From the NCBI GenBank assembly GCA_015295835.1, contig DVEG01000011.1, forward strand, positions 1 to 64,000: 64,000 nt of DNA, given 5' to 3'. Position 1 is the stretch's first letter. Each line of letters begins with the position of its first letter. Below, in pieces: positions 1 to 64,000 of this stretch. The translations under genes and the position numbers were made by a program. The stretch is from Oscillatoriaceae cyanobacterium M7585_C2015_266. GTDB lineage: Bacteria > Cyanobacteriota > Cyanobacteriia > Cyanobacteriales > Oscillatoriaceae. Below the pieces are notes generated by a model. It worked only from the letters and a program-made list of their open reading frames with translations. It did not search any database and had not been told where the DNA came from.

Positions 1-1
1 C

Positions 2-190
2 AAGTCGGCAATAGAATTGATTATGAAGTGTTATCAATTTACGGTAGATGAGGATAGCCAAATCCCCAATGATCCTAATAATTATTCATCAAATCCCCGC
101 TATATTATAGATTTGGTTAAGCGTATTGTGCGAGTGAGTCTGGAGACGGTTAGAATAGTTAAAAGTTTGCCTCGTTTGCAGGAGATTTAA
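2..190 (+). CDS. C-terminal fragment of an unrecognised protein
   Basis: An open frame enters from the left edge and ends at TAA 188-190, giving the last 62 residues of a protein whose start lies outside the window. The visible part is hydrophilic, with an Asn/Pro-rich stretch (NDPNNYSSNP) followed by a probable amphipathic helix rich in Val, Arg and Lys up to the end (SLPRLQEI). No family is recognised. It reads toward the oppositely oriented tRNA-Phe, 25 bp downstream. The reading frame is open and codon use looks ordinary for the window, but the fragment is short, so coding status is only probable. Confidence 0.5.
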   Translation, partial: KSAIELIMKCYQFTVDEDSQIPNDPNNYSSNPRYIIDLVKRIVRVSLETVRIVKSLPRLQEI

Positions 191-215
191 TGACGGGTTA
201 TTCTGTTTTGAAGAA

Positions 216-288
<73 letters not shown>

Positions 289-367
289 AGCTTTTTCTTT
301 GAGTACTTTGTTATGGTAGCAAACTTCTTTGATTTTTGCAAGTACTTTTGAAGAAATTTTTTGAAAT

Positions 368-823
368 TTAGGGAACAGGGCGCAATCGAGTGACTTTGAG
401 GGTGAATGGGCCAACACCAGTTTCGCCAAAAGCTCTTACTCGGACAATATAGTTTCCAGTTTTGGTGACGCGGGAAAATAGTAGGGAGTTAGTGTTACCG
501 TCTGGGCCATCATCATTTTCAGCCACTGTTGAGCCATCTTCGCTGATGAGGGAGACGATAGCATCAAAGCTGGTAGAGGTGAGGTCAATGGCCACCTGAT
601 CGCCAGCAGTGAGAGTAATAATGTAATCTCTAGCAAAACCTCCCTGCCCTGTGGGAATATCTTTTTCTGAAAGAATATCGGAGATTTCACTTCCCAGGGT
701 TAAAGGGATGGGATTGTAGAGTTTTTGGGCTTTGGCAGTAGAGGAAATAGTGGTGCAAAGGCTGAGGAAAGCAGTACAAAAAAATAGAATTAAGAGTTTG
801 CTATGGATAAAAAGACGTCTCAT
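368..823 (-). CDS. secreted PPC-domain protein
   Basis: A 151-residue protein if started at ATG 823; a TTG at 835 would add four residues. The N-terminus is a signal peptide: basic MRRLFIHSK, a hydrophobic core and a probable cleavage after an Ala-Lys-Ala type site near residue 32. The rest (about residues 45-150) matches the bacterial pre-peptidase C-terminal (PPC) fold, a beta-sandwich recognised by FARDYIITLTAGDQ, the central FDAIVSL and the late GNYIVRVRA strand. PPC domains are found on exported proteins and are thought to help secretion or binding; no catalytic domain is present. The 5' end overlaps the start of the divergent glycosyltransferase gene, and no clear Shine-Dalgarno sequence precedes either candidate start. 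Confidence 0.75.
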   Translation of the reverse strand: MRRLFIHSKLLILFFCTAFLSLCTTISSTAKAQKLYNPIPLTLGSEISDILSEKDIPTGQGGFARDYIITLTAGDQVAIDLTSTSFDAIVSLISEDGSTVAENDDGPDGNTNSLLFSRVTKTGNYIVRVRAFGETGVGPFTLKVTRLRPVP

Positions 824-3349
824 GCGAGCAATCAACGGTGGCGGAGTTTATTAATTTTGGGGTTAATTTGGTTGATGGGGGCGATAAGCGATCGCTTTTG
901 GTTTGCTTTTGATCGCTCTGTTCCAGCCTGGGATCAAGCCGATTACCTCACGGGTGCTCTTAACTACTGGCGAGCTTTCCAACATCCTCACTGGTTTGAC
1001 AGCTCTTGGTGGAATTATTTATGGATGCTTTCGTCGAAAGTGCCTCCCCTGACTTATATTGTTACGGCTTTTTTTCTAAATCTATTTGGTACGGAAGCCG
1101 ATAGTGCTACTCTTGTCAATTTATTTTTTAGCGCAATTTTGCTGGGTTCAGTTTATGGGTTAGGCACAATTTTATTTAACCGCCAAGTAGCTCTTTGGGC
1201 AGCTTTACTGTGTTTATTGTTTCCGGGGCTATATTTAGTTCGTTTAGATTTTCTCCTCGACTATCCCCTTACTGCTGCTATCAGTCTATGTTTTTATTGT
1301 CTTACACTTTGGCGGCATTTTTCTACCACAGAGCAAAAGAGACAGAAATGGATAAGCTGGATATGGGCATCGGCGTTTGGAGTTTGTTTGGGGTTGGCTT
1401 TATTAGTTAAGCAAACGGCGATTTTATTTATTTTTTTTCCGCTATTGTGGGTAAGTGTGAGCGCTATGTGGCGGCGGCAGTGGCAAAGTTTAGCTGAGTT
1501 AATTTTATCTTTGCTGCTGTCGGTGTTAATTTTTGGTCCTTGGTATCGCACCAATTGGCTGCTGATTTTGACTGGGAGTAAGAGGGCGACGGTGGATGCT
1601 GCGCTCGCAGAGGGTGATCCTGCTCTCAACAGTGTTGATGCTTGGATATTTTACTGGCGAGATTTGCCCTATATAGTTTCTTGGCCACTTTTAATTATAC
1701 CGATAGTAGGAATTATATTATATTTTAAACGCTGCGCTCGCTCTGTAGTTGAAGCCTTCAAATGGCTTGCTATTTTCTGGGGGGGTGCTTATTTTCTCTG
1801 TTCTCTCAATGTTAACAAAGATTCCCGCTATGTTTTGCCATACTTGCCGGTACTGTCGCTATTTTTAGCTTATGGTTTAAGCTTGTGGCCACGTTTTTGG
1901 GGAAGATATATTCGCTGGGGAACAGTAAGTTTAGCATTTTTGCTAGCTGTAATAAATCTGTGGCCAATAGGCGGGGTGATAGGCGATCGCCTAGTGCAAT
2001 GGTTAAGTCCTCGCGTTCAACATCGCGTCTATTTGGGGCCTGAGTGGCCACATCGAGATGTGATTGCAGAAATTACCACTACTACACCTTTCACCCGCTC
2101 TACAGTAGGGGTATTACCTTCAACCCCTGCTCTCAACCAACACAATTTTAACTATTACGGGGCGTTAGCCAATTTTCAAGTTTACGGGCGTCAGGTGGGA
2201 ACGCGGCATCAACATGTGTATCAAGATGCGCGCTCGCTTTCTTGGTTTATTACTAAAAGCGGGGAGCAAGGTTCTGTTCCCAAGGCTCAAGCGGCTATTG
2301 TAAGAGCGATCGCCGAAAGTCCTGATTTGCGAGCACAAAAAACCTGGCCCTTACCTGACGGCAGTACTCTGACTCTCTACCGTCAGCAAGATTTACCGAT
2401 AGAAGTAAAGCCTCTAGAGTTTGTGTCTCCGACAATCCCGGTGCGACTGGAGCGTGTTATAGTTCCTGCGCTCGCGCCTCCTGGCGTGCCTGTACCCGTT
2501 ACCTACGAATGGTCTGGTTCTTGGGCACAATTGCAACATGGTTTAGTATTACTTACTTGGCGGCTCGACACTTCTAATTACAAATTTTCTGATTCTCAAA
2601 TTCCGGCACCGACGTTTCAATGGTTACATGATCACGGTATTGGTTTGGGAAGTTTGTATTTTTCTGAGCAAGAAATAGCATCTCAATGTTTTCAGGTAAT
2701 TGAACGAATGGCGATGCTGCCTCCAGCCTCTGCACGTGGGATTTATACTTTGGAGGCGATGTATTTAAATAGACAAACTGGTGAAAGTTATGCGCTCGCT
2801 GTACCGCCAGTGCGGCTGAGAATTGATCCTGCTGCCCCCCCGATACCTGCTCCAGAATTAGATTGGGTGACACAACTGCGAATGTGGGCTGCTGCTTTAC
2901 CGAAAGGGCCAGATTCTCTTGGCCCTATTTTTGAGGAAATCGGGCGCGTCAATCAGTATGATCCGATTCAGGATTACATTGTGCAAGCGGAGCTTTGTTT
3001 GGATTTTCGGCTACGGCTACAACCAGAAAATTTAGAATGGACTTATGGATTGGCACTGGCTCGTGTTCTCCGCCGCGATGCCAAAGGAGCGATCGCTGCT
3101 TTGCAACGAGTTGTGCAACTGGATTCTCAAAATCCTTACGCTTATGCCTATCTCGCTTTTGTTTACCTGTACAACTGGCAGCCCACTGCCGCTGAATCTT
3201 CCCTCCTGCTGGCTGAACGTATAATATCTAATCAACCGGAAATAACAGCTTTAAACGTTGTCGCTTGTATCATGCAAGGTAATATAATTAAAGCTTGGAT
3301 TCATTTTAACAAACTTCAAAATATTTTATCTCCGGAAAGAAAATTTTAA
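803..3349 (+). CDS. membrane glycosyltransferase, GT39/ArnT-like, with C-terminal TPRs
   Basis: An 848-residue polytopic membrane protein. The first membrane segment begins at about residue 15. It is followed by a loop with acidic residues (PAWDQADYLTGA), placed like the catalytic Asp of the GT-C family (PMT/ArnT type). About ten hydrophobic segments continue to near residue 390. The following 250-residue region is soluble and probably periplasmic. The C-terminus (about 720-840) has helix pairs such as GAIAALQRVVQLDSQNPYAYAYLA that read as tetratricopeptide repeats. The family transfers sugars from polyprenyl-phosphate donors to lipids, glycans or proteins; substrate unknown. The start is well constrained because the first membrane helix follows immediately, although it overlaps the divergent PPC gene. 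Confidence 0.8.
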   Translation: MDKKTSHASNQRWRSLLILGLIWLMGAISDRFWFAFDRSVPAWDQADYLTGALNYWRAFQHPHWFDSSWWNYLWMLSSKVPPLTYIVTAFFLNLFGTEADSATLVNLFFSAILLGSVYGLGTILFNRQVALWAALLCLLFPGLYLVRLDFLLDYPLTAAISLCFYCLTLWRHFSTTEQKRQKWISWIWASAFGVCLGLALLVKQTAILFIFFPLLWVSVSAMWRRQWQSLAELILSLLLSVLIFGPWYRTNWLLILTGSKRATVDAALAEGDPALNSVDAWIFYWRDLPYIVSWPLLIIPIVGIILYFKRCARSVVEAFKWLAIFWGGAYFLCSLNVNKDSRYVLPYLPVLSLFLAYGLSLWPRFWGRYIRWGTVSLAFLLAVINLWPIGGVIGDRLVQWLSPRVQHRVYLGPEWPHRDVIAEITTTTPFTRSTVGVLPSTPALNQHNFNYYGALANFQVYGRQVGTRHQHVYQDARSLSWFITKSGEQGSVPKAQAAIVRAIAESPDLRAQKTWPLPDGSTLTLYRQQDLPIEVKPLEFVSPTIPVRLERVIVPALAPPGVPVPVTYEWSGSWAQLQHGLVLLTWRLDTSNYKFSDSQIPAPTFQWLHDHGIGLGSLYFSEQEIASQCFQVIERMAMLPPASARGIYTLEAMYLNRQTGESYALAVPPVRLRIDPAAPPIPAPELDWVTQLRMWAAALPKGPDSLGPIFEEIGRVNQYDPIQDYIVQAELCLDFRLRLQPENLEWTYGLALARVLRRDAKGAIAALQRVVQLDSQNPYAYAYLAFVYLYNWQPTAAESSLLLAERIISNQPEITALNVVACIMQGNIIKAWIHFNKLQNILSPERKF

Positions 3350-3558
3350 AAAAAGGTTTTATGCTTTCAAGGGCGAGAAAAATCGGTAAAGTTACTATTG
3401 TATAGGGGCTAGAAAAGAAATTATATTATTAAATAAAGGGGGATTCAGTGTTTTGTGCGAACTTTTTCCTGATTGTAAGTATCCTATTTTTTACCAAAGC
3501 CGATTGGTTATGTAAATTTGGCAATGTTTTTAAAAGTTAACTAGCCATTGCAGGAAAA

Positions 3559-4935
3559 ATGAAATCAAAAAATTTGGCAAAGAAATCAATTTTAATTATT
3601 GATGATAGTCCGACTAATTTAGAATTAATTTCAGAGTTATTTAACGACTCTGAGTTTGAAGTTTGTATAGCTCCAGATGGAGAAGTCGGGATTAAAAAAG
3701 CAGAAGTTGAGCGACCTGATTTAATTTTATTAGATGTAATAATGCCAGGGATTGATGGGTTTGAGACTTGCAAAATGCTAAAGAAAAACCCAGCTACAAA
3801 AGATATACCTGTAATTTTTATGACTGCCCGTTCAGAAACTGTAGATAAAGTAAAAGGGTTGACAATAGGGGCGGTTGATTATATAACTAAACCATTTCAA
3901 CAAGAAGAAGTATTAGCACGTTTGAGACTACATTTAAGACTTTATTCTTTAACAAGGACTCTGGAAGAACAAAATTTAATATTAACAGAAGAGATTGAAA
4001 AGCGAGCTATTGCTGAAGCAGCACTAAGAGATTTTGCTCGTGAATTAGAAAAGCGAGTAGAAGAGAGAACAGCAGAATTGACGCGTGCATTACATGACTT
4101 ACAAGCAGCACAATTGCAACTGGTTCAAAGTGAAAAAATGTCTATTTTAGGGCAATTGGTTGCGAGCGTAGCTCACGAAATCAATAATCCGGTTAATTTT
4201 GTGTCTGGAAATATCAGTCACGCGCAACAATATATTAATCAGCTTATAGAGCATCTGCAACTTTATCAGCAGTATTGTCAAGAGAAAATCCCGAATATTG
4301 AGGAGCACGCGCGCCATATAGATTTAGAATATCTTATAAAAGATTTGCCTAAAATAATTTCTTCTATGAAAATAGGGATAGAGCGCATTCGCTCTTTGAG
4401 TGTTTCATTAAGGAATTTTTACCGAGCGGATTCATTGCAAAAATTGGCGTTTAATATTCACGAAGGTATAGATAGTACACTGTTAATTTTGGGGCATCGT
4501 TTGAAAGCGAATAATGAACGACCTGCAATTGAAGTGATTTTAAAGTATGGGAAGTTACCACTTGTGAAATGTTATCCGGGGCAGCTCAATCAGGTATTTA
4601 TGAATTTGATTGCTAATGCGATCGACGCTATAGAAGAAAAAGATTGGAAATCGGTATCAATACCTACTATTCGTATTAGCACGGAAGTGATAAAGGAGGA
4701 TTGGGTAGCCATTCGGATAGTTGACAATGGCTGTGGGATGACTCCGGAGGTGAAGCAGCGATTATTCGAGCCGTTGTTTACGACTAAACCTAGGGGAAAA
4801 GGCACTGGATTAGGTTTGTCTATCAGCCGCCAGATTGTAGAGGAAAAACATGGGGGGCGATTAACGTGTATTTCTGAGGAAGGGGAAGGATCAGAGTTTG
4901 TGATTGAGCTGCCGATTAATTCGCCGTCTGAATAG
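3559..4935 (+). CDS. response regulator-histidine kinase hybrid (REC-coiled coil-HisKA-HATPase)
   Basis: A 458-residue soluble protein. Residues 8-125 are a receiver domain: acidic IIDDS near the start, phospho-acceptor Asp in LILLDVIMPG, Thr in FMTAR and Lys in ITKPF. A long coiled coil (about 130-190) leads to the dimerisation/phosphorylation domain, with His in SVAHEINNPV. The ATPase domain shows the N box (NQVFMNLIANAIDAI), the G1 box (DNGCGM) and the G2 box (GKGTGLGLSIS). With no membrane or sensor domain, it is probably driven by an upstream phosphodonor acting on the receiver, a common cyanobacterial layout. It has its own 200-bp upstream region and no operon partner. Partner and output are unknown. 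Confidence 0.9.
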   Translation: MKSKNLAKKSILIIDDSPTNLELISELFNDSEFEVCIAPDGEVGIKKAEVERPDLILLDVIMPGIDGFETCKMLKKNPATKDIPVIFMTARSETVDKVKGLTIGAVDYITKPFQQEEVLARLRLHLRLYSLTRTLEEQNLILTEEIEKRAIAEAALRDFARELEKRVEERTAELTRALHDLQAAQLQLVQSEKMSILGQLVASVAHEINNPVNFVSGNISHAQQYINQLIEHLQLYQQYCQEKIPNIEEHARHIDLEYLIKDLPKIISSMKIGIERIRSLSVSLRNFYRADSLQKLAFNIHEGIDSTLLILGHRLKANNERPAIEVILKYGKLPLVKCYPGQLNQVFMNLIANAIDAIEEKDWKSVSIPTIRISTEVIKEDWVAIRIVDNGCGMTPEVKQRLFEPLFTTKPRGKGTGLGLSISRQIVEEKHGGRLTCISEEGEGSEFVIELPINSPSE

Positions 4936-4988
4936 GATTTATTTATATTGCTGAGTGGGTGAGCGGGCGATCGCTTTTTCTAAGGTAG

Positions 4989-6092
4989 TTAATGGCTTGA
5001 GGTTTCTTTTTCTTCTAAATCTTGGGAAAATTCCTGTAACTGTAAGTTTTGGTGTTCGAGGCGGCGGGAGGAGCGGCGATATTTTTTTGTGTTGAGTTTA
5101 GGTTCGTAATGCGGTTGACCAGCTCGTTTGGTTTTTACTTTCAGGCTGGATTCGGGGGCGCGCTGCTGGTGAAGGGCTTGAGAGTGAGCGAGGGCTTGAG
5201 CGAGAAATTCCAGATAATGTTCATAGCGTTCCCAATTTCCCCTTACGACACAGTTAGGTTCATTGCGGTGTAAGCAGTCACTAAACTGACAACTATTTTT
5301 TGCTAGACGCTGTCGCACTTCTGGGAATAACAGTGCCAACTTTTCTGGGGCACAATCCAAATCTGGCTGGTTAAAGCCGGGGGTATCAGCGAGTAAGCCG
5401 CCTGTTGGCAGGGAGAAAAGTTCGACGTGACGGGTAGTGTGGCGTCCACGGTTGAGTTTACTGGATACTGGGCCAACGCGCTGATTGACGCCGGGGATAA
5501 TACGATTGATTAAGCTAGACTTACCGACACCGGAGGGGCCAGCGACAACAGTTATTTTACCTTGCAGTTGAGCGGAAAGTTCGTCAAGCCCCATACTGGT
5601 AAGGAGGCTGATAAATATAGGTTGATAGCCCCAGGAGTTGAGGCGAGCGCGCCAATAGAGACGTTCTGATTCAGGGACTAAATCGCTTTTATTAAAGCAC
5701 AAACAAATTGTCAAACCGACTGATTCTGCTTTTAGCAGAAACCGGCTTATCTGGTAGGGTTCTGGTTCAGGTTCAGCGCTAGCAAATAAGAGCAAGATTT
5801 GCTCGACATTAGCGATAGGGGGACGTTCCAGTTTTGTTTGTCTAGGTAATATTTCAGCGATCGCTGCTCGTTTTCCTGCCCAGTCTGGTTTTTCTACCAA
5901 TACGCGATCGCCCACCATTACTTGCTGACCGATTTTTTTCAGGCGTGCGCGGCTGGTACAGAGGAGGTGGTGGGTATGAGGTAGGGGTATATCTAGCTGT
6001 ACTTTATAATAGTTTGCTTCTACAGACAATACCGTGCCCAGCAATTGTACTTCTGCTGCGGTTATAGCGCCCTCGCTTTCCGCCGTTTTCAT
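4989..6092 (-). CDS. rsgA: ribosome small subunit biogenesis GTPase RsgA
   Basis: A 367-residue circularly permuted GTPase that acts in 30S subunit maturation. An N-terminal OB-like region (about 15-90) is followed by the G motifs in permuted order: NKSDL (G4, about 133), then GPSGVGKSS (G1, about 185), then DTPGF (G3, about 237). The zinc knuckle after the GTPase is CQFSDCLHRNEPNC, with Cys and His ligands. The C-terminal tail is basic and longer than in many bacteria. Its ATG overlaps the stop of the upstream tusA-like gene by 4 bp (ATGA), indicating translational coupling in the dnaJ-tusA-rsgA unit. Confidence 0.95.
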   Translation of the reverse strand: MKTAESEGAITAAEVQLLGTVLSVEANYYKVQLDIPLPHTHHLLCTSRARLKKIGQQVMVGDRVLVEKPDWAGKRAAIAEILPRQTKLERPPIANVEQILLLFASAEPEPEPYQISRFLLKAESVGLTICLCFNKSDLVPESERLYWRARLNSWGYQPIFISLLTSMGLDELSAQLQGKITVVAGPSGVGKSSLINRIIPGVNQRVGPVSSKLNRGRHTTRHVELFSLPTGGLLADTPGFNQPDLDCAPEKLALLFPEVRQRLAKNSCQFSDCLHRNEPNCVVRGNWERYEHYLEFLAQALAHSQALHQQRAPESSLKVKTKRAGQPHYEPKLNTKKYRRSSRRLEHQNLQLQEFSQDLEEKETSSH

Positions 6093-6349
6093 GCCGACGC
6101 TTGTGGCTTACGAACTTTCAGGGAAAAGTAGCCTGTTCGTTCTTCTATTGCTTCAATTGCATAACCTTCCATTGCCAGACTTTCGGGAACCTGTTCGATT
6201 GGTTCTCCGGGGTCTAGCCATACTTCTAGTAATTCTCCTGCTGCCATTTTTTCCAAACGCAGTTTTGTGCGCACGAAATTGATTGGACAAGGCGTTCCTC
6301 GCAAATCTAGCTGTGCATCAGGATTCACTACACCTCCTTTCTCCCTCAC
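6089..6349 (-). CDS. TusA/SirA-family sulfur carrier protein
   Basis: Up to 86 residues. The family signature [16 protein letters not shown] holds the conserved Cys-Pro dipeptide that carries persulfide sulfur in TusA-type proteins, followed by the second half of the fold with WLDPGEP. The family passes sulfur for tRNA thiolation or cofactor synthesis, but several members have no known role. The start is ambiguous: GTG at 6349 overlaps the dnaJ stop (GTGA), whereas a second in-frame GTG at 6328 follows GGAGGT closely. The 3' end overlaps rsgA by 4 bp. It sits between a chaperone and a ribosome-assembly GTPase. Confidence 0.88.
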
Positions 6350-7467
6350 TTAAATATACCTCCGAAAAATCCCTGACCTCCTTTGCTGCTTGTATTTATA
6401 CCTTTTTTCTTTGCCAGTTCTTCTAGCACTGTTCGTTCTTCTGAACTTAAGCGAGTTGGAATTTCCACTATTACTTTTATCAAGTGATCGCCACGGCTTA
6501 CTGGGTTGCCTAGTCGCGGCACACCTTTATTTTCCAGAGTCAGAACCGTGCCTGGTTGAGTGCCTGGTGGAATGGACAGCTCTGTTGGTCCATCTACTGT
6601 ATTTACTTCTATACGACATCCCAAAATTGCCTGCAGGTAGTTGATTTTCACTTCTGAGAGGATATTGATACCTTCTCGCTGGAATTCTGGGTCTTCATTT
6701 ACAAACAAGTAGACATAGAGATCTCCTGGTGGACCTCCGCGAATTCCTGCATCACCTTCTCCAGATACTCGCAGACGGGTGCCGCTATCTACCCCTGCAG
6801 GGATAGTAATTTTGAGTTTTTTCGTTTCTTGTTTTTGACCTTTTCCGCCGCAAGCCTCGCATTTTTCTTCGATCACCTGTCCCGTGCCGTTGCAGGTAGG
6901 ACAAACGGAAACTTGAGTAAAGCTGCCAAAGGGGGTACGAGTAGCCCGTCTTACCTGACCACTGCCGTTGCAGGTTGGGCAAGTGCGTGGACGTGTTCCT
7001 GGTTTAGCACCGCTGCCATTGCATACTTCGCAAGTTTCCAGGTGACTGATGCGGATTTCTTTTTCCCCACCGAATATAGCTTCGCGGAATTCCAATTTCA
7101 AATCCAATCGCAAGTCGTCGCCGCGAACTGGTCCTCCGCGTCGCCGTGCTTGCTGGCCTACTCCCGCGCCAAAGCCGCTAAAGAAGCTTTCAAAGATATC
7201 TGCAAAGCCCATATCTCCTATATCGGAGAAGCCTGTTCCTACTCCTCCAGATACACCTGCTTCGCCGTAGCGATCGTAGCGGGCGCGCAGTTCTGGATCG
7301 GAGAGTACTTCGTAGGCGCGGTTAATTTCTTTAAATTTTTCTTCTGCCCCTGGCTCTTTATTGACGTCGGGGTGATATTTGCGGGCTAAACGACGAAAGA
7401 CGCGCTTAATTTCTTCTTTGTCCGCGTTGCGGGAGACACCGAGGATTTCATAGTAGTCGGCGGCCAT
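6346..7467 (-). CDS. dnaJ: type I chaperone DnaJ (Hsp40)
   Basis: A 373-residue co-chaperone that stimulates DnaK ATPase and delivers unfolded clients. The J domain (1-70) has the essential HPD in [10 protein letters not shown] Gly/Phe-rich linker (about 75-115) contains FESFFSGFG. The zinc domain (about 146-225) has all four CxxCxGxG repeats, starting [24 protein letters not shown] and CEACGGKG. The C-terminal substrate domains follow. Length and domain order are canonical. It lies 140 bp after dnaK in the same direction and overlaps the tusA-like gene by 4 bp. Confidence 0.97.
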
Positions 7468-7607
7468 AGAGCGCTTTGGTAAGGGTGGGATAATGTTGAT
7501 TTTTGGTAGGACTTTTGCTGGATTTAAAGCCCTAATTTTCTCCTACTTGGAGTATTGTAGCAATTGCGTGCCTCGACGCTACTGCTGCTTTCTCTACTTT
7601 TAGAGGT

Positions 7608-9470
7608 TTAATTGTCAGAGTTTTTCTTGGTTATGAGAGAAAATTCTCCAGAGGAACTGTTAGCTCCCTGATAGAGGGTAGTGCCGACGGAGAGCAGAAG
7701 CCCCTGAAAATAATCAATCCATTGTTTCATATCCTCTAAGGATACCGATTCGTCTGCGATCACTTGCCGCAACTCACTTGATCTTTGATTAAGTTCGTTT
7801 TTGAGGTCTTCACTAATCAATTCTCCGTGTTCTTGCAGTGTGGTTTCATAATTATATAATAAGCTTTCGGCTTGGTTTCTAAGTTCGGCTAGTTGTCGGC
7901 GTTTGCGATCTTCCTCAGCGTAAATTTCAGCTTCTTGCCGCATGCGTTCGATTTCGCTTTCGCTTAAGCCGCCAGTATTTCTTATTTCAATGCTTTGTTC
8001 TCGTCCGGTGCCTTTATCTACTGCCGATACTTTGAGGATGCCGTTAGCATCGATGTCGAAGGTGACTTCAATTTGAGGTACACCGCGAGGAGCGGGGGGG
8101 ATGCCGGTGAGTAGGAATTTACCCAGACTTTTATTATCCCTAGCCATTGCCCGTTCGCCTTGGAGGACGTGGATTTCTACTGTTCTTTGGCCATCCACGG
8201 CTGTGGAGAAGATCTGGGATTTACTGGTGGGGATGGTGGTATTGCGTTCGATGATTTTAGTGAAGACTTCGCCGAGGGTTTCGATTCCCAGGGAGAGGGG
8301 GGTTACGTCCAACAGCAGTAAGTCTTGAACTTCACCACCAAGTACGCCGCCTTGGATAGCGGCTCCGAGGGCGACAGCTTCATCGGGGTTTACTGAGCGA
8401 TCGGGTATTTTGCCGCCGAAATACTTGGTAATGGCTGCTTGTACGGCTGGAATGCGGGTGGAGCCTCCAACCAAAATGACGCGATCTATGTCGTCGGGGG
8501 TTAAGCCGGCGTCTTTTATCGCTCGTTCAACTGGTTCGAGGGTGCTTTCTATTAAATGTTTTACCAGTCCTTCAAATTGTGAGCGGGTCACCTCCATTTC
8601 TAGGTGTTTTGGCCCTGTTTCGTCGGCGGTGATAAAGGGTAGGTTGATGGTGGTGATTTTGGCGCTGGAAAGTTCGATTTTAGCTTTTTCGGCCGCTTCC
8701 CTGACCCGCTGTAGGGCCATTTTGTCTTCTGAAAGGTCAATACCTTCTTGTTCGAGGAATTTTTCGATTATCCAGCGAACTAGACAATTGTCGAAGTCAT
8801 CGCCTCCTAGGTGGTTGTTGCCTGCGGTGGCTTTGACTTCAAAGACGCCATCTCCTAGTTGGAGGATGGATACGTCGAAGGTGCCTCCCCCCAAGTCGAA
8901 TACGAGGATTTTGTGGTCTTGATCTTGTTTGTCTAATCCGTAGGAGAGGGCGGCAGCGGTGGGTTCGTTGATTATCCGCAGTACTTCTAAGCCGGCGATC
9001 GTGCCTGCGTCTTTAGTGGCTTGACGTTGAGCGTCTGTGAAGTATGCGGGTACGGTGATCACGGCTTGGTGTACGGGTTCGCCAAGATAATCTTCGGCAT
9101 CCTGTTTGAGTTTTTGCAGGATCATGGCGGAGATTTCTTGGGGGGTGTAGATGCGATCGCGTATTTTGACGTTTACTGTGTCGTCTTTGCCTTTGACGCA
9201 GGTATATGTTACTCGCGCTCGCTCTTCTTCTGTCTCTTCCCAGCGACGCCCTATAAATCGCTTGATGCTGTATACTGTGTTTTCTGCGTTTGTTACTGCT
9301 TGCCGCTTTGCCAGTTGGCCGAGCAGGCGTTCCCCATCTTTGCCAAATCCTACCATACTCGGAGTGGTGCGCGCACCCTCCGAGTTTGTAATTACTACGG
9401 GTATACCACCTTCTAATACGGCCACACAACTGTTTGTTGTGCCCAGGTCAATGCCGATGACTTTTCCCAT
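7608..9470 (-). CDS. dnaK: chaperone DnaK (Hsp70)
   Basis: A 620-residue Hsp70. The ATPase domain has the first phosphate loop ([11 protein letters not shown]), the central [11 protein letters not shown] and the adenosine motif VGGSTRIP. The linker [13 protein letters not shown] marks the start of the substrate-binding domain, followed by the helical lid. It works with GrpE (nucleotide exchange, upstream) and DnaJ (downstream), all in one orientation. The end is unusual: the protein finishes [13 protein letters not shown] instead of the acidic tail common in bacterial DnaK, and is slightly short. The start ATG at 9470 fits the conserved N-terminus MGKVIGID. Confidence 0.97.
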
Positions 9471-9518
9471 AAAATGTGGACAGTATTAATTTTTGCTTGA
9501 TTCCCTTGCTTGGGAGTA

Positions 9519-9536
9519 TTCCGCCAAATTGCGGAA
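9519..9536 (-). promoter_or_regulatory. small hairpin in the grpE-dnaK intergenic region
   Basis: TTCCGC and GCGGAA form a perfect 6-bp stem around a 6-nt loop, and a weaker TCCC/GGGA stem lies beside it at 9502-9515. Both fall in the 118 bp before dnaK. No T-run follows on the minus strand, so this is more likely an mRNA processing or translation-control element than a terminator. Role inferred only. Confidence 0.3.
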
Positions 9537-9588
9537 AACTGCTCACCTTCATTAATTTTTTATAACTTCTGGAGTGGTGCCACATTTA

Positions 9589-10377
9589 TCAGGTTTGAGA
9601 ACTGACTTCTGAGCTACTTTCTTCTGATGTTGAATTTGTACTCGTTTCCGGTGCGGCAGCCACTTTTACCATTGCATGGCGTAAAACGCGATCGCCTAGT
9701 ACATATCCCCGCATCAGTTCTTCGATCACTGTCCCTTCTGGATGTTGATCTGTGGTCTCTCGCATTATAGCCTCGTGAAGGTTAGGATCAAAAGGTTGTC
9801 CTTCTGGACGCATAGGCGAGACCCCAATCTTTTTCAGACAGTCTACTAAAAGCTTATAAACGCTTTGATAACTTTTGTGAATGTTCATCTCGCCGTCGGT
9901 TTGCGGTTTGATTTGCGCTCGCGCCCGTTCAAAATTATCCACCACCGGCAGGATTTCTTTAATCGTCGCACATTTTACTATCAATTCAAGTTCTTCTTTT
10001 TCTTTTTGCGTTCTTCTGCGGTAATTCTCAAAATCTGCTGCCAGGCGCGCATACTGATTTTTATATTCTTCTATCTGCCCTCTCAAACGTTCGTTTTCCT
10101 GAAACAGGGCTTCTATGACTACTGAAGAGGCTGCTTCTTCTGGTTGTTGTTGTTGTTGTGTAGACTCTTTTTCCTTCACTTCCGCCTCTGCTGTTGCCAT
10201 TGCTTCGGCAAATGCTTGCAACGCGGCAGCCTCTGCATCCAATTCCGACACCGTATTTGTTTGACTATTGCTTTCTTCTGGCGAGCCGTTGGGGGTGTTG
10301 GCTGCTGGTTCAACTTCTTCTGGTGCTTTTTCGGTTGACCCTTGGGGGTTCTCTAATTGCTTTTCCTCTTCAATCAT
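9589..10377 (-). CDS. grpE: nucleotide exchange factor GrpE
   Basis: A 262-residue protein that releases ADP from DnaK. The first 85 residues are acidic and low-complexity (Glu, Gln and Ala runs such as [10 protein letters not shown]). The conserved part is a long dimerising helix (about 90-150, with [19 protein letters not shown]) and a beta domain ending in the family signature ([15 protein letters not shown], then VLRHAMVKV). Cyanobacterial GrpE commonly has an extended acidic N-terminus. It is the first gene of the leftward chaperone cluster. Confidence 0.96.
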
Positions 10378-10422
10378 TGTCCACTAATCCAAAATACTGC
10401 CTACGCTGGCTACCACTTTTAT

Positions 10423-10457
10423 CCCGTCTGTCTAGGCAAACGGGACATCCTATTATA
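10423..10457 (-). promoter_or_regulatory. probable grpE promoter and adjoining near-palindrome
   Basis: On the minus strand a perfect -10 box TATAAT lies at 10452-10457. Directly downstream, at the expected transcription start, is a 22-bp near-palindrome (10423-10444) matching CCCGTnTGnCTAGnCAnACGGG. It could fold as a hairpin at the mRNA 5' end or serve as an operator. No CIRCE element (TTAGCACTC-N9-GAGTGCTAA) was seen. No good -35 is present. Confidence 0.45.
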
Positions 10458-11319
10458 ATAAATAATTGTGACAACCAAACGTCCAGCACGTCCACAGGCT
10501 TTTCTTGTCACCTTCACTACACCATTTTGACATTCTTTGGGTACTAATGACAAAGTGAAAAAGTAGTTTTTCCTTAGTTTGCTAGCAAAAATTAGCGCTT
10601 GTATACACACTATTAAAACCGCTTATACAAAAGTCAGCGTTATTTAGCAAAAGTGGATTATAGCAATTTTGCGTAGCTTTTCCGCTCCCCAAATGCTTTC
10701 AACACTGTTAGAATATAAATTAAATCACCGCTTTACATAACCAACACCTACGGGAATTTTGCCGGTAGCAAGAAGTGGCTGTAAAAAAGTTATTAAATCT
10801 GCAAAAATTTCCTATATCTACTATTGTTTTTTTCAGTATATAAAAAAATAATTCAGCTTCCTTTACTATGCAGAAACTATGAAAATTTGAAGATACAGGA
10901 GAGAAAACACGACTGACTATAAAATATGCTGAGATGCTAAGAGTGGCAAATTAGAAACCGTGATTTCAAGCACAGTCAAATTTATGGAGGTTAAATAAAA
11001 TATATTAAAAATTATTTCAAAATGTTAGTGAAAGCAAACCAGAGGGAACATTAGGTGCATACTCAAGCAAGAATCAATGATCCAAGTATACAAGCTCACG
11101 GCCCATTTTTGGGCTGCTGCCCGTCATCAGAGAGGGCGTGCCACAGGGGAAAGCTTATTGCCCCAAAAAAATCAGCGCCAAAATAAGAGTAGAAGATTTA
11201 ACTAAAAAAGCGCGAATAGCGCAGTCTGCTGGCTACAATTCAAACCTTCCGGGTTTCATAGCTGGAGATAGCCTCAAAATTTTGCCAATTTCAGGAAAAG
11301 CAACTTTGATTAATTAGCC
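10458..11319. other. long divergent intergenic region, grpE to pilB
   Basis: About 860 bp without a convincing gene. The part near 10700-11000 is AT-rich and has stop codons in all frames. The last 220 bp before pilB contain three consecutive potential hairpins: GCCCA/TGGGC at 11101-11114, GCCC/GGGC at 11119-11137 and GGGG/CCCC at 11146-11164. They end about 155 nt before the pilB start. These could be part of a structured pilB leader or a small RNA; no known riboswitch consensus was recognised. Confidence 0.5.
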
Positions 11320-13347
11320 ATGACTAACTACACGCCAAGGCAGCGATCGACCGCTCTAGTAAGCATCCAGACAAATTTTTCTCCTTTCGGTACCAAATTA
11401 ATTCAGGCTGGTTACGCAGACACGGCTCAAATGCAGCAAGCCCTAAAGCAAAGCCGCGAACAAAACAAACCCCTGATCAAAGTACTAGAGGAGATTACCG
11501 GAAAAGAACTCCCACCTGAATTGCTGCGGCAGTATAAAAAACTACAGCTATTCGAGCTGAAGATTTTATACGGGGTGCCGGCATTCGATCCAGAAATGGA
11601 CGGGATATCGGTTGAGCAGATAGGCAACCTAATTGAAACCCTGAATTTAAAAGATACCTGTCGCCTGCACCGCTTGTTGCCGCTATCCCAGGAGCAAGGC
11701 GAGCCGCCTACAGTTGTGGTGGCAATGGTAGATCCAGACAACATCAACGCCTTAGACGACCTGAAGCGGATTCTACAGCGTCAGGGAATGGACTTCAAAA
11801 AGCGGGTGATGACTTTAGAAGACTACCAGCAGTTGTTTTCCGAATACTTAGATCAGCAAGTTAAACAGAAAACAGCTGCCCAGCAACAGCAACCAAAAGT
11901 TTTGGATCTGGATTTTAGCCCAGACGCATTCGACGAGGGGGAAGGAGAAATAGAAGATACCGCTGTAGACGAGGATATGAACCTCGACGCAGCGCTGACT
12001 GGTGAAGAAAATTCCGCTCCGGTTATTTCTATAGTTAACAAAATATTGGCTAGGGCACTTTCCGATGGGGTATCTGACATTCACGTCGAACCTCAAGAAG
12101 AACACCTACAAATACGGATGCGCAAAGACGGGGTGTTGTTCGAGCCATTTCCGCGCTTGCCGAAAAAAGTGATTCCGGCGATCACTTCTCGCTTCAAAAT
12201 TATTGCCAACCTGGACATTGCGGAAAGACGGCAAGCTCAAGATGGTCGAATTCGGCGTATATTTCAGGGAAGAGCAGTTGACTTCCGGGTGAATTGCTTA
12301 CCCAGCCGCTATGGCGAAAAAATCGTGCTGCGGATTTTAGATAACTCCAGTACCCAGCTTGGCTTGGATAAGTTAATCACCGATCCTGAAACGCTGGCGC
12401 AGGTTCGAGAGATTGCCAGTCGTCCCTTCGGTCTGTTTTTGGTAACGGGACCGACGGGTTCGGGCAAGTCAACGTCTTTGTATTCGATTTTGGCAGAAAG
12501 GAATGATCCAGGGATCAATATTTGTACAGCGGAGGACCCGATAGAGTACGCTTTGCCGGGGATTACGCAGGTTCAGGTAATTCGGGCGAAAGGATTGGAT
12601 TTTGCCAATATTCTGAGGGCGTTTTTGCGGCAGGATCCGGATGTGATTCTGGTAGGGGAAACGCGAGATAGAGAAACAGCGAAGACAGCGATCGAAGCGG
12701 CGCTGACGGGGCACTTGGTGCTGACGACGCTGCACACGAACGACGCAGCGGGTGCGATCGCTCGTTTAGACGAAATGGGAGTAGAGCCATTCATGGTGTC
12801 CGGAGCCTTGCTGGGAGTACTAGCGCAACGTCTGATGCGGCGAGTTTGCACGGAGTGCCGCATTGCCTATACCCCCACTCCAGAAGAACTAGGTCGGTAT
12901 GCCATGTCAGCATCTCAGGCGGTAAACGTCACCTTTTACAAACCTAATGTCATTCCCCCAGCAGAGCGCAAAGCGGCTGAGGAAAGCGGCAATCTTTGCC
13001 CCAAATGTCGTGGCGTCGGTTACAAAGGGCGCGTCGGGGTTTATGAATTCTTACGCATGAGTGAACGTATAGGAGCTTTAATCAACCAAGGCGCACCCAC
13101 CGAGCGCATCAAGGAAGCCGCCGTCGAAGAGGGGATGAAGACTCTCTTGGCTTATAGTTTGCAACTTGTGCGCGAGGGTTACACGACTTTTGAAGAAGTG
13201 GATCGGGTGACATTTACAGACGCCGGGCTAGAGGCAGAACTGAAAGCCAAACGCAAGCAGGGGCTCACCTGCAAAGTTTGCTTTGCCGAATTGCAACCGG
13301 AGATGTTGGATTGCCCTTACTGCATGACACCTCGCTTCCAAGACTAA
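11320..13347 (+). CDS. pilB: type IV pilus extension ATPase PilB
   Basis: A 675-residue hexameric motor that drives pilin polymerisation at the inner membrane. The N-terminal region (about 20-170) resembles the MshEN/T2SSE_N domain, with the spaced Gly-Leu pattern FGTKLIQAGYADTAQMQQAL; such domains can bind cyclic-di-GMP. The ATPase core has Walker A (GPTGSGKST), the Asp box (TAEDPIEYALPGI), Walker B (DPDVILVGETRDRETA) and the His box (GHLVLTTLHTND). A zinc-type four-Cys insert (CTEC, CPKC) follows. The extreme C-terminus adds a second CxxC pair (CKVCFAELQPEMLDCPYC). pilT and pilC follow in the same direction. Confidence 0.96.
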   Translation: MTNYTPRQRSTALVSIQTNFSPFGTKLIQAGYADTAQMQQALKQSREQNKPLIKVLEEITGKELPPELLRQYKKLQLFELKILYGVPAFDPEMDGISVEQIGNLIETLNLKDTCRLHRLLPLSQEQGEPPTVVVAMVDPDNINALDDLKRILQRQGMDFKKRVMTLEDYQQLFSEYLDQQVKQKTAAQQQQPKVLDLDFSPDAFDEGEGEIEDTAVDEDMNLDAALTGEENSAPVISIVNKILARALSDGVSDIHVEPQEEHLQIRMRKDGVLFEPFPRLPKKVIPAITSRFKIIANLDIAERRQAQDGRIRRIFQGRAVDFRVNCLPSRYGEKIVLRILDNSSTQLGLDKLITDPETLAQVREIASRPFGLFLVTGPTGSGKSTSLYSILAERNDPGINICTAEDPIEYALPGITQVQVIRAKGLDFANILRAFLRQDPDVILVGETRDRETAKTAIEAALTGHLVLTTLHTNDAAGAIARLDEMGVEPFMVSGALLGVLAQRLMRRVCTECRIAYTPTPEELGRYAMSASQAVNVTFYKPNVIPPAERKAAEESGNLCPKCRGVGYKGRVGVYEFLRMSERIGALINQGAPTERIKEAAVEEGMKTLLAYSLQLVREGYTTFEEVDRVTFTDAGLEAELKAKRKQGLTCKVCFAELQPEMLDCPYCMTPRFQD

Positions 13348-13451
13348 ACAAAGTGATTTGTTAGTAACAAAAGTACTGAATTGGAAAATGTGAGGGGTGA
13401 CTTAAACCTATTTTTAGTGAGGTTGTGAAGTGGGCGAATCTAGTTGTTACG

Positions 13452-13472
13452 TCTCGAAAAGTTTTTTCGAGA
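13452..13472. other. 9-bp perfect hairpin in the pilB-pilT gap
   Basis: TCTCGAAAA and TTTTCGAGA pair around a 3-nt loop (gtt). There is no T-run directly downstream on the plus strand, so termination is uncertain; it may stabilise the pilB mRNA 3' end. Confidence 0.4.
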
Positions 13473-13489
13473 GTAAGAAACACCCAAAT

Positions 13490-13519
13490 TTGCAACTTTC
13501 AAAAACAAACTACTATACT
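13490..13519 (+). promoter_or_regulatory. candidate pilT promoter
   Basis: TTGCAA at 13490-13495 and TATACT at 13514-13519 are separated by 18 bp, a sigma-70-like spacing. The predicted start is about 60 bp before pilT, suggesting pilT can be expressed separately from pilB. Confidence 0.45.
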
Positions 13520-13583
13520 CCTGCATAGTAGTGAGATAGGTAAATCAAGTAAAAATCCAAGATAGGAGATAGGAGCCGCGTCT

Positions 13584-14693
13584 ATGCCCGATTACATGAT
13601 TGAAGACGTAATGGAGTCCCTAATTGAACAGGGCGGGTCAGACATGCACATCCAAGCGGGTGCGCCTATCTATTTCCGTATTCACGGAAAGCTAACTCCG
13701 CAAGTTCAATTCGGAGAAACACTGGATTCCCAGGAATGTCAGAAGCTGATATTCAGCATGCTCAATAACAATCAGCGCAAAGAATTAGAGCAAAACTGGG
13801 AACTAGACTGCGCCTATGGGGTGAAGGGATTGTCTCGCTTCCGGGTAAACGTTTACCGAGAGCGGGGATGCTGGGCAGCTTGCTTGCGGGCGCTGGCTTC
13901 TAAAATTCCCAACTTTGAAAAATTAGGTGTGCCAGAAATAATGCGGGATCTGTCACACCGACCCCGGGGAATGGTACTGATTACCGGTCAAACTGGTTCA
14001 GGTAAGACTACGACGTTGGCGGCTTGCCTAGATTTAATCAACCGGACGCGTTCAGAACACATTCTCACGGTAGAAGATCCGATTGAATACGTCTATCCCA
14101 ATATTAAAAGCTTATTCCACCAGCGACAGAAAGGGGAAGACACCAAGAGTTTTGCGAATGCTCTTAAGGCAGCACTGAGAGAGGACCCGGATATTATTCT
14201 GGTAGGGGAAATGCGAGATTTAGAAACCATCAGTCTAGCGATTTCTGCGGCAGAAACGGGTCACTTGGTGTTCGGAACTCTACACACTAACTCGGCGGCT
14301 GGGACGGTGGATCGACTTTTAGACGTTTTTCCGCCAATTCAACAGCCACAAGTGCGATCGCAGTTATCCATCTCTCTAGTAGGCATTTGCAGCCAAAACT
14401 TGGTGCCCAAGATAGGAGGAGGTCGCTGTGCGGCGCAAGAAATAATGGTAAATACCCCAGCGATCGGCAACCTGATCCGCGAAGGAAAAACCAGCCAAAT
14501 TTACTCCGCAATTCAAACCGGAGCTAAATTGGGAATGCAGACGATGGAAATGTCTCTGGCGAAGCTCTACAACGATGGCAAAATCACTTGGGAAGATGCG
14601 ATGTCCAAGACCTCGAAACCAGACGAACTGGCACGCTTAATCGGGCCGCAACCTTCGGGAGGAAAAGCCGCTGCAGCCAAGCCAGCTCATTAA
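13584..14693 (+). CDS. pilT: type IV pilus retraction ATPase PilT
   Basis: A 369-residue hexameric ATPase that depolymerises pili and powers twitching and phototaxis. It has the PAS-like N-terminal domain (GGSDMHIQAGAPIYFRIHG), Walker A (GQTGSGKTT), the Asp box (TVEDPIEYVYPN), Walker B (DPDIILVGEMRDLET), the His box (GHLVFGTLHTNSA) and the AIRNLIRE-like motif, here AIGNLIREGK. Length is standard for PilT. The second cysteine-rich insert of PilB is absent, separating it clearly from PilB. Confidence 0.96.
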   Translation: MPDYMIEDVMESLIEQGGSDMHIQAGAPIYFRIHGKLTPQVQFGETLDSQECQKLIFSMLNNNQRKELEQNWELDCAYGVKGLSRFRVNVYRERGCWAACLRALASKIPNFEKLGVPEIMRDLSHRPRGMVLITGQTGSGKTTTLAACLDLINRTRSEHILTVEDPIEYVYPNIKSLFHQRQKGEDTKSFANALKAALREDPDIILVGEMRDLETISLAISAAETGHLVFGTLHTNSAAGTVDRLLDVFPPIQQPQVRSQLSISLVGICSQNLVPKIGGGRCAAQEIMVNTPAIGNLIREGKTSQIYSAIQTGAKLGMQTMEMSLAKLYNDGKITWEDAMSKTSKPDELARLIGPQPSGGKAAAAKPAH

Positions 14694-14701
14694 GATAGTA
14701 A

Positions 14702-14723
14702 GGGCCTGTTAAATAGCAGGCCC
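14702..14723 (+). other. hairpin between pilT and pilC
   Basis: GGGCCTG and CAGGCCC form a 7-bp perfect stem with an 8-nt loop, 8 bp after the pilT stop. No U-tract follows, so it is a possible mRNA stabilising or processing element rather than a strong terminator. Confidence 0.45.
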
Positions 14724-14765
14724 ACATCCCTGGAAAAATTGCCACTTGTTTAACGGAGTATAGCC

Positions 14766-15911
14766 ATGGTTTCTGATGCCGAGCGCATTCAGGCTGCCAG
14801 TAAAAAAGCAGCGGAAGCCAGAAAATTTACCTTCAAAGATATTGAAGACTGGATTAATGTTACCTTAGCCTCTGTTACCGTCAAAGACAAAGCCATATTT
14901 GCCCGTCAACTTGCAGTTTTGATCAACGCAGGCGTAGCCTTAGTTAAAGGTATTGGCGTGCTGACAGAGCAGTGCGAAAATCCCAAAATGAAAAAAGCAC
15001 TCAAAGGCGTAAGCAAAGACGTGGAAGAAGGGGTAGCACTGGCAGAGGCGATGCGCAAACATCCTGAAGTTTTTGATAGTTTATTCGTAGCAATGGTACA
15101 GGCAGGGGAAATCGGGGGAGTGCTCGATGAAGTACTCAACCGGGTTGCCAAATTGCTCGAAGACGCAGCGCGCCTGCAAAACCACATCAAGTCAGCGTCG
15201 GCTTATCCGAAAGCGGTTGGAACCATTGCAATTCTAGTGTTTTTCGGAATGACGACGTTTTTGCTACCAGTTTTTGCCAAGATATTCGTGGAATTGGGGA
15301 CGCCGCTGCCACCATTGACAGTATTCATGTTAGAGTGCAGTAAATTTTTCCGCACACCTTGGAAATTGGGCACACTAATAGGGACTATATTTTGTTTGGT
15401 TACTGCTTACAAAGCATACTATAAAACACCAGGAGGCAAACTCCAAATCGACGCATTAATGCTAAAACTGCCGTTAATTGGGGATTTAATTTCAAAAACG
15501 GCAGTGGCTCGCTTTTGCCGGACTTTCGGGATGCTGACTCGTTCAGGGGTGCCGATGCTGACTTCTCTGGAAATCGTGAAAGAAACAGCAGGCAATCAGG
15601 TGATTGCTAATGCGGTACAGAGGGCAAAAGACGAGATTCAAAAGGGCGGGATGATTAGCGTAGCTTTGCAAGAAGCTAATGTGTTTCCGCTTATGGCAAT
15701 TAGCATGATGAGTATTGGGGAAGAAGCAGGGAATCTGGATGCAATGTTAATGAAGATTGCGGACTTTTATGAAGATGAAGTTGAACAAGCGGTGAAAGGA
15801 TTAACCAGTACGCTGGAACCGCTTATGATGGTGGGAATTGCGACGTTGGTGGGTGCAATTCTGTTGTCTATGTACTTGCCTATGTTCGCGGTGTTTGAAA
15901 AATTAGGCTAG
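14766..15911 (+). CDS. pilC: type IV pilus inner-membrane platform protein PilC
   Basis: A 381-residue platform protein on which PilB and PilT act. It shows two copies of the GspF/PilC domain. The first starts at FARQLAVLINAGVALVKGI and includes AMRKHPEVFDSLFVAMVQAGEIGG; the second starts at FCRTFGMLTRSGVPMLTSLE and includes NVFPLMAISMMSIGEEAGN. Hydrophobic membrane segments lie near residues 155-180, 205-225 and 350-375. The ATG at 14766 follows CGGAG. It completes the pilB-pilT-pilC motor cluster, with the same gene order as in other cyanobacteria. Confidence 0.95.
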   Translation: MVSDAERIQAASKKAAEARKFTFKDIEDWINVTLASVTVKDKAIFARQLAVLINAGVALVKGIGVLTEQCENPKMKKALKGVSKDVEEGVALAEAMRKHPEVFDSLFVAMVQAGEIGGVLDEVLNRVAKLLEDAARLQNHIKSASAYPKAVGTIAILVFFGMTTFLLPVFAKIFVELGTPLPPLTVFMLECSKFFRTPWKLGTLIGTIFCLVTAYKAYYKTPGGKLQIDALMLKLPLIGDLISKTAVARFCRTFGMLTRSGVPMLTSLEIVKETAGNQVIANAVQRAKDEIQKGGMISVALQEANVFPLMAISMMSIGEEAGNLDAMLMKIADFYEDEVEQAVKGLTSTLEPLMMVGIATLVGAILLSMYLPMFAVFEKLG

Positions 15912-15988
15912 AAAAAATTTGGGATTTTAGATAGGGAATGTGGCAGGAATCTGAAATCTAAAATCTAATAAGTTAAATCTAAAAGATC

Positions 15989-16576
15989 ATGGCTGTTAAA
16001 CCATCTCATTACGAGGCTTTACTTGCCGAGTATAGTGATTCTCGCTCAGCGATCGCGCTTCTGAAACAGTATAGACCTTACTTAGAAATGATCCCTAGTA
16101 TGCGTCGTCCTGAAGAGAGTGTGATCGCGATTCCGCTGCCAATTGTCAGGGTGCGGGAGGGGATATCGCAGGCGGGCAGTGGCGGTAGCCCGATACAAGC
16201 TGGGGAAACTGTTTGCTTGCCCTGCGATGTCGCGATTTTGATGTGCGATCCGGAGTGGAAAGTGAAAATGGGGGTGGAGATTTTAATCTATATCCACCGA
16301 CCCCAGGAAGATTTTTCGGATTTATTGCGTCGGTGGCGTCAAACGCAAGTTTGGCTGGATAAAGGCTACGAGTGGTTGATGCCAATGCGCTATAGACATA
16401 TTCTCAGCGAAGAGGGGGAAAACATCTATCCCCTGTTTGTAGTTTTTCCAGAAACGCCGGAACGCATCAAGCGGGGCTTGAAAGCAGCAGGTTTGCCTTT
16501 TGCGGTCCAAACTTGGGAGCCTACTGAGGAGATAGAAGAATCTGAATCGCTTTCCTCTGGTAGCGCGCCCGCCTGA
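15989..16576 (+). CDS. conserved-looking protein of unknown function
   Basis: A 195-residue soluble protein with no signal peptide or membrane segment. No family is recognised. Visible features are a Tyr-rich start (HYEALLAEYSD), a central mixed region with two cysteines (CLPCDVAILMC), a Trp- and Arg-rich stretch (RRWRQTQVWLDKGYEWLMP) and an acidic Ser-rich tail. It follows pilC by 77 bp in the same direction, so it may be cotranscribed with the pilus genes, but it is also convergent with the next gene only 24 bp away. Confidence 0.65.
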   Translation: MAVKPSHYEALLAEYSDSRSAIALLKQYRPYLEMIPSMRRPEESVIAIPLPIVRVREGISQAGSGGSPIQAGETVCLPCDVAILMCDPEWKVKMGVEILIYIHRPQEDFSDLLRRWRQTQVWLDKGYEWLMPMRYRHILSEEGENIYPLFVVFPETPERIKRGLKAAGLPFAVQTWEPTEEIEESESLSSGSAPA

Positions 16577-16600
16577 TTGTCAGGGATGTTTGAGGCGATT

Positions 16601-17641
16601 CTAGTGGACAAATTGTGGCATGACTTCGGCAGCGGTGAAAAGACCATATCTACCGAGCCGATGCAAGCTAATGCCGGCTTTTAAGTAGCCAAGGGCTGGC
16701 CCGCAGACGTTGGCTGCCATGCTAGTTTCGTCTCCCAAGGTAAAGGTGTGAGTGGAGATTTTGCCCTCAAAGGTGCGCCCGGTTACTCGGACGTTGGTAC
16801 TGAGGGGTTTTTTGGGATTGCGGGTATCAACGACGCCGCTGACGGTGACGCGCTCGCGTGGGCAAATGCCGGCTAGTTCTAGTATGATATCGTCGGCGTG
16901 TTCCATATTTTCTAGAGTCAGTAGCCCATTAGTGCGATCAAGTAGCGCTTCAATTTCTGCATCGCTCATGGCCATTGCTCGCTCGATGCTGTAACCGGGC
17001 ATGTGAGCGATATCTTCCCGAATGGTGGCTCGATAGGCTTCCCAGTTGGCAATTCCCACTCCAAATGTAATTTGGACACTGTGAATTTCTGTGTAGCTTT
17101 GGGCGGCGATCGCTGCTGCTGCTGTTAGCAAGCCCGGTGTTGCTCCACAGCCAGTCATGTAAGTAATGCCAGCAGCTTGCAAATCTGGTGCCAGTTTTAG
17201 CAGTTGCTCTACCGCACTGGTGCGCTTTATCGCATCTACAAGTACTCCTTGCCAACCGGCTGCGATAAACTGCCGCGCTACAGATGCCATAAAGGTATTC
17301 GGCAGATTGGGCAGGGCCAAAAAATAGCCATCTACTGCGGTTTTTTCTAGCAAATCCTGGATGCTTTGGTTGCTGAGGGTACCTCCTGGCTCTAAATAAC
17401 CGAGGGAGCCTTTTGAATGGTATGTTGCAATGCATGTATCTGGGTTTAATCCAGTTGGCTCGTAGGCATAACCTTTTCGATCTGCTGCTGCCACCCATAA
17501 CATTTCGCGTTTGCTAGCGAGGACTCTGGCTGCTGCTTGTCCCAGACCCCCAAAGCCTAGCACTCCCACGCGTATTGGTGTTTTTGTTAGCGAGTTGCTG
17601 ACAGTTGTGTTGCTTAGACTGGCTGGTTTCTGTGCATTCAT
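16601..17641 (-). CDS. saccharopine dehydrogenase-like NAD(P)-binding oxidoreductase
   Basis: A 346-residue protein. A Rossmann fold begins at about residue 22 with [17 protein letters not shown], the dinucleotide-binding glycine motif. The later [13 protein letters not shown] and the C-terminal region resemble the saccharopine/homoserine dehydrogenase-like superfamily. The substrate is not identifiable from sequence, and the lysine pathway assignment should not be assumed. An N-terminal Ser/Thr-rich stretch of about 20 residues precedes the fold. No signal peptide is visible. It is transcribed alone on the minus strand. Confidence 0.75.
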
Positions 17642-18241
17642 TACTTATTCCTCAAAGGGCAGACTTTTATTATTATTGGTTATTGTTACGATAAGTATTT
17701 TTCTAGATTAGTTGTGGTTAAATGACAATCGCTGTGGTAAATGTCGGTGGTGAATTTTAGATTTTTTAGCGCCCAAATTTGCTAATATATCATTTTTGGA
17801 GCTATTAGACAATTTCATCGCTGTGGCGAGCGCCTCTCTTTCCCCCACTTCCCCCATCTATTTTATCTTTTAATTGCAATATTTTTTATATTAAACTTTC
17901 CAAATAAAACCAAATAAAAAATATTATTATTTTGCAATTTTAATATAAAATTTTTCTAGTATAGAGGGTTCTAAATGGCCAGATTTCAAGAAGCAGGGGA
18001 TTTTTTGACTGGCAATTTCAAAATAGATGTAAAGAATAGTTAAGCAAAAGGCATAGAAACAGAAGTGGAGCTATACTGATTTAAAAAATTTTGTAAACAT
18101 GAGAGTTGTTGTAATACAATTAAACACATAAACTTGACGGTCACCCGGTCAGTTAACTTAATAAAAGTCAATTTAGACGGCCTCATCGGTTTTGCCGCAG
18201 GGGGGTCTAGTCGGAAAATTACCTAGTGATCAGCCAAAAGC
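17642..18241. other. AT-rich intergenic region
   Basis: 600 bp between two divergent genes. It contains a C/T-rich patch near 17836-17876, a very AT-rich block (17876-17960) and a 22-codon frame at 17975-18043, listed separately. Just before the DUF2997 gene, two GGTCA copies separated by CCC (18139-18151) resemble an operator half-site pair. No known RNA is recognised. Confidence 0.4.
17975..18043 (+). CDS. possible 22-residue small protein
   Basis: An ATG preceded at suitable spacing by GAGGG opens a 22-codon frame starting MARFQEAGDFLTG and ending at TAA. The Shine-Dalgarno-like match and balanced composition are the only support. No family is known; it may be chance. Confidence 0.2.
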   Translation: MARFQEAGDFLTGNFKIDVKNS

Positions 18242-18451
18242 ATGGAAACGCTAGAGTTTGTGATATATCCAGATGGGCGGGTAGAAGAGAAAGTCACCGG
18301 CATAGTGGGTTCGTCTTGTGCGGAAGTAACCGCCGCGATCGAAGCTCAACTAGGACGAGTGATATCTACCGAGCAAACCTCTGAATTTTTTGCCCCAGTC
18401 GTTAATAAGTCGGCGACTACAGTTGCCCGAGCCACCTTTAGCGAGTGGTAA
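18242..18451 (+). CDS. DUF2997 family protein
   Basis: A 69-residue protein beginning METLEFVIYPDGRVEEKVTG, the start pattern of the DUF2997 family, which in cyanobacteria is encoded next to ycf35. Function unknown. It is the first gene of a three-gene group with ycf35 and a 4Fe-4S ferredoxin. A leader with the GGTCA-CCC-GGTCA repeat lies about 95 bp upstream, and a hairpin with T-run separates it from ycf35. Confidence 0.8.
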   Translation: METLEFVIYPDGRVEEKVTGIVGSSCAEVTAAIEAQLGRVISTEQTSEFFAPVVNKSATTVARATFSEW

Positions 18452-18572
18452 TAAACTTTTCACCAACTGCGAAGCGAGCATTCAGCAGCATGTTGTTCGC
18501 TTATGCGTGAGCCTAGCGGTTGGTTGCAAAAATGTCAAGATTTAAGTGACCACTCACAAACCGCTTTCATGG

Positions 18573-18598
18573 CTGTCGGCGAGCGCCTGACAGTTTTT
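18573..18598 (+). terminator. attenuator-like hairpin between DUF2997 gene and ycf35
   Basis: CTGTCGG and CCTGACAG pair (one G-T pair) and are followed by five T residues at 18594-18598. A larger dyad (CCAAC...GTTGG enclosing AGCGA...TCGCT) lies upstream at about 18464-18530. The arrangement suggests partial termination between the two genes. Confidence 0.5.
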
Positions 18599-18641
18599 GT
18601 TTAGTACAGGTTGATTCACTTTACTCACTTAGGAAACCAAT

Positions 18642-19028
18642 ATGTCTCACTTTAGCCAAATCAAAACTCAAATTCGCAATCTCACCTCCCTGCAAGCAGC
18701 TTTATCCGACTTGGGAATTGATTGGAAACCAGGACCGAGAGAAGTTCGCGGTTATCGCGGTCAAACCTACAAAGCTGATATTGCCATCGAACAAAAAAAT
18801 GGGTACGATATCGGCTTTAGCTGGAACGGTACAGAATACGAACTGGTTGCTGACCTGCAATTTTGGGAGCAAGCTTGGTCGGTAAATCGTTTCCTAAGCA
18901 TGGTGACGCAGCGCTATGCCTACCACACAGTAATCAACGAAACTACTAAACAAGGGTTTCAACTCGCTGAACAACAAAAGAATGAAGACGGTTCGATCCG
19001 CTTAGTACTACAACGCTGGAGTGCCTAA
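18642..19028 (+). CDS. ycf35: Ycf35 family protein (DUF1257)
   Basis: A 128-residue soluble protein matching Ycf35/DUF1257, found in cyanobacteria and some algal plastid genomes. Recognisable stretches are MSHFSQIKTQIRNL, ALSDLGIDWKPG and YAYHTVINETTKQGF. Its function is not established. The stop codon overlaps the start of the ferredoxin gene by one base (TAATG), indicating translational coupling. Confidence 0.9.
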   Translation: MSHFSQIKTQIRNLTSLQAALSDLGIDWKPGPREVRGYRGQTYKADIAIEQKNGYDIGFSWNGTEYELVADLQFWEQAWSVNRFLSMVTQRYAYHTVINETTKQGFQLAEQQKNEDGSIRLVLQRWSA

Positions 19029-19480
19029 TGTCTGACTTTTCCGATCCTGCTTTCACCAGCGAACCGGAAAGGTCGGGTTTTGAACCAGAGTTGGGGGGGG
19101 CTTGGCGCTCTACCCCAGAGCGTTCTGGTTTTGAGCCAGAACTGGGTGGTGCTTTGCGCCAAAAGGCTGTTTATGTCGATGAAATTACTTGCATCGGCTG
19201 CAAGCACTGCGCTCATGTTGCCCGTAATACGTTCTATATTGAACCCGACTACGGTCGCTCTCGTGTGTTTCGTCAGGATGGCGATCCACCGGAGTTGATT
19301 CAAGAAGCGATCGATACTTGCCCAGTGGATTGTATTCACTGGGTTGACTATACCGAACTCAAACGACTCGAAGAAGAGCGGCAGTATCAAGTGATTCCTG
19401 TTGCCGGATTTCCAATTGAGCCGGGAGTCATCAGTGCCGCAAATCGGCTACGCAAAAAACAGAAGAAACGCCGCAATTAA
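19028..19480 (+). CDS. 4Fe-4S ferredoxin with duplicated N-terminal repeat
   Basis: A 150-residue protein. The cluster-binding region is CIGCKHC followed by a distant CPVDC, as expected for one 4Fe-4S centre; the domain also contains HVARNTFYIEPDYGR, characteristic of cyanobacterial ferredoxins of this type. The N-terminal 45 residues hold two copies of a 15-residue unit reading PERSGFEPELGGA(W/L)R. The C-terminus is basic (RKKQKKRRN). It probably carries electrons for an unknown partner, perhaps Ycf35 or DUF2997, given the coupled gene order. Confidence 0.9.
   Translation: MSDFSDPAFTSEPERSGFEPELGGAWRSTPERSGFEPELGGALRQKAVYVDEITCIGCKHCAHVARNTFYIEPDYGRSRVFRQDGDPPELIQEAIDTCPVDCIHWVDYTELKRLEEERQYQVIPVAGFPIEPGVISAANRLRKKQKKRRN
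19064..19159 (+). repeat. two-copy in-frame 45-bp repeat in the ferredoxin gene
   Basis: Units 19064-19108 and 19115-19159 encode near-identical 15-residue peptides (residues 13-27 and 30-44), differing only Trp/Leu. The codons differ at many third positions, so the peptide, not the DNA, is conserved. Confidence 0.85.
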
Positions 19481-19523
19481 GCAAACGGTTCCTTCTGAAA
19501 AATAAAAATCACAAATTAGAAAG

Positions 19524-19552
19524 CCGATTTCTCTATGAAATCGGTTTTTTTT
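19524..19552 (+). terminator. rho-independent terminator of the DUF2997-ycf35-ferredoxin operon
   Basis: CCGATTTC and GAAATCGG form an 8-bp perfect stem with a 5-nt loop, followed by eight T residues. Confidence 0.9.
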
Positions 19553-19635
19553 GCAAACTTTATAGTGTTCTTTTTAAAATTTGCCTTTAATAGTAAGAAG
19601 GAGGGAAAGCAAGCAGAAGAAGGCCATAAACAAAT

Positions 19636-20832
19636 TCAGGCGATCGCTGTATGCTTTGAAGGCAAGCGGACAGTAAAAATACTACCTTTTCCAACTCTAG
19701 ACTTTACCTCGATCGTTCCTTGATGAGCTTCCACAATCTGGCGCGAAAGATGCAACCCCAATCCGCTACCTGCTCGCTTGTGGTTACCTTGGCGGAACCT
19801 TTCAAATAAAAACGCTTGTTCCTCGGCAGAAATACCTACTCCCGTATCTTCTATCTCAATCGTCACCCAGGTGCTGCCATCATCAGAACCCTCGGCAGAT
19901 GAACTCGCAGCTGCCTTTAAGCGAATTTCTATCCAACCTGAATCGGTGTAGCTTATAGCATTTCCCACTAAATTTGTCAACAGTCGATAGAGTTCGAGGC
20001 GATCGCCCTCAACAATGTAATTATTACTTGTAGAACCTTCTTGCTCCTCCCCCAAGTTCAATTTCAGAGACAGCCCTTTAGAATCGACTAAAGGAATAAG
20101 TTCTTTAGCCACCTCCCGAATTAGTTCTTGCAAATTAATCGGATAGAGATTAAGACTTTTGCGCCCTGCTTCATAGCGATATACCTCTAGTAACTGATTC
20201 ACCATCGTCAACAAATGTTCATTACTGCGAGACATCGTGGCAAGCGCCTCTCGCATTGCCGGTGATATTTCTCCCAAAGCTCCCTGCTGCATCAAACTAA
20301 TCATTTTAGCCGCCGCCACCAATGGCGTGCGCAAATCGTGAGTAAGGCGAGACACCAAATCTTCCCGCTGTCGGGCAATCTGATCCCGCTCATCCATCGT
20401 ATGTTTCAGCCTCAGCAGAGCTCTCACCCGTGCCAGCAACTCATCCAATTCTACCGGTTTGCGGATAAAATCATCCGCCCCCATATCCAATCCCTGCACC
20501 AGGCTCATTTGATCATAAGCCGTGATCAGCAAAATCGGTATAAACGGTAACTTTTTATTTGCACGAATGCGTCGCGTGACTTCGTAGCCATCCATTCCCG
20601 GCATCATCACGTCTAACAGCACCAAATCCGGCGGTGATTTTTCAATTTGGGCTAGAGCCGAATGACCATTATCTGCTGTCAGAATTTTGCACCCTTCTTC
20701 TTCCAGAATTGTCTGAATCAGCAACACGTTATCGGGGGAATCATCCACCACCAAAATGCAATCCTGTCTGTTATGAGTGACTCCTGGCGAATAACTCATA
20801 GAAGTTCGCTGGTTGCTAACAAAATTTATCAT
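19636..20832 (-). CDS. response regulator-histidine kinase hybrid
   Basis: A 398-residue soluble protein with an N-terminal receiver domain (VVDDSPDN, Asp in LVLLDVMMPG, Lys in FIRKPV). A short coiled coil leads to a HisKA domain with phospho-acceptor His in SRLTHDLRTPL, then an ATPase domain with N box (LTNLVGNAISY), G1 (DTGVGI) and G2 (GSGLGLHLSR). MSYSPGVTH at residue 12 is an alternative start. No input sensor is present, so signal probably arrives through the receiver. It is transcribed alone; partner unknown. Confidence 0.9.
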   Translation of the reverse strand: MINFVSNQRTSMSYSPGVTHNRQDCILVVDDSPDNVLLIQTILEEEGCKILTADNGHSALAQIEKSPPDLVLLDVMMPGMDGYEVTRRIRANKKLPFIPILLITAYDQMSLVQGLDMGADDFIRKPVELDELLARVRALLRLKHTMDERDQIARQREDLVSRLTHDLRTPLVAAAKMISLMQQGALGEISPAMREALATMSRSNEHLLTMVNQLLEVYRYEAGRKSLNLYPINLQELIREVAKELIPLVDSKGLSLKLNLGEEQEGSTSNNYIVEGDRLELYRLLTNLVGNAISYTDSGWIEIRLKAAASSSAEGSDDGSTWVTIEIEDTGVGISAEEQAFLFERFRQGNHKRAGSGLGLHLSRQIVEAHQGTIEVKSRVGKGSIFTVRLPSKHTAIA

Positions 20833-21236
20833 AATTCATTTTTTCTTAATCAATTGTCATTCTTGGTCTCCTTCACTGTAGGGATACTGCCAATTCTAAG
20901 TCGTTGTCGGCCTCATCTGTATATTGCTAGAACAAGCCCCGAAAACAACATTAATTTTAAGCTTCTAAAATTTTATTAATTAAAAAATTAAAAAAATTAT
21001 TTTTATTTTCGCAGATAACGGTGCACTCTTGATATAATTTGAATATAAAGGAGATAAACGAATAAAAATGATGAGAAACCCGCTTCGCTCGGGCAATACC
21101 GCTCATCCTGCTTGCTAAGGAAAGGAGAATTTTCCATTTCATCCGGATATTCTTTGGCTGCTGGTGAGTTGATGAGTATCGTTGTAATAGTTTCATGCCG
21201 CCGAAAAGGGGGCTTTCAGACAAAATAGGAATGACA
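20833..21236. other. intergenic region with candidate leader
   Basis: An AT-rich block is followed by a -10-like TATAAT (21033-21038), an AGGAG (21049-21053), and a small CCCG/CGGG hairpin near 21079. A 16-codon frame from 21068 is too weakly supported to call. The region presumably carries the promoters of both divergent neighbours. Confidence 0.35.
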
Positions 21237-21857
21237 ATGAAAAAAATATCGACACTTTTTAATGTTTCTGGATGTATACTGGGCATATTAGTAACTGCCA
21301 CTGGCTTGCTGGCGCTGGAAGGGTATGCCGGGAATAGCGAGAAAAACGAGCAGAAAACAGAAATTTCTGCCCTTACGAAGAGCAGAACATCGCAGGCATT
21401 GGCGACGAAGCCTCTAGTTGCTAAAAATAGCACTTCTTTTCCGGTTAACAAGATTTTACCTCAAATAAAAGGCAAGACGCGAGTGCCTATTTTTTTACCG
21501 AGTAGTCTGCCATTTTCCAATAAGGTTTACTATAAAAGCACAGCAACAGCGAATGCCTACAGAGTAGAATTCAACCAGACGGCTAATTGCAATGCAACTG
21601 CCTGCTATATTGGTGCCTTTGAAGCTGAAAAAGGCGGAAAGTTTACGACGAAAATGGGAGGGGAAAGGGAAACTTTAAAAAATATTCAATTATCTGACGG
21701 CACCAAAGGTATTTTTTACAACTATTGTGGGGCTTACTGTACGGCATTGGTTGAATGGCAATATCAGGGTGTTTTGTATCGCGTCACGATTAAAAATGGT
21801 TTAGAGGAAGAGTTGATGAAAATAGCTAATTCTGCAATTAAAGCTGGGGTTCGCTAG
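21237..21857 (+). CDS. exported protein of unknown function
   Basis: A 206-residue protein. ATG 21237 is chosen because AGGA lies 6 nt before it and it opens directly into a signal peptide (MKKISTLFNVSGCILGIL) with a probable site after GYAG. A longer frame from 21195 would place uncharged residues before the signal. The mature part has a Lys/Thr-rich linker (about 40-80) and a globular C-terminal half with four cysteines spaced as two pairs (CNATAC, CGAYC), suggesting disulfides in the periplasm. No family is recognised. Confidence 0.65.
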   Translation: MKKISTLFNVSGCILGILVTATGLLALEGYAGNSEKNEQKTEISALTKSRTSQALATKPLVAKNSTSFPVNKILPQIKGKTRVPIFLPSSLPFSNKVYYKSTATANAYRVEFNQTANCNATACYIGAFEAEKGGKFTTKMGGERETLKNIQLSDGTKGIFYNYCGAYCTALVEWQYQGVLYRVTIKNGLEEELMKIANSAIKAGVR

Positions 21858-21873
21858 CAATTAATGTGTCATA

Positions 21874-21957
21874 GCGCTCACTATTTTTTTTAATTTTTAT
21901 AATTTTAAATAAAAGGCGCTCACTATTTTTTTTAATTTTTATAATTTTAAATAAAAG
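21874..21957. repeat. perfect 42-bp tandem duplication
   Basis: 21874-21915 and 21916-21957 are identical, each starting gcgctcacta and ending aaataaaag. The unit is mostly A/T. Lack of any mismatch suggests a recent slip or duplication. It lies between the exported protein and the convergent Uma2-family gene. Confidence 0.95.
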
Positions 21958-21989
21958 CGATCGCCACTCTTCACCCTACGGTTCAATCC

Positions 21990-22778
21990 CTAATTCCCGC
22001 AATCGCTGCGCCAATTCTTCAGCGCGACGGCAGCTTCAGCTCGTTGACGCTCCATTTCAGCTTGCTTTTGGGCAGCTTCAGTTCGTTGTAAGGCAGCTTC
22101 AGTATCAGTCGGAATCCAATTTCCTTCTGCGTCATACCAACGCAACCAGATGCGCTCGATTCCTTGATATTCTCCTTGCCACAATCCTAAACCTAGTTCA
22201 ATTTGCGGCATCCAAATTCTAGGCTCAGTTAAGTTTAACTCTTGGTAACGCCCCGATAAAAGTGTAAAAGCTCTTAACTCATCGGTGTAACGATTAAAGA
22301 CAATATAATAAGGTACACGCAAAATTTGTTCGTAAACTTCCCACTTCGTCGGGGGTTGATTTTTCTTTTTTTGAGTTTCTCCCAAGTCTTCTTTTTCAGT
22401 GCCAGGGGAAAGTAATTCTACTACTACAAAAGGAGCAACTCCTTCTTGCCAAATGACATAACTCATACGCAAGTCGTGCCCATCATACAGCCTCGGCACT
22501 CCCACGACTCCAAACCAATCCGGGCGTTTATACCAGTTTTGATGGCGAACATCGTAATATAGATTGAGAGCGCTACCGCTAAATACGAGCTCTGGCGGAT
22601 AGTTAGGAGGCAGGAAGGTACGACGCAAAAGAGCGGGTTGTAAATCGTGATCCTCATCAGGCAAACCTGGTTCCTCCGGGTTTTCGCTTGGTAAATCGTA
22701 CATGGTGGGCAGGGTTTCCCTGGGAGAAAGAGGCGGCTCGCTCTGCTCGACGGGATATTTCCTAGGAAATACAGTCAT
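21990..22778 (-). CDS. Uma2-family putative restriction endonuclease-like protein, shifted C-terminus
   Basis: A 262-residue protein of the Uma2/DUF820 family, which is greatly expanded in cyanobacteria and has a PD-(D/E)xK-like fold of unproven role. Typical stretches are PPELVFSGSALNLYYD, VVVELLSPGTEKEDLG, YEQILRVPYYIVFNRY and a C-terminal Gln/Glu/Arg-rich coiled coil. The last residues read LKNWRSDCGN, but one frame over the same DNA reads AEELAQRLRELGIEP with TAG at 21976-21978, the usual family ending. A 1-nt indel near 22017-22025 therefore seems to have changed the tail; the enzyme-like core is intact. Confidence 0.8.
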   Translation of the reverse strand: MTVFPRKYPVEQSEPPLSPRETLPTMYDLPSENPEEPGLPDEDHDLQPALLRRTFLPPNYPPELVFSGSALNLYYDVRHQNWYKRPDWFGVVGVPRLYDGHDLRMSYVIWQEGVAPFVVVELLSPGTEKEDLGETQKKKNQPPTKWEVYEQILRVPYYIVFNRYTDELRAFTLLSGRYQELNLTEPRIWMPQIELGLGLWQGEYQGIERIWLRWYDAEGNWIPTDTEAALQRTEAAQKQAEMERQRAEAAVALKNWRSDCGN

Positions 22779-22911
22779 GGTTGGTTTTGTTTGCGGGCAA
22801 AAGTCTGCTAGTTCTACTGTATCGCCGAAATTATGAAGATTGGATTAGCAGTCTCACTCTGTAGTAGTCTAGATTGGGTGACTATATTTGCTGCCTTGAC
22901 GCGATCGCTTT

Positions 22912-23901
22912 ATGTCTCCTAGTGTTACTGCTGCTCGCACAATTCGCATCGGTTCTCGTAAAAGCCAGCTTGCCCTCGTCCAAACTTATTGGGTACAGGA
23001 ACAACTCCAGCAACGTTTTCCCGAGCGCAGCTTCGAAGTCCACACCATGTCCACCCAGGGCGACAAGATTCTCGATGTCGCTCTTGCCAAAATTGGCGAT
23101 AAAGGACTTTTCACTAAAGAATTGGAAGTGGGAATGTTGCAAAATGAGACGGATTTTGCCGTGCATTCCCTTAAAGACTTACCTACCAAACTCCCAGAAG
23201 GCTTGTTACTGGCGTGCATCACAGAGCGGGAAAATCCCGCTGATGCCTTGGTTGTGCACGAAAAACATAAAGATAAGCAATTGGAAACTTTGCCAGCCGG
23301 TGCAGTCGTGGGCACTTCTTCCCTCAGACGTCTTGCCCAACTGCGTCACTACTTCCCTCATCTGCAATTTAAAGATATCAGGGGGAATCTAAACACACGC
23401 CTGCAAAAACTCGATGAAGGGGGCTACGATGCCCTCATCCTTGCCGTAGCAGGGTTGCAACGCTTGGGTATGGGAGAGCGCATTCATCAAGTCATCCCTG
23501 AGGAAATCTCCCTCCACGCTGTCGGGCAAGGAGCTCTTGGCATCGAATGTCGCGCCGACGATGTGGAGATTATTAATATTCTCAAAACTATCGAACACCC
23601 GGAAACTCGCGCTCGCTGTTACGCCGAGCGCGCTTTCTTGCGCTCTCTAGAAGGCGGCTGTCAAGTTCCTATTGGAGTCAGTACCCGCATTGAAAATAAT
23701 CAGTTAACTTTAACCGGCATGGTTGCTAGCCTCGATGGGCAGCGATTGATTAAAGATAGCATTACTGGCGCTGCTGAAAATGCCGAACAAATCGGTATCG
23801 AACTCGCCAATCGTTTGCGGCAACAAGGAGCGCAGGAAATTTTAGATGAAATTTTTGCCCAAGTTCAGCGGGGCGAAAACTCCCCTAAGGATAATGGGTA
23901 A
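22912..23901 (+). CDS. hemC: hydroxymethylbilane synthase (porphobilinogen deaminase)
   Basis: A 329-residue cytosolic enzyme that joins four porphobilinogen units into hydroxymethylbilane for haem and chlorophyll synthesis. Motifs seen are the N-terminal [14 protein letters not shown], the substrate-binding [18 protein letters not shown] and RGNLNTRL, and the dipyrromethane cofactor Cys in [10 protein letters not shown]. Length and order are canonical. It is divergent from the Uma2 gene and transcribed alone. Confidence 0.97.
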
Positions 23902-24083
23902 GATGCCTGATTTTTTTTCTTTACTAAAATAACTCGATTTGAGATGGGGAAATTCCTGGCGAGAAGCAAACGCAAGTGAATCTCACCAGTGGGCGTGTTT
24001 TTTGGCTTTTCAATGTTTGTGATTAATGCCAATTCAACAAAACCGCCCTAACTGTCTCACATCTCAATTTTCAAATCCCAAAT

Positions 24084-24656
24084 ATGACTCAACCTGTTGA
24101 TGCTTTTAAAACAGCTCTCGATTTTACTCTCAAATGGGAAGCTGGTGTAGGAAATGCCAAGGATCTTGCTGGTGTAGTCAATCGGGGCATTAGCCAGCGC
24201 AGCTACGATAGTTATCGTCAACGTAAAGGTAAACCGCTACAATCTGTTCTCAAAATTTCTGAGGAGGAAGTTGAAAATCTTTACTATGAGGATTACTGGT
24301 TGGCTTCTAAAGCAGACTTGATGTGTTTGCCTTTGGCAGTTGTACATTTTGATACAGCCGTGAATTTTAGTGTCAGAGGTAGTATTAAATTCCTGCAAGA
24401 AGTTTTGGGTGGTTTGGTTGTTGATGGTAAGTTTGGCTCACAAACTGCGGCAGCTCTACAAAAACAAAATACTCTCGAAACTGCTAAGCGCTATTGTCAG
24501 GAGCGCAGGAATTATCGCTTTCAGCGTGTAAAGGAAAATCCTACACAGCAGCAGTTTCTAAAGGGCTGGTTGCGTCGGGATGATGATTTAATCGAATTTA
24601 TTAGTAGGTTGGGTGATGAAACTGCTGTATTAGATGTGGGTAATAAAGAGGAGTAA
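24084..24656 (+). CDS. GH108-like muramidase (ZliS-type)
   Basis: A 190-residue protein resembling glycoside hydrolase family 108. The N-terminal catalytic segment FTLKWEAGVGNAKDLAGVVNRGIS retains the Glu expected to cleave peptidoglycan. A second part resembles the family C-terminal peptidoglycan-binding region (VDGKFGSQTAAAL). There is no signal peptide, as in phage endolysins and ZliS proteins that leave the cell by other routes. No phage genes are adjacent. It may be a domesticated phage lysin or act in wall remodelling. Confidence 0.75.
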   Translation: MTQPVDAFKTALDFTLKWEAGVGNAKDLAGVVNRGISQRSYDSYRQRKGKPLQSVLKISEEEVENLYYEDYWLASKADLMCLPLAVVHFDTAVNFSVRGSIKFLQEVLGGLVVDGKFGSQTAAALQKQNTLETAKRYCQERRNYRFQRVKENPTQQQFLKGWLRRDDDLIEFISRLGDETAVLDVGNKEE

Positions 24657-24782
24657 AATGTTGTTTACCCTACATAAAATGGATAAAATTGTTGAAATTT
24701 TACAGCAAGCGATCGCTTGCCAGAATTCGCTATCACTCTCCTACAAGCTAGGCGCAGCTTTTAAACTATTTTGTTTAAAATG

Positions 24783-24808
24783 TCGGTTTCTAAAAAAACC
24801 GATTTTTT
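24783..24808 (+). terminator. rho-independent terminator
   Basis: TCGGTTT and AAACCGA form a 7-bp perfect stem followed by six T residues, 127 bp after the muramidase gene. Confidence 0.8.
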
Positions 24809-25126
24809 ATATTAAATTGAATATTTATTAATGGCGTTATAATAATGTATATTTTTTTACAGAATTTTTTAGCGGATTAATTTATTTTAGAGCCAGAGGA
24901 GGAAAAGGAGAGTAAAAAAATTTAAAAATACTGGATTTCTGAATTTAATGTATCTGAAGTGAGAAGCTGAGATTTAAAATCTAAAGTATAAACAAAAAAA
25001 GCGATAGAAAGCGATCGCTTTCCATTCGCCAGTTTTCATAAATAGCACTTTCTTGGCAACACTGACGTGCTGCCTGAAGGGTATGATGACGGTACTAGGT
25101 GACCATCTCAGGGAACGCACAGAATA
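24809..25126. other. intergenic region upstream of glgA
   Basis: AT-rich DNA with no convincing gene. It includes a 16-bp perfect palindrome GAAAGCGATCGCTTTC (25007-25022) built around an HIP1 site. The glgA promoter must lie here or just downstream, but no clear -35/-10 pair was found. Confidence 0.4.
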
Positions 25127-26590
25127 ATGCGAATTCTATTTGTTGCTGCCGAAGCTGCTCCTCTGGCCAAAGTGGGCGGCATGGGCGATGTAGTCGGAGC
25201 TCTGCCCAAAATCCTGCGCCAGATGGGCCACGATGTCCGCATCTTTATGCCCTACTATGGCTTTCTGCCAGACAAACTAAAAATTCCCAAAGAACCGATC
25301 TGGTGGGGCAATGCCATGTTCCAGAAGTTTGCAGTCTACGAAACAGTTTTTCCGGGAGCGAATGTCCCGCTTTACCTCTTTGGCCATCCTTCTTTCTCAC
25401 CGCGCCGTATCTATTCCGGAGAAGACGAATACTGGCGGTTTACCCTGTTTGCTAACGGAGCCGCCGAGTTTGCCTGGAACTACTGGAAGCCGGATATCAT
25501 TCACTGCCACGACTGGCACACTGGCATGATTCCCGTATGGATGCACGAAACGCCTGACATCAAAACTGTATTTACCATTCACAACTTGGCCTATCAAGGG
25601 CCATGGCGCTGGTACTTAGAAAAAATTACTTGGTGCCCTTGGTACATGCAGGGTCACAATACAATGGCGGCAGCAGTTCAATTTGCTGACCAAGTCAATA
25701 CAGTCTCTCCCACCTATGCCGAGCAAATCAAGACACCCGCCCAGGGCGAAGGTCTCGAAGGCTTGATGTCTTATATCAGCGGTAAATTGCGGGGCATTCT
25801 CAATGGCATCGATACCGATAGCTACAATCCAGCCACAGACAGGTACATTGTCCAAAATTATACCGCCGATACCCTCGAAGACCGCATAGCTAACAAAATA
25901 GCTCTGCAAGAAGAAGTCGGCTTGGAAGTCAACGCCAATGCTTTTTTGATAGGCATGGTTACCCGCCTTGTCGAACAAAAAGGCATCGATTTGTTGATTC
26001 AGATCCTTGATCGTTTCATGGCTTACAGCGATGCTCAGTTTGTCGTGCTGGGTTTAGGCGATCAATACTACGAAAATCAAATGTGGCAGCTTGCTACCCG
26101 TTATCGCGGACGTATGTCCGCCTATATTCTTCAAAGCGACGCCTTATCCAGACGCATCTACGCAGGCGCTGATGTCTTTCTTATGCCCAGCCGCTTTGAA
26201 CCTTGCGGCATCAGTCAAATGATGGCTATGCGTTATGGCTGCGTTCCCATCGTGCGGCGCACGGGTGGCTTAGTCGATACCGTCTCCCACCATGATCCTA
26301 TGAATAACACCGGCACTGGCTATTGTTTTGATCGCTACGAGCCACTCGATCTTTTCACCTCTATGGTGCGGGCTTCAGAAGGCTTCCGCTACAAAGATAA
26401 GTGGCAGCAACTGCAAAAGCGGTGCATGGCTTGTGACTTTAGTTGGGTTAAATCCGCTCGCGAATACGTCAAGATGTATTGCGACGCTCTCGGCATCTCT
26501 GTCGAACAGGCTGAAGCACAGTTACAGTCTTCCGAACCCCCTCAAGAATCATCTGAATCAGAGCAAAAGCCAGAATTGGCAAACGCCTGA
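25127..26590 (+). CDS. glgA: glycogen synthase (ADP-glucose, GT5)
   Basis: A 487-residue cytosolic enzyme that adds glucose from ADP-glucose to glycogen. It begins [21 protein letters not shown], where the KVGG loop binds ADP-glucose. Other family stretches are [22 protein letters not shown] and the C-terminal nucleotide-binding region [19 protein letters not shown], including the catalytic Glu. The C-terminus is an acidic Gln/Ser tail. Transcribed alone. Confidence 0.96.
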
Positions 26591-27112
26591 TCAACTCACC
26601 TACAGAAGGAGAAGTGTTAAGGGTGAAAAATTTTCCTTTTTCCTTCTTCCTTCTTCCTTCTTCCTTCTTTTTTCTACTTTATTATACTATTTTCTTCTTT
26701 TTTCCTTCTTTTTAATCATGGGAATACAAGCAAAATATGCGCTTAAAGGAAGGGAAGTAAAAACAGCAAAATAGATTGACATAATTAGCTAGTTATGGTA
26801 ATAGAAATACCTCCAATCTTACCGAATACAAAAGGGTAAATGTAAACCCTATGGACTGACTTTTTAATTAGGAGATATAAAGTATAGGAAGGGAGCACAT
26901 TCTGCCGATTCTGAAGAGTAAAGGTTCTGGTAAAATAAAAGATTTTAACAAAAGCGATCGCCAAGAATATTAAAACCCGAACAGCAGGGACAATCATTCT
27001 GTAATATTCTAGTAAATTGAGTGGAACTAAACTCATCAATCAAATCACGCCAATTGAAGTCGTCGTTCCACTTTGTCCCCCAGGAAAAAGAACCCCCAAG
27101 CAGGAAATTAAT
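26591..27112. other. glgA-dxs intergenic region with pyrimidine tract
   Basis: 522 bp. It starts with a strong polypyrimidine tract on the plus strand (about 26629-26715), including four CCTTCTT units at 26642-26669. The rest is AT-rich. An upstream GTG in frame with dxs at 27017 is not preferred as start. Confidence 0.5.
26642..26669 (+). repeat. four tandem CCTTCTT units
   Basis: Four exact 7-bp units inside a longer C/T-only stretch. Such tracts are slippage-prone and can form triplex DNA. Confidence 0.9.
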
Positions 27113-29017
27113 ATGCATTTGAGTGAACTGACACATCCGAACCAGTTGCACGGTTTGTCAATCCACCAACTTGAGCAAATCGCCCGTCAGATTCGGGAAA
27201 AACACTTGCAAACCGTAGCTGCCACTGGCGGACACCTTGGCCCTGGTTTGGGCGTCGTCGAGCTGACTATAGGTCTCTACCAAACTTTAGACCTCGATCG
27301 CGATAAAGTTATCTGGGACGTGGGGCATCAAGCCTATCCCCACAAAATGCTAACAGGTCGCTACAACAACTTCCACACCCTAAGACAAAAAAATGGTATC
27401 GCCGGCTACCTCAAGCGCTGTGAAAGTAAATTCGACCATTTCGGAGCAGGGCACGCCTCCACCAGTATCTCAGCTGCCTTGGGAATGGCCCTTGCCAGGG
27501 ATATGAAAGGCGAAAACTTCAAAGTCGTAGCCGTAATTGGCGACGGTGCCCTCACTGGCGGGATGGCCTTAGAAGCAATCAATCATGCAGGTCACCTACC
27601 CAAAACCAACCTGCTCGTTGTCCTCAACGACAACGAAATGTCTATCTCCCCCAATGTCGGCGCGATTCCTCGCTACCTCAACAAAATTCGTCTTTCCGAG
27701 CCGGTACAGTTCATCACCGACAATCTCGAAGAGCAGTTTAAAAACATTCCTTTCGTTGGCGAAACCTTCACCCCCGACATGCAGCGCCTCAAAGAAGGGA
27801 TGAAGCGCCTAGCAGTTCCCAAAGTAGGGGCAGTGTTTGAAGAGTTAGGCTTTACCTATATTGGCCCGGTAGATGGGCACAACCTGGAAGAACTGATTTC
27901 TACCTTCCAACAAGCCCATAAAATACAAGGTCCTGTGCTGGTACATGTGGCAACCGTGAAAGGGAAAGGCTACGCGCTCGCCGAAAAAGACCAAGTAGGC
28001 TACCACGCTCAAAGCCCATTCAACCTTGCTACCGGCAAACCTATTCCCTCTAGCAAACCCAAACCCCCTACCTACTCAAAAGTTTTCGCCGAAACCCTAA
28101 TCAAACTCGCAGAAGAAAATCCCAATATTGTCGCGATTACCGCTGCAATGGCAACCGGCACCGGATTAGATAAATTCCAAGCCAAACTGCCAAAACAATA
28201 TATAGATGTGGGCATTGCTGAACAGCATGCTGTTACTCTCGCCGCTGGGCTTGCTTGCGAAGGAATGCGTCCGCTCGCTGCCATTTACTCTACTTTCCTG
28301 CAGCGCGCCTACGATCAAGTAATTCACGATGTCTGTATCCAGAAATTGCCGGTGTTTTTCTGTATGGATCGGGCTGGCATCGTCGGGGCAGATGGCCCCA
28401 CCCACCAGGGCATGTACGATATTGCCTACTTGCGCTGTATTCCCAATATTGTGCTCATGGCTCCCAAGGATGAGGCAGAACTACAGCGTATGCTCGTGAC
28501 GGGAGTTAATTATACCGAAGGACCGATCGCTATGCGTTATCCTCGTGGTAATGGCGTCGGTGTTCCCCTAATGGAGGAAGGCTGGGAACCGCTGGAAATC
28601 GGCAAGGGCGAAATCTTGCGTCACGGCGATGACGTGCTACTGGTGGCTTATGGCTCTATGGTTTACCCAGCCCTACAGGCAGCTGAAATTCTCCACGAAC
28701 ATAGCATAGAAGCAACTGTCGTCAATGCCCGTTTTGCTAAACCCCTCGACACGGAATTAATTTTACCCCTTGCTAAGCAAACAGGGCGCGTCGTTACTTT
28801 AGAAGAGGGCTGCTTAATCGGCGGTTTTGGTTCAGCAGTGGCAGAGGCTTTGCTTGATAATGGTATCTTGGTGCCAGTAATGCGAATTGGTGTGCCCGAT
28901 ATTTTAGTTGAACACGCCGAACCCGCTGAGTCTATGGCGGATCTTGGTTTGACGCCACCACAAATCGCCGAACGCATACGCCTAGGAATTTGTGCTGAAC
29001 TCTCAGTGGTTAGCTGA
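27113..29017 (+). CDS. dxs: 1-deoxy-D-xylulose-5-phosphate synthase
   Basis: A 634-residue thiamine diphosphate enzyme making DXP from pyruvate and glyceraldehyde phosphate, the first step of the MEP isoprenoid pathway. ATG 27113 is chosen: AGGA lies about 8 nt upstream and it yields the usual N-terminus [16 protein letters not shown]; a GTG at 27017 would add 32 unrelated residues. Motifs are [12 protein letters not shown], the ThDP-binding [13 protein letters not shown] with LNDN, and the C-terminal transketolase region with [12 protein letters not shown] and [12 protein letters not shown]. Confidence 0.97.
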
Positions 29018-29030
29018 TAGGAACCTTCGG

Positions 29031-29056
29031 GTAGGGCCTATTTTTTAAGGCCCTAC
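29031..29056 (+). terminator. probable dxs terminator
   Basis: GTAGGGCCT and AGGCCCTAC form a 9-bp perfect stem with an 8-nt loop, 14 bp after the dxs stop. The tract after it is A/T-mixed rather than pure T. Confidence 0.7.
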
Positions 29057-29215
29057 AATTTATATTAATTTAATTAAATTTTAAAGCCAAAATATTATTA
29101 TTTATATTTATTTTTGATTTTTGATTTTTTGGCAAAAAATGAAAAAAAGCATTGTCTAGAAAACGCCAGAATAATGATTATTGTGTAGGGGATTGCCGGC
29201 AAAATACAAATACGA

Positions 29216-30289
29216 ATGGGGAAAGTTTTTATGAAGACTATCACCGAGGTTTATCCCGTAATCTGGAAAGGCGATCGCGTGTTACTCATCGATCAAAATC
29301 GGCTGCCCATTGAATATATTACAGTCGAAATCACCAGCCTAGAAGAAATGGCACAAGCTATTAAAACTATGATTGTACGAGGCGCCCCGGCAATAGGCAT
29401 TTCGGCAGCTTACGGAATGTATCTGGGAGCACGAGAAATTCAAACAGAAAATAAACAAGAATTTCTCTCTCAGCTTGAAAAAATTGCCCAGCTTTTGCGG
29501 GCAACTCGTCCAACAGCAGTTAATCTGTTTTGGGCAATTGAGCGAATGCTCAAAACTGTTCGCCAGGCTTCCGGCTCGGTAGAAAAACTCAAACAAGTTT
29601 TATTGGAAACAGCTCAGCTCATTCAAGTTGAAGATTTACAAACTTGTCAAGCAATCGGTGAACACGGATTGAAAGTTTTGCCCCCTACCCCCCACAAGCT
29701 GCGCATTCAAACCCACTGCAACGCTGGAGCTTTGGCAACTGCCGGTTATGGCACGGCTTTGGGAGTGGTGCGTGAGGCTTGGCGAGCGGGGCGCTTGGAG
29801 CGTGTCTATGCTGATGAAACCCGCCCCCGTCTACAAGGTGCTAAACTCACATCCTGGGAATGTGTGCAAGAAGGAATTCCTGTTACTGTTATCACTGATA
29901 ATATGGCAGCCCACTGCCTAAAATTAGGAATGATTGACGCGATCGTGGTGGGTGCTGATCGTATTGCGGCTAATGGCGATACAGCAAATAAAATCGGTAC
30001 TTATAATTTGGCGATCGCTGCTAAATATCACAATATTCCTTTCTTTGTCGCCGCTTCTCTCTCAACGGTTGATTTTAAACTCGCTACTGGCGCAGAAATT
30101 CCTATTGAGGAGCGTGACCCTGTTGAGATTTACCAAGTTGGCGATACACGCCTTACTCCCCCTGGTGTCGAATTTTACAATCCAGCATTTGATGTCACGC
30201 CTGCTGAATTGATTTCTGCTATTATTACTGAATATGGGGCGCTCGCACCTACTGAACTCATAAAGCTTCGAGAAAAGCAAGTTTTTTAG
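29216..30289 (+). CDS. mtnA: S-methyl-5-thioribose-1-phosphate isomerase
   Basis: A 357-residue enzyme of the methionine salvage pathway that converts methylthioribose-1-phosphate to the ribulose form. Motifs are [25 protein letters not shown], the active-site [18 protein letters not shown] with its Cys, [15 protein letters not shown], and the second acid [20 protein letters not shown]. An alternative ATG at 29231 would remove five residues. It belongs to the eIF2B-related family, but the THCNAG and GADRI motifs fit MtnA. Confidence 0.95.
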
Positions 30290-30543
30290 CTTCAGTCGCC
30301 TAAAATCGGCGATCGCTTCTAAAGGTGCCAATATCTCATCTGCTGTGGTGGCATGCCATGGAATAGCCAAAAATACTTAAAAACACGATTAAGCTCTCTT
30401 TTTTATGCTTAAATTTAACCAAAAAGAGGAAAAGCTGTATCATCCCGGCAATGCCAGCAGGCTCAGCAAAATCATTACTGCGTAGGAATTACAACTTGCC
30501 TACAACTTTTTTACAACCCTGTGGCAATTTTTACAAAATATGT

Positions 30544-30642
30544 TATACTGATTTCCGTGACAGGGGGCGAGCGCACCTGGTTGCGGAAGGCAAGCCTATT
30601 ATTTTTATTCAAATTCAAAAAAAAAGGCTGTCTGCCCTTGTC
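30544..30642 (+). ncRNA. candidate structured RNA with -10 box
   Basis: TATACT at 30544-30549 could start a transcript near 30557. The following 85 nt can close with GACA-GGG (30559-30565) against CCCTTGTC (30635-30642). Inside are CGCA/TGCG and AGCCT/AGGCT helices. No terminator and no known family (SRP and 6S RNA considered) could be recognised. Speculative. Confidence 0.2.
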
Positions 30643-30743
30643 AAAACAAAATAAAGTTAGTGCATACCAAAAAGTCATCTCCTCTGCTAAAGTACAATGG
30701 CATAGGAGAAAAAATACAAATTCAATGGCATGATGGAGAGGGT

Positions 30744-30764
30744 GTATCTGTATCAGAGTTTCCA
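30744..30764. repeat. direct repeat flanking patX, copy 1
   Basis: 21 bp matching 31003-31023 at 20 of 21 positions (pattern GTATCyGTATCAGAGTTTCCA). It lies downstream of patX, 54 bp beyond its stop. Confidence 0.85.
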
Positions 30765-30782
30765 CGCCTAGATACAACCCAT

Positions 30783-30807
30783 CAGCCGTGTTATAGATAC
30801 ACGGCTG
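30783..30807 (-). terminator. patX terminator hairpin
   Basis: CAGCCGTG and CACGGCTG form an 8-bp perfect stem with a 9-nt loop, 10 bp after the patX stop. No clear T-run follows on the minus strand, so termination strength is uncertain. Confidence 0.55.
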
Positions 30808-30817
30808 GCTTTAAATG

Positions 30818-30997
30818 TTAACACCGCCTTCCACTGCCACGGTGAGGACAAATTCCAGTTCCAGCATCTGCTTGCGCTTGTTGAGCAGCGGCGGGTAGAA
30901 ATTGGGCTTTGGCACTATACTCACTTTTTGTGAGATAAGTTGCTATGCCCATTAAAAATAGGCATGAAAACAAAAGCGAGCTGTAGGTGCTGCGCAT
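30818..30997 (-). CDS. patX: PatX-type exported RGSGR peptide precursor
   Basis: A 59-residue secreted peptide precursor. The N-terminus is a signal peptide (basic/polar start, hydrophobic core around residues 8-20, AKA at 29-31 as likely cleavage site). A short Ala/Gln-rich mature region leads to a C-terminus containing HRGSGR (residues 52-57), then RC. Established: PatS and HetN carry RGSGR, which inhibits HetR; PatX proteins, with signal peptide and C-terminal HRG(S/T)GR, accompany HetR in filamentous cyanobacteria. Inferred: this gene encodes the PatX signal of this strain. ATG 30997 is preferred over an upstream TTG at 31024. Flanked by a direct repeat and followed by a hairpin. Confidence 0.85.
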   Translation of the reverse strand: MRSTYSSLLFSCLFLMGIATYLTKSEYSAKAQFLPAAAQQAQADAGTGICPHRGSGRRC

Positions 30998-31002
30998 AAT
31001 AG

Positions 31003-31023
31003 GTATCCGTATCAGAGTTTCCA
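31003..31023. repeat. direct repeat flanking patX, copy 2
   Basis: Second copy of the 21-bp element, immediately upstream of the patX start (6 bp away) and so within its probable 5' leader. A TTGGAAACT nonamer is also duplicated next to it. Confidence 0.85.
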
Positions 31024-31035
31024 AGTTTCCAAATT

Positions 31036-31066
31036 CCTATACAGAATTTCCTGGCCCAGATCCGGA
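31036..31066 (-). promoter_or_regulatory. possible patX promoter with DIF-like TCCGGA
   Basis: TCCGGA lies at 31061-31066 and TATAGG at 31036-31041, 19 bp apart, placing a start about 30 nt before the ATG. TCCGGA near -35 is the hallmark of developmentally regulated DIF-type promoters in Anabaena. It is a common palindromic hexamer, so this may be chance. Confidence 0.35.
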
Positions 31067-31173
31067 AAAACCTAGATGTAGCAGCACAAATTTCCCATCA
31101 GACTGCGCTGTATCTGTTCGTAGTTTTATTTATTTAATATTTAAGATGGAAGGGCGTAGCAAAAAAACTAGGC

Positions 31174-31189
31174 ACCGAATTATTTCGGT
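31174..31189 (-). terminator. possible psb34 terminator
   Basis: ACCGAA and TTCGGT form a 6-bp perfect stem with a TTAT/ATAA loop. On the minus strand seven T residues follow six bases later. Weak but placed correctly after psb34. Confidence 0.4.
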
Positions 31190-31261
31190 AACCCAGTAAT
31201 AAAGCAGAGAATATAGAGATGTTCAAAAAGAATCAAAAAGAATTAGGAAAAAAGGTTATTA

Positions 31262-31441
31262 TCAGCCAACTTTTGATACGGAGAAGGCGACAAAAAGCAA
31301 GCCGCCAACTAGCACTGTACCCAGAATTGCCATAATAATATAATTCCGCCGCTCGGTTTTGGTGGGGGGTTCAGCTTTATACATTTTTGGCTCAGTGGCG
31401 AAATTGTTTAGTCGTCCGCCTTCTTCAGTGGTATAGGGCAT
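31262..31441 (-). CDS. psb34: Psb34 (ssl1498 family light-harvesting-like protein)
   Basis: A 59-residue single-span thylakoid protein. It begins MPYTTEEGGRLNNFATEPKM and continues through a Thr/Glu/Arg linker to one hydrophobic helix (about 35-54), ending SVSKVG. The N-terminal pattern is that of the ssl1498/Psb34 family, which binds photosystem II assembly intermediates near CP47 and resembles high-light-inducible proteins. GAGGAA lies 7 nt before the ATG. A 13-bp palindrome ACTCAGTCTGAGT sits at 31464-31476 upstream. Confidence 0.9.
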   Translation of the reverse strand: MPYTTEEGGRLNNFATEPKMYKAEPPTKTERRNYIIMAILGTVLVGGLLFVAFSVSKVG

Positions 31442-31628
31442 GAATACATTCCTCAGTTTTTATACTCAGTCTGAGTTTATCAAAGATTTTTAGTTAAATC
31501 TATATATATATAGTTTTCAATTTTGGGTTCCCGGTATTGGGTAGGGTAAAAGAACAAGGCTAGCAATTACCAAGTGCCGATTAGCGATTAGCAATTATCC
31601 ATGCCCAATACCAGATACCAGATACTCC

Positions 31629-33665
31629 CTATTGCGAAATTATGCCGGTAAGGGGCGAACTAGCGCTGGCGGTAGATTTGACGGGGATGCGACCTGCGAG
31701 ATAGGCGAGACGACCGGCAATAGTGGCCATACCCATGGCTTTAGCCATTGCGACAGGGTTTTTAGCTAGGGCGATCGCACTATTAATTAAAACGGCATCT
31801 GCGCCCATTTCCATTGCTTGCGCTGCCTCGCTGGGGGTGCCAATTCCTGCATCTACCACAACTGGTACTTTAGCATTCTCGATAATAATTTGTATGTTAG
31901 CGGCGGTTTTGATTCCCTGCCCCGAACCGATGGGCGAACCCAAAGGCATTACTGTTGCGCAGCCGACTTCTTCCAGACGTTTGGCAAGCATTGGATCGGC
32001 ATTGATATAAGGCAGCACCGTAAACCCTTCTTTTACCAACTGCTCTGCAGCTTGCAGGGTGCCGATAGGATCGGGTAAAAGGTATTTAGGATCGGGAATC
32101 ACCTCTAACTTAACAAAATTATTATCTTCTTGCCCCAGAATTTTGGCCATTTCCCGCCCCAAACGAGCTACGCGAATAGCTTCTTCTGCAGTTTGACAAC
32201 CGGCAGTATTTGGTAGCATCCAGATTTTTTTCCAATCCAGCGCTTCTGCCAACCCTTGGTGCCCAGGAGCATTGGTTTGTACTCGGCGCACTGCTACGGT
32301 GACGATTTCGCAACCGCTGGCAATGATACTTTGCTGCATTTCGGCGATGCTGCGGTATTTGCCTGTACCAGTCATCAACCGCGAGTTGAATTGGCGCTTG
32401 CCTATTATTAAAGGCGTATCAACAGACAAACTTGGCGATGTTTCCCTGGCAGAAGTTGCTTGCAAGGTTGCGTATGCCAGCATGGAAGGGGAATTTTTGA
32501 TAGTAGTGGAATTGTCAGCGGGTAAACAAACGACAGTTTGCTTTGTTTGAGAATTTTGGCGGTTGAAAAACCGAGAGGCGCTAAAATGCTCCAAGAGCGG
32601 ATCGGTTTTTTGCTGCAATATCAAATCTGCCAGCAAAACCGCCGTTATCGGCGCTAACAATATGCCGTTGCGATGGTGCCCCACCGCTAAAGTTAAATTT
32701 GGGCAGGAACTGGGACCAAGAATTGGCCACTCGTCGGGTGTAGTTGGTCGAAATCCCCACCAAAATTCTTGAATGGGATAATGCTGTATTTGGGGATAGA
32801 GGCGGATTGCCCTTGCTAACAGCGCTTGCATTTCGGCTGGAGTATTGCCGGGAGTAAATCCGACGTCTTCGCTGGTGGCCCCGATCACTATTTGGCCATG
32901 GCGGCGGGGGACGATATAGGTATCGGGACCAAACAGCACCCGCTGCAAGCTCCCGCTTTGGGAATTGGTGGGCGAGAGTTCTACGCTTGAGGGGTGCGCT
33001 CGCACTGCTAACATTTGCCCTTTTTTCGGATAAATTGGCAACGGCAGCAGTTGATTCGACCACGCACCAGTGGCTAAAATGTAGTGTTGTGCCTGAAAAT
33101 CGCCGGCAGAAGTCCGGATGCAGGTGACGCGCTGGTTTTGCTGAGCGATCGCTTCAACTGTCACACCTTCGCGGACATCAATTTTTAGTTCTCGAACGGC
33201 AGCCCACAGTGCCTTTGCTAAGGCGCGGCTGTCTACCTGCCCATCTTCGGGAAACCACCATCCCCCAACAACATCTGCGCCCAACCCCCGTTGGTGTTGG
33301 TGAATGGCATCGCGATCAAGCCAGATTGCAGGTGGAGAGGCAGGAGGGATATCTGAAATTGGCTCGTACACGGGAGCCAAAATGCCGCAGGGCCAATAGT
33401 CGGTTGAAACTGCTGCTACCTGTTCGAGTTTACTGAGCCAGTCTGGATAAAGCGAGCGCGAGCGTAAACACAAGTCCAACATCGGCCCAGGGGGGATGCC
33501 TTCGGCTTGAGGCGCCAGCATGCCAGCGGCGGCGTGAATGGCTGCTTCTTTAAAATCACGGCTAATGACGGTGACAGATGCCCCTCGCATTTTCATTTCT
33601 ATAGCTAGCGAAAGACCGATAGTGCCACCGCCAATAATCAGAATCTCACTCGAAGAATTCATCAC
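31629..33665 (-). CDS. thiO-thiG: ThiO-ThiG fusion: glycine oxidase and thiazole synthase
   Basis: A 678-residue bifunctional thiamine-synthesis enzyme. The N-terminal half (about 1-370) is the FAD-dependent glycine oxidase ThiO, with the dinucleotide motif [14 protein letters not shown] and a C-terminal [12 protein letters not shown] linker of about 35 residues, rich in Ser and Thr, precedes ThiG (about 405-670). ThiG shows [10 protein letters not shown], the Schiff-base Lys region [18 protein letters not shown] and [14 protein letters not shown]. ThiO makes dehydroglycine, which ThiG joins to DXP (from dxs in this window) and ThiS sulfur. The fusion is a known cyanobacterial arrangement. 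No TPP riboswitch was seen upstream. Confidence 0.93.
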
Positions 33666-33734
33666 AACACTCCGCGATGTTTAATCGCGGCTACACGGCT
33701 AAAACTGCCTACGCGGATTGGCAACATTTCTAGT

Positions 33735-34073
33735 CTAGCCTTCGGGAGTCCACACTGTCTTATATCCCTGCCCCCAGAATCCGTCAAATTTTGTTACTTT
33801 CACATCTCCCAAAACTTGGGTTTGACACGCCAAGCGGAGATTTCTTGTCGGCTCGTGGGGCGGGAGCGAGCGCCGCATTTTGTCTCGCCAGTTTGGTTCG
33901 GAAACTTCTCCCTCTATGAATACGGCACAGGTACCGCAGGTGCCAATCCCGCGACAGTTGAGCGCTTTGGCGCCGCCATTATACAGGTCAATGCCATTTT
34001 TGAGCAAGACTTGACGCAAATTCGCACCCTGCTCGCATTCAAACGTTTTTCCTTGCGCTGTCACCTTTGGCAT
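33735..34073 (-). CDS. plant-type-like 2Fe-2S ferredoxin
   Basis: A 112-residue soluble electron carrier. The cluster ligands are CRGIGTCGTC and a later Cys in RLACQTQV, the CxxxxCxxC...C arrangement of chloroplast-type ferredoxins. The sequence is basic around the cluster and diverges from PetF, so it is probably a specialised ferredoxin rather than the main photosynthetic one. It lies 70 bp upstream of thiO-thiG in the same direction and could be cotranscribed. Partner enzyme unknown. Confidence 0.88.
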   Translation of the reverse strand: MPKVTAQGKTFECEQGANLRQVLLKNGIDLYNGGAKALNCRGIGTCGTCAVFIEGEVSEPNWRDKMRRSLPPHEPTRNLRLACQTQVLGDVKVTKFDGFWGQGYKTVWTPEG

Positions 34074-34207
34074 GTCAATCCACCCTGTTATTTTTATATT
34101 AAGTTTTTCTATCTATAATCCCACATCTTTCTAAAATAAGCTTGTAAATCGCACTCTAAAGCTGTGGGAGTGCTGCTAGACATTGACAGCCCTATTTCCC
34201 AATTGCC

Positions 34208-35833
34208 ATGACTGCCAATACTTCTAAACAGATTTGGATCTACGATACCACATTGCGCGACGGTGCCCAGCGAGAAGGATTATCTCTATCGGTGGAAGAT
34301 AAATTAAGAATTGCTCGCAAATTAGACCAGTTGGGCATTCCCTTTATCGAAGGAGGGTGGCCTGGTGCAAATCCCAAGGATGTGCAATTTTTCTGGCAGT
34401 TACAAGAAAAACCTCTAACACAAGCGGAAATTGTCGCTTTTTGTTCGACGCGACGACCAAATATAACGGCAGCAGAAGATCCAATGTTGTCAGCGATTCT
34501 GGCAGCCGGCACCCGCTGGGTGACGATTTTTGGCAAATCCTGGGATATGCATGTTACGGAAGGGCTGAAAACAACTCTAGAAGAAAATCTGGCCATGATC
34601 CGAGACACGATCGAGTTTCTGCGCTCGCGGGGTCGTCGGGTTATCTACGACGCTGAACACTGGTTTGATGGCTTTAAACACAACCCAGAATATGCAATGA
34701 AAACATTAGAAACGGCGAGCGCAGCTGGTGCCGAATGGCTTACTCTCTGCGATACCAATGGCGGCACTCTCCCCCACGAAATCTCTAAAATCGTCCGCCA
34801 CGTGATTAACACAGTCTCAACTGTTCACGAACCACCTATCCCGATCGGAATTCACGCCCATAATGACTCAGAAACTGCTGTCGCCAATTCCCTCGCTGCC
34901 GTACTCGAAGGCGCAAGCATGGTGCAGGGAACAATTAACGGTTACGGCGAACGCTGCGGCAATGCTAACCTCTGCTCGGTAATTCCTAACCTACAACTGA
35001 AATTAGGATTTAAGTGCATTGAAGATAGCAATCTAGCTAAGCTTACAGAAACTAGCCGATTTGTTAGCGAAGTTGCTAATCTCGCCCCTGATGAGCATGC
35101 CCCTTTTGTCGGCATGTCGGCTTTTGCCCACAAAGGCGGAATTCATGTCTCGGCAGTGCAGCGCAATCCCTTTACTTACGAACACTTGCCGCCAGAAAAA
35201 GTTGGCAATCAACGGCGAATCGTAATTTCAGAACAAGCTGGATTAAGTAATGTTTTGGCAAAAGCTGCTGATTTTGGGCTCTCTTTGCATAAAGAAGATC
35301 CTGCCTGTCGCGCTATTTTAGAACACTTGAAAGAATTAGAAAAGGAAGGCTATCAATTTGAAGCCGCCGAGGCAAGTTTTGAATTATTAATGCGCTCGGC
35401 TCTGGGAACGAGACAAAAATTTTTTGAAATTAAGGGTTTTCAAGTCTACTGCAATAAAGGGCAAGAACTCTCTAACGCACTAGCAACGGTAAAGGTGACG
35501 GTTGATGGAAAGGAGATTTTAGAGGCGGCAGAAGGAAATGGCCCAGTTTCGGCTCTGGATGCTGCTCTGCGTAAAGCGCTAGTGAATTTCTATCCAGAAA
35601 TCGCTCAATTTCAACTAACTGATTATAAGGTGCGAATTCTTGATAGTTGTGCTGGCACTTCAGCTAAAACTCGTGTGCTGGTAGAATGCAGCAATGGAGC
35701 GCAACGCTGGACTACTGTAGGTGTTTCTACTAATATCATTGAGGCTTCTTATCTGGCGATCGTAGAAGGTTTGGAGTATGGTTTGAGCTTGAATCATCAA
35801 CAAAAAAACAATGAGGAGCGTGTAATTTGTTAA
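34208..35833 (+). CDS. cimA: (R)-citramalate synthase
   Basis: A 541-residue enzyme of the DRE-TIM superfamily that condenses pyruvate with acetyl-CoA to citramalate, a threonine-independent route to 2-oxobutyrate and isoleucine. It has the DTTLRDGAQREG signature near residue 13, CDTNGG, the metal-binding HAHND and the GTINGYGERCGN motif. The C-terminal LeuA-type regulatory domain (about 390-530) is present, implying feedback control. GGWPGANPKD and overall length fit CimA rather than isopropylmalate synthase. Transcribed alone. Confidence 0.9.
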   Translation: MTANTSKQIWIYDTTLRDGAQREGLSLSVEDKLRIARKLDQLGIPFIEGGWPGANPKDVQFFWQLQEKPLTQAEIVAFCSTRRPNITAAEDPMLSAILAAGTRWVTIFGKSWDMHVTEGLKTTLEENLAMIRDTIEFLRSRGRRVIYDAEHWFDGFKHNPEYAMKTLETASAAGAEWLTLCDTNGGTLPHEISKIVRHVINTVSTVHEPPIPIGIHAHNDSETAVANSLAAVLEGASMVQGTINGYGERCGNANLCSVIPNLQLKLGFKCIEDSNLAKLTETSRFVSEVANLAPDEHAPFVGMSAFAHKGGIHVSAVQRNPFTYEHLPPEKVGNQRRIVISEQAGLSNVLAKAADFGLSLHKEDPACRAILEHLKELEKEGYQFEAAEASFELLMRSALGTRQKFFEIKGFQVYCNKGQELSNALATVKVTVDGKEILEAAEGNGPVSALDAALRKALVNFYPEIAQFQLTDYKVRILDSCAGTSAKTRVLVECSNGAQRWTTVGVSTNIIEASYLAIVEGLEYGLSLNHQQKNNEERVIC

Positions 35834-35871
35834 TGTAGAAATAAAAAACAGAGGAAATGGGAATCCAAATG

Positions 35872-36603
35872 CTAGCACATATTTTTTTTGTAAAAATAAC
35901 TTTTTATGAAAGCTTGCACTTGAGAAAAATTCCTTTCCAAATCGACGAATAATTCGGCGGTTTGAGATAGATTTTTATCGCCTGCCTGCTGTTCGATAGT
36001 GGCGGCAATGGCAGAAATTGTAGGCATACCAAGATTGGCACTAGAACCTTTTAATCGGTGAGCTTTCTGCTCTATTGTCGAGTAATCGCCAGATGCGATC
36101 GCATCTTTCAATACCTTTAAATCTTCTGTCGCAGCTTCTAAAAAAGTTTCTAACAATCGCTGCTGCACTTCTATTTTTCCCCGCGTAATTTCCCGCAGAC
36201 GCTTAATATCCACCGGCACATCATGGTTAACAGATTTGGAAGCCCAGCGTTGCAAGCTAGCTTGCAAATCTCTTAAATTAATCGGCTTGCTAAGATAATC
36301 ATCCATACCAGATTGCAGGCATTTATCCCTTTCTTCTGGCAAGGCATATGTAGTTAAGGCAATCACTGTTGTGCGTTGTTGTAGTGCACTTTCTTCTCGG
36401 CGACGCAATTCCTGCGTTGCTTCATAGCCATCCATGACTGGCATCTGACAATCCATAAATACAATATCGTAGCTTTTCCTTGATAGCATCGTCAGGGCTT
36501 CCGAGCCATTATCAGCGCAATCGGCTCTATATCCCAAAAGTGCCAATTGATTGAGAATCAATTGTTGGTTGATGACATCATCTTCAACTATGAGAATTTT
36601 CAA
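35872..36603 (-). CDS. receiver-Hpt phosphorelay protein
   Basis: A 243-residue protein with a receiver domain (VEDDVINQ, phospho-Asp 51 in VFMDCQMPVMDG, Lys in LSKPI). After it comes a histidine phosphotransfer domain with His 182 in AHRLKGSSANLG. The receiver resembles those at the end of large hybrid kinases such as the one at 46.8-52.5 kb, so it may be a relay intermediate; this is inference. It is convergent with cimA (38 bp apart). No DNA-binding output domain is present. Confidence 0.9.
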   Translation of the reverse strand: MKILIVEDDVINQQLILNQLALLGYRADCADNGSEALTMLSRKSYDIVFMDCQMPVMDGYEATQELRRREESALQQRTTVIALTTYALPEERDKCLQSGMDDYLSKPINLRDLQASLQRWASKSVNHDVPVDIKRLREITRGKIEVQQRLLETFLEAATEDLKVLKDAIASGDYSTIEQKAHRLKGSSANLGMPTISAIAATIEQQAGDKNLSQTAELFVDLERNFSQVQAFIKSYFYKKNMC

Positions 36604-36796
36604 GTTGCTCCTTTTTTTTGGTTATCTTTTGATTATCCTTATTTGTAAATTCCAAGTCTGCGAGCCTACCCTAGGGTTTAAATCTTGATAGTCACGGTTC
36701 GAGACAGGGCTATTTCTCACAATTTTAGCAATTAAAGGGTGGAGGTGATAGTAAATTTTATTACAATCAAAAATCAAAAATAAAAATAAACTGAAT

Positions 36797-37930
36797 ATGA
36801 AATATGAATTGAATATGAATTCCCAACATAACCTACTTGCATTAGCCGAATCTTACCTGCGTGAGTCAGTGGCACCTATAGCTGCCCGTCTTGACGCGGA
36901 TCAAAATGCGTTGCAAAACGCTTTTAAAGAATTGGGGGCGCGAGGGCTTCTTGGGCTGCGAGTGCCTGAAAAATGGGGGGGAGCCGGTGTAAGCGCTTGC
37001 GTCAATAGCGCCTTTCAAGAGATGGTTGCCCGATATTCCGGTGCTCTTGCCTTCCTGCAAACCCAGCATCAATCAGCTGCCTTAATGATAACAAATAGCG
37101 ACTCCTCTGCTCTTAAACAAGAATATCTGCCGCACTTAGCAACCGGGAAGCGCTGTTTGGGCGTTGGCTTTTCCCAACTTCGTCGCCCCGGAAAACCGCT
37201 TTTGAATGCTTTGCCGACTGAATCTGGTTTTCTTCTCAACGGTGAGGTGCCCTGGGTTACGGGATTTGGCTGCTTTAAGGAATTTATTGCTGCTGCCACC
37301 TTGCCTGACGGGCAAGCTGTTTTTGGGATTGTGCCTTTTTTCAATACTATTCAAGAAAGCGGCGGAGAGATTGTTTTTAGCCAACCCCTACAGCTTATTG
37401 CTATGACATCTACTAACACCGTTACTGCACATTTGAGTAATTGGTTTCTTCCTAAACAACGAGTTGTTTTTATTAAACAAGCTGGTTGGATTCAAGAAAA
37501 TGACAAAAAAAATGTTCTCAATCCAGCTTTTTTTGCTCTTGGATGCGCGAGAGCTGGTTTGGATATTGTAGAAGCTGCTGCAAAAAATAAACCTTTTAGC
37601 TTTATTTGCGAAACATTTGAAGCCCTCAACCGAGAATTAAAAGATTGCCGCGCTCGCTGTTACAATCTTTTAGATAATAACTCCTACTCTTTTGCAGAAA
37701 AATTACAATTACGTGCCTGGGCTATTGAGTTAGCAGTACGCTGTGCTCACGCTGCAATTACCGTTTCTAGCGGGGCTGCTAATTATCAATATCACGCTGC
37801 CGGGCGCGTTTATCGAGAAGCGTTAGTTTTTACCGTTTCCGCTCAAACTTCTGAGGTTATGGCAGCCACTCTCAAACGTTTAATTCATTCTGTTGAAAAT
37901 TCTATTCCCCATGTTACATTTCGTCTCTAG
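36797..37930 (+). CDS. acyl-CoA dehydrogenase-family flavoprotein
   Basis: A 377-residue protein of the acyl-CoA dehydrogenase superfamily. The N-terminal helical domain has GLLGLRVPEKWGGAG; the middle beta domain has LNGEVPWVTGFG; the C-terminal helical domain follows. The usual catalytic Glu motif near the C-terminus (YEGT-like) is not seen; the region reads YREALVFTVSAQTSE, more like the SfnB/DszC monooxygenase branch. The substrate is unknown; most cyanobacteria lack fatty-acid beta-oxidation. M7 (36815) is an alternative start. Its 3' end overlaps the convergent membrane protein gene by 17 bp. Confidence 0.75.
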   Translation: MKYELNMNSQHNLLALAESYLRESVAPIAARLDADQNALQNAFKELGARGLLGLRVPEKWGGAGVSACVNSAFQEMVARYSGALAFLQTQHQSAALMITNSDSSALKQEYLPHLATGKRCLGVGFSQLRRPGKPLLNALPTESGFLLNGEVPWVTGFGCFKEFIAAATLPDGQAVFGIVPFFNTIQESGGEIVFSQPLQLIAMTSTNTVTAHLSNWFLPKQRVVFIKQAGWIQENDKKNVLNPAFFALGCARAGLDIVEAAAKNKPFSFICETFEALNRELKDCRARCYNLLDNNSYSFAEKLQLRAWAIELAVRCAHAAITVSSGAANYQYHAAGRVYREALVFTVSAQTSEVMAATLKRLIHSVENSIPHVTFRL

Positions 37931-38642
37931 TGCGGCTGCGTGATGAGCGCCTCGTTACTTCTTCTCGCTGCTCTTTCTTTAATTTAGCTGCTTGCCTAGT
38001 TGCGCGCAATTCACGGACTATTTCTTCAAATAGATCTCGACGTAAAAATGGATAATCGCTCACCCAAACATTGCAACTGGGAATATAAATATCCGAAAAC
38101 TTAGAAATTTTGCTAAAATTTGGTTTATTTGACATTACCACCATCAGCGCTATTTGTCTGGGTGCGATCGCCTTATGTTCTCTTCTCAATGGTACTTGTA
38201 ATTGTGTCGAAAATCCCGTGCGATCGCCTACTTCCACCGTTAGTCGTCTCTCCCGATTTTCCACAATCACCAACTGCCCTTTTGAATTTACTGTTTCCTC
38301 TTCCCCGATTATCTCCTCCGTGACATAAACATCTAAAACCCTTCCTTGCCAAATAGCGCTATATTCATATCGACGACATTGCATATTGCGGAAACTAGCT
38401 GCAGCAACTGGCCACCAAAGCCAATATAAACCTGCGATAATTCCTGAGATTAACTCTGCCGCTCCTGAACCATTATCTCCCAGTGCAAGCGCAATCAAAA
38501 AAATAGAAAATACGCTGACTACAGAAATCAATAGTCGCTTTAAAAAATCTGTAAATTTCCCCCAATAATAAGCATATTGCTCTGCTGTAGCTACAGCAGG
38601 TATAAGTTCTTCAAAGGTTTGGCGTTTTAATGGAATTAACAT
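37914..38642 (-). CDS. membrane protein of unknown function
   Basis: A 242-residue protein. Two hydrophobic segments (about 37-56 and 62-82) are followed by a soluble domain with a beta-rich core (YEYSAIWQGRVLDVYVTEE, then RRLTVEVGDRTGFSTQLQVP) and a basic, Arg/Ser-rich tail. The soluble part lies on one side of the membrane after a hairpin anchor. Such proteins are annotated as phosphate ABC transporter permease-like in cyanobacteria, but no transporter signature is visible. Its 3' end overlaps the acyl-CoA dehydrogenase-like gene. Confidence 0.65.
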   Translation of the reverse strand: MLIPLKRQTFEELIPAVATAEQYAYYWGKFTDFLKRLLISVVSVFSIFLIALALGDNGSGAAELISGIIAGLYWLWWPVAAASFRNMQCRRYEYSAIWQGRVLDVYVTEEIIGEEETVNSKGQLVIVENRERRLTVEVGDRTGFSTQLQVPLRREHKAIAPRQIALMVVMSNKPNFSKISKFSDIYIPSCNVWVSDYPFLRRDLFEEIVRELRATRQAAKLKKEQREEVTRRSSRSRTRDEM

Positions 38643-38750
38643 AAAATCTAATTTGTCAATAATTTTAGATTAGGGAGAGCCTGGATTAGAAGATTAGGGG
38701 ATTTCCCAAATCTCCTAATTTCGGCTTTTTCTTTTTAATCCCTTTATTTT

Positions 38751-39578
38751 CTACAAGATCTTTTCTAAACCATAAACCAGGGTTTTGAGTTCCAAGACTT
38801 TGCGAATAGCGAGCAAAACTCCCGGCATATAGCAAGAGCGATCAGTAGTATCGTGGCGGAGAGTATAAATTTGACCTGGTGCGCCAAAAATGACTTCTTG
38901 GTGAGCAATCAAACCGGGGAGACGCACACTGTGAATGCGGATATTTTCATTAGCCAAAGCGCCTCTGGCGCCGGCAAGTTTTTCCGTTTCTTCAACTTGG
39001 GGGGGGTTATAAGTTTTGCCCATTTCGGCGAGGAGTTGAGCGGTTTGAATAGCGGTGCCGCTAGGGGCATCTACTTTTTGGTTGTGGTGGAGTTCGATAA
39101 TTTCTACATGATCGAAGTATTTGCAGGCTGCGACAGCAGCTTGCTGTAATAGCACCATACCGATAGAAAAGTTGGGGATGATAAGACAACCGATGCTGGC
39201 TTTTTCGGCAAATTCGGCAAGTTCTTGGATTTGTGCGGGTAAAATGCCGGTAGTGCCGACAACGGGGCGGATGCCATAAGCGATCGCAGCTCTGACATTA
39301 TCATAAACTGATTTAGGGTGAGTAAAATCTACCATTACTGCTGGTTGTTTTTCTTGGGCGGCAAATGCTAGCATCGATTCATGTTCAGAAGTAATAGGGA
39401 CTTCTAGTGGGCCACAACCAGCCACTTCACCGGCATCTTTACCAATAAAATCAGGATTGCGATCAATCGCCCCTAGCAAAGTCATATCTTTTGCATTTGC
39501 CACTGCTTTGACCACTTCTCGGCCCATTTTGCCAGCAGCACCATTGACAATCACAGGTATAGGATGACGTGTATTCAT
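38751..39578 (-). CDS. dapB: 4-hydroxy-tetrahydrodipicolinate reductase
   Basis: A 275-residue cytosolic enzyme that reduces hydroxy-tetrahydrodipicolinate using NAD(P)H in lysine and diaminopimelate synthesis. Seen are the N-terminal nucleotide-binding motif [13 protein letters not shown] and the family signature with catalytic His and Lys, [20 protein letters not shown] and the C-terminal [12 protein letters not shown] complete the fold. Length is canonical. It is transcribed alone, divergent from chlI. Confidence 0.96.
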
Positions 39579-39656
39579 AAAATTGCTTCAAAAATTCGTT
39601 TTTAGCCAACAAAGGCATTTTAGTCTACATTTGCGTAATGATAAAAATTACTGAGG

Positions 39657-39685
39657 TTGACATTTAAACGCAAATAAACTAAAAT
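39657..39685 (+). promoter_or_regulatory. sigma-70-type promoter for chlI
   Basis: TTGACA (39657-39662) and TAAAAT (39680-39685) are separated by exactly 17 bp. Predicted start near 39692 gives a leader of about 185 nt before the chlI GTG. Confidence 0.65.
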
Positions 39686-39876
39686 AGAAGCGATATATTG
39701 TCCAGAAACAGAAAAGTAAATATTATCGCGATCGCTATTACCATAAAAAATCTACAAGCATTAAAACACTCGCAACCAAAAATGTACGAAATCCGCTAAT
39801 CCCCAAATCCCGGCTTTACACAAACCTGTAAAATAACATACGGTAATCTAAGGATGCATTATATCTAGGAAATACC

Positions 39877-40995
39877 GTGACTGTAACAGCCCCAGTTCGC
39901 CCTGCCCCGAATATAACCACTCGTCGCCCTGTGTTTCCCTTCACTGCCATTGTCGGGCAGGAAGAGATGAAACTGGCGTTACTACTAAACGTAATAGATC
40001 CCAAAATAGGTGGGGTTATGATTATGGGCGAGCGCGGCACTGGTAAATCAACCACCATCCGCGCCCTAGCTGACTTATTACCCGAAATTGAAGTCGTAGC
40101 CGACGATCCCTTCAATAGCCATCCCAGCGATCCTGACTTGATGAGCGAAGAAGTTCGCGAAAGACTAGCAAGAGGGGAAAAACTACCAGTTGTCAAGCGG
40201 AAAGTGCAAATGGTTGATTTACCCCTCGGTGCCACAGAAGATCGCGTTTGCGGTACAATTGATATTGAAAAAGCCCTCTCAGAAGGAGTAAAAGCATTTG
40301 AACCGGGGTTGCTTGCTAAAGCTAATCGCGGCATTCTTTATATAGATGAAGTCAACCTCCTTGATGATCATTTAGTAGACGTACTCCTCGACTCAGCCGC
40401 AAGCGGCATAAACACAGTAGAGCGGGAAGGAATTTCCATTCGACATCCAGCGCGATTTGTACTGGTGGGTTCAGGAAATCCAGAAGAAGGGGAATTGCGC
40501 CCGCAATTACTCGATCGCTTCGGGATGCATGCAGAAATCCGCACTGTTAAAGAGCCGGTACTGCGAGTGCAAATTGTTGAAGAGCGCACAGCATTTGACC
40601 AAAATCCGCTAGAATATATAGAAAGATACCGCAGTAAACAGGAAGAATTACAGCAGCGAATAATAAAAGCCCAGGAGTTGCTGAAATCTGTACACATCGA
40701 ATACGATTTGCGGGTGCAAATTTCTCAAGTCTGCTCCGAATTAGATGTAGATGGATTGCGGGGAGATTTAGTGACAAACCGCGCCGCTAAAGCCCTGGCA
40801 GCTCTGGAAGGGCGAACTGAAGTCACTGTAGATGATATTCGCCGGGTTATAACTCTATGTCTGCGCCACCGCTTGCGCAAAGATCCCTTAGAATCAATCG
40901 ATTCGGGATATAAGGTTGAAAAAGTCTTCTGCCGCGTGTTTGGAATTGCCCAACCTGAAGATGAAAAAGCAACCGCATCTGCGGGCAAGCGGTAG
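39877..40995 (+). CDS. chlI: magnesium chelatase ATPase subunit ChlI
   Basis: A 372-residue AAA+ protein that, with ChlD and ChlH, inserts magnesium into protoporphyrin IX, the committed step to chlorophyll. Seen are [13 protein letters not shown], Walker A (GERGTGKST), the conserved [10 protein letters not shown] with [13 protein letters not shown], Walker B ([16 protein letters not shown]) and the sensor region [21 protein letters not shown]. The start is GTG. It lies upstream of ruvC with a terminator between. Confidence 0.97.
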
Positions 40996-41016
40996 AAGTA
41001 TTCCTTTTTTGTAGGA

Positions 41017-41063
41017 GCTTTCGCATTCATGTAAATATTAGCGAATGCGAAGGCTTTCTCTTC
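41017..41063 (+). terminator. hairpin terminator after chlI
   Basis: GCTTTCGCATTC and GAATGCGAAGGC form a 12-bp stem (one T-G pair), loop 14 nt, followed by TTTCTCTTC. It ends 12 bp before ruvC. Confidence 0.65.
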
Positions 41064-41075
41064 AGATAAATTCAG

Positions 41076-41546
41076 ATGGAAAAGCGAATTTTAGGATTAG
41101 ATCCCGGATTGGCTACTGTGGGATTTGGTGCGATCGCCTGCAATAAATATACAAAAAAATATATTGATTTTGGCGTTATTCAAACATCTGCAAAGGAAGA
41201 AATCGGGCAAAGACTTTGCACAATTTACGAAGACTTGCACACCCTAATCGACACAATCAAACCCCACCTTGTCGCCACAGAAAAATTGTTTTTTTACAAA
41301 ATGGGAAATACAATTTTCGTGGCGCAAGCCCGGGGCGTGTTAATGTTAGTCTTGGCACAGCGCAAATTACCGCTAATAGAATTTACCCCCGCCCAAATCA
41401 AACTAGCGCTTACCGGTTACGGTAATGCCCAGAAATACGACGTGCAGCAAGCTGTGGCTAGGGAATTGAATCTGCAAACTATCCCCAAACCTGATGACGC
41501 AGCAGATGCTTTGGCAGTGGCATTGGCGGCTTGGTTTCAGCGCTAG
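41076..41546 (+). CDS. ruvC: Holliday junction resolvase RuvC
   Basis: A 156-residue homodimeric endonuclease that cuts Holliday junctions with RuvAB during recombination. Catalytic acids are visible: Asp in [13 protein letters not shown] near the start, Glu in VATEKLFF, and the Asp pair in [11 protein letters not shown] near the C-terminus. Length is typical. A terminator upstream suggests separate expression from chlI. Confidence 0.95.
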
Positions 41547-41839
41547 TAATTGTCAGTATTTTTTTATAATATTTAGCCGGGATTGGGGGATTAGAGGATG
41601 AAAAAATATTGGGTAAATATTTTTGGAATTTTATCTCAATAAAAATTTACAAAATCTGAGCTTTTTATTTAAAAATTGTAAATATTATTGACAATATTTA
41701 GATTATATGTTAAAGGATAAAATTGTAATAAATTGTAACAAATATGCAGGGAAATGAAGTAAAAAATATTAAAAAAATATGAAGTACGGAATTTACGAAT
41801 TAATATAGTAAATAGGAGAAAAGTTTAGGAAATTGAGCC

Positions 41840-42235
41840 GTGAATAACGAAATTAAACTAGCTGTTGAAACTTGGAAAAATATTTTACGCGAGCGCTGGA
41901 TATATTTAACTTCCGGGGACTTTCCCAAGATCAGCAAAGATCTAGGCCCCGTTTCCGAAGAAATACTCGATCGCTTTGGTAAGGCTTTGGGTAAACTACT
42001 GGAAGAAGCTGTAAAAGATGTCGTTTGGCCTTACTGTAATACCCACTCGGAATTTCACCCCGATCCTATGCTAATGCAGGCAGCGATAGAAGCTGGCTTG
42101 TCCAAACATCAAGCTGATCTTTTATTCCCTATCGATGCTCAAATTTGTATTGCTCCCAATAGTGTTACGGTTCGCATCGGTGCAGATGCAGAAGCTAAAG
42201 AAATCTTTCCCCAAGCTGTTATTACGGGAGCATGA
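41840..42235 (+). CDS. protein of unknown function
   Basis: A 131-residue soluble protein beginning with GTG 41840; AGGA is 10 nt upstream. The N-terminal part is helical and Trp/Lys-rich (VETWKNILRERW), the middle has DLGPVSEEILDRFG and a single cysteine in WPYCNTHSEFHPDP, and the end is beta-rich (ITVRIGADAEA-like). No family is recognised. It is followed by a strong terminator, so it is a single-gene unit. A 293-bp AT-rich region precedes it with no visible gene. Confidence 0.65.
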   Translation: MNNEIKLAVETWKNILRERWIYLTSGDFPKISKDLGPVSEEILDRFGKALGKLLEEAVKDVVWPYCNTHSEFHPDPMLMQAAIEAGLSKHQADLLFPIDAQICIAPNSVTVRIGADAEAKEIFPQAVITGA

Positions 42236-42275
42236 AGGGTTCTTTTCCTTTAATTTATTTTAAAAATTGGCAGCC

Positions 42276-42318
42276 AGACACTCGATTTTTTTAGAAAACC
42301 GGGTGTCTTTATTTTTTT
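42276..42318 (+). terminator. rho-independent terminator
   Basis: AGACACTCG and CGGGTGTCT form a 9-bp stem with one T-G pair and a 15-nt loop, followed by TTTATTTTTTT. Confidence 0.8.
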
Positions 42319-42673
42319 GGGGATTATGGGATTTGGTTTATTGTTGAGTAAAAGTTTTCCTCAGAAGTAGCTTAGTTCGGATTTTCACTTATTATTTATT
42401 AACTCTAAATAAAAGGCTATTAGAAACAATAATCAGTTTCAGTGTCAAGAAAACTGTGATTATATTTGTTGTTACTATAAGATTTTTGATTGATAAATTT
42501 CCCCAGAGCTAGTCTTTGTTGTAGTAAAATTCATTTGACAGCGGTTTTTTTCGGCTGTGTTAAAAAAACAAAACTCTGTTATAATGGATAATTTTAAATA
42601 ATAGAGCAAGCGTTTAGGAAGACCATTTTTTAAGCTGGGTTAGCCTCCGCGAAAATAGCAACAAAGATTAAGA
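42319..42673. other. intergenic region upstream of the GGDEF-EAL gene
   Basis: AT-rich. Contains a small ACAGC/GCTGT hairpin near 42538 and a perfect -10 box TATAAT at 42580-42585. No gene seen. Confidence 0.45.
42580..42585 (+). promoter_or_regulatory. -10 box of the GGDEF-EAL gene
   Basis: Consensus TATAAT, placing a start near 42592 and a leader of about 80 nt. No good -35 at the standard distance, so an activator may be needed. Confidence 0.5.
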
Positions 42674-45600
42674 ATGACTATGCAGCGAAAAAAAACTCCC
42701 ATTTATTTGCCCTCCTTAGAGGAAGTGATTGATCGCTATCCTCTCATGGTAACGCCAGAAACGCCGTTAATAGAAGTGATAACTTTGATGGGGCAGTTGC
42801 GCAACAGTTGTCCTCTTAAAGGCAATAACTCAGTAACCAATGGGGAAGAGCTGGCAATCTCTTCGCTATTGATGGAAGCGCGAGCAAGCTGTGTTTTGGT
42901 GATGGAGTCGGCTGTAACAGGAGAAGCTCAGAGGATCCTAGGAATAATTACTGAGCGGGATGTTGTAAAGTTGATTGCGGGGGAAAAATGGAGCGATTGC
43001 TCTGGCAAAACTCTCAGGGATATTCCCGTCTCTGAGGTTATGAATCAACCAGTAATGACGCTGAGGCAATCGGAAGCGGAAGATATTTTTACAGTATTAA
43101 TTTTTCTGCGACAGCACCGAATTCGCCATCTGCCAATTTTGGATAAAGCGGGTAAGCTTCTAGGAATAGTCACTCCTGAGACTATTCGCCAAGCAATGCT
43201 ACAACCCGCTAATATTCTGAAAATGCGGCGTGTAGCAGAAGTGATGAATGCTAATGTCATTCAGGCACCGCCAAACGCTTCTGTAATGAGTTTGGCTCAG
43301 TTAATGACGACACATTGCGTCAGTTGCGTAGTGATTGTAGAAAAAAGGGAAGAATGGGGAAGCAAGGATCATCCTCTTTCTCTTCCTGTGGGCATGGTGA
43401 CAGAGCGAGATATAGTGCAATTTCGAGCACTAGAGCTGGATTTGAAGCAGCTACAGGCTAAAGATGTAATGAGTACGCCTTTGTTTTGTCTCAGCCCAGA
43501 GGATTCGCTGTGGATAGCACATCAACAGATGCAGCAGCGGTATGTACAGCGATTAGTGGTGGCAGGAAGTAGGGGAGAATTGTTGGGGATCGTTACTCAA
43601 AGCAGTTTGTTGCAGGTTCTCGATCCTATGGAAATGTCGGGTGTCATCGATGCACTGCACGCTGCTGTCGAACAAAGAACCCGAGAATTAAAACAAGCAA
43701 TCGCTCAATTAGAAAGTGAAATCGCAGAGCGTCAACGCACAGAAACCCGTCTGCGCTTATTGGAATCAGCTGTCGTCAACGCTAACGATGCGATCGCTAT
43801 CATGGCTCCCTCCCCTACTGATCCTTCTGATCCTATCATTATCTACGTTAATGAAGCTTTTAGCCAAATGACTGGCTACAGTCTACAAGACATCGTCGGC
43901 AAGACGCCAAGCTGCTTACGAGGGCCAAAAAGCGACCCGCAACAAGTGGCCAAAATTCGCCAAGCCTTATCGCAGTGTCAACCAGTGCGTGCAGAGCTTA
44001 TTAATTATCGTAAAGATGGTTGCGAATATTGGGTAGAACTCAATACTGTGCCGGTTATAGACGCTCAAGGTGTTTTGACGCACTGGGTATCGGTGCAGCG
44101 TAATGTCACTGAGCGCAAACGTATGGAACAAGCGCTTTTTGAAGAAAAACAACTCGCTGAAGTTACTTTACACGCGATCGCTGATGGCGTCATATCTACC
44201 GACGCGGCAGGGCTAATAAAATCTTTTAATCCCGTTGCTGAAAAACTCACCGGCTGGAAAGCAGAAGAAGCTAAAGGATTACCGCTTACGCAAGTATTTG
44301 TCGTCGTTAACGAAAATACTGGCACGCCAATAGAAAATACTGTCGAAATCGCCCTCAAGGAAAATCGCGTTATCAACGTAACTAACCACAGCGTTTTGAT
44401 TGCCCGCGATGGGCGTGAATTTGCGATCGATCATTCCGCTGCCCCTATTCACGCCCCAGATGGGCGCATCATTGGAGCAGTTCTCGTTTTTCGAGATGTT
44501 ACCCAAATACGTACACAAGCCCGGCAATTATCTTGGCAAGCAAGACACGACGCCCTCACCGGTTTAGTAAATCGTCGCGAATTCGAGTATCAATTAGAAA
44601 CAGCCATTTTCAGCGCCCAAAACCAAAATTTAGAACACATCTTACTCTATTTAGATCTTGATCGCTTTAAAATTGTTAACGATACCTGCGGGCATATTGC
44701 CGGTGATGAAATGCTTCGCCAAGTCACGGAATTATTTAAATCTCGCATTCGCCGCACTGACACTTTAGCCCGTATTGGAGGCGATGAATTTGCTTTACTT
44801 CTCTATCAATGCCCGCGAGCAGTGGGATTGCAAATTGCCGAGTCAATTTTGCAGAGCATCCAGACGTTTCGATTTGTATGGCAGGATAAAACTTTTTCCA
44901 TTGGCGTCAGTATTGGTTTAGTTGAAATTAATTCGCAAACGCCAAGTGCATCAACAGTTCTGACTGCAGCAGATGCAGCTTGCTATGCAGCAAAAAATAA
45001 AGGTCGCAATCGTGTCCACATTTACCAAACAGGCGACGCTTGCTTAGCAAGGCAGCGCGACGAAACTCAGTGGGCGGTGCGTATTAATCAAGCCTTAGAA
45101 TGCGATCGCTTCCGCCTTTACTGCCAATCAATCATTTCTCTAAAACCCCCTCATTCCCAACACTACTGCGAAATTCTCTTGCGCTTAGAAGAAAACGGCG
45201 AAATTATTTCCCCAATGGCATTTATTCCTGCTGCCGAACGTTATCACCTCATGCATATTATCGATCGCTGGGTTATCCGCACCTTATTTAAAAAAATTCA
45301 CAACTCCCCTTCCCAAATCCCCGCTCTCCAATCTCCACAGTATGCCATCAATCTTTCAGGAGCCAGCCTCAATGATGACCAATTTATTAACTTTATCCAA
45401 GAGCAATTTTCCCTGTATCACATTCCCCCGCAAACTATTTGTTTTGAGATTCCCGAAACAGTAGCATTCGCTAACTTAAGCAAAACAACCGCCCTAATTC
45501 GTTCCCTCAAAGGAATAGGCTGTCGATTTGCCATTGATAATTTCGGCAGCAGTATTTCTTCTTTTGCTCACTTGAAAAATTTGCACGTCGATTATCTAAA

Positions 45601-45817
45601 AATAGACGGTAACTTAATCAAAAATATTGTCAATAATCCTCTCAATTTAGCCATGATAGAAGCTATCAATAAAGTCGGTCATGTTATGGGTATTAAAACA
45701 ATAGCTGAATTTGTTGAAAATAAGGCGCTCATGCAAGAAATTAAAAAAATAGGAGTGGATTATGCCCAAGGCTTCGCAATTGAAAAGCCGCACCCATTAT
45801 TTTATAAAAAAAAATAA
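42674..45817 (+). CDS. CBS-PAS-GGDEF-EAL cyclic-di-GMP signalling protein
   Basis: A 1047-residue soluble protein. Residues 20-320 hold two CBS-domain pairs, which often bind adenosine nucleotides. Two PAS domains follow (about 365-485 and 495-612). The GGDEF domain has an intact active site (GGDEF at 702-706) and an RxxD inhibitory site (R693-D696), suggesting product-inhibited diguanylate cyclase. The EAL domain keeps ExLxR (E833) and KID, but the metal-binding DDFG reads D955-N956-F-G, so phosphodiesterase activity may be weak. It converges on the diguanylate cyclase gene 8 bp away. Confidence 0.93.
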   Translation: MTMQRKKTPIYLPSLEEVIDRYPLMVTPETPLIEVITLMGQLRNSCPLKGNNSVTNGEELAISSLLMEARASCVLVMESAVTGEAQRILGIITERDVVKLIAGEKWSDCSGKTLRDIPVSEVMNQPVMTLRQSEAEDIFTVLIFLRQHRIRHLPILDKAGKLLGIVTPETIRQAMLQPANILKMRRVAEVMNANVIQAPPNASVMSLAQLMTTHCVSCVVIVEKREEWGSKDHPLSLPVGMVTERDIVQFRALELDLKQLQAKDVMSTPLFCLSPEDSLWIAHQQMQQRYVQRLVVAGSRGELLGIVTQSSLLQVLDPMEMSGVIDALHAAVEQRTRELKQAIAQLESEIAERQRTETRLRLLESAVVNANDAIAIMAPSPTDPSDPIIIYVNEAFSQMTGYSLQDIVGKTPSCLRGPKSDPQQVAKIRQALSQCQPVRAELINYRKDGCEYWVELNTVPVIDAQGVLTHWVSVQRNVTERKRMEQALFEEKQLAEVTLHAIADGVISTDAAGLIKSFNPVAEKLTGWKAEEAKGLPLTQVFVVVNENTGTPIENTVEIALKENRVINVTNHSVLIARDGREFAIDHSAAPIHAPDGRIIGAVLVFRDVTQIRTQARQLSWQARHDALTGLVNRREFEYQLETAIFSAQNQNLEHILLYLDLDRFKIVNDTCGHIAGDEMLRQVTELFKSRIRRTDTLARIGGDEFALLLYQCPRAVGLQIAESILQSIQTFRFVWQDKTFSIGVSIGLVEINSQTPSASTVLTAADAACYAAKNKGRNRVHIYQTGDACLARQRDETQWAVRINQALECDRFRLYCQSIISLKPPHSQHYCEILLRLEENGEIISPMAFIPAAERYHLMHIIDRWVIRTLFKKIHNSPSQIPALQSPQYAINLSGASLNDDQFINFIQEQFSLYHIPPQTICFEIPETVAFANLSKTTALIRSLKGIGCRFAIDNFGSSISSFAHLKNLHVDYLKIDGNLIKNIVNNPLNLAMIEAINKVGHVMGIKTIAEFVENKALMQEIKKIGVDYAQGFAIEKPHPLFYKKK

Positions 45818-45825
45818 TATCGTTT

Positions 45826-46800
45826 TCATAAAAGCTGAACGCGATCGCGACCCCCAGCCTTAGCCTCATAAAGAGCCTTATCAGCTTGCTCCAAAAGCTG
45901 TTCGCAAGAAGAATCGGGGCTAGGAACCGTGCAAGCCACTCCCAAACTAAGAGTAACAAAATTTTTGACTGTAGAAGAATTATGAGCAATTTGTAGCCCC
46001 GCCACCTTAGTACGAATTTCCTCAGCCACGACAACAGCACCAATTGCATCAGTGCGGGGCAAAATCACAGCAAATTCTTCTCCCCCATAACGAGCCACCA
46101 GATCCCCGGGGCGCTTCACAGCCTCACAGATAGCCGCCGCCACCAGCTGCAAACAATCGTCCCCTGCTTGATGGCCATAAGTATCATTATAAGCCTTAAA
46201 AAAATCTACATCACAGAGAATCAAAGAAAGAGGAGCTTGCTCTCGCATCATCCGCCGCCATTCGCGTTGGAAAAACTCATCAAAGCGACGACGGTTAGCT
46301 ACTTTAGTCAAAGCGTCGAGAGTAGCCAAACGCTGGAGTTCGCGGTTAGCAGCTTCTAGTTGCCTATAAAGTTGAGATTGTTGGATAAGACGGCGCACCC
46401 GCTGACGAAGTACCGCCCAGTGTATAGGTTTAGTAACAAAATCACTAGCGCCCACTTCAAAAGCGCGATCTACGGATTCCGGATCATCAAGGCTAGTAAT
46501 CATCAACACTGGCGTGCGGGCGAAAATTGTAGCCTCAGGCAACTCGCCGCCGCCAAAGGCTTGCAAATGGCGACAACAAGTAAAACCATCCATTACTGGC
46601 ATCATAGCATCGATCAAAACAATATCTGGTTTGAGGCGAGTATAGTTAGCTAAACCCTGCTCGCCATCAGAAGCCTCTGCCACTCGGTAGCCTTCTTTTT
46701 CCATAGCTCGCCGCAGCAGTAGACGAGTGGTGCGATCATCTTCAATAATCAGAACGAGAGGGGGATCGTTAGTGCTAGGAGTAATATTTATGCCTGCCAT
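45826..46800 (-). CDS. response-regulator diguanylate cyclase (REC-GGDEF)
   Basis: A 324-residue protein with an N-terminal receiver domain (phospho-Asp 64 in [12 protein letters not shown], Lys in VTKPI), a coiled coil, then a GGDEF domain. The active site GGEEF (239-243) and the inhibitory RxxD (R230-D233) are intact, so it should make cyclic-di-GMP under receiver control. The start overlaps the end of the large kinase gene by 13 bp on the same strand, strong evidence of translational coupling and of a kinase-regulator pair. Confidence 0.95.
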
Positions 46801-49800
46801 TGCTGCATAATCGACTGTAAGTCTTGTTGGACTTTTTCATATTCTGCCCAAAGCTCTGAGATAATTGAAGCTGCTTCTGCTGTGTTGCCAGATTTACCGA
46901 TTTGTTCTACCCGCTTTAGTAGCTTGGAAAAAGTCATCGCCCCGATAGTGGCACTGGTTGACTTGAGAGAGTGAGCCGATAAACAAAGCGCCTCGGCGTC
47001 AGCATCATCAATTGCTGTTTGGATAGCTTGCATCAGTTTAGGCATATCGGCGAGATAACTTTCAATCACTTCTGCGAAAGCTTGGGGTTCGTCTTCCCCT
47101 AACATTTTCTGTAAATCTTGCAAAACTTTAGTGTCGATAGCGCTTTGTCGGGTATTACTAGTTGGTAATAAGTCAGAGGTTGAATGAGTCTGCTCGCTGC
47201 CCTTTTTGTTATGCAAGGGGCGCGGTTTGCATTTTTCCAGGGTTTGTATTAGTTCTGCAATCCGAATTGGCTTGCTGATATAGTCATCCATACCAGCTTG
47301 TAGACATATATTGCGAGCCTCGAGCATGGCATTTGCTGTCATTGCCACAATCCGGGGGCGTTTTTCTGATGGCCATTCCTGACAGATGCGGCGAGTAGCC
47401 TCTAATCCATCCATTTCTGGCATTTGAACATCCATTAATACTATGTCATAAGGTTGCCGACGTAGTGCTTCTATTGCTTCAATGCCGTTGCCAGCAATAT
47501 CAGCGCGGTATCCCAGTCGCTCTAAAATTCTTAGGGCTACTTTTTGGTTGATGGCATTGTCTTCTACTAGTAAAATCCGCAAGGGATGTTTAACTCCCAT
47601 TTGAGAGTCAATTTCTGCTGGCAGTTGTGCTACAGTTTGAACTGCGATCGCTTTTTCCCCCAGAATCTTATACAATACATTATAAAGCTGAGATAGCTTA
47701 ATCGGCTTATTCAGAAACGCCGCAAATGACTGCTCTAAATCTGCGTTTATCTCCGGCTTACCGATAGAAGAAAACATCACCAATGGCAAATTTTTACCTT
47801 TAGGCAATTTCTGAATTTCTGCCGCCAGAGTCAAACCATCCATTTCTGGCATCTGCATATCTAGAATTGCTACATCAAATTCGGTACCTGCCTGTAGCCA
47901 CTGAAGCGCTTCAGCACCTGAACTTGCGGCAGATGGTAACATTCCCCACGACTGAGTTTGTAAAGTTAAGATTTGCCGGTTTGTAGCGTTGTCGTCTACA
48001 ATTAGCAGGCGCTTTCCGAAGAGGGCATCTTTGCTTTCTACCAGAGAGGCACTTTCACCCGCCCTAGCTATAATTGTAAAATAAAAAGTAGAACCTTTGC
48101 CGGGGGTGCTTTCCACCCATATACGCCCGCCCATCATTTCTGACAAACGCTTACAAATAACAAGCCCCAAACCAGTACCTCCGTATTGGCGCGTAGTAGA
48201 GGCATCTACTTGAGAAAAAGGCTGAAAAAGGCGATCAAGTTTTTCCGGGGGAATACCTATACCAGTATCTTTGACGGCAAATTGGATTTCCCAGAGAGAG
48301 GCTTCTTGCTCGTTACTTGATTCTTGATTCGAGGTTATTTTTTTTGCTGTTACTGATACTACTACCTCACCTACTGCGGTAAATTTTACTGCATTGCTGA
48401 GCAGGTTGACAAGAATTTGTCGCAATCGGGTGACGTCTCCTATAATTGTTTCAGGAGTGTGTGCTTCTAGTAAGTAAGCTAATTCTAAATCTTTTTCTGA
48501 TGCTTTCGATGCCACTAAATCGAGGCATTCTTCAATACAGGTTCGCAAGTTGAAGGGTTGCTGTTCTAATTCTAATTTGCCTGCTTCGATTTTAGAGAAA
48601 TCGAGAATGTCATTGATGATAGTGAGAAGGGCTTCGCCGCTAGTGCGGATGGTTTCAACAAAATCACGTTGTTCTGGTGTTAGGGGTGTGGCAAGTAATA
48701 AGCCTGTCATGCCGATAACAGCGTTCATGGGAGTTCGGATTTCGTGGCTCATTGTTGCTAGAAATTCGCTTTTGGCGCGGTTGGCTGCATCGGCGGCTGC
48801 TTTTGCTTGTTCGAGGGCAAGATTTTGTTCCCAAAGTTGTTGACGTTGACGGGTTTCTTGTTCGAGTAGGCTGGCTTGAGCTAGGGCAATACCTACTTGA
48901 GCGGCTACTGCTTCTAGGAGTTCGATTTCATCTCTGGAAAAGCGGCGGAAGCGATCGCACTGGTGTAATCCAATAACGCCGTTCGGTTCTCCTTGATAGG
49001 AGGTACGAATCGCTAACATTGATTTTATACCGAGTTTTCTTGCTAAGTCAACATTTTTGCGTAGCAAAGGATCGGCATAAACATCATTTGAGACGACGGC
49101 GTGATCAGATGCTAGTACTTGTTGGGCGTGGGGGTTACCTATTACTGGTATTTCTATAGTTAGTGCTGATTCGTATCCCGGTTCTGCATATTCTGCTACA
49201 AAAGGAAGTTGAGGAATTGGTGTTGCTGTGTAGGAGTGAATCAAGCAGCGATTAACGCCAAATGCCCGCCCTAACAGTGTGGCAGTTGTTTTAAAAATTT
49301 GCTGCAAATTCAAGCTTTGGCGAATTTCTCTAGTAATTTCTGCAAGCAGTAGGCTACGATGCAGTTGTTGTTGTAGGGCTATTTGTGTTTCTTCACGTTC
49401 AATCTCAACTCCTACCCGCTGCGCCATTAGTTTTAATAATTCTTTATCTACCTGTTTAAATCCAGATTGGCAACTCTTCCGAGATGCAAAACTAATGGTG
49501 CCGTAAATTTTCCCAGCTACTACGAGTGGCGCGCCTATATATGCTTCTATTTGCCGGGCTTTGTAGGCTGGATGATTGCTCCAGCCACTTGCTGTTGCTG
49601 ACTCGAAACAGACTATATTTTCTTTGTTATCTCGGTTAGCGAGTATAGAGGAATCAAAAGTCTGTTCTAAAGCGAAACTGTCTCCTTTAACGATTTTAAA
49701 GGGGGCATTTTCTGGCAAATATGAGGCAATTATTTCGTAGCGATCGCCCTCTCCTCGCCCAACTATGCCGATTTCCAAATTAAATCTTTCACATCCCATT

Positions 49801-52454
49801 TTTAGCATTTTTGACAGTCGCTCGTCAAAGCTTAAATTGCTTTGTGCTGTACACTCGTATAACGCTCGAATTGCTGCTTCACTTTCTCGTAAATCTCGCT
49901 CTGCTTGTTTGGTGGCGGTGATGTCTCGCCCTACCATTTGGAACGCCACTAACTGATCTTTTTCATTATACATTGCTCGTAGAGTCCACTGGATCCAAAC
50001 TGTTTCCTCATTTGGCATTTTTATGTGGTTTTCCTGTACTGTTACAGGATTTTCTTTTGTCAGTGTCAACAGCGACTGTTTAATTTGTAACCAAATTTCT
50101 GCTGGCAGCACTGTTTGCATATTTTGCCCTAACATTTCCTGCCGATTTTTGATAAAAAAGCGGCAGTAGGCATCATTGACAAACGTCAGTGTACCGTCGG
50201 GTTTGAAACGGCAAATTAATTCGGTTTGATCTTCGATAATGACACGATAGCGTTCTTCTGATTCCCGTAGTGCCTGCTCTATCTGTTTGCGCTCGGCGAG
50301 TTCTGTTTGCGCTTGTTGAAAAAGGGTAGATTGTTGGATAGCGATCGCTAGTTGCACGCTCAATTGTTTAAGCAATTCGATTTCTGAATCTTGCCAATGT
50401 CGCGGTGCACTACAGTGGTGGGCAATCAATAACCCCCACAGGTATTTGCCTTGTAAAATTGGCACTACTAAATTCGCTTTTACCTGAAATTGTTTTAATA
50501 AGTCAACGTGGCACTGATTTATTCCAGCCCTCTCAATATTAGCGATCGCACTCACACGCCCCTGCTGATAAAGCGCAACGTAACTGTCTGCAAAACAGGG
50601 ATCATTAATTGTTTTTCCTAAAATTTTTTCCCATCCTTCTCCTACCGATTCAACAACAACAACCCCGCTCCAATCCGGTAGAAACTGGTAAATTACGGTT
50701 CTATCAGTTTCTAAAAACTGCCGCACTTCTGTCACAGCAGTAGAAAGTACTTCTTCCAAATCTAAAGACTGGCGGATGCGCTCTTGCATACTTAATACCA
50801 GTCGCTCTTGCTGTAGTCGCTGCTGTAGTGCTTCTTCAACTTGCTTGCGACGAGTAATATCATTAAGTGTGCCTGTAAAACCCGATAGGGTTCCGTCTGT
50901 ATTCAACACCCGCCGCACAAATACTTCCATCCAACGAACCTCTCCATTTTTTGTCAGATAGCGAATTTCGTCTTCGATATATTCTTTTTCCCCTTCTACA
51001 AGAGGCTGCAATATCGCTAATTTTGTTTGTCTGTCGTCGGGATGTACGTAATCTAAAAAATTAGTACCTAGACTTTCCTCTATTGAAAATCCTGTAATTT
51101 CATTCCAGGCAGAATTAAGAAATTGCCATCTCCCTTCTATATCCTGTTGGAAAATTACTTCTTTTACGCTGTTGACGACGGAGCGATATTTTTCTTCACT
51201 TTGTTTGAGTGCTGCCTGACTACGATTGCGCTCTGTAATGTCGCTGGCTATTTCTAAGAAACCAGTGATGTTACCTCCTGCATCTTTCAGTGCTGTTACT
51301 GACAGTAGCACCGGAAAGCTACTGCCATCTTTACGGATATATAACCATTCTCTTTCGTCAATTCCTTCGCGCCGTGCTTTGGCAACAAGTACTTCAAATC
51401 CCGGTTCGATGGGAATTTCTAGTTCTTTTGATAATTCTCTGGCACGCTCTACTATTTCATTGAAGTCATGAAAAATCACTGGGGTTGTTTTTCCTATGAC
51501 TTCTTTTGCTTGATAACCTAAGAATTTTTCTGCTGCGGCATTAAATACGCGAATTTTGCCGTCTATAGTGGTGGAAATAATTGCGTAGTTTGCGCTTTCT
51601 AAAATGGCATTTTGGAGTGTATTTGTTTCTTGAAGCGCTATTTCTGCTAATTTGCGATCGCTTATATTATGTACAGCTGCGTAAATAATTTTCTTTTCTG
51701 TAAGTGGAGTTGCATTCCAAACTACCCAGCGATAAGAACCATCTGAACAGCGGTAACGATTTTCAAAGGATATTACATCTTTCCCTGTAATCAGTTTTTG
51801 AAATTCCGCAATCGTTTTTTCTCGATCTTCGGGATGCACCAATTCTAGAAAAGGAATACTTAGGAGTTGTTCCTCACTCCAGCCGAATGTTTTCGCCCAC
51901 GCCGGGTTCAGTTGTTTGAAATAACCGTCAAAACCAGCTATGCAGAGCATCTCGATACTGAGGGTGAAAAAGCGATCGCGTTCCTCTTGAGCCCTGGTGC
52001 GCTCTTTAATTTCTTTGATTAGCTGTTCGTTTGCTGTTTTTAACTCTTGAGTGCGCTCTTTCACTCGTTTTTCTAATTCAGCTTGAGAAGGCAATGCCAG
52101 CGCTTTTGGCATTATTGATACTAGCTCTAAAGCTGTAAATACAGATATTGATGCAGTAATTGCTTTTATAATACCCTCTAGCCAATAATCCGGGTGCCAA
52201 ACTGTCCAAATTTCCATTAAATGTGTTGTTCCGCAAGCAAAAATAAAACTGCTAAATAATAGGAAAATAACCGGAAATCTTACGTCGCTTCGTTGACGTA
52301 TAAAATAAATGCCCATCAATGGAATCGCGTAATACGATAGTGCGATCGCTCCATCTGACACTACATGCAGCCAGAGCAAATCTGCTCTCCATAGGTAGCA
52401 TTGCCCATGTGGCATGAAGTTACCTGAAAAAAATGTTTTTATAAATTCCAACAT
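46788..52454 (-). CDS. ethylene-binding/cyanobacteriochrome hybrid histidine kinase
   Basis: A 1888-residue membrane sensor. Residues 25-115 form three helices like plant ETR1 and SynEtr1/UirS, with the copper ligands Cys74 and His78 in CGTTHL and also Asp34, Tyr41, Ile44, Pro45 and Ile71. Three PAS domains follow (about 160-545). The first GAF (565-710) has DPCF (C620) and CH (C648), 28 residues apart, the two cysteines of DXCF cyanobacteriochromes. A fourth PAS and two further GAFs precede HisKA (H1237 in MSHEIRTP) and the ATPase. Two receivers (D1532, D1675) and an Hpt domain (H1828) end it. Light and ethylene sensing are inferred from these residues. Confidence 0.9.
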
Positions 52455-52624
52455 TTAACTTCCCTTTTATTAGTGCCGCTACTTATAATATTATATCCTA
52501 ATCGCTAATAATAAAAATTTTATTTTTTTAAATTTCTTTAAAAAACCAAGCGTTAGCTATTTTTTACTCAATTTCGTTGCGGTAGAATATTTATTACCTT
52601 ATTATATACTAAAAAGGAAAAGAA

Positions 52625-52882
52625 ATGAGTGACCCTTTGATGTATCAGGAAGACCACTTTGTGGTGTTAGAAACAAATCAACCAGAGAAATTTCTAACCA
52701 GAGATGAGATGCTAAAAAAATTAGAGTTGATTTTAAGTGATCGCCAAAACGACTTACCGCGAGATTTACAGAAATTCCCCTCCCCAGCCGAACAAGCCAA
52801 ATATTTACTTGATACCAGTTGTGATTTAGATCTAGGGCCTGGCCAATTTTTACAATGGTATGCTGTTCGCTTAGAAAAATAA
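52625..52882 (+). CDS. CRR7 family protein (chlororespiratory reduction 7)
   Basis: An 85-residue soluble protein with the pattern of the CRR7 family: MYQEDHFVVLETNQPE at the start and LLDTSCDLDLGPGQFLQWYAVRLEK at the end (shown in parts: LLDTSCDLDLGPG, FLQWYAVRLEK). In plants CRR7 is needed for assembly of the chloroplast NAD(P)H dehydrogenase-like complex; the cyanobacterial role is less clear. MYQED at residue 6 is an alternative start. AAGGAAAAG precedes the ATG. Divergent from the large kinase. Confidence 0.78.
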   Translation: MSDPLMYQEDHFVVLETNQPEKFLTRDEMLKKLELILSDRQNDLPRDLQKFPSPAEQAKYLLDTSCDLDLGPGQFLQWYAVRLEK

Positions 52883-52972
52883 ACAATTGAGAATACCTCA
52901 TCGATAGGGAATGGGTGATTAAAGGGCCATATTTTTTGCCCAATACCCAATCCCATTTTATTTCTATTCTAT

Positions 52973-53521
52973 TTAATTTGGCACGGCAATCAGCGCCACC
53001 TCAACTCGCTTTTCAGATGGTTGAGTCAATTCAACCCGCACACCAGGGCCAAAGAATTTCTCAATTTTTTCCCGCTTTTGCTGCCAAACCTGAAAAGGAA
53101 TGAAAGGTGAGTCAAACTCCAAAATCAAAGCATAAGCGCCGGATATCTCGGATTCGCGCACAGCACTAAGTACGGGCCGTTCTTCGTTGCTGGGACTGAG
53201 GCCCAAACGTCTCAGAGATTCCTCAAGATGGGCTTGCTGAGCATAGCGAAAGCGAGTGACATCTTTGCGAATTTGATTTTGGATAGAGGTGGCTTGTTTT
53301 TCACGCAGAGCGAGTACAGACGGCGGGGTAGGTTGAGAAAAAGGCACTGGCTTGAGTTCTGCCGCTTTCAGGGCCAAACCTCCCAGCAGCAGGGGAATTC
53401 CATAGAAGAATCCGGCTAGATTTAAGGTAGCATTATCGGTGGCGTAGGCGAAAACTCCCACAATAGTTAAGATGCTACCAATCCACAAGCCTAAAGTTGC
53501 TAAGGATGTTTGACCTAACAT
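52973..53521 (-). CDS. DUF2854 membrane protein
   Basis: A 182-residue protein. Two close hydrophobic segments (about 8-25 and 32-52) form a membrane hairpin, followed by a soluble domain with a conserved HLEESLRRLGLSP and later ALILEFDSPFIPF. The pattern matches the cyanobacterial and plastid DUF2854 family, of unknown function. It is convergent with the CRR7-family gene. No operon partner is visible. Confidence 0.8.
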   Translation of the reverse strand: MLGQTSLATLGLWIGSILTIVGVFAYATDNATLNLAGFFYGIPLLLGGLALKAAELKPVPFSQPTPPSVLALREKQATSIQNQIRKDVTRFRYAQQAHLEESLRRLGLSPSNEERPVLSAVRESEISGAYALILEFDSPFIPFQVWQQKREKIEKFFGPGVRVELTQPSEKRVEVALIAVPN

Positions 53522-53980
53522 ATATTCAAATTTTTAGTTTTCTGTTACTTCAGCCTTTATTATCCTTGGCTTTGACTGACATAACTGATATTTGGGCAAG
53601 AAAGAGCGCAAGTCACAAAAACCCCCTACCGGGGAATGGGCGAGCCGAACCCTGGAAATGGCGATCGCATGATTGCTGCTCGAAATTATGGCCATAAACC
53701 GAATCTTTCAACAAAGGAAGTTTTTCTTATCATTAATATAGATTCTTGCAGGCTTTACTTGGAGAGTTTCTGCGGGAAGGGCACAGCTTAAACAAGATGA
53801 AATTCTCCAAGCTTTTTACCTTGGGAGCATCTAAATGTAACAAAAAATCCTCATTCTAGCAATCTTATCATAAGAAAGCTTGCAGAAAAAAACTAATATT
53901 TATCATCAGCGAGCGTGCATTCCAAAGCCATCCCGGCAGTAAAAATATACGAATATTCAGGCAAAAATTGAGTAATTAAT
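53522..53980. other. intergenic region
   Basis: About 460 bp. It includes short GC-rich inverted repeats near 53620-53665 (CCCC/GGGG, GGG/CCC) that could fold. A 51-codon frame from ATG 53637 was examined but lacks a ribosome-binding site and any recognisable motif. Riboswitch classes considered (ydaO, cobalamin) did not fit. Confidence 0.35.
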
Positions 53981-54235
53981 ATGCTTAAAAACAGCAACAA
54001 ACTCTCTGGGGAGAGTAATTTAATCGAAGAAATTAAATCCCTCAAGCGCGAAGATGAAATGCTTTACAATATCTTGGCAATTGATATCTGGGCATTGGCT
54101 AAAACAATGGATGAGTTTCAACCGGGGTTCTGGGCTGCTTTTATGAAAAACCGAGAAAAAGCCCTGAAACATTTTCTTGCTGAAATGATCAAAAACAAAC
54201 CAGCCGACAAGAAACGCCCTCCTTTCTTGCGCTAA
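53981..54235 (+). CDS. small protein of unknown function
   Basis: An 84-residue soluble protein, strongly charged, probably mostly helical (EEIKSLKREDEMLYNILAID), with a Trp/Phe-rich middle (FQPGFWAAFMKN) and a basic end (KPADKKRPPFLR). No family is recognised. It lies 61 bp upstream of another small helical gene in the same direction and shares its terminator, suggesting a two-gene unit. Confidence 0.55.
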   Translation: MLKNSNKLSGESNLIEEIKSLKREDEMLYNILAIDIWALAKTMDEFQPGFWAAFMKNREKALKHFLAEMIKNKPADKKRPPFLR

Positions 54236-54296
54236 GTCAAACTAGAGCGAATAATTTTATACTGGTAAAAAATTGAGTGTACTTATAGGAAAAAAC

Positions 54297-54479
54297 ATGG
54301 ACAAACAAACCTTGCTAGAACGGATTGCCAAAATAGAGAGCAAGCGGGAAGTCTTGTTAAGACTATTAGAAAAACCTGAGCTCGGAAATTTGCGCATTGA
54401 CGTCAATCAAGCTCTTGAAGAAATGGACGACTTGCTTGACGAATTGAAGCGCACTTTTGCAGAAAGCGATAGCAATTAA
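54297..54479 (+). CDS. small coiled-coil protein of unknown function
   Basis: A 60-residue protein from ATG 54297 (TAGGAAAA upstream); a GTG at 54273 would add eight residues. It is almost wholly helical with heptad-like Leu spacing (LLERIAKIESKREVLLRLLEK, read as LLERIAKIE and LLRLLEK) and an acidic second half (EEMDDLLDELK). It might form a helical hairpin or dimer with a partner. Function unknown. Confidence 0.55.
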   Translation: MDKQTLLERIAKIESKREVLLRLLEKPELGNLRIDVNQALEEMDDLLDELKRTFAESDSN

Positions 54480-54514
54480 CCAGATCTTAATCAAAACCGG
54501 AGGCTAATTCGTGC

Positions 54515-54546
54515 ATAGTGCGGATTTCAGTCCGCGCTATTTTCTA
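54515..54546 (+). terminator. rho-independent terminator for the two small genes
   Basis: ATAGTGCGGA and TCCGCGCTAT form a 10-bp stem with one T-G pair and a 6-nt loop, followed by TTTCTATTTTT. Confidence 0.8.
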
Positions 54547-54567
54547 TTTTTCTATTATAATAATAAA

Positions 54568-57192
54568 TTACCCAAAATTCAGAGGCTCGACATCAATAGT
54601 CAAACTGACATTTTTAAAACACAGAGAGCGCAGCTCTGTCAAAGACGGCAACTCCACAGGTACGTTAGGAGGAAACTTCAGCAAAATCTGCCAACGATAT
54701 TTATTATCTATACGCATAATCGGTGCCGGTGCAGGCCCAAGCAGCTCGAAGACAGGCTCTTCAATACTATCAATCGGGCTGAGTCGATTTGCTATACGCT
54801 CAGCGCTCTTTTCAACTTCACCCGCATCTGTACCACTCAAACGTAATAAAATTAATCGCCCATAAGGAGGATAATTCAACTGCAAACGCTCCTGCAGCTC
54901 CGCCTCAACAAATAACCCGTATTCGTAACGCTGAACGGCAGTAATAACAGGATGCTCTGGCATATAAGTCTGAATAATAACGTGACCTGGATCATTGCCG
55001 CGACCTGCACGCCCGGCTACTTGAGTGAGAATTTGAAACCCTCGCTCACGGGCACGATAGTCTGGTAAATTCAGCAATCCATCGGCAGCAACAACCCCCA
55101 CGAGAGTTACTTGCGGCAAATCTAGCCCTTTTGTTAGCATTTGCGTACCGATTAATAAATCAGCTTCTTTATTAGCAAATCGCTTTAATAAATTCTGGTG
55201 CGCGCCTTTGGTACGAGTAGTATCGCTGTCGAAGCGTATTGCCCGCAAATAGGGAAACTCCTTGCGTAATTCTTCTTCTACGCGCTGGCTGCCGCTGCCG
55301 AAATTTTTCAGGTAGGGGGAGGTGCATTTTGGGCACTTTTCCGGCTTTAGCTGGAAATGATTGCAGTAGTGGCAGCGTAGTATTTCCATGCCGTTGCTGG
55401 TGCGGTGGTGCGATAGGGAAATATCGCAGTTCGGGCATTCCATTACGTAACCGCAACTGCGGCAGCAGACAAAGCTGCTGTAGCCACGTCGGTGGATGAA
55501 TAATATTCCTTGATTACCTTGTTGGTGCATTCGCTCTAGGGCGTGTTTTAGGGAGCGGCTGAAGATGGAGCGATTGTTGGCTCGCAATTCTTCCCGCATA
55601 TCTACTATTTCTATAGGGGGTAGGGGGCGAGATTGGATGCGTTCTGGTAAAGAAAGGTAACAGCTGGGAGATGCCGGGATTGGGGGATTAGGGGATTGGG
55701 AGGGTTTTGTTTTTTGCGCTATTTCTACCCAGGTTTCTAAAGAGGGGGTGGCAGAACCGAGAATTAGGGGACAATTTACTAATTCGGCTCGCCATCTGGC
55801 AACGGTGCGGGCGTGGTAGGTGGGGGCGAGTTGGGTTTGCTTGTAGCTTTCGTCGTATTCTTCATCTAAGATTATTAAACCTAGGTTCGGTAGTGGGGCA
55901 AATATGGCGGAGCGGGTGCCGATTACGACTTGGGGGGTTCCTTGGAGCATTTGTCGCCAGGTGTCGTAGCGCTCTCCTGGGGAAAGGGCGCTGTGGTAGA
56001 GGCAGACTTGTTTGCCAAATCGGGCTGTGAAGCGTTCGGCAAGTTGAGGGGTAAGTCCAATTTCGGGTACTAAGACGAGGGCGGATTGATTACGTTTTAG
56101 TATGGGTGCGATCGCTTGTAGGTAAACTTCTGTTTTCCCGGAGCCTGTGACTCCGTGTAGTAGCACTTGTGAGAAGCCTGATAAGTTGTTGATTATATCT
56201 AGTGCATGTTTTTGATATTTTGTTAAGTCTTTGGGATTATCTGGTGCAATGTCAACAGGAGTGGGCAAGCGCAGGATTTCTCTTTCTTCTATGACAAAAC
56301 AGCCGGTTTTTGTCAGGGCTTCCAGGGTTTTGACAGTGGTGCCACAGGTGGAAATAGCGTCTTTGAGCCAGACTGCACCGTTGTTGCGCTTAAGCAGTAT
56401 TAAAACTGTTCGTAATACTTCTTGCTGGCGAGCGCTTATTTCTTCCGCTTCAATTATATCATTAACTAAAATAAGGGCAAGTTGTCGTTTAGCGCGCGGT
56501 TGTTTAAACGGCTCTTGGTAGGTTTCTACCCAGCCGCGCTCCCGTAATTTTTGCAACCCCCACTCCGCACCTTTAACTTGACGCTGCACTTGTTGCCAAC
56601 TCAAATCTCCAGTTTTTGAAGCTTCCAGAAGCTTAAGAATTCGGCGGGCAGCATCATTGGGGAGAAAAACATTTGCACCTAGGGGAATAGCTTCTTTTTT
56701 CAGGCGGATACGGCGTTTTGATTGCCCTAAAGAGCCTGGAGGCAATGCGGTTTTAATCACTTGTATTAGCGGCGTGCAATAGTATGTAGCGACGCAAGCA
56801 AGTAGTTGACGGTAGCTCTTCGGCAAAGAGCTTAAGGCAATGAGTACATCTTCAACCTCTCGAACTTTTTCTGGTGGCAGGTTGGCTGGTAATTGCTCAG
56901 CAAAGCGGATGACAATACCGTGTTTAAGTTGGCTACTGAAGGGCACACTGACAATATCCCCTACCTCTACCTTTAAATCGGGTGGCACCCTATATATATA
57001 CAGTTTTTCCTCTTCAGAAGATTCTTTTTCTTCTTCTTCAGATAGATTTTCTTCTCCCTGAGAATCTTTTTTCTGTGCTGTTGGGCATTCTACAAGCACT
57101 TCTATCCAACGCTCACTTTTGGGGCTTGGTTTGTAATCTGCCCCCGGCTCTGCCACAATCCCTACAGTTGTTTCAAAATCCTGTTTATACAT
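54568..57192 (-). CDS. priA: primosomal protein PriA, replication restart helicase
   Basis: An 874-residue superfamily 2 helicase that reloads the replisome at stalled forks. The N-terminal DNA-binding region has a Glu/Ser-rich acidic insert (about 45-65). Walker A is GVTGSGKTEV; the Walker B region reads LDEEYDESYKQ, where most PriA proteins have DEEH. Helicase motifs SATPSLET and GTQMLTKGLD and the eight-Cys zinc region (CCRSCGY, CPNC, CHYC, CPKC) are present. Length is slightly above average. Transcribed alone. Confidence 0.95.
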   Translation of the reverse strand: MYKQDFETTVGIVAEPGADYKPSPKSERWIEVLVECPTAQKKDSQGEENLSEEEEKESSEEEKLYIYRVPPDLKVEVGDIVSVPFSSQLKHGIVIRFAEQLPANLPPEKVREVEDVLIALSSLPKSYRQLLACVATYYCTPLIQVIKTALPPGSLGQSKRRIRLKKEAIPLGANVFLPNDAARRILKLLEASKTGDLSWQQVQRQVKGAEWGLQKLRERGWVETYQEPFKQPRAKRQLALILVNDIIEAEEISARQQEVLRTVLILLKRNNGAVWLKDAISTCGTTVKTLEALTKTGCFVIEEREILRLPTPVDIAPDNPKDLTKYQKHALDIINNLSGFSQVLLHGVTGSGKTEVYLQAIAPILKRNQSALVLVPEIGLTPQLAERFTARFGKQVCLYHSALSPGERYDTWRQMLQGTPQVVIGTRSAIFAPLPNLGLIILDEEYDESYKQTQLAPTYHARTVARWRAELVNCPLILGSATPSLETWVEIAQKTKPSQSPNPPIPASPSCYLSLPERIQSRPLPPIEIVDMREELRANNRSIFSRSLKHALERMHQQGNQGILFIHRRGYSSFVCCRSCGYVMECPNCDISLSHHRTSNGMEILRCHYCNHFQLKPEKCPKCTSPYLKNFGSGSQRVEEELRKEFPYLRAIRFDSDTTRTKGAHQNLLKRFANKEADLLIGTQMLTKGLDLPQVTLVGVVAADGLLNLPDYRARERGFQILTQVAGRAGRGNDPGHVIIQTYMPEHPVITAVQRYEYGLFVEAELQERLQLNYPPYGRLILLRLSGTDAGEVEKSAERIANRLSPIDSIEEPVFELLGPAPAPIMRIDNKYRWQILLKFPPNVPVELPSLTELRSLCFKNVSLTIDVEPLNFG

Positions 57193-57504
57193 ACCCTTAA
57201 CTAGGTTTCAAATGTGAAGTGAGCTATCTAAAATATAAACTCTTAAATATGAAGTTTTATTGATGCTGTTCTTTTCATTCTTCATACTCTCTTCTTTATC
57301 TTTTTTTTAGAATTTCCCAAATTTGGATGCCGTATTTTGAAAAATAATTTTTCTATTGCTATTGTAGCTTATAGAAGTGTATACTATAAACAAGTTATCA
57401 TTACAATTCAGTAAAATTGCACTGATAAAAAACTGTTTGGCAGAATCTGTGGCAAATTATTTAGAAGCTAAGAAGCCGCAGCTTCTGGGAGCGTAGCTGA
57501 TATT
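57193..57504. other. priA-sigma factor divergent region
   Basis: AT-rich promoter region. TATACT/TATAAA lie around 57382-57390. A hairpin AGAAGCT/AGCTTCT (57463-57486) sits 18 nt before the sigma factor start, where it could affect translation. Confidence 0.45.
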
Positions 57505-58521
57505 ATGCTGAAAGATAAAATTGATATCGAGCAGGTGGGTTTGGCTCAGGCTTCAGAATACAATAAAGAGGCAGCAGATGATTCAGTAGGAGTATTTTTC
57601 AAAGAAATGTCGCGCTATCCTTTGCTGACGGCAGAGGAAGAAGTGGCGCTGGCACGCTGTGTGCAAGAATTGGTAAAGTTCGAGTCGTTAAAGTCACAAT
57701 TAGCCTGCGAACTTGGGCGTGAACCCACTACTGCCGAAGTAGCTGCCGCTGCTGGGTTAAGCGAGGAAGTGTTCAAAAAGCGCCTCGTGGCATACCGCAT
57801 AGCCAAACAAAAAATGATTCGCTCAAATTTGCGATTAGTTGTTTCTCTGGCAAAAAAATATATCAATAGAGGTGTACCTTTTCAAGATTTAATACAGGAA
57901 GGCGCTTTGGGGCTGAATCGGGCAGCAGAAAAATTCGATCCCGATAGGGGCTACAAATTTTCCACTTATGCCTACTGGTGGATACGTCAAAGTATTACTC
58001 GCACCCTCGCTAATCAGTCGCGGAGTGTACGCTTACCAGTTCACATTCTAGAACAAATAAATAAACTTAAAAAAACTATACGGGATTTAAGGCGATCGCT
58101 CTCTCGCGAGCCTACCGAAACTGAATTAGCCGCAGCTTTAAATATCCCCCCAAAACAGTTGCACCAGTTGATACAACTCCAGCAACGTACCCTTTCCCTC
58201 AACTACTGTGTTGGTAAAGAAGACGATACAGAACTTATCGAGCTTCTCGAAGACAACGAAACACCATCGCCAGAAACAAATATTAACGAAAATATGCTCA
58301 CCCAAGAAATTTGGCATGTACTCCAAGAAGTACTGACGCAGCGGGAAATTGATATTATATCCCTGCGCTTCGGGCTAGAAAATGGTCAGCCCCATACTCT
58401 CGATGAAGTTAGTCGCATTTTTAATTTATCGCGGGAGCGCGTGCGTCAAATCCAAGCTAGAGCTATGCGCAAGCTCCGCTGTATAAAAGTGGCGCGTCGT
58501 CTTAGAAGTTGGCTATCATAA
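57505..58521 (+). CDS. group 2 sigma-70 factor
   Basis: A 338-residue alternative sigma factor of the RpoD-like group 2 type, without the long region 1.1. Region 1.2 (VFFKEMSRYPLLTAEEE), region 2 (NLRLVVSLAKKYINRGVPFQDLIQEG, read as NLRLVVSLAKKY then FQDLIQEGALGL), -10 recognition helix (YKFSTYAYWWIRQSI), region 3 and region 4 (RFGLENGQPHTLDEV, SRERVRQIQARAMRKLR) are all present. Cyanobacterial group 2 sigmas adjust transcription to light and nutrient stress; which of SigB-E this matches cannot be said by eye. Confidence 0.93.
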   Translation: MLKDKIDIEQVGLAQASEYNKEAADDSVGVFFKEMSRYPLLTAEEEVALARCVQELVKFESLKSQLACELGREPTTAEVAAAAGLSEEVFKKRLVAYRIAKQKMIRSNLRLVVSLAKKYINRGVPFQDLIQEGALGLNRAAEKFDPDRGYKFSTYAYWWIRQSITRTLANQSRSVRLPVHILEQINKLKKTIRDLRRSLSREPTETELAAALNIPPKQLHQLIQLQQRTLSLNYCVGKEDDTELIELLEDNETPSPETNINENMLTQEIWHVLQEVLTQREIDIISLRFGLENGQPHTLDEVSRIFNLSRERVRQIQARAMRKLRCIKVARRLRSWLS

Positions 58522-58577
58522 TATTCTCTGTTATCATACCTTTTTTTCTTTGTCTTTTGTTAGGGTGCTGATATTCT

Positions 58578-59114
58578 ATGACTGAAACTCGTCAAGACGA
58601 GCCTGATAAAATTATTTTGCGTGCTGCTACTCCTGCTGATGTAGGCTTGCTGTTCGAGATGATTCGCTTGCTGGCAGAATATGAAAATTTATCCCATCTC
58701 TTCACCGGCTCTGTCGAAGAACTCCAACAGCACCTATTCGGAGAATATCCTTACGCCGAGGCAATTATTGCTGAATGCGAAAATAAAGCTGTTGGATTTG
58801 CCCTGTTTTTTCATAACTATTCTACTTTTTTAACAAAACCAGGTATTTATTTAGAAGATTTGTTTGTTTTGCCTGAATATCGCCGCCGAGGAATTGGCAA
58901 AGCTCTGCTTTCCTATCTTGCCCGTTTGGCAGTTGTTCGCGGTTGCGCTCGTTTGGAATGGAGTGTTTTAGATTGGAATTCACCAGCGATCGCTTTTTAC
59001 CAAAGCCTCGGAGCTTCCATTCTTCCAGATTGGCGCATTTGTCGTCTTACTGGTGCAAAACTTAATCACCTCGCTAAAATTTCTGAAAAATATTACTGCC
59101 AATCAACCCTATAA
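58578..59114 (+). CDS. GNAT-family N-acetyltransferase, diamine/SSAT-like
   Basis: A 178-residue acetyl-CoA-dependent acetyltransferase. The acetyl-CoA loop is RRRGIGKALL after YLEDLFVLPEYR, typical of the spermidine/spermine and thialysine acetyltransferase branch. The second half has LEWSVLDWNSPAIAFYQSLGA, split here as LEWSVLDWN and AIAFYQSLGA, which holds the catalytic Tyr region. Likely substrates are small amines, but this is by family only. It follows the sigma factor gene by 56 bp and may be cotranscribed. Confidence 0.88.
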   Translation: MTETRQDEPDKIILRAATPADVGLLFEMIRLLAEYENLSHLFTGSVEELQQHLFGEYPYAEAIIAECENKAVGFALFFHNYSTFLTKPGIYLEDLFVLPEYRRRGIGKALLSYLARLAVVRGCARLEWSVLDWNSPAIAFYQSLGASILPDWRICRLTGAKLNHLAKISEKYYCQSTL

Positions 59115-59176
59115 GTCACAAATCTTTCGAGCGCAATTTGACTGACGAGCAAAAAGCAAAGGGCTAGATAGCGAGA

Positions 59177-59233
59177 ATGCGAGTAGTTAATTCTTGGGAT
59201 GAAGTGCCGGTGAGTGCTTTAAAGCTTTCATAA
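59177..59233 (+). pseudogene. possible truncated antitoxin start
   Basis: An 18-codon frame beginning MRVVNSWDEVPVS resembles the N-terminus of CopG/BrnA-like antitoxins (NSWDEIP pattern) but stops at once. May be a decayed toxin-antitoxin locus or chance. Confidence 0.2.
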
Positions 59234-59412
59234 TTCCAAAACCAACGACAACAACATCTGGGAAGATGACATCTAGGCAGAGTATAGCATATTTAGCTGT
59301 AGGAGTCTATCTATCTCACAATTTAACATTATTTAAGTGTGTTTTATATTTTATTTATAAAAATCATTTTGTTAAAAATTGTTAAAAAAGCCAGAAAAAA
59401 ACAGAAAATCTA

Positions 59413-59428
59413 CTGATTAGCTAATCAG
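59413..59428. repeat. 16-bp perfect palindrome
   Basis: CTGATTAGCTAATCAG, 126 bp before the nfeD-like gene. Candidate regulator site; no known operator consensus recognised. Confidence 0.6.
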
Positions 59429-59554
59429 AAGACAACAGTGGCAAATCAATAGCATCTATAATACTTAGAAGTTATGAGAGTACTATCTAAAAGCAAGTCA
59501 CATCTAGATAAAAACAACTAACTTACTTTTAGTTTTGTCTAAAAGGGTATAAGC

Positions 59555-60064
59555 ATGTTATTGAAGGCAGCGGTAAGATGGTTACTAGCAGAGAGGATAG
59601 AATCTTTTGCAACCCTGAGTGCGGGAAACGCTGATTTCACACCAGCAATATTGTGGTTGATAGCGGGTTCTGTGCTATGTTTAGCAGAAGCACTACTGCC
59701 AACAGCTTTTACAGCTTTTACAATGGGATTAGCAGCCCTAGTAGTTTCCCTGTTTGCTTGGATTTTCCCCTCTTATTTCGGCTGGCAAGTAGTGTTGTGG
59801 ATGGGGTTGTCGACAGGAGGCGTCTTTCTCACACGCCGCTTAATCCCCAAACGCAAAGTATGTGCCCTTGAAGACTCTAGAGAAGCAGAAACATTGACGG
59901 AAATTCCCCCTGGGAAAGTAGGGCGGGTACTCTATGAAGGTATCTCCTGGCGCGCCAAGTGCGAAGCTAACGATATCTCTATTCCTGCTAATCAAAAAGT
60001 TTTTGTTATCCGTAAAGAAGGAACTACTTTGATTGTCATACCAGAAAACATAATCCATTCCTAA
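59555..60064 (+). CDS. NfeD-like membrane protein
   Basis: A 169-residue protein. Two or three hydrophobic helices (about 27-45, 48-72, 76-95) precede a small C-terminal OB-fold-like beta domain (GKVGRVLYEGISWRAKC, later NQKVFVIRKEGTTLIV), as in NfeD short-type proteins. NfeD proteins pair with SPFH proteins in membrane quality control. The partner gene lies 108 bp downstream in the same direction. AAGGGTATAAGC precedes the start. Confidence 0.88.
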   Translation: MLLKAAVRWLLAERIESFATLSAGNADFTPAILWLIAGSVLCLAEALLPTAFTAFTMGLAALVVSLFAWIFPSYFGWQVVLWMGLSTGGVFLTRRLIPKRKVCALEDSREAETLTEIPPGKVGRVLYEGISWRAKCEANDISIPANQKVFVIRKEGTTLIVIPENIIHS

Positions 60065-60172
60065 ACACATAGAATTGATAATTACTTATTAGATGAACGA
60101 AAGAAAAAATTATGATTTTCGAAAACAAGAATTTTAGTTTTTAGTTTTCATGTAGTAGGGGATATTTTTGTT

Positions 60173-61132
60173 ATGGAAGGTTTCTATTTCTTTGTTCTTT
60201 TAGTATTCGGCGCCACAACTTTAGCTGGTTCTGTAAAAATAATCAACCAAGGAAATGAAGCATTGGTAGAAACTCTAGGTAAATATAACGGAAAAAAACT
60301 AGAACCAGGGCTTAATTTCGTAATACCATTTATTGATAAGGTTGTTTTTGAACAAACTATCAGGGAAAGAGTGTTAGATATTCCCCCGCAACAGTGCATT
60401 ACCCGTGATAACGTATCGATCACAGTTGATGCAGTAGTTTACTGGCGAATAATTGACATAGAAAAAGCTTATTACAAGGTGCAAAATCTCCAACAAGCAA
60501 TGGAGAATTTAGTGCGCACTCAGATTCGGGCAGAAATGGGGAAACTCGAACTAGATGAAACATTTTCGGCTCGCTCTCAAATTAATGAAATCCTCCTGCG
60601 AGATTTGGATATTGCCACCGATCCTTGGGGCGTGAAGGTGACGCGGGTGGAGCTGCGGGATATTATCCCTTCCCAGGCTGTGCAAGAATCGATGGAATTG
60701 CAAATGTCGTCTGAAAGGAAAAAACGGGCGGCAATTCTTGCCTCAGAAGGAGAGAGGGAAGCAGCCATTAATACGGCAAGAGGAAAAGCAGAAGCACAAG
60801 TTTTAGAGGCAGAAGCTCGTAAAAAAGCAGCGATTTTGGATGCAGAGGCACAGCAACAAGCAATAATATTAAAAGCGCAAGCGGAACGCCAACAACAAGT
60901 ATTGAAAGCACAGGCTACTGCTGAGGCTCTACAGATAATAACGAAAACACTCAAAGTCGATCCTTCTGCTCGGGAAGCTCTGCAATTTTTGCTAGCACAG
61001 AATTATTTAGAAATGGGAATGAAAATTGGCAGCAGCGACAGCAGTAAAGTGATGTTTATGGATCCACGTAGCATCCCGGCTACATTTGAGGGCATCCGTT
61101 CAATTGTCGCTAATAGTGAGAAAGATTCCTAG
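60173..61132 (+). CDS. SPFH/stomatin-like (slipin/QmcA-type) protein
   Basis: A 319-residue protein with one N-terminal membrane anchor (about 3-20), then an SPFH domain ([26 protein letters not shown], read in parts as [13 protein letters not shown] and [11 protein letters not shown]). It continues with [18 protein letters not shown] and a long Ala/Glu/Gln-rich coiled coil (about 180-265) for oligomerisation. Family members form cages or microdomains at the membrane and associate with NfeD partners and FtsH-type proteases. Gene order with nfeD is typical. Confidence 0.93.
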
Positions 61133-61272
61133 GCTGATAATGGGAGATGATGAATAAAAAATGGGGCAGCCTTTGCTGCAAAGATAACGTTGAATTTCTC
61201 AACACCTAGGATTAGCTTGGTAGCATCGTACTGATTGGCGAGAAAAAATTCCCGCCAAGTCAATTAAGTAGG

Positions 61273-61662
61273 TTAATCTTTATGAGATTGACAACGAGGG
61301 CAAAGTCCGAAAAACTCCAGCGTGTGATAAAACACTTTGAACTGGTGGGTTTCCTGTAACTGTGCCTCCAGTTGATGGACGGGACATTCGTCAATCGCAA
61401 TCGATGCCCCGCATTGTAAGCAAGTAAGGTGGTGCTGATCTTGCTGCACGCAATTGTACAGGGATTCGCCGTTGGCCAAAGTTCGCACCAACACTGCGCC
61501 TTCTAGCTTTAAAGCTTCCAAGGCACGGTAGACGGTGGCCAACCCCACATTTTGGTTGCGGTGGCGCAGCTCCATGTAGATATTCTGAGCTGAAAGGGGT
61601 TGCTTAAGGCTCTTGAGCAGGTTAAGTATCCGTTCCTGCGAGCGGGTGCGTTTGACTTTCAT
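61273..61662 (-). CDS. Fur-family metalloregulator, probably Zur/FurB
   Basis: A 129-residue DNA-binding repressor. The winged-helix domain (about 1-80) includes TRSQERILNLLKSL and the recognition helix GLATVYRALEALKLEG. The dimer domain carries the structural zinc site (CLQCG ... CPRCQ) and a His-rich sensing region (QQDQHHLTC, VFYHTLEFFG). The sequence resembles cyanobacterial FurB/Zur, which controls zinc uptake, more than FurA; PerR is not excluded. Divergent from purS. Confidence 0.85.
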   Translation of the reverse strand: MKVKRTRSQERILNLLKSLKQPLSAQNIYMELRHRNQNVGLATVYRALEALKLEGAVLVRTLANGESLYNCVQQDQHHLTCLQCGASIAIDECPVHQLEAQLQETHQFKVFYHTLEFFGLCPRCQSHKD

Positions 61663-61822
61663 GACCAGTTTTTGAGGATATAGTCTTTCAGGTGAAAGCC
61701 TGAATAATCGGTGAAGCTTGAGGCAAAATTAGAAGGGGCTTAAAATATGCTTTGCTCCTACCTTAAAATAAAAAAGGCTGTGGCATCTCAAGCATTATCT
61801 AAGAAATTTTAGGGCTGAAGCT

Positions 61823-62107
61823 GTGATTCAAAAGAAATATCAGGCTCAAATCTATGTTACTCTGCGCCCCTCAGTGTTAGATCCTGCTGGTGTAGCTGTG
61901 CAGTCTGGGCTGAAGAATCTTGGTTATGACAATGTTGAGCAAGTTCGCATTGGTAAATATATCGAAATGAAGTTGACTGCAGCAAGTGAGGAGGAGGCAC
62001 GGCAACAGTTGGAACGGGCGTGTGATCAGCTTTTGGCTAATCCGGTGATCGAAAATTATCGGTTTGATTTAAAGGAGATGACAACGGCAAGTAAAGCCGA
62101 TGTTTAG
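61823..62107 (+). CDS. purS: phosphoribosylformylglycinamidine synthase subunit PurS
   Basis: A 94-residue subunit of the three-part FGAM synthase (PurS-PurQ-PurL) in purine synthesis; it bridges PurL and PurQ. It starts with GTG, and family stretches are YVTLRPSVLDPAGVAVQSGL, read as VTLRPSVLDPAG, and VRIGKYIEM. The C-terminus is extended by about 10 residues. purQ follows 60 bp downstream, so the two are probably one transcript. Confidence 0.93.
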   Translation: MIQKKYQAQIYVTLRPSVLDPAGVAVQSGLKNLGYDNVEQVRIGKYIEMKLTAASEEEARQQLERACDQLLANPVIENYRFDLKEMTTASKADV

Positions 62108-62167
62108 CGCGGGCTTTGTTTTAAGTTTTGAAGAGCGGCTAAACAAGAAACGCTTCAGGAGAAAGAA

Positions 62168-62875
62168 ATGAAATTTGGAATTGTTGTTTTTCCTGGTTCT
62201 AATTGCGATCGCGATGTAGCGTGGGTAACGCAAGGAATTTTGAAGCAACCAACGCGGATGATCTGGCATCAGGAAACAGATATTTCCGATATTGATGTCG
62301 TGGTGCTTCCAGGCGGGTTCAGCTATGGGGATTACTTGCGCTGCGGGGCGCTCGCTCGCTTTTCCCCAGTAATGCAAGCAGTGGTGAAACACGCGCAAAA
62401 TGGCAAATTCGTCTTGGGCATTTGTAACGGATTTCAGGTACTGACAGAAGCGGGATTGCTGCCCGGAGCCCTAATACGTAACCGTGACTTGCACTTTATT
62501 TGCGATCGCGTTACCCTGAAGAGCGAGCGTACCGATTTACCTTGGACATCTGCTTACTCTTGTGGACAAATTATTACCCTCCCCATCGCCCACGGAGAAG
62601 GCCGCTATTACGCAGACGAAAATACTTTAGCTCACCTCGAAAATAATAGGCAAGTAGTATTTCGCTATTGTACTCCAACAGGTGAGGTGAGCGAGGCAGG
62701 CAACCCCAATGGTTCATTAAATAATATAGCCGGCATTTGCAATCAACAAGGAAATGTCATCGGAATGATGCCCCACCCAGAGCGAGCATCCGATCCCCTA
62801 TTGGGCAGTACAGATGGAATAAAATTATTTGAAGGAATAATAGCCGCCACCAGCTTAGTAGCAGCGGCGCGGTAG
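62168..62875 (+). CDS. purQ: phosphoribosylformylglycinamidine synthase subunit PurQ
   Basis: A 235-residue class I glutamine amidotransferase that supplies ammonia to PurL. The N-terminus is [15 protein letters not shown]; the nucleophile Cys is in [10 protein letters not shown]; the His and Glu of the triad are in MMPHPERA. The oxyanion region [15 protein letters not shown] is also present. GGAGAAAG precedes the ATG. Downstream of purS; purL is not in the window. Confidence 0.96.
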
Positions 62876-63094
62876 GCAAGCAATTCTCAAATAATTACCA
62901 CCCTGTTTATATAACCAAACAAAAGCAGTACAAGAGCAAGCAATTCAGCAAAGCTGACGCTACGCAAACGCTTCGCCGTTAAAATTCAGGGCCAAAGGGG
63001 GACCAGAGAAAAACAAGACATAGCAGCAATCATCAAAGCAAGCATAATAAACACAAAAGAGCCAATAAAGTTTTGAAAACTTGATAAAACAACC

Positions 63095-63991
63095 GTGACA
63101 GCACAACAACTAAAACCGATAAAAAACTTTGAAAAGCTCAACTGGAACTGGCGCAGCCACAAAATACAGTACACCGTCAAAGGTGTTGGTAGCCCCATAG
63201 TGCTAATTCACGGCTTTGGTGCCTCAATTGGCCACTGGCGCCAAAATATTCCCGTGCTAGCAGCAGGCGGCTATCGAGTATTTGCACTGGATCTGTTGGG
63301 ATTTGGTGCCTCGGATAAACCCCCCCTAAATTACACCCTTGAACTGTGGGAAGAACTGCTTACCGACTTCTGGGCTGAACACATTCAGGAGCCAGCCATA
63401 TTTGTGGGTAACTCCATAGGTGCCTTGCTCAGTCTGATGTTAGTAGCTAATCATCCCCAAATCAGCGCCGGTGGCGTTTTGCTCAATTGTGCCGGTGGAC
63501 TCAATCACCGACCTGAAGAATTGAATCTACCGCTGCGTCTAGTGATGGGCATATTTACTCGGTTGGTCAATTCGCCAATAATAGGACAGTTTTTGTTTAA
63601 CCGCATTCGCCAGAAACACCGCATTCGTAATACTTTAAAACAGGTGTATCGTAATCATCAAGCCATCACCAACGAACTCGTTGATCTTCTCTACGAACCT
63701 TCCTGTGATCCCGGTGCCCAGAAAGTATTTGCCTCAATTCTCACAGCACCACCTGGTCCTAAACCGACAGAGTTATTGTCAAAAGTAAAGCGTCCGCTAC
63801 TGGTATTGTGGGGAGAGGATGATCCCTGGACCCCGATTAAAGGAGGAAAGATTTTTCAGGAACAGGCTGAAACTAAACCTATTCAGTTTGTTGCCATACC
63901 CAATACTGGGCACTGTCCCCACGACGAACGACCGGAAGTTGTCAATTCACTGATTTTAAATTGGCTGGAGAATTTGCCTACTTTCTGCTAG
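63095..63991 (+). CDS. alpha/beta hydrolase, possibly pheophytinase-related
   Basis: A 298-residue soluble hydrolase. The oxyanion region is LIHGFGASIGHWR, the nucleophile Ser lies in VGNSIGALLSL, the acid in WGEDDPWTP and the His in PNTGHCPHDE. Overall sequence resembles the cyanobacterial and plant group around pheophytinase, which removes phytol from pheophytin, but related members act on other esters, so the substrate is open. GTG is the start. No signal peptide. The window ends 9 bp after the gene. Confidence 0.85.
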   Translation: MTAQQLKPIKNFEKLNWNWRSHKIQYTVKGVGSPIVLIHGFGASIGHWRQNIPVLAAGGYRVFALDLLGFGASDKPPLNYTLELWEELLTDFWAEHIQEPAIFVGNSIGALLSLMLVANHPQISAGGVLLNCAGGLNHRPEELNLPLRLVMGIFTRLVNSPIIGQFLFNRIRQKHRIRNTLKQVYRNHQAITNELVDLLYEPSCDPGAQKVFASILTAPPGPKPTELLSKVKRPLLVLWGEDDPWTPIKGGKIFQEQAETKPIQFVAIPNTGHCPHDERPEVVNSLILNWLENLPTFC

Positions 63992-64000
63992 CGTATTTTT

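Follow-up and report, generated by a model that had tools for sequence, protein, structure and literature searches.

A psb34-linked patX-type gene, encoding a predicted exported precursor of the RGSGR peptide, in a cyanobacterial genome with a single hetR

The 64-kb stretch of DNA analysed here (hereafter, the window) contains a real, very small minus-strand gene for an exported-type precursor of the RGSGR signal peptide, as confirmed at the level of the sequence. This peptide is an established inhibitor of the developmental regulator HetR, and the explanation that we favor, at a probability of about 0.68, is that this PatX-type precursor feeds exported (H)RGSGR to HetR in the control of a cell fate other than the heterocyst. 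RG[ST]GR turns up once when all six frames of the window are read, and since a first-order Markov control gives a chance expectation of 0.42 occurrences per window, the pentapeptide by itself is no proof of a gene. The gene was judged real from a combination of its match to the PatX profile, an independent promoter model, a conserved locus next to psb34, and purifying selection. The features of the locus, by position in the window, are:

29216 to 30289, plus strand: mtnA, a convergent neighbor, present in three of six relatives' loci (one genus)
30744 to 30776, minus strand: a further, incomplete copy of the 5' element, 3' of patX (promoter model R1, E=0.37, a weak match), with a 21-nt direct repeat shared with 31003 to 31023 (95% identical)
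30783 to 30807, minus strand: 9-bp hairpin 3' of the stop codon (-15.8 kcal/mol), with a 10-bp counterpart at the same position in two relatives' loci (L141 and L151)
30818 to 30997, minus strand: patX-type coding sequence of the psb34-linked type ("type B"), 59 residues plus stop (NF047413, 27.8 bits; cut-off 30)
30827 to 30844, minus strand: HRGSGR codons, predicted mature HetR ligand; RGSGR is kept in 7/7 type-B sequences, with codons changed synonymously
30905 to 30997, minus strand: signal peptide, residues 1-31, with a predicted cut after AKA (AKA/QF), from a reading of the sequence and the (-3,-1) rule
30995 to 31080, minus strand: promoter and 5' leader element of patX, with the right arm CTGATACGGATAC preceding the start codon (R1, E=1.9e-6)
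31036 to 31041, minus strand: TATAGG, a -10-like hexamer read from the sequence
31061 to 31066, minus strand: TCCGGA, the DIF1 (DIF+) motif, -35-like, starting 69 nt ahead of the ATG, with 19 nt separating it from TATAGG
31173 to 31190, minus strand: terminator-like hairpin with a T run in the psb34-patX gap (weak: 2 found vs. 1.5 expected from shuffles)
31262 to 31441, minus strand: psb34 (ssl1498 family), the conserved upstream neighbor (NF033486, 99.7 bits), adjacent in 6/6 relatives' type-B loci
31629 to 33665, minus strand: thiO-thiG fusion, a conserved further neighbor (profile matches and relatives' loci)

The reading frame agreed in coordinates, strand, and length with the 59-codon gene proposed by the first-pass annotation. 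Its product, MRSTYSSLLFSCLFLMGIATYLTKSEYSAKAQFLPAAAQQAQADAGTGICPHRGSGRRC, opens with a basic segment, followed by a hydrophobic core and a site of small residues (AKA/QF); a linker then leads to HRGSGR, which stops two residues short of the end. The predicted signal peptide was seen as had been described; it is clear by eye and in an alignment to PatX N termini. The earlier statement that the precursor ends in HRGSGR held insofar as the motif lies close to the C terminus; the true end comes two residues later, with Arg-Cys. A hairpin had also been claimed to follow the stop codon and is indeed there, with a z-score of -6.5 (0/200 shuffles were equally good) and without a T run.

Against the NCBIfam profile for PatX (NF047413), the protein gave a match with E=3.2e-6, missing the curated cut-off by ~2 bits; a six-frame search with the same profile scored the gene at 26.7 bits. 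The 30-bit cut-off is a score threshold rather than a biological feature, and it was passed by two type-B orthologues at the same psb34-linked locus (42.6 and 33.0 bits). A Pfam search of the window protein returned no match. An alignment of the protein to 16 other members of PatX has five invariant columns: M1 and, within RGSGR, R, G, S, and R. A lack of similarity to PatX, which the first-pass annotation had named as grounds for doubt, is therefore not what was found, and its reading of a PatX-type precursor gains support from the sequence, the promoter, and the conserved locus. Since the curated profile scores the window protein 2 bits too low, PatX genes such as this one can be missed.

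Seven relatives of the family were searched, the seventh of which (G296) is 66% complete. In six of the seven (G291, G292, G293, G294, G295, and G297), an orthologue directly adjoins psb34 and thiO-thiG, encodes 57-61 residues, and contains RGSGR. No block of the type-B precursor is better conserved than the pentapeptide, whose residues are identical in all seven type-B sequences and whose codons differ between the relatives and the window. Across the 21 pairs of type-B genes, dN/dS ranged from 0.15 to 0.54, and from 0.30 to 0.49 for pairs including the window gene, in which dS is high and near saturation. Since the residues of RGSGR remain constant as their codons vary and dN/dS is in this range, type-B patX is, judging from the sequences compared, a conserved protein-coding gene under purifying selection. 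Synteny with mtnA was rejected as the defining link, as it occurs in only 3/6 loci; psb34 and thiO-thiG are the constant neighbors. Co-transcription of psb34 and patX is not favored either, because a promoter element of its own precedes patX and a weak terminator-like site lies between the two genes.

A DIF1-type promoter is present upstream of the window gene at a conserved distance (TCCGGA-N19-TATAGG), with its activity predicted. The 19-nt spacing, read by eye, is shared with two Nostocaceae patX upstream regions (L002 and L003). The distance from the start of the DIF1 motif to the ATG is 63-66 nt in L020/L021 and in 18 patX upstreams of the Nostocaceae type. Since the genome has 541 TCCGGA sites in 3,979,146 bases, the chance of finding one in a given 20-base stretch is ~0.003. 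We also used R1, a sequence-only promoter model built from 26 such upstream regions, none of them from this genome. In the 3.98-Mb genome, R1 produced four matches at E<=1, i.e., upstream of hetR (1.2e-13), on contig C33 (5.0e-7), upstream of the window gene (1.9e-6), and at the partial downstream copy (0.37). In a relative, R1 matched at G296:C106 (E=3e-8). Among the seven type-B genes, exact TCCGGA occurs only in the window copy, with CCCGGA in five relatives and TCCTGA in one. Most patX upstreams of non-heterocystous strains have TCCTGA instead, and between it and the ATG comes CCGTATC-(about 14)-GATACGG. In these strains (L041, L036, and others), the inverted repeat CCGTATC..GATACGG spans the -10 and leader of patX and looks like a putative operator. 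No HetR site (GGGN5CCC) that might serve as an operator was seen by eye in 31000-31100. The partial 5' element that lies beyond the stop of the window gene may be left over from a tandem copy of patX; L141 and L151 have a stretch resembling it after their hairpins, and none was seen after the hairpin in the type-B loci of the other four relatives. Its 21-nt repeat was rejected as a genome-wide dispersed repeat, having two exact copies and two places with two mismatches.

The first-pass annotation had made its reading depend on a hetR elsewhere in the genome, and one was found: the genome has a single PF03574 match (270 bits), on a contig other than that of the window gene (G000:C27). The encoded HetR has 299 residues, a PF18460 hood domain (155 bits), and full-length similarity to crystallised HetR proteins. 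All six residues described as binding PatS6 (R223, E253, E254, D256, D270, and D278; PMC4649674, seen in part) are present, as are six DNA-contact residues. The earlier remark that no heterocyst genes show in the window extends in part to the whole assembly, which is 98.5% complete: it has no HetP-family gene (NF037966) and no nifH above the cut-off, the best nifH match (219.9 bits vs. a cut-off of 394) being ChlL by TIGR01281 (486 bits).

Within the class, hetR (PF03574) is present in 150 of 291 genomes. NF047413 detected PatX in 25/291 genomes, and a profile built from our own alignment (A1) gave matches in 47/291 at E<=1e-5; A1 includes the window protein, whose own A1 score thus follows from the construction of the profile and was excluded as evidence. 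All 47 PatX-positive genomes are among the 150 with hetR (hypergeometric 5e-16, kinship between genomes ignored). The other 103 HetR genomes have no PatX match at E<=1e-5, reflecting either a limit of the search or true absence. In 24 of the 47, the patX match starts ~0.6-1.3 kb from the hetR match, in a list of distances that omits one same-contig pair (G086, about 1.7 kb). In six genomes (G254, G247, G066, G152, G022, and G184), the PatX-profile match crosses an in-frame stop at or just past the motif; such stops may be true protein ends (cf. L020 and L021) and not decay.

Small RG[STG]GR precursors lie within 2.5 kb of hetR in 30 of 80 named hetR loci, several of which end at contig ends, and in 7/7 family relatives. 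In this genome, the hetR-linked patX (G000:C27, about 2022-2150; L001 620-745) has kept the best genomic promoter match (1.2e-13), and has ATA in place of ATG, a stop after 17 codons, and no RGSGR region. RGSGR is absent from every frame between this decayed copy and hetR. The ancestral hetR-linked patX of this genome is a broken relic.

A further precursor, of 128 residues with two HRGSGRKE units (PatX, 32.1 bits), is encoded at G000:C15:19233-19619 (L203 9233-9619). The comparison of such multi-copy precursors covers five relatives (loci L146, L150, L197, L198, and L199), with G292 and G295 left out. HRGSGR is found in six copies in G294, five in G291, and three in G293; the precursor of G296 has six copies, some preceded by E or Q, and that of G297 has three, with N before RGSGR. 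Multiple motifs also occur in the hetR-linked precursors of L061 and L082. On the same contig of this genome, gyrB (L203 10947-13421) contains an intein (TIGR01445, TIGR01443, and PF14890).

A third locus, G000:C33:4820-4993 (L031 1501-1674), adjoins a GGDEF-EAL gene and holds a 57-residue, PatX-like, exported-type ORF without RGSGR (27.3 bits) that has the same promoter type (R1, 5.0e-7). The GGDEF-EAL-linked gene occurs in six relatives, taken as orthologues by neighborhood, and ends in SGGR(R/K) in five and SGSRK in one; loci L164, L183, and L192, which are at contig ends, are left out of this comparison. In L144 and L158, the GGDEF-EAL-linked gene has beside it a further small, exported-type ORF without RGSGR and with the same promoter (E 0.004-0.005).

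In the mechanism that we propose, patX would be transcribed alone from its DIF1-type promoter (TCCGGA, 19 nt, TATAGG), and the precursor would be exported via the Sec route and cut by signal peptidase near AKA/QF. Trimming outside the cytoplasm would then yield (H)RGSGR, which would enter the same or neighboring cells and bind the only HetR of the genome at its hood domain, and peptide-bound HetR would let go of DNA. In this non-diazotrophic genome, the peptide would govern how often, or at what spacing, cells adopt some HetR-dependent fate other than the heterocyst; our guess at that fate is the one already proposed in print, necridia with breakage of the filament (PMC12756182, seen in part). 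Export, trimming, inhibition of HetR, and DIF1-dependent expression are carried over by analogy from work on Nostoc and Anabaena; according to the parts of PMC12756182 available, Nostoc PatX must be exported and undergoes processing by PatP, and HRGTGR has a Kd of 88 nM for HetR, which it prevents from binding DNA.

This explanation is supported by the confinement of PatX to HetR genomes (47/47), compared with hetR in 150/291 overall, and by what the sequences show directly: the gene itself, its membership of PatX by several tests, the shared psb34 locus, the independently modeled promoter, selection on RGSGR, and a HetR whose tested contact residues are intact. Several findings count against it. 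Since Arg-Cys follows RGSGR and R223 of HetR sits at the free C terminus of PatS6 (PMC4649674, in the part available), C-terminal trimming would be needed. Exact TCCGGA is found in only 1/7 type-B genes, the window protein scores under the NCBIfam cut-off (27.8 and 26.7 vs. 30 bits), and 103/150 HetR genomes have no PatX match. The main result against a HetR ligand is a published one, in that PatX effects on expression in the non-heterocystous Leptolyngbya BL0902 were judged basically HetR-independent (PMC11298460, seen in part).

It is conceivable, then, that the gene does encode a true PatX precursor and that its peptide works through something other than HetR, e.g., a surface receptor or the envelope, as has been suggested for BL0902. 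In that strain, two groups of genes behaved alike in the double mutant and in the mutant of patX alone (PMC11298460, same excerpt), and in the present genome there are paralogues under the same promoter that lack RGSGR. However, HetR retains 6/6 tested contact residues, conservation of the precursor is strongest in RGSGR, and PatX matches are confined to HetR genomes, and we consider a target other than HetR unlikely. Less likely still, and in our view improbable, is that the window gene is redundant or decaying, with the C15 polyprotein precursor now supplying the signal; the hetR-linked patX has already decayed and there is another precursor, with two copies of HRGSGR, but the start, signal peptide, motif, and promoter of the window gene are all intact, and dN/dS against the relatives is 0.30-0.49 (with dS near saturation). 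A chance ORF that happens to contain RGSGR, for all that the motif is expected 0.42 times in a window of this composition, was rejected as highly improbable given the independent promoter match, the conserved locus, selection, and the PatX profile match.

With delivery of (H)RGSGR to HetR as the preferred explanation for the window gene, the additional loci raise a broader and more tentative idea, to which we give somewhat less than even odds: several exported peptide precursors under a DIF1-related promoter may constitute multi-peptide signaling in cyanobacteria without heterocysts, in this Oscillatoria-like family. Its members would be the single-copy HRGSGR genes at two conserved loci, the precursors with two to six copies, and the SGGR(R/K) paralogues. 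If so, dosage would be set by the number of copies per precursor, there would perhaps be a second class of ligand, and the locus carrying the signal would turn over. The role of HetR and PatX in filaments without heterocysts has been called a mystery (PMC11298460, in the excerpt available). The present genome is a natural experiment in this respect, with one HetR, no nifH detected, a broken hetR-linked patX, and both an unlinked patX and a two-copy precursor kept. Since a related cultured strain seems to have an intact hetR-linked patX, a psb34-linked patX, and a six-copy precursor, the question can be addressed in culture.

What is new beyond the earlier reading of this locus is the hetR-linked relic, the two-copy HRGSGR precursor, and the promoter-sharing paralogue without the pentapeptide. 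No mention of multi-copy precursors, psb34-linked patX, or SGGR paralogues was found in the literature searched, the scope of which did not include Elhai and Khudyakov 2018, reportedly the founding paper on PatX of filamentous cyanobacteria. PatX in non-heterocystous filaments is itself already published (PMC11298460 and PMC12756182, each seen in part). The window gene resembles PatX of filamentous cyanobacteria, as described in the available parts of PMC7761841, PMC12756182, and PMC11298460, in being a short exported-type precursor with a C-terminal HRG(S/T)GR, a DIF1-type promoter, and hetR in the genome. It adjoins psb34 and not hetR; patX of Nostocaceae is not beside hetR either. PatS and HetN likewise present RGSGR as a HetR ligand; however, their precursors are likely cleaved in the cytoplasm (PMC12756182, in part), whereas the window protein has a predicted signal peptide, and PatS has 17 residues (same source) compared with 59 here. 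The closest parallel in circumstance is Leptolyngbya sp. BL0902, where PatX likewise occurs in a non-heterocystous, nif-less filament with a predicted DIF1 promoter (PMC11298460, excerpt). In BL0902, patX directly precedes hetR and is believed to share its transcript (same excerpt), whereas here the two genes are on different contigs and only a relic of patX remains upstream of hetR. A further difference from PatX as described is that the window gene shares its genome with a hetR-linked copy that is broken, a precursor with two copies of the motif, and a paralogue lacking RGSGR.
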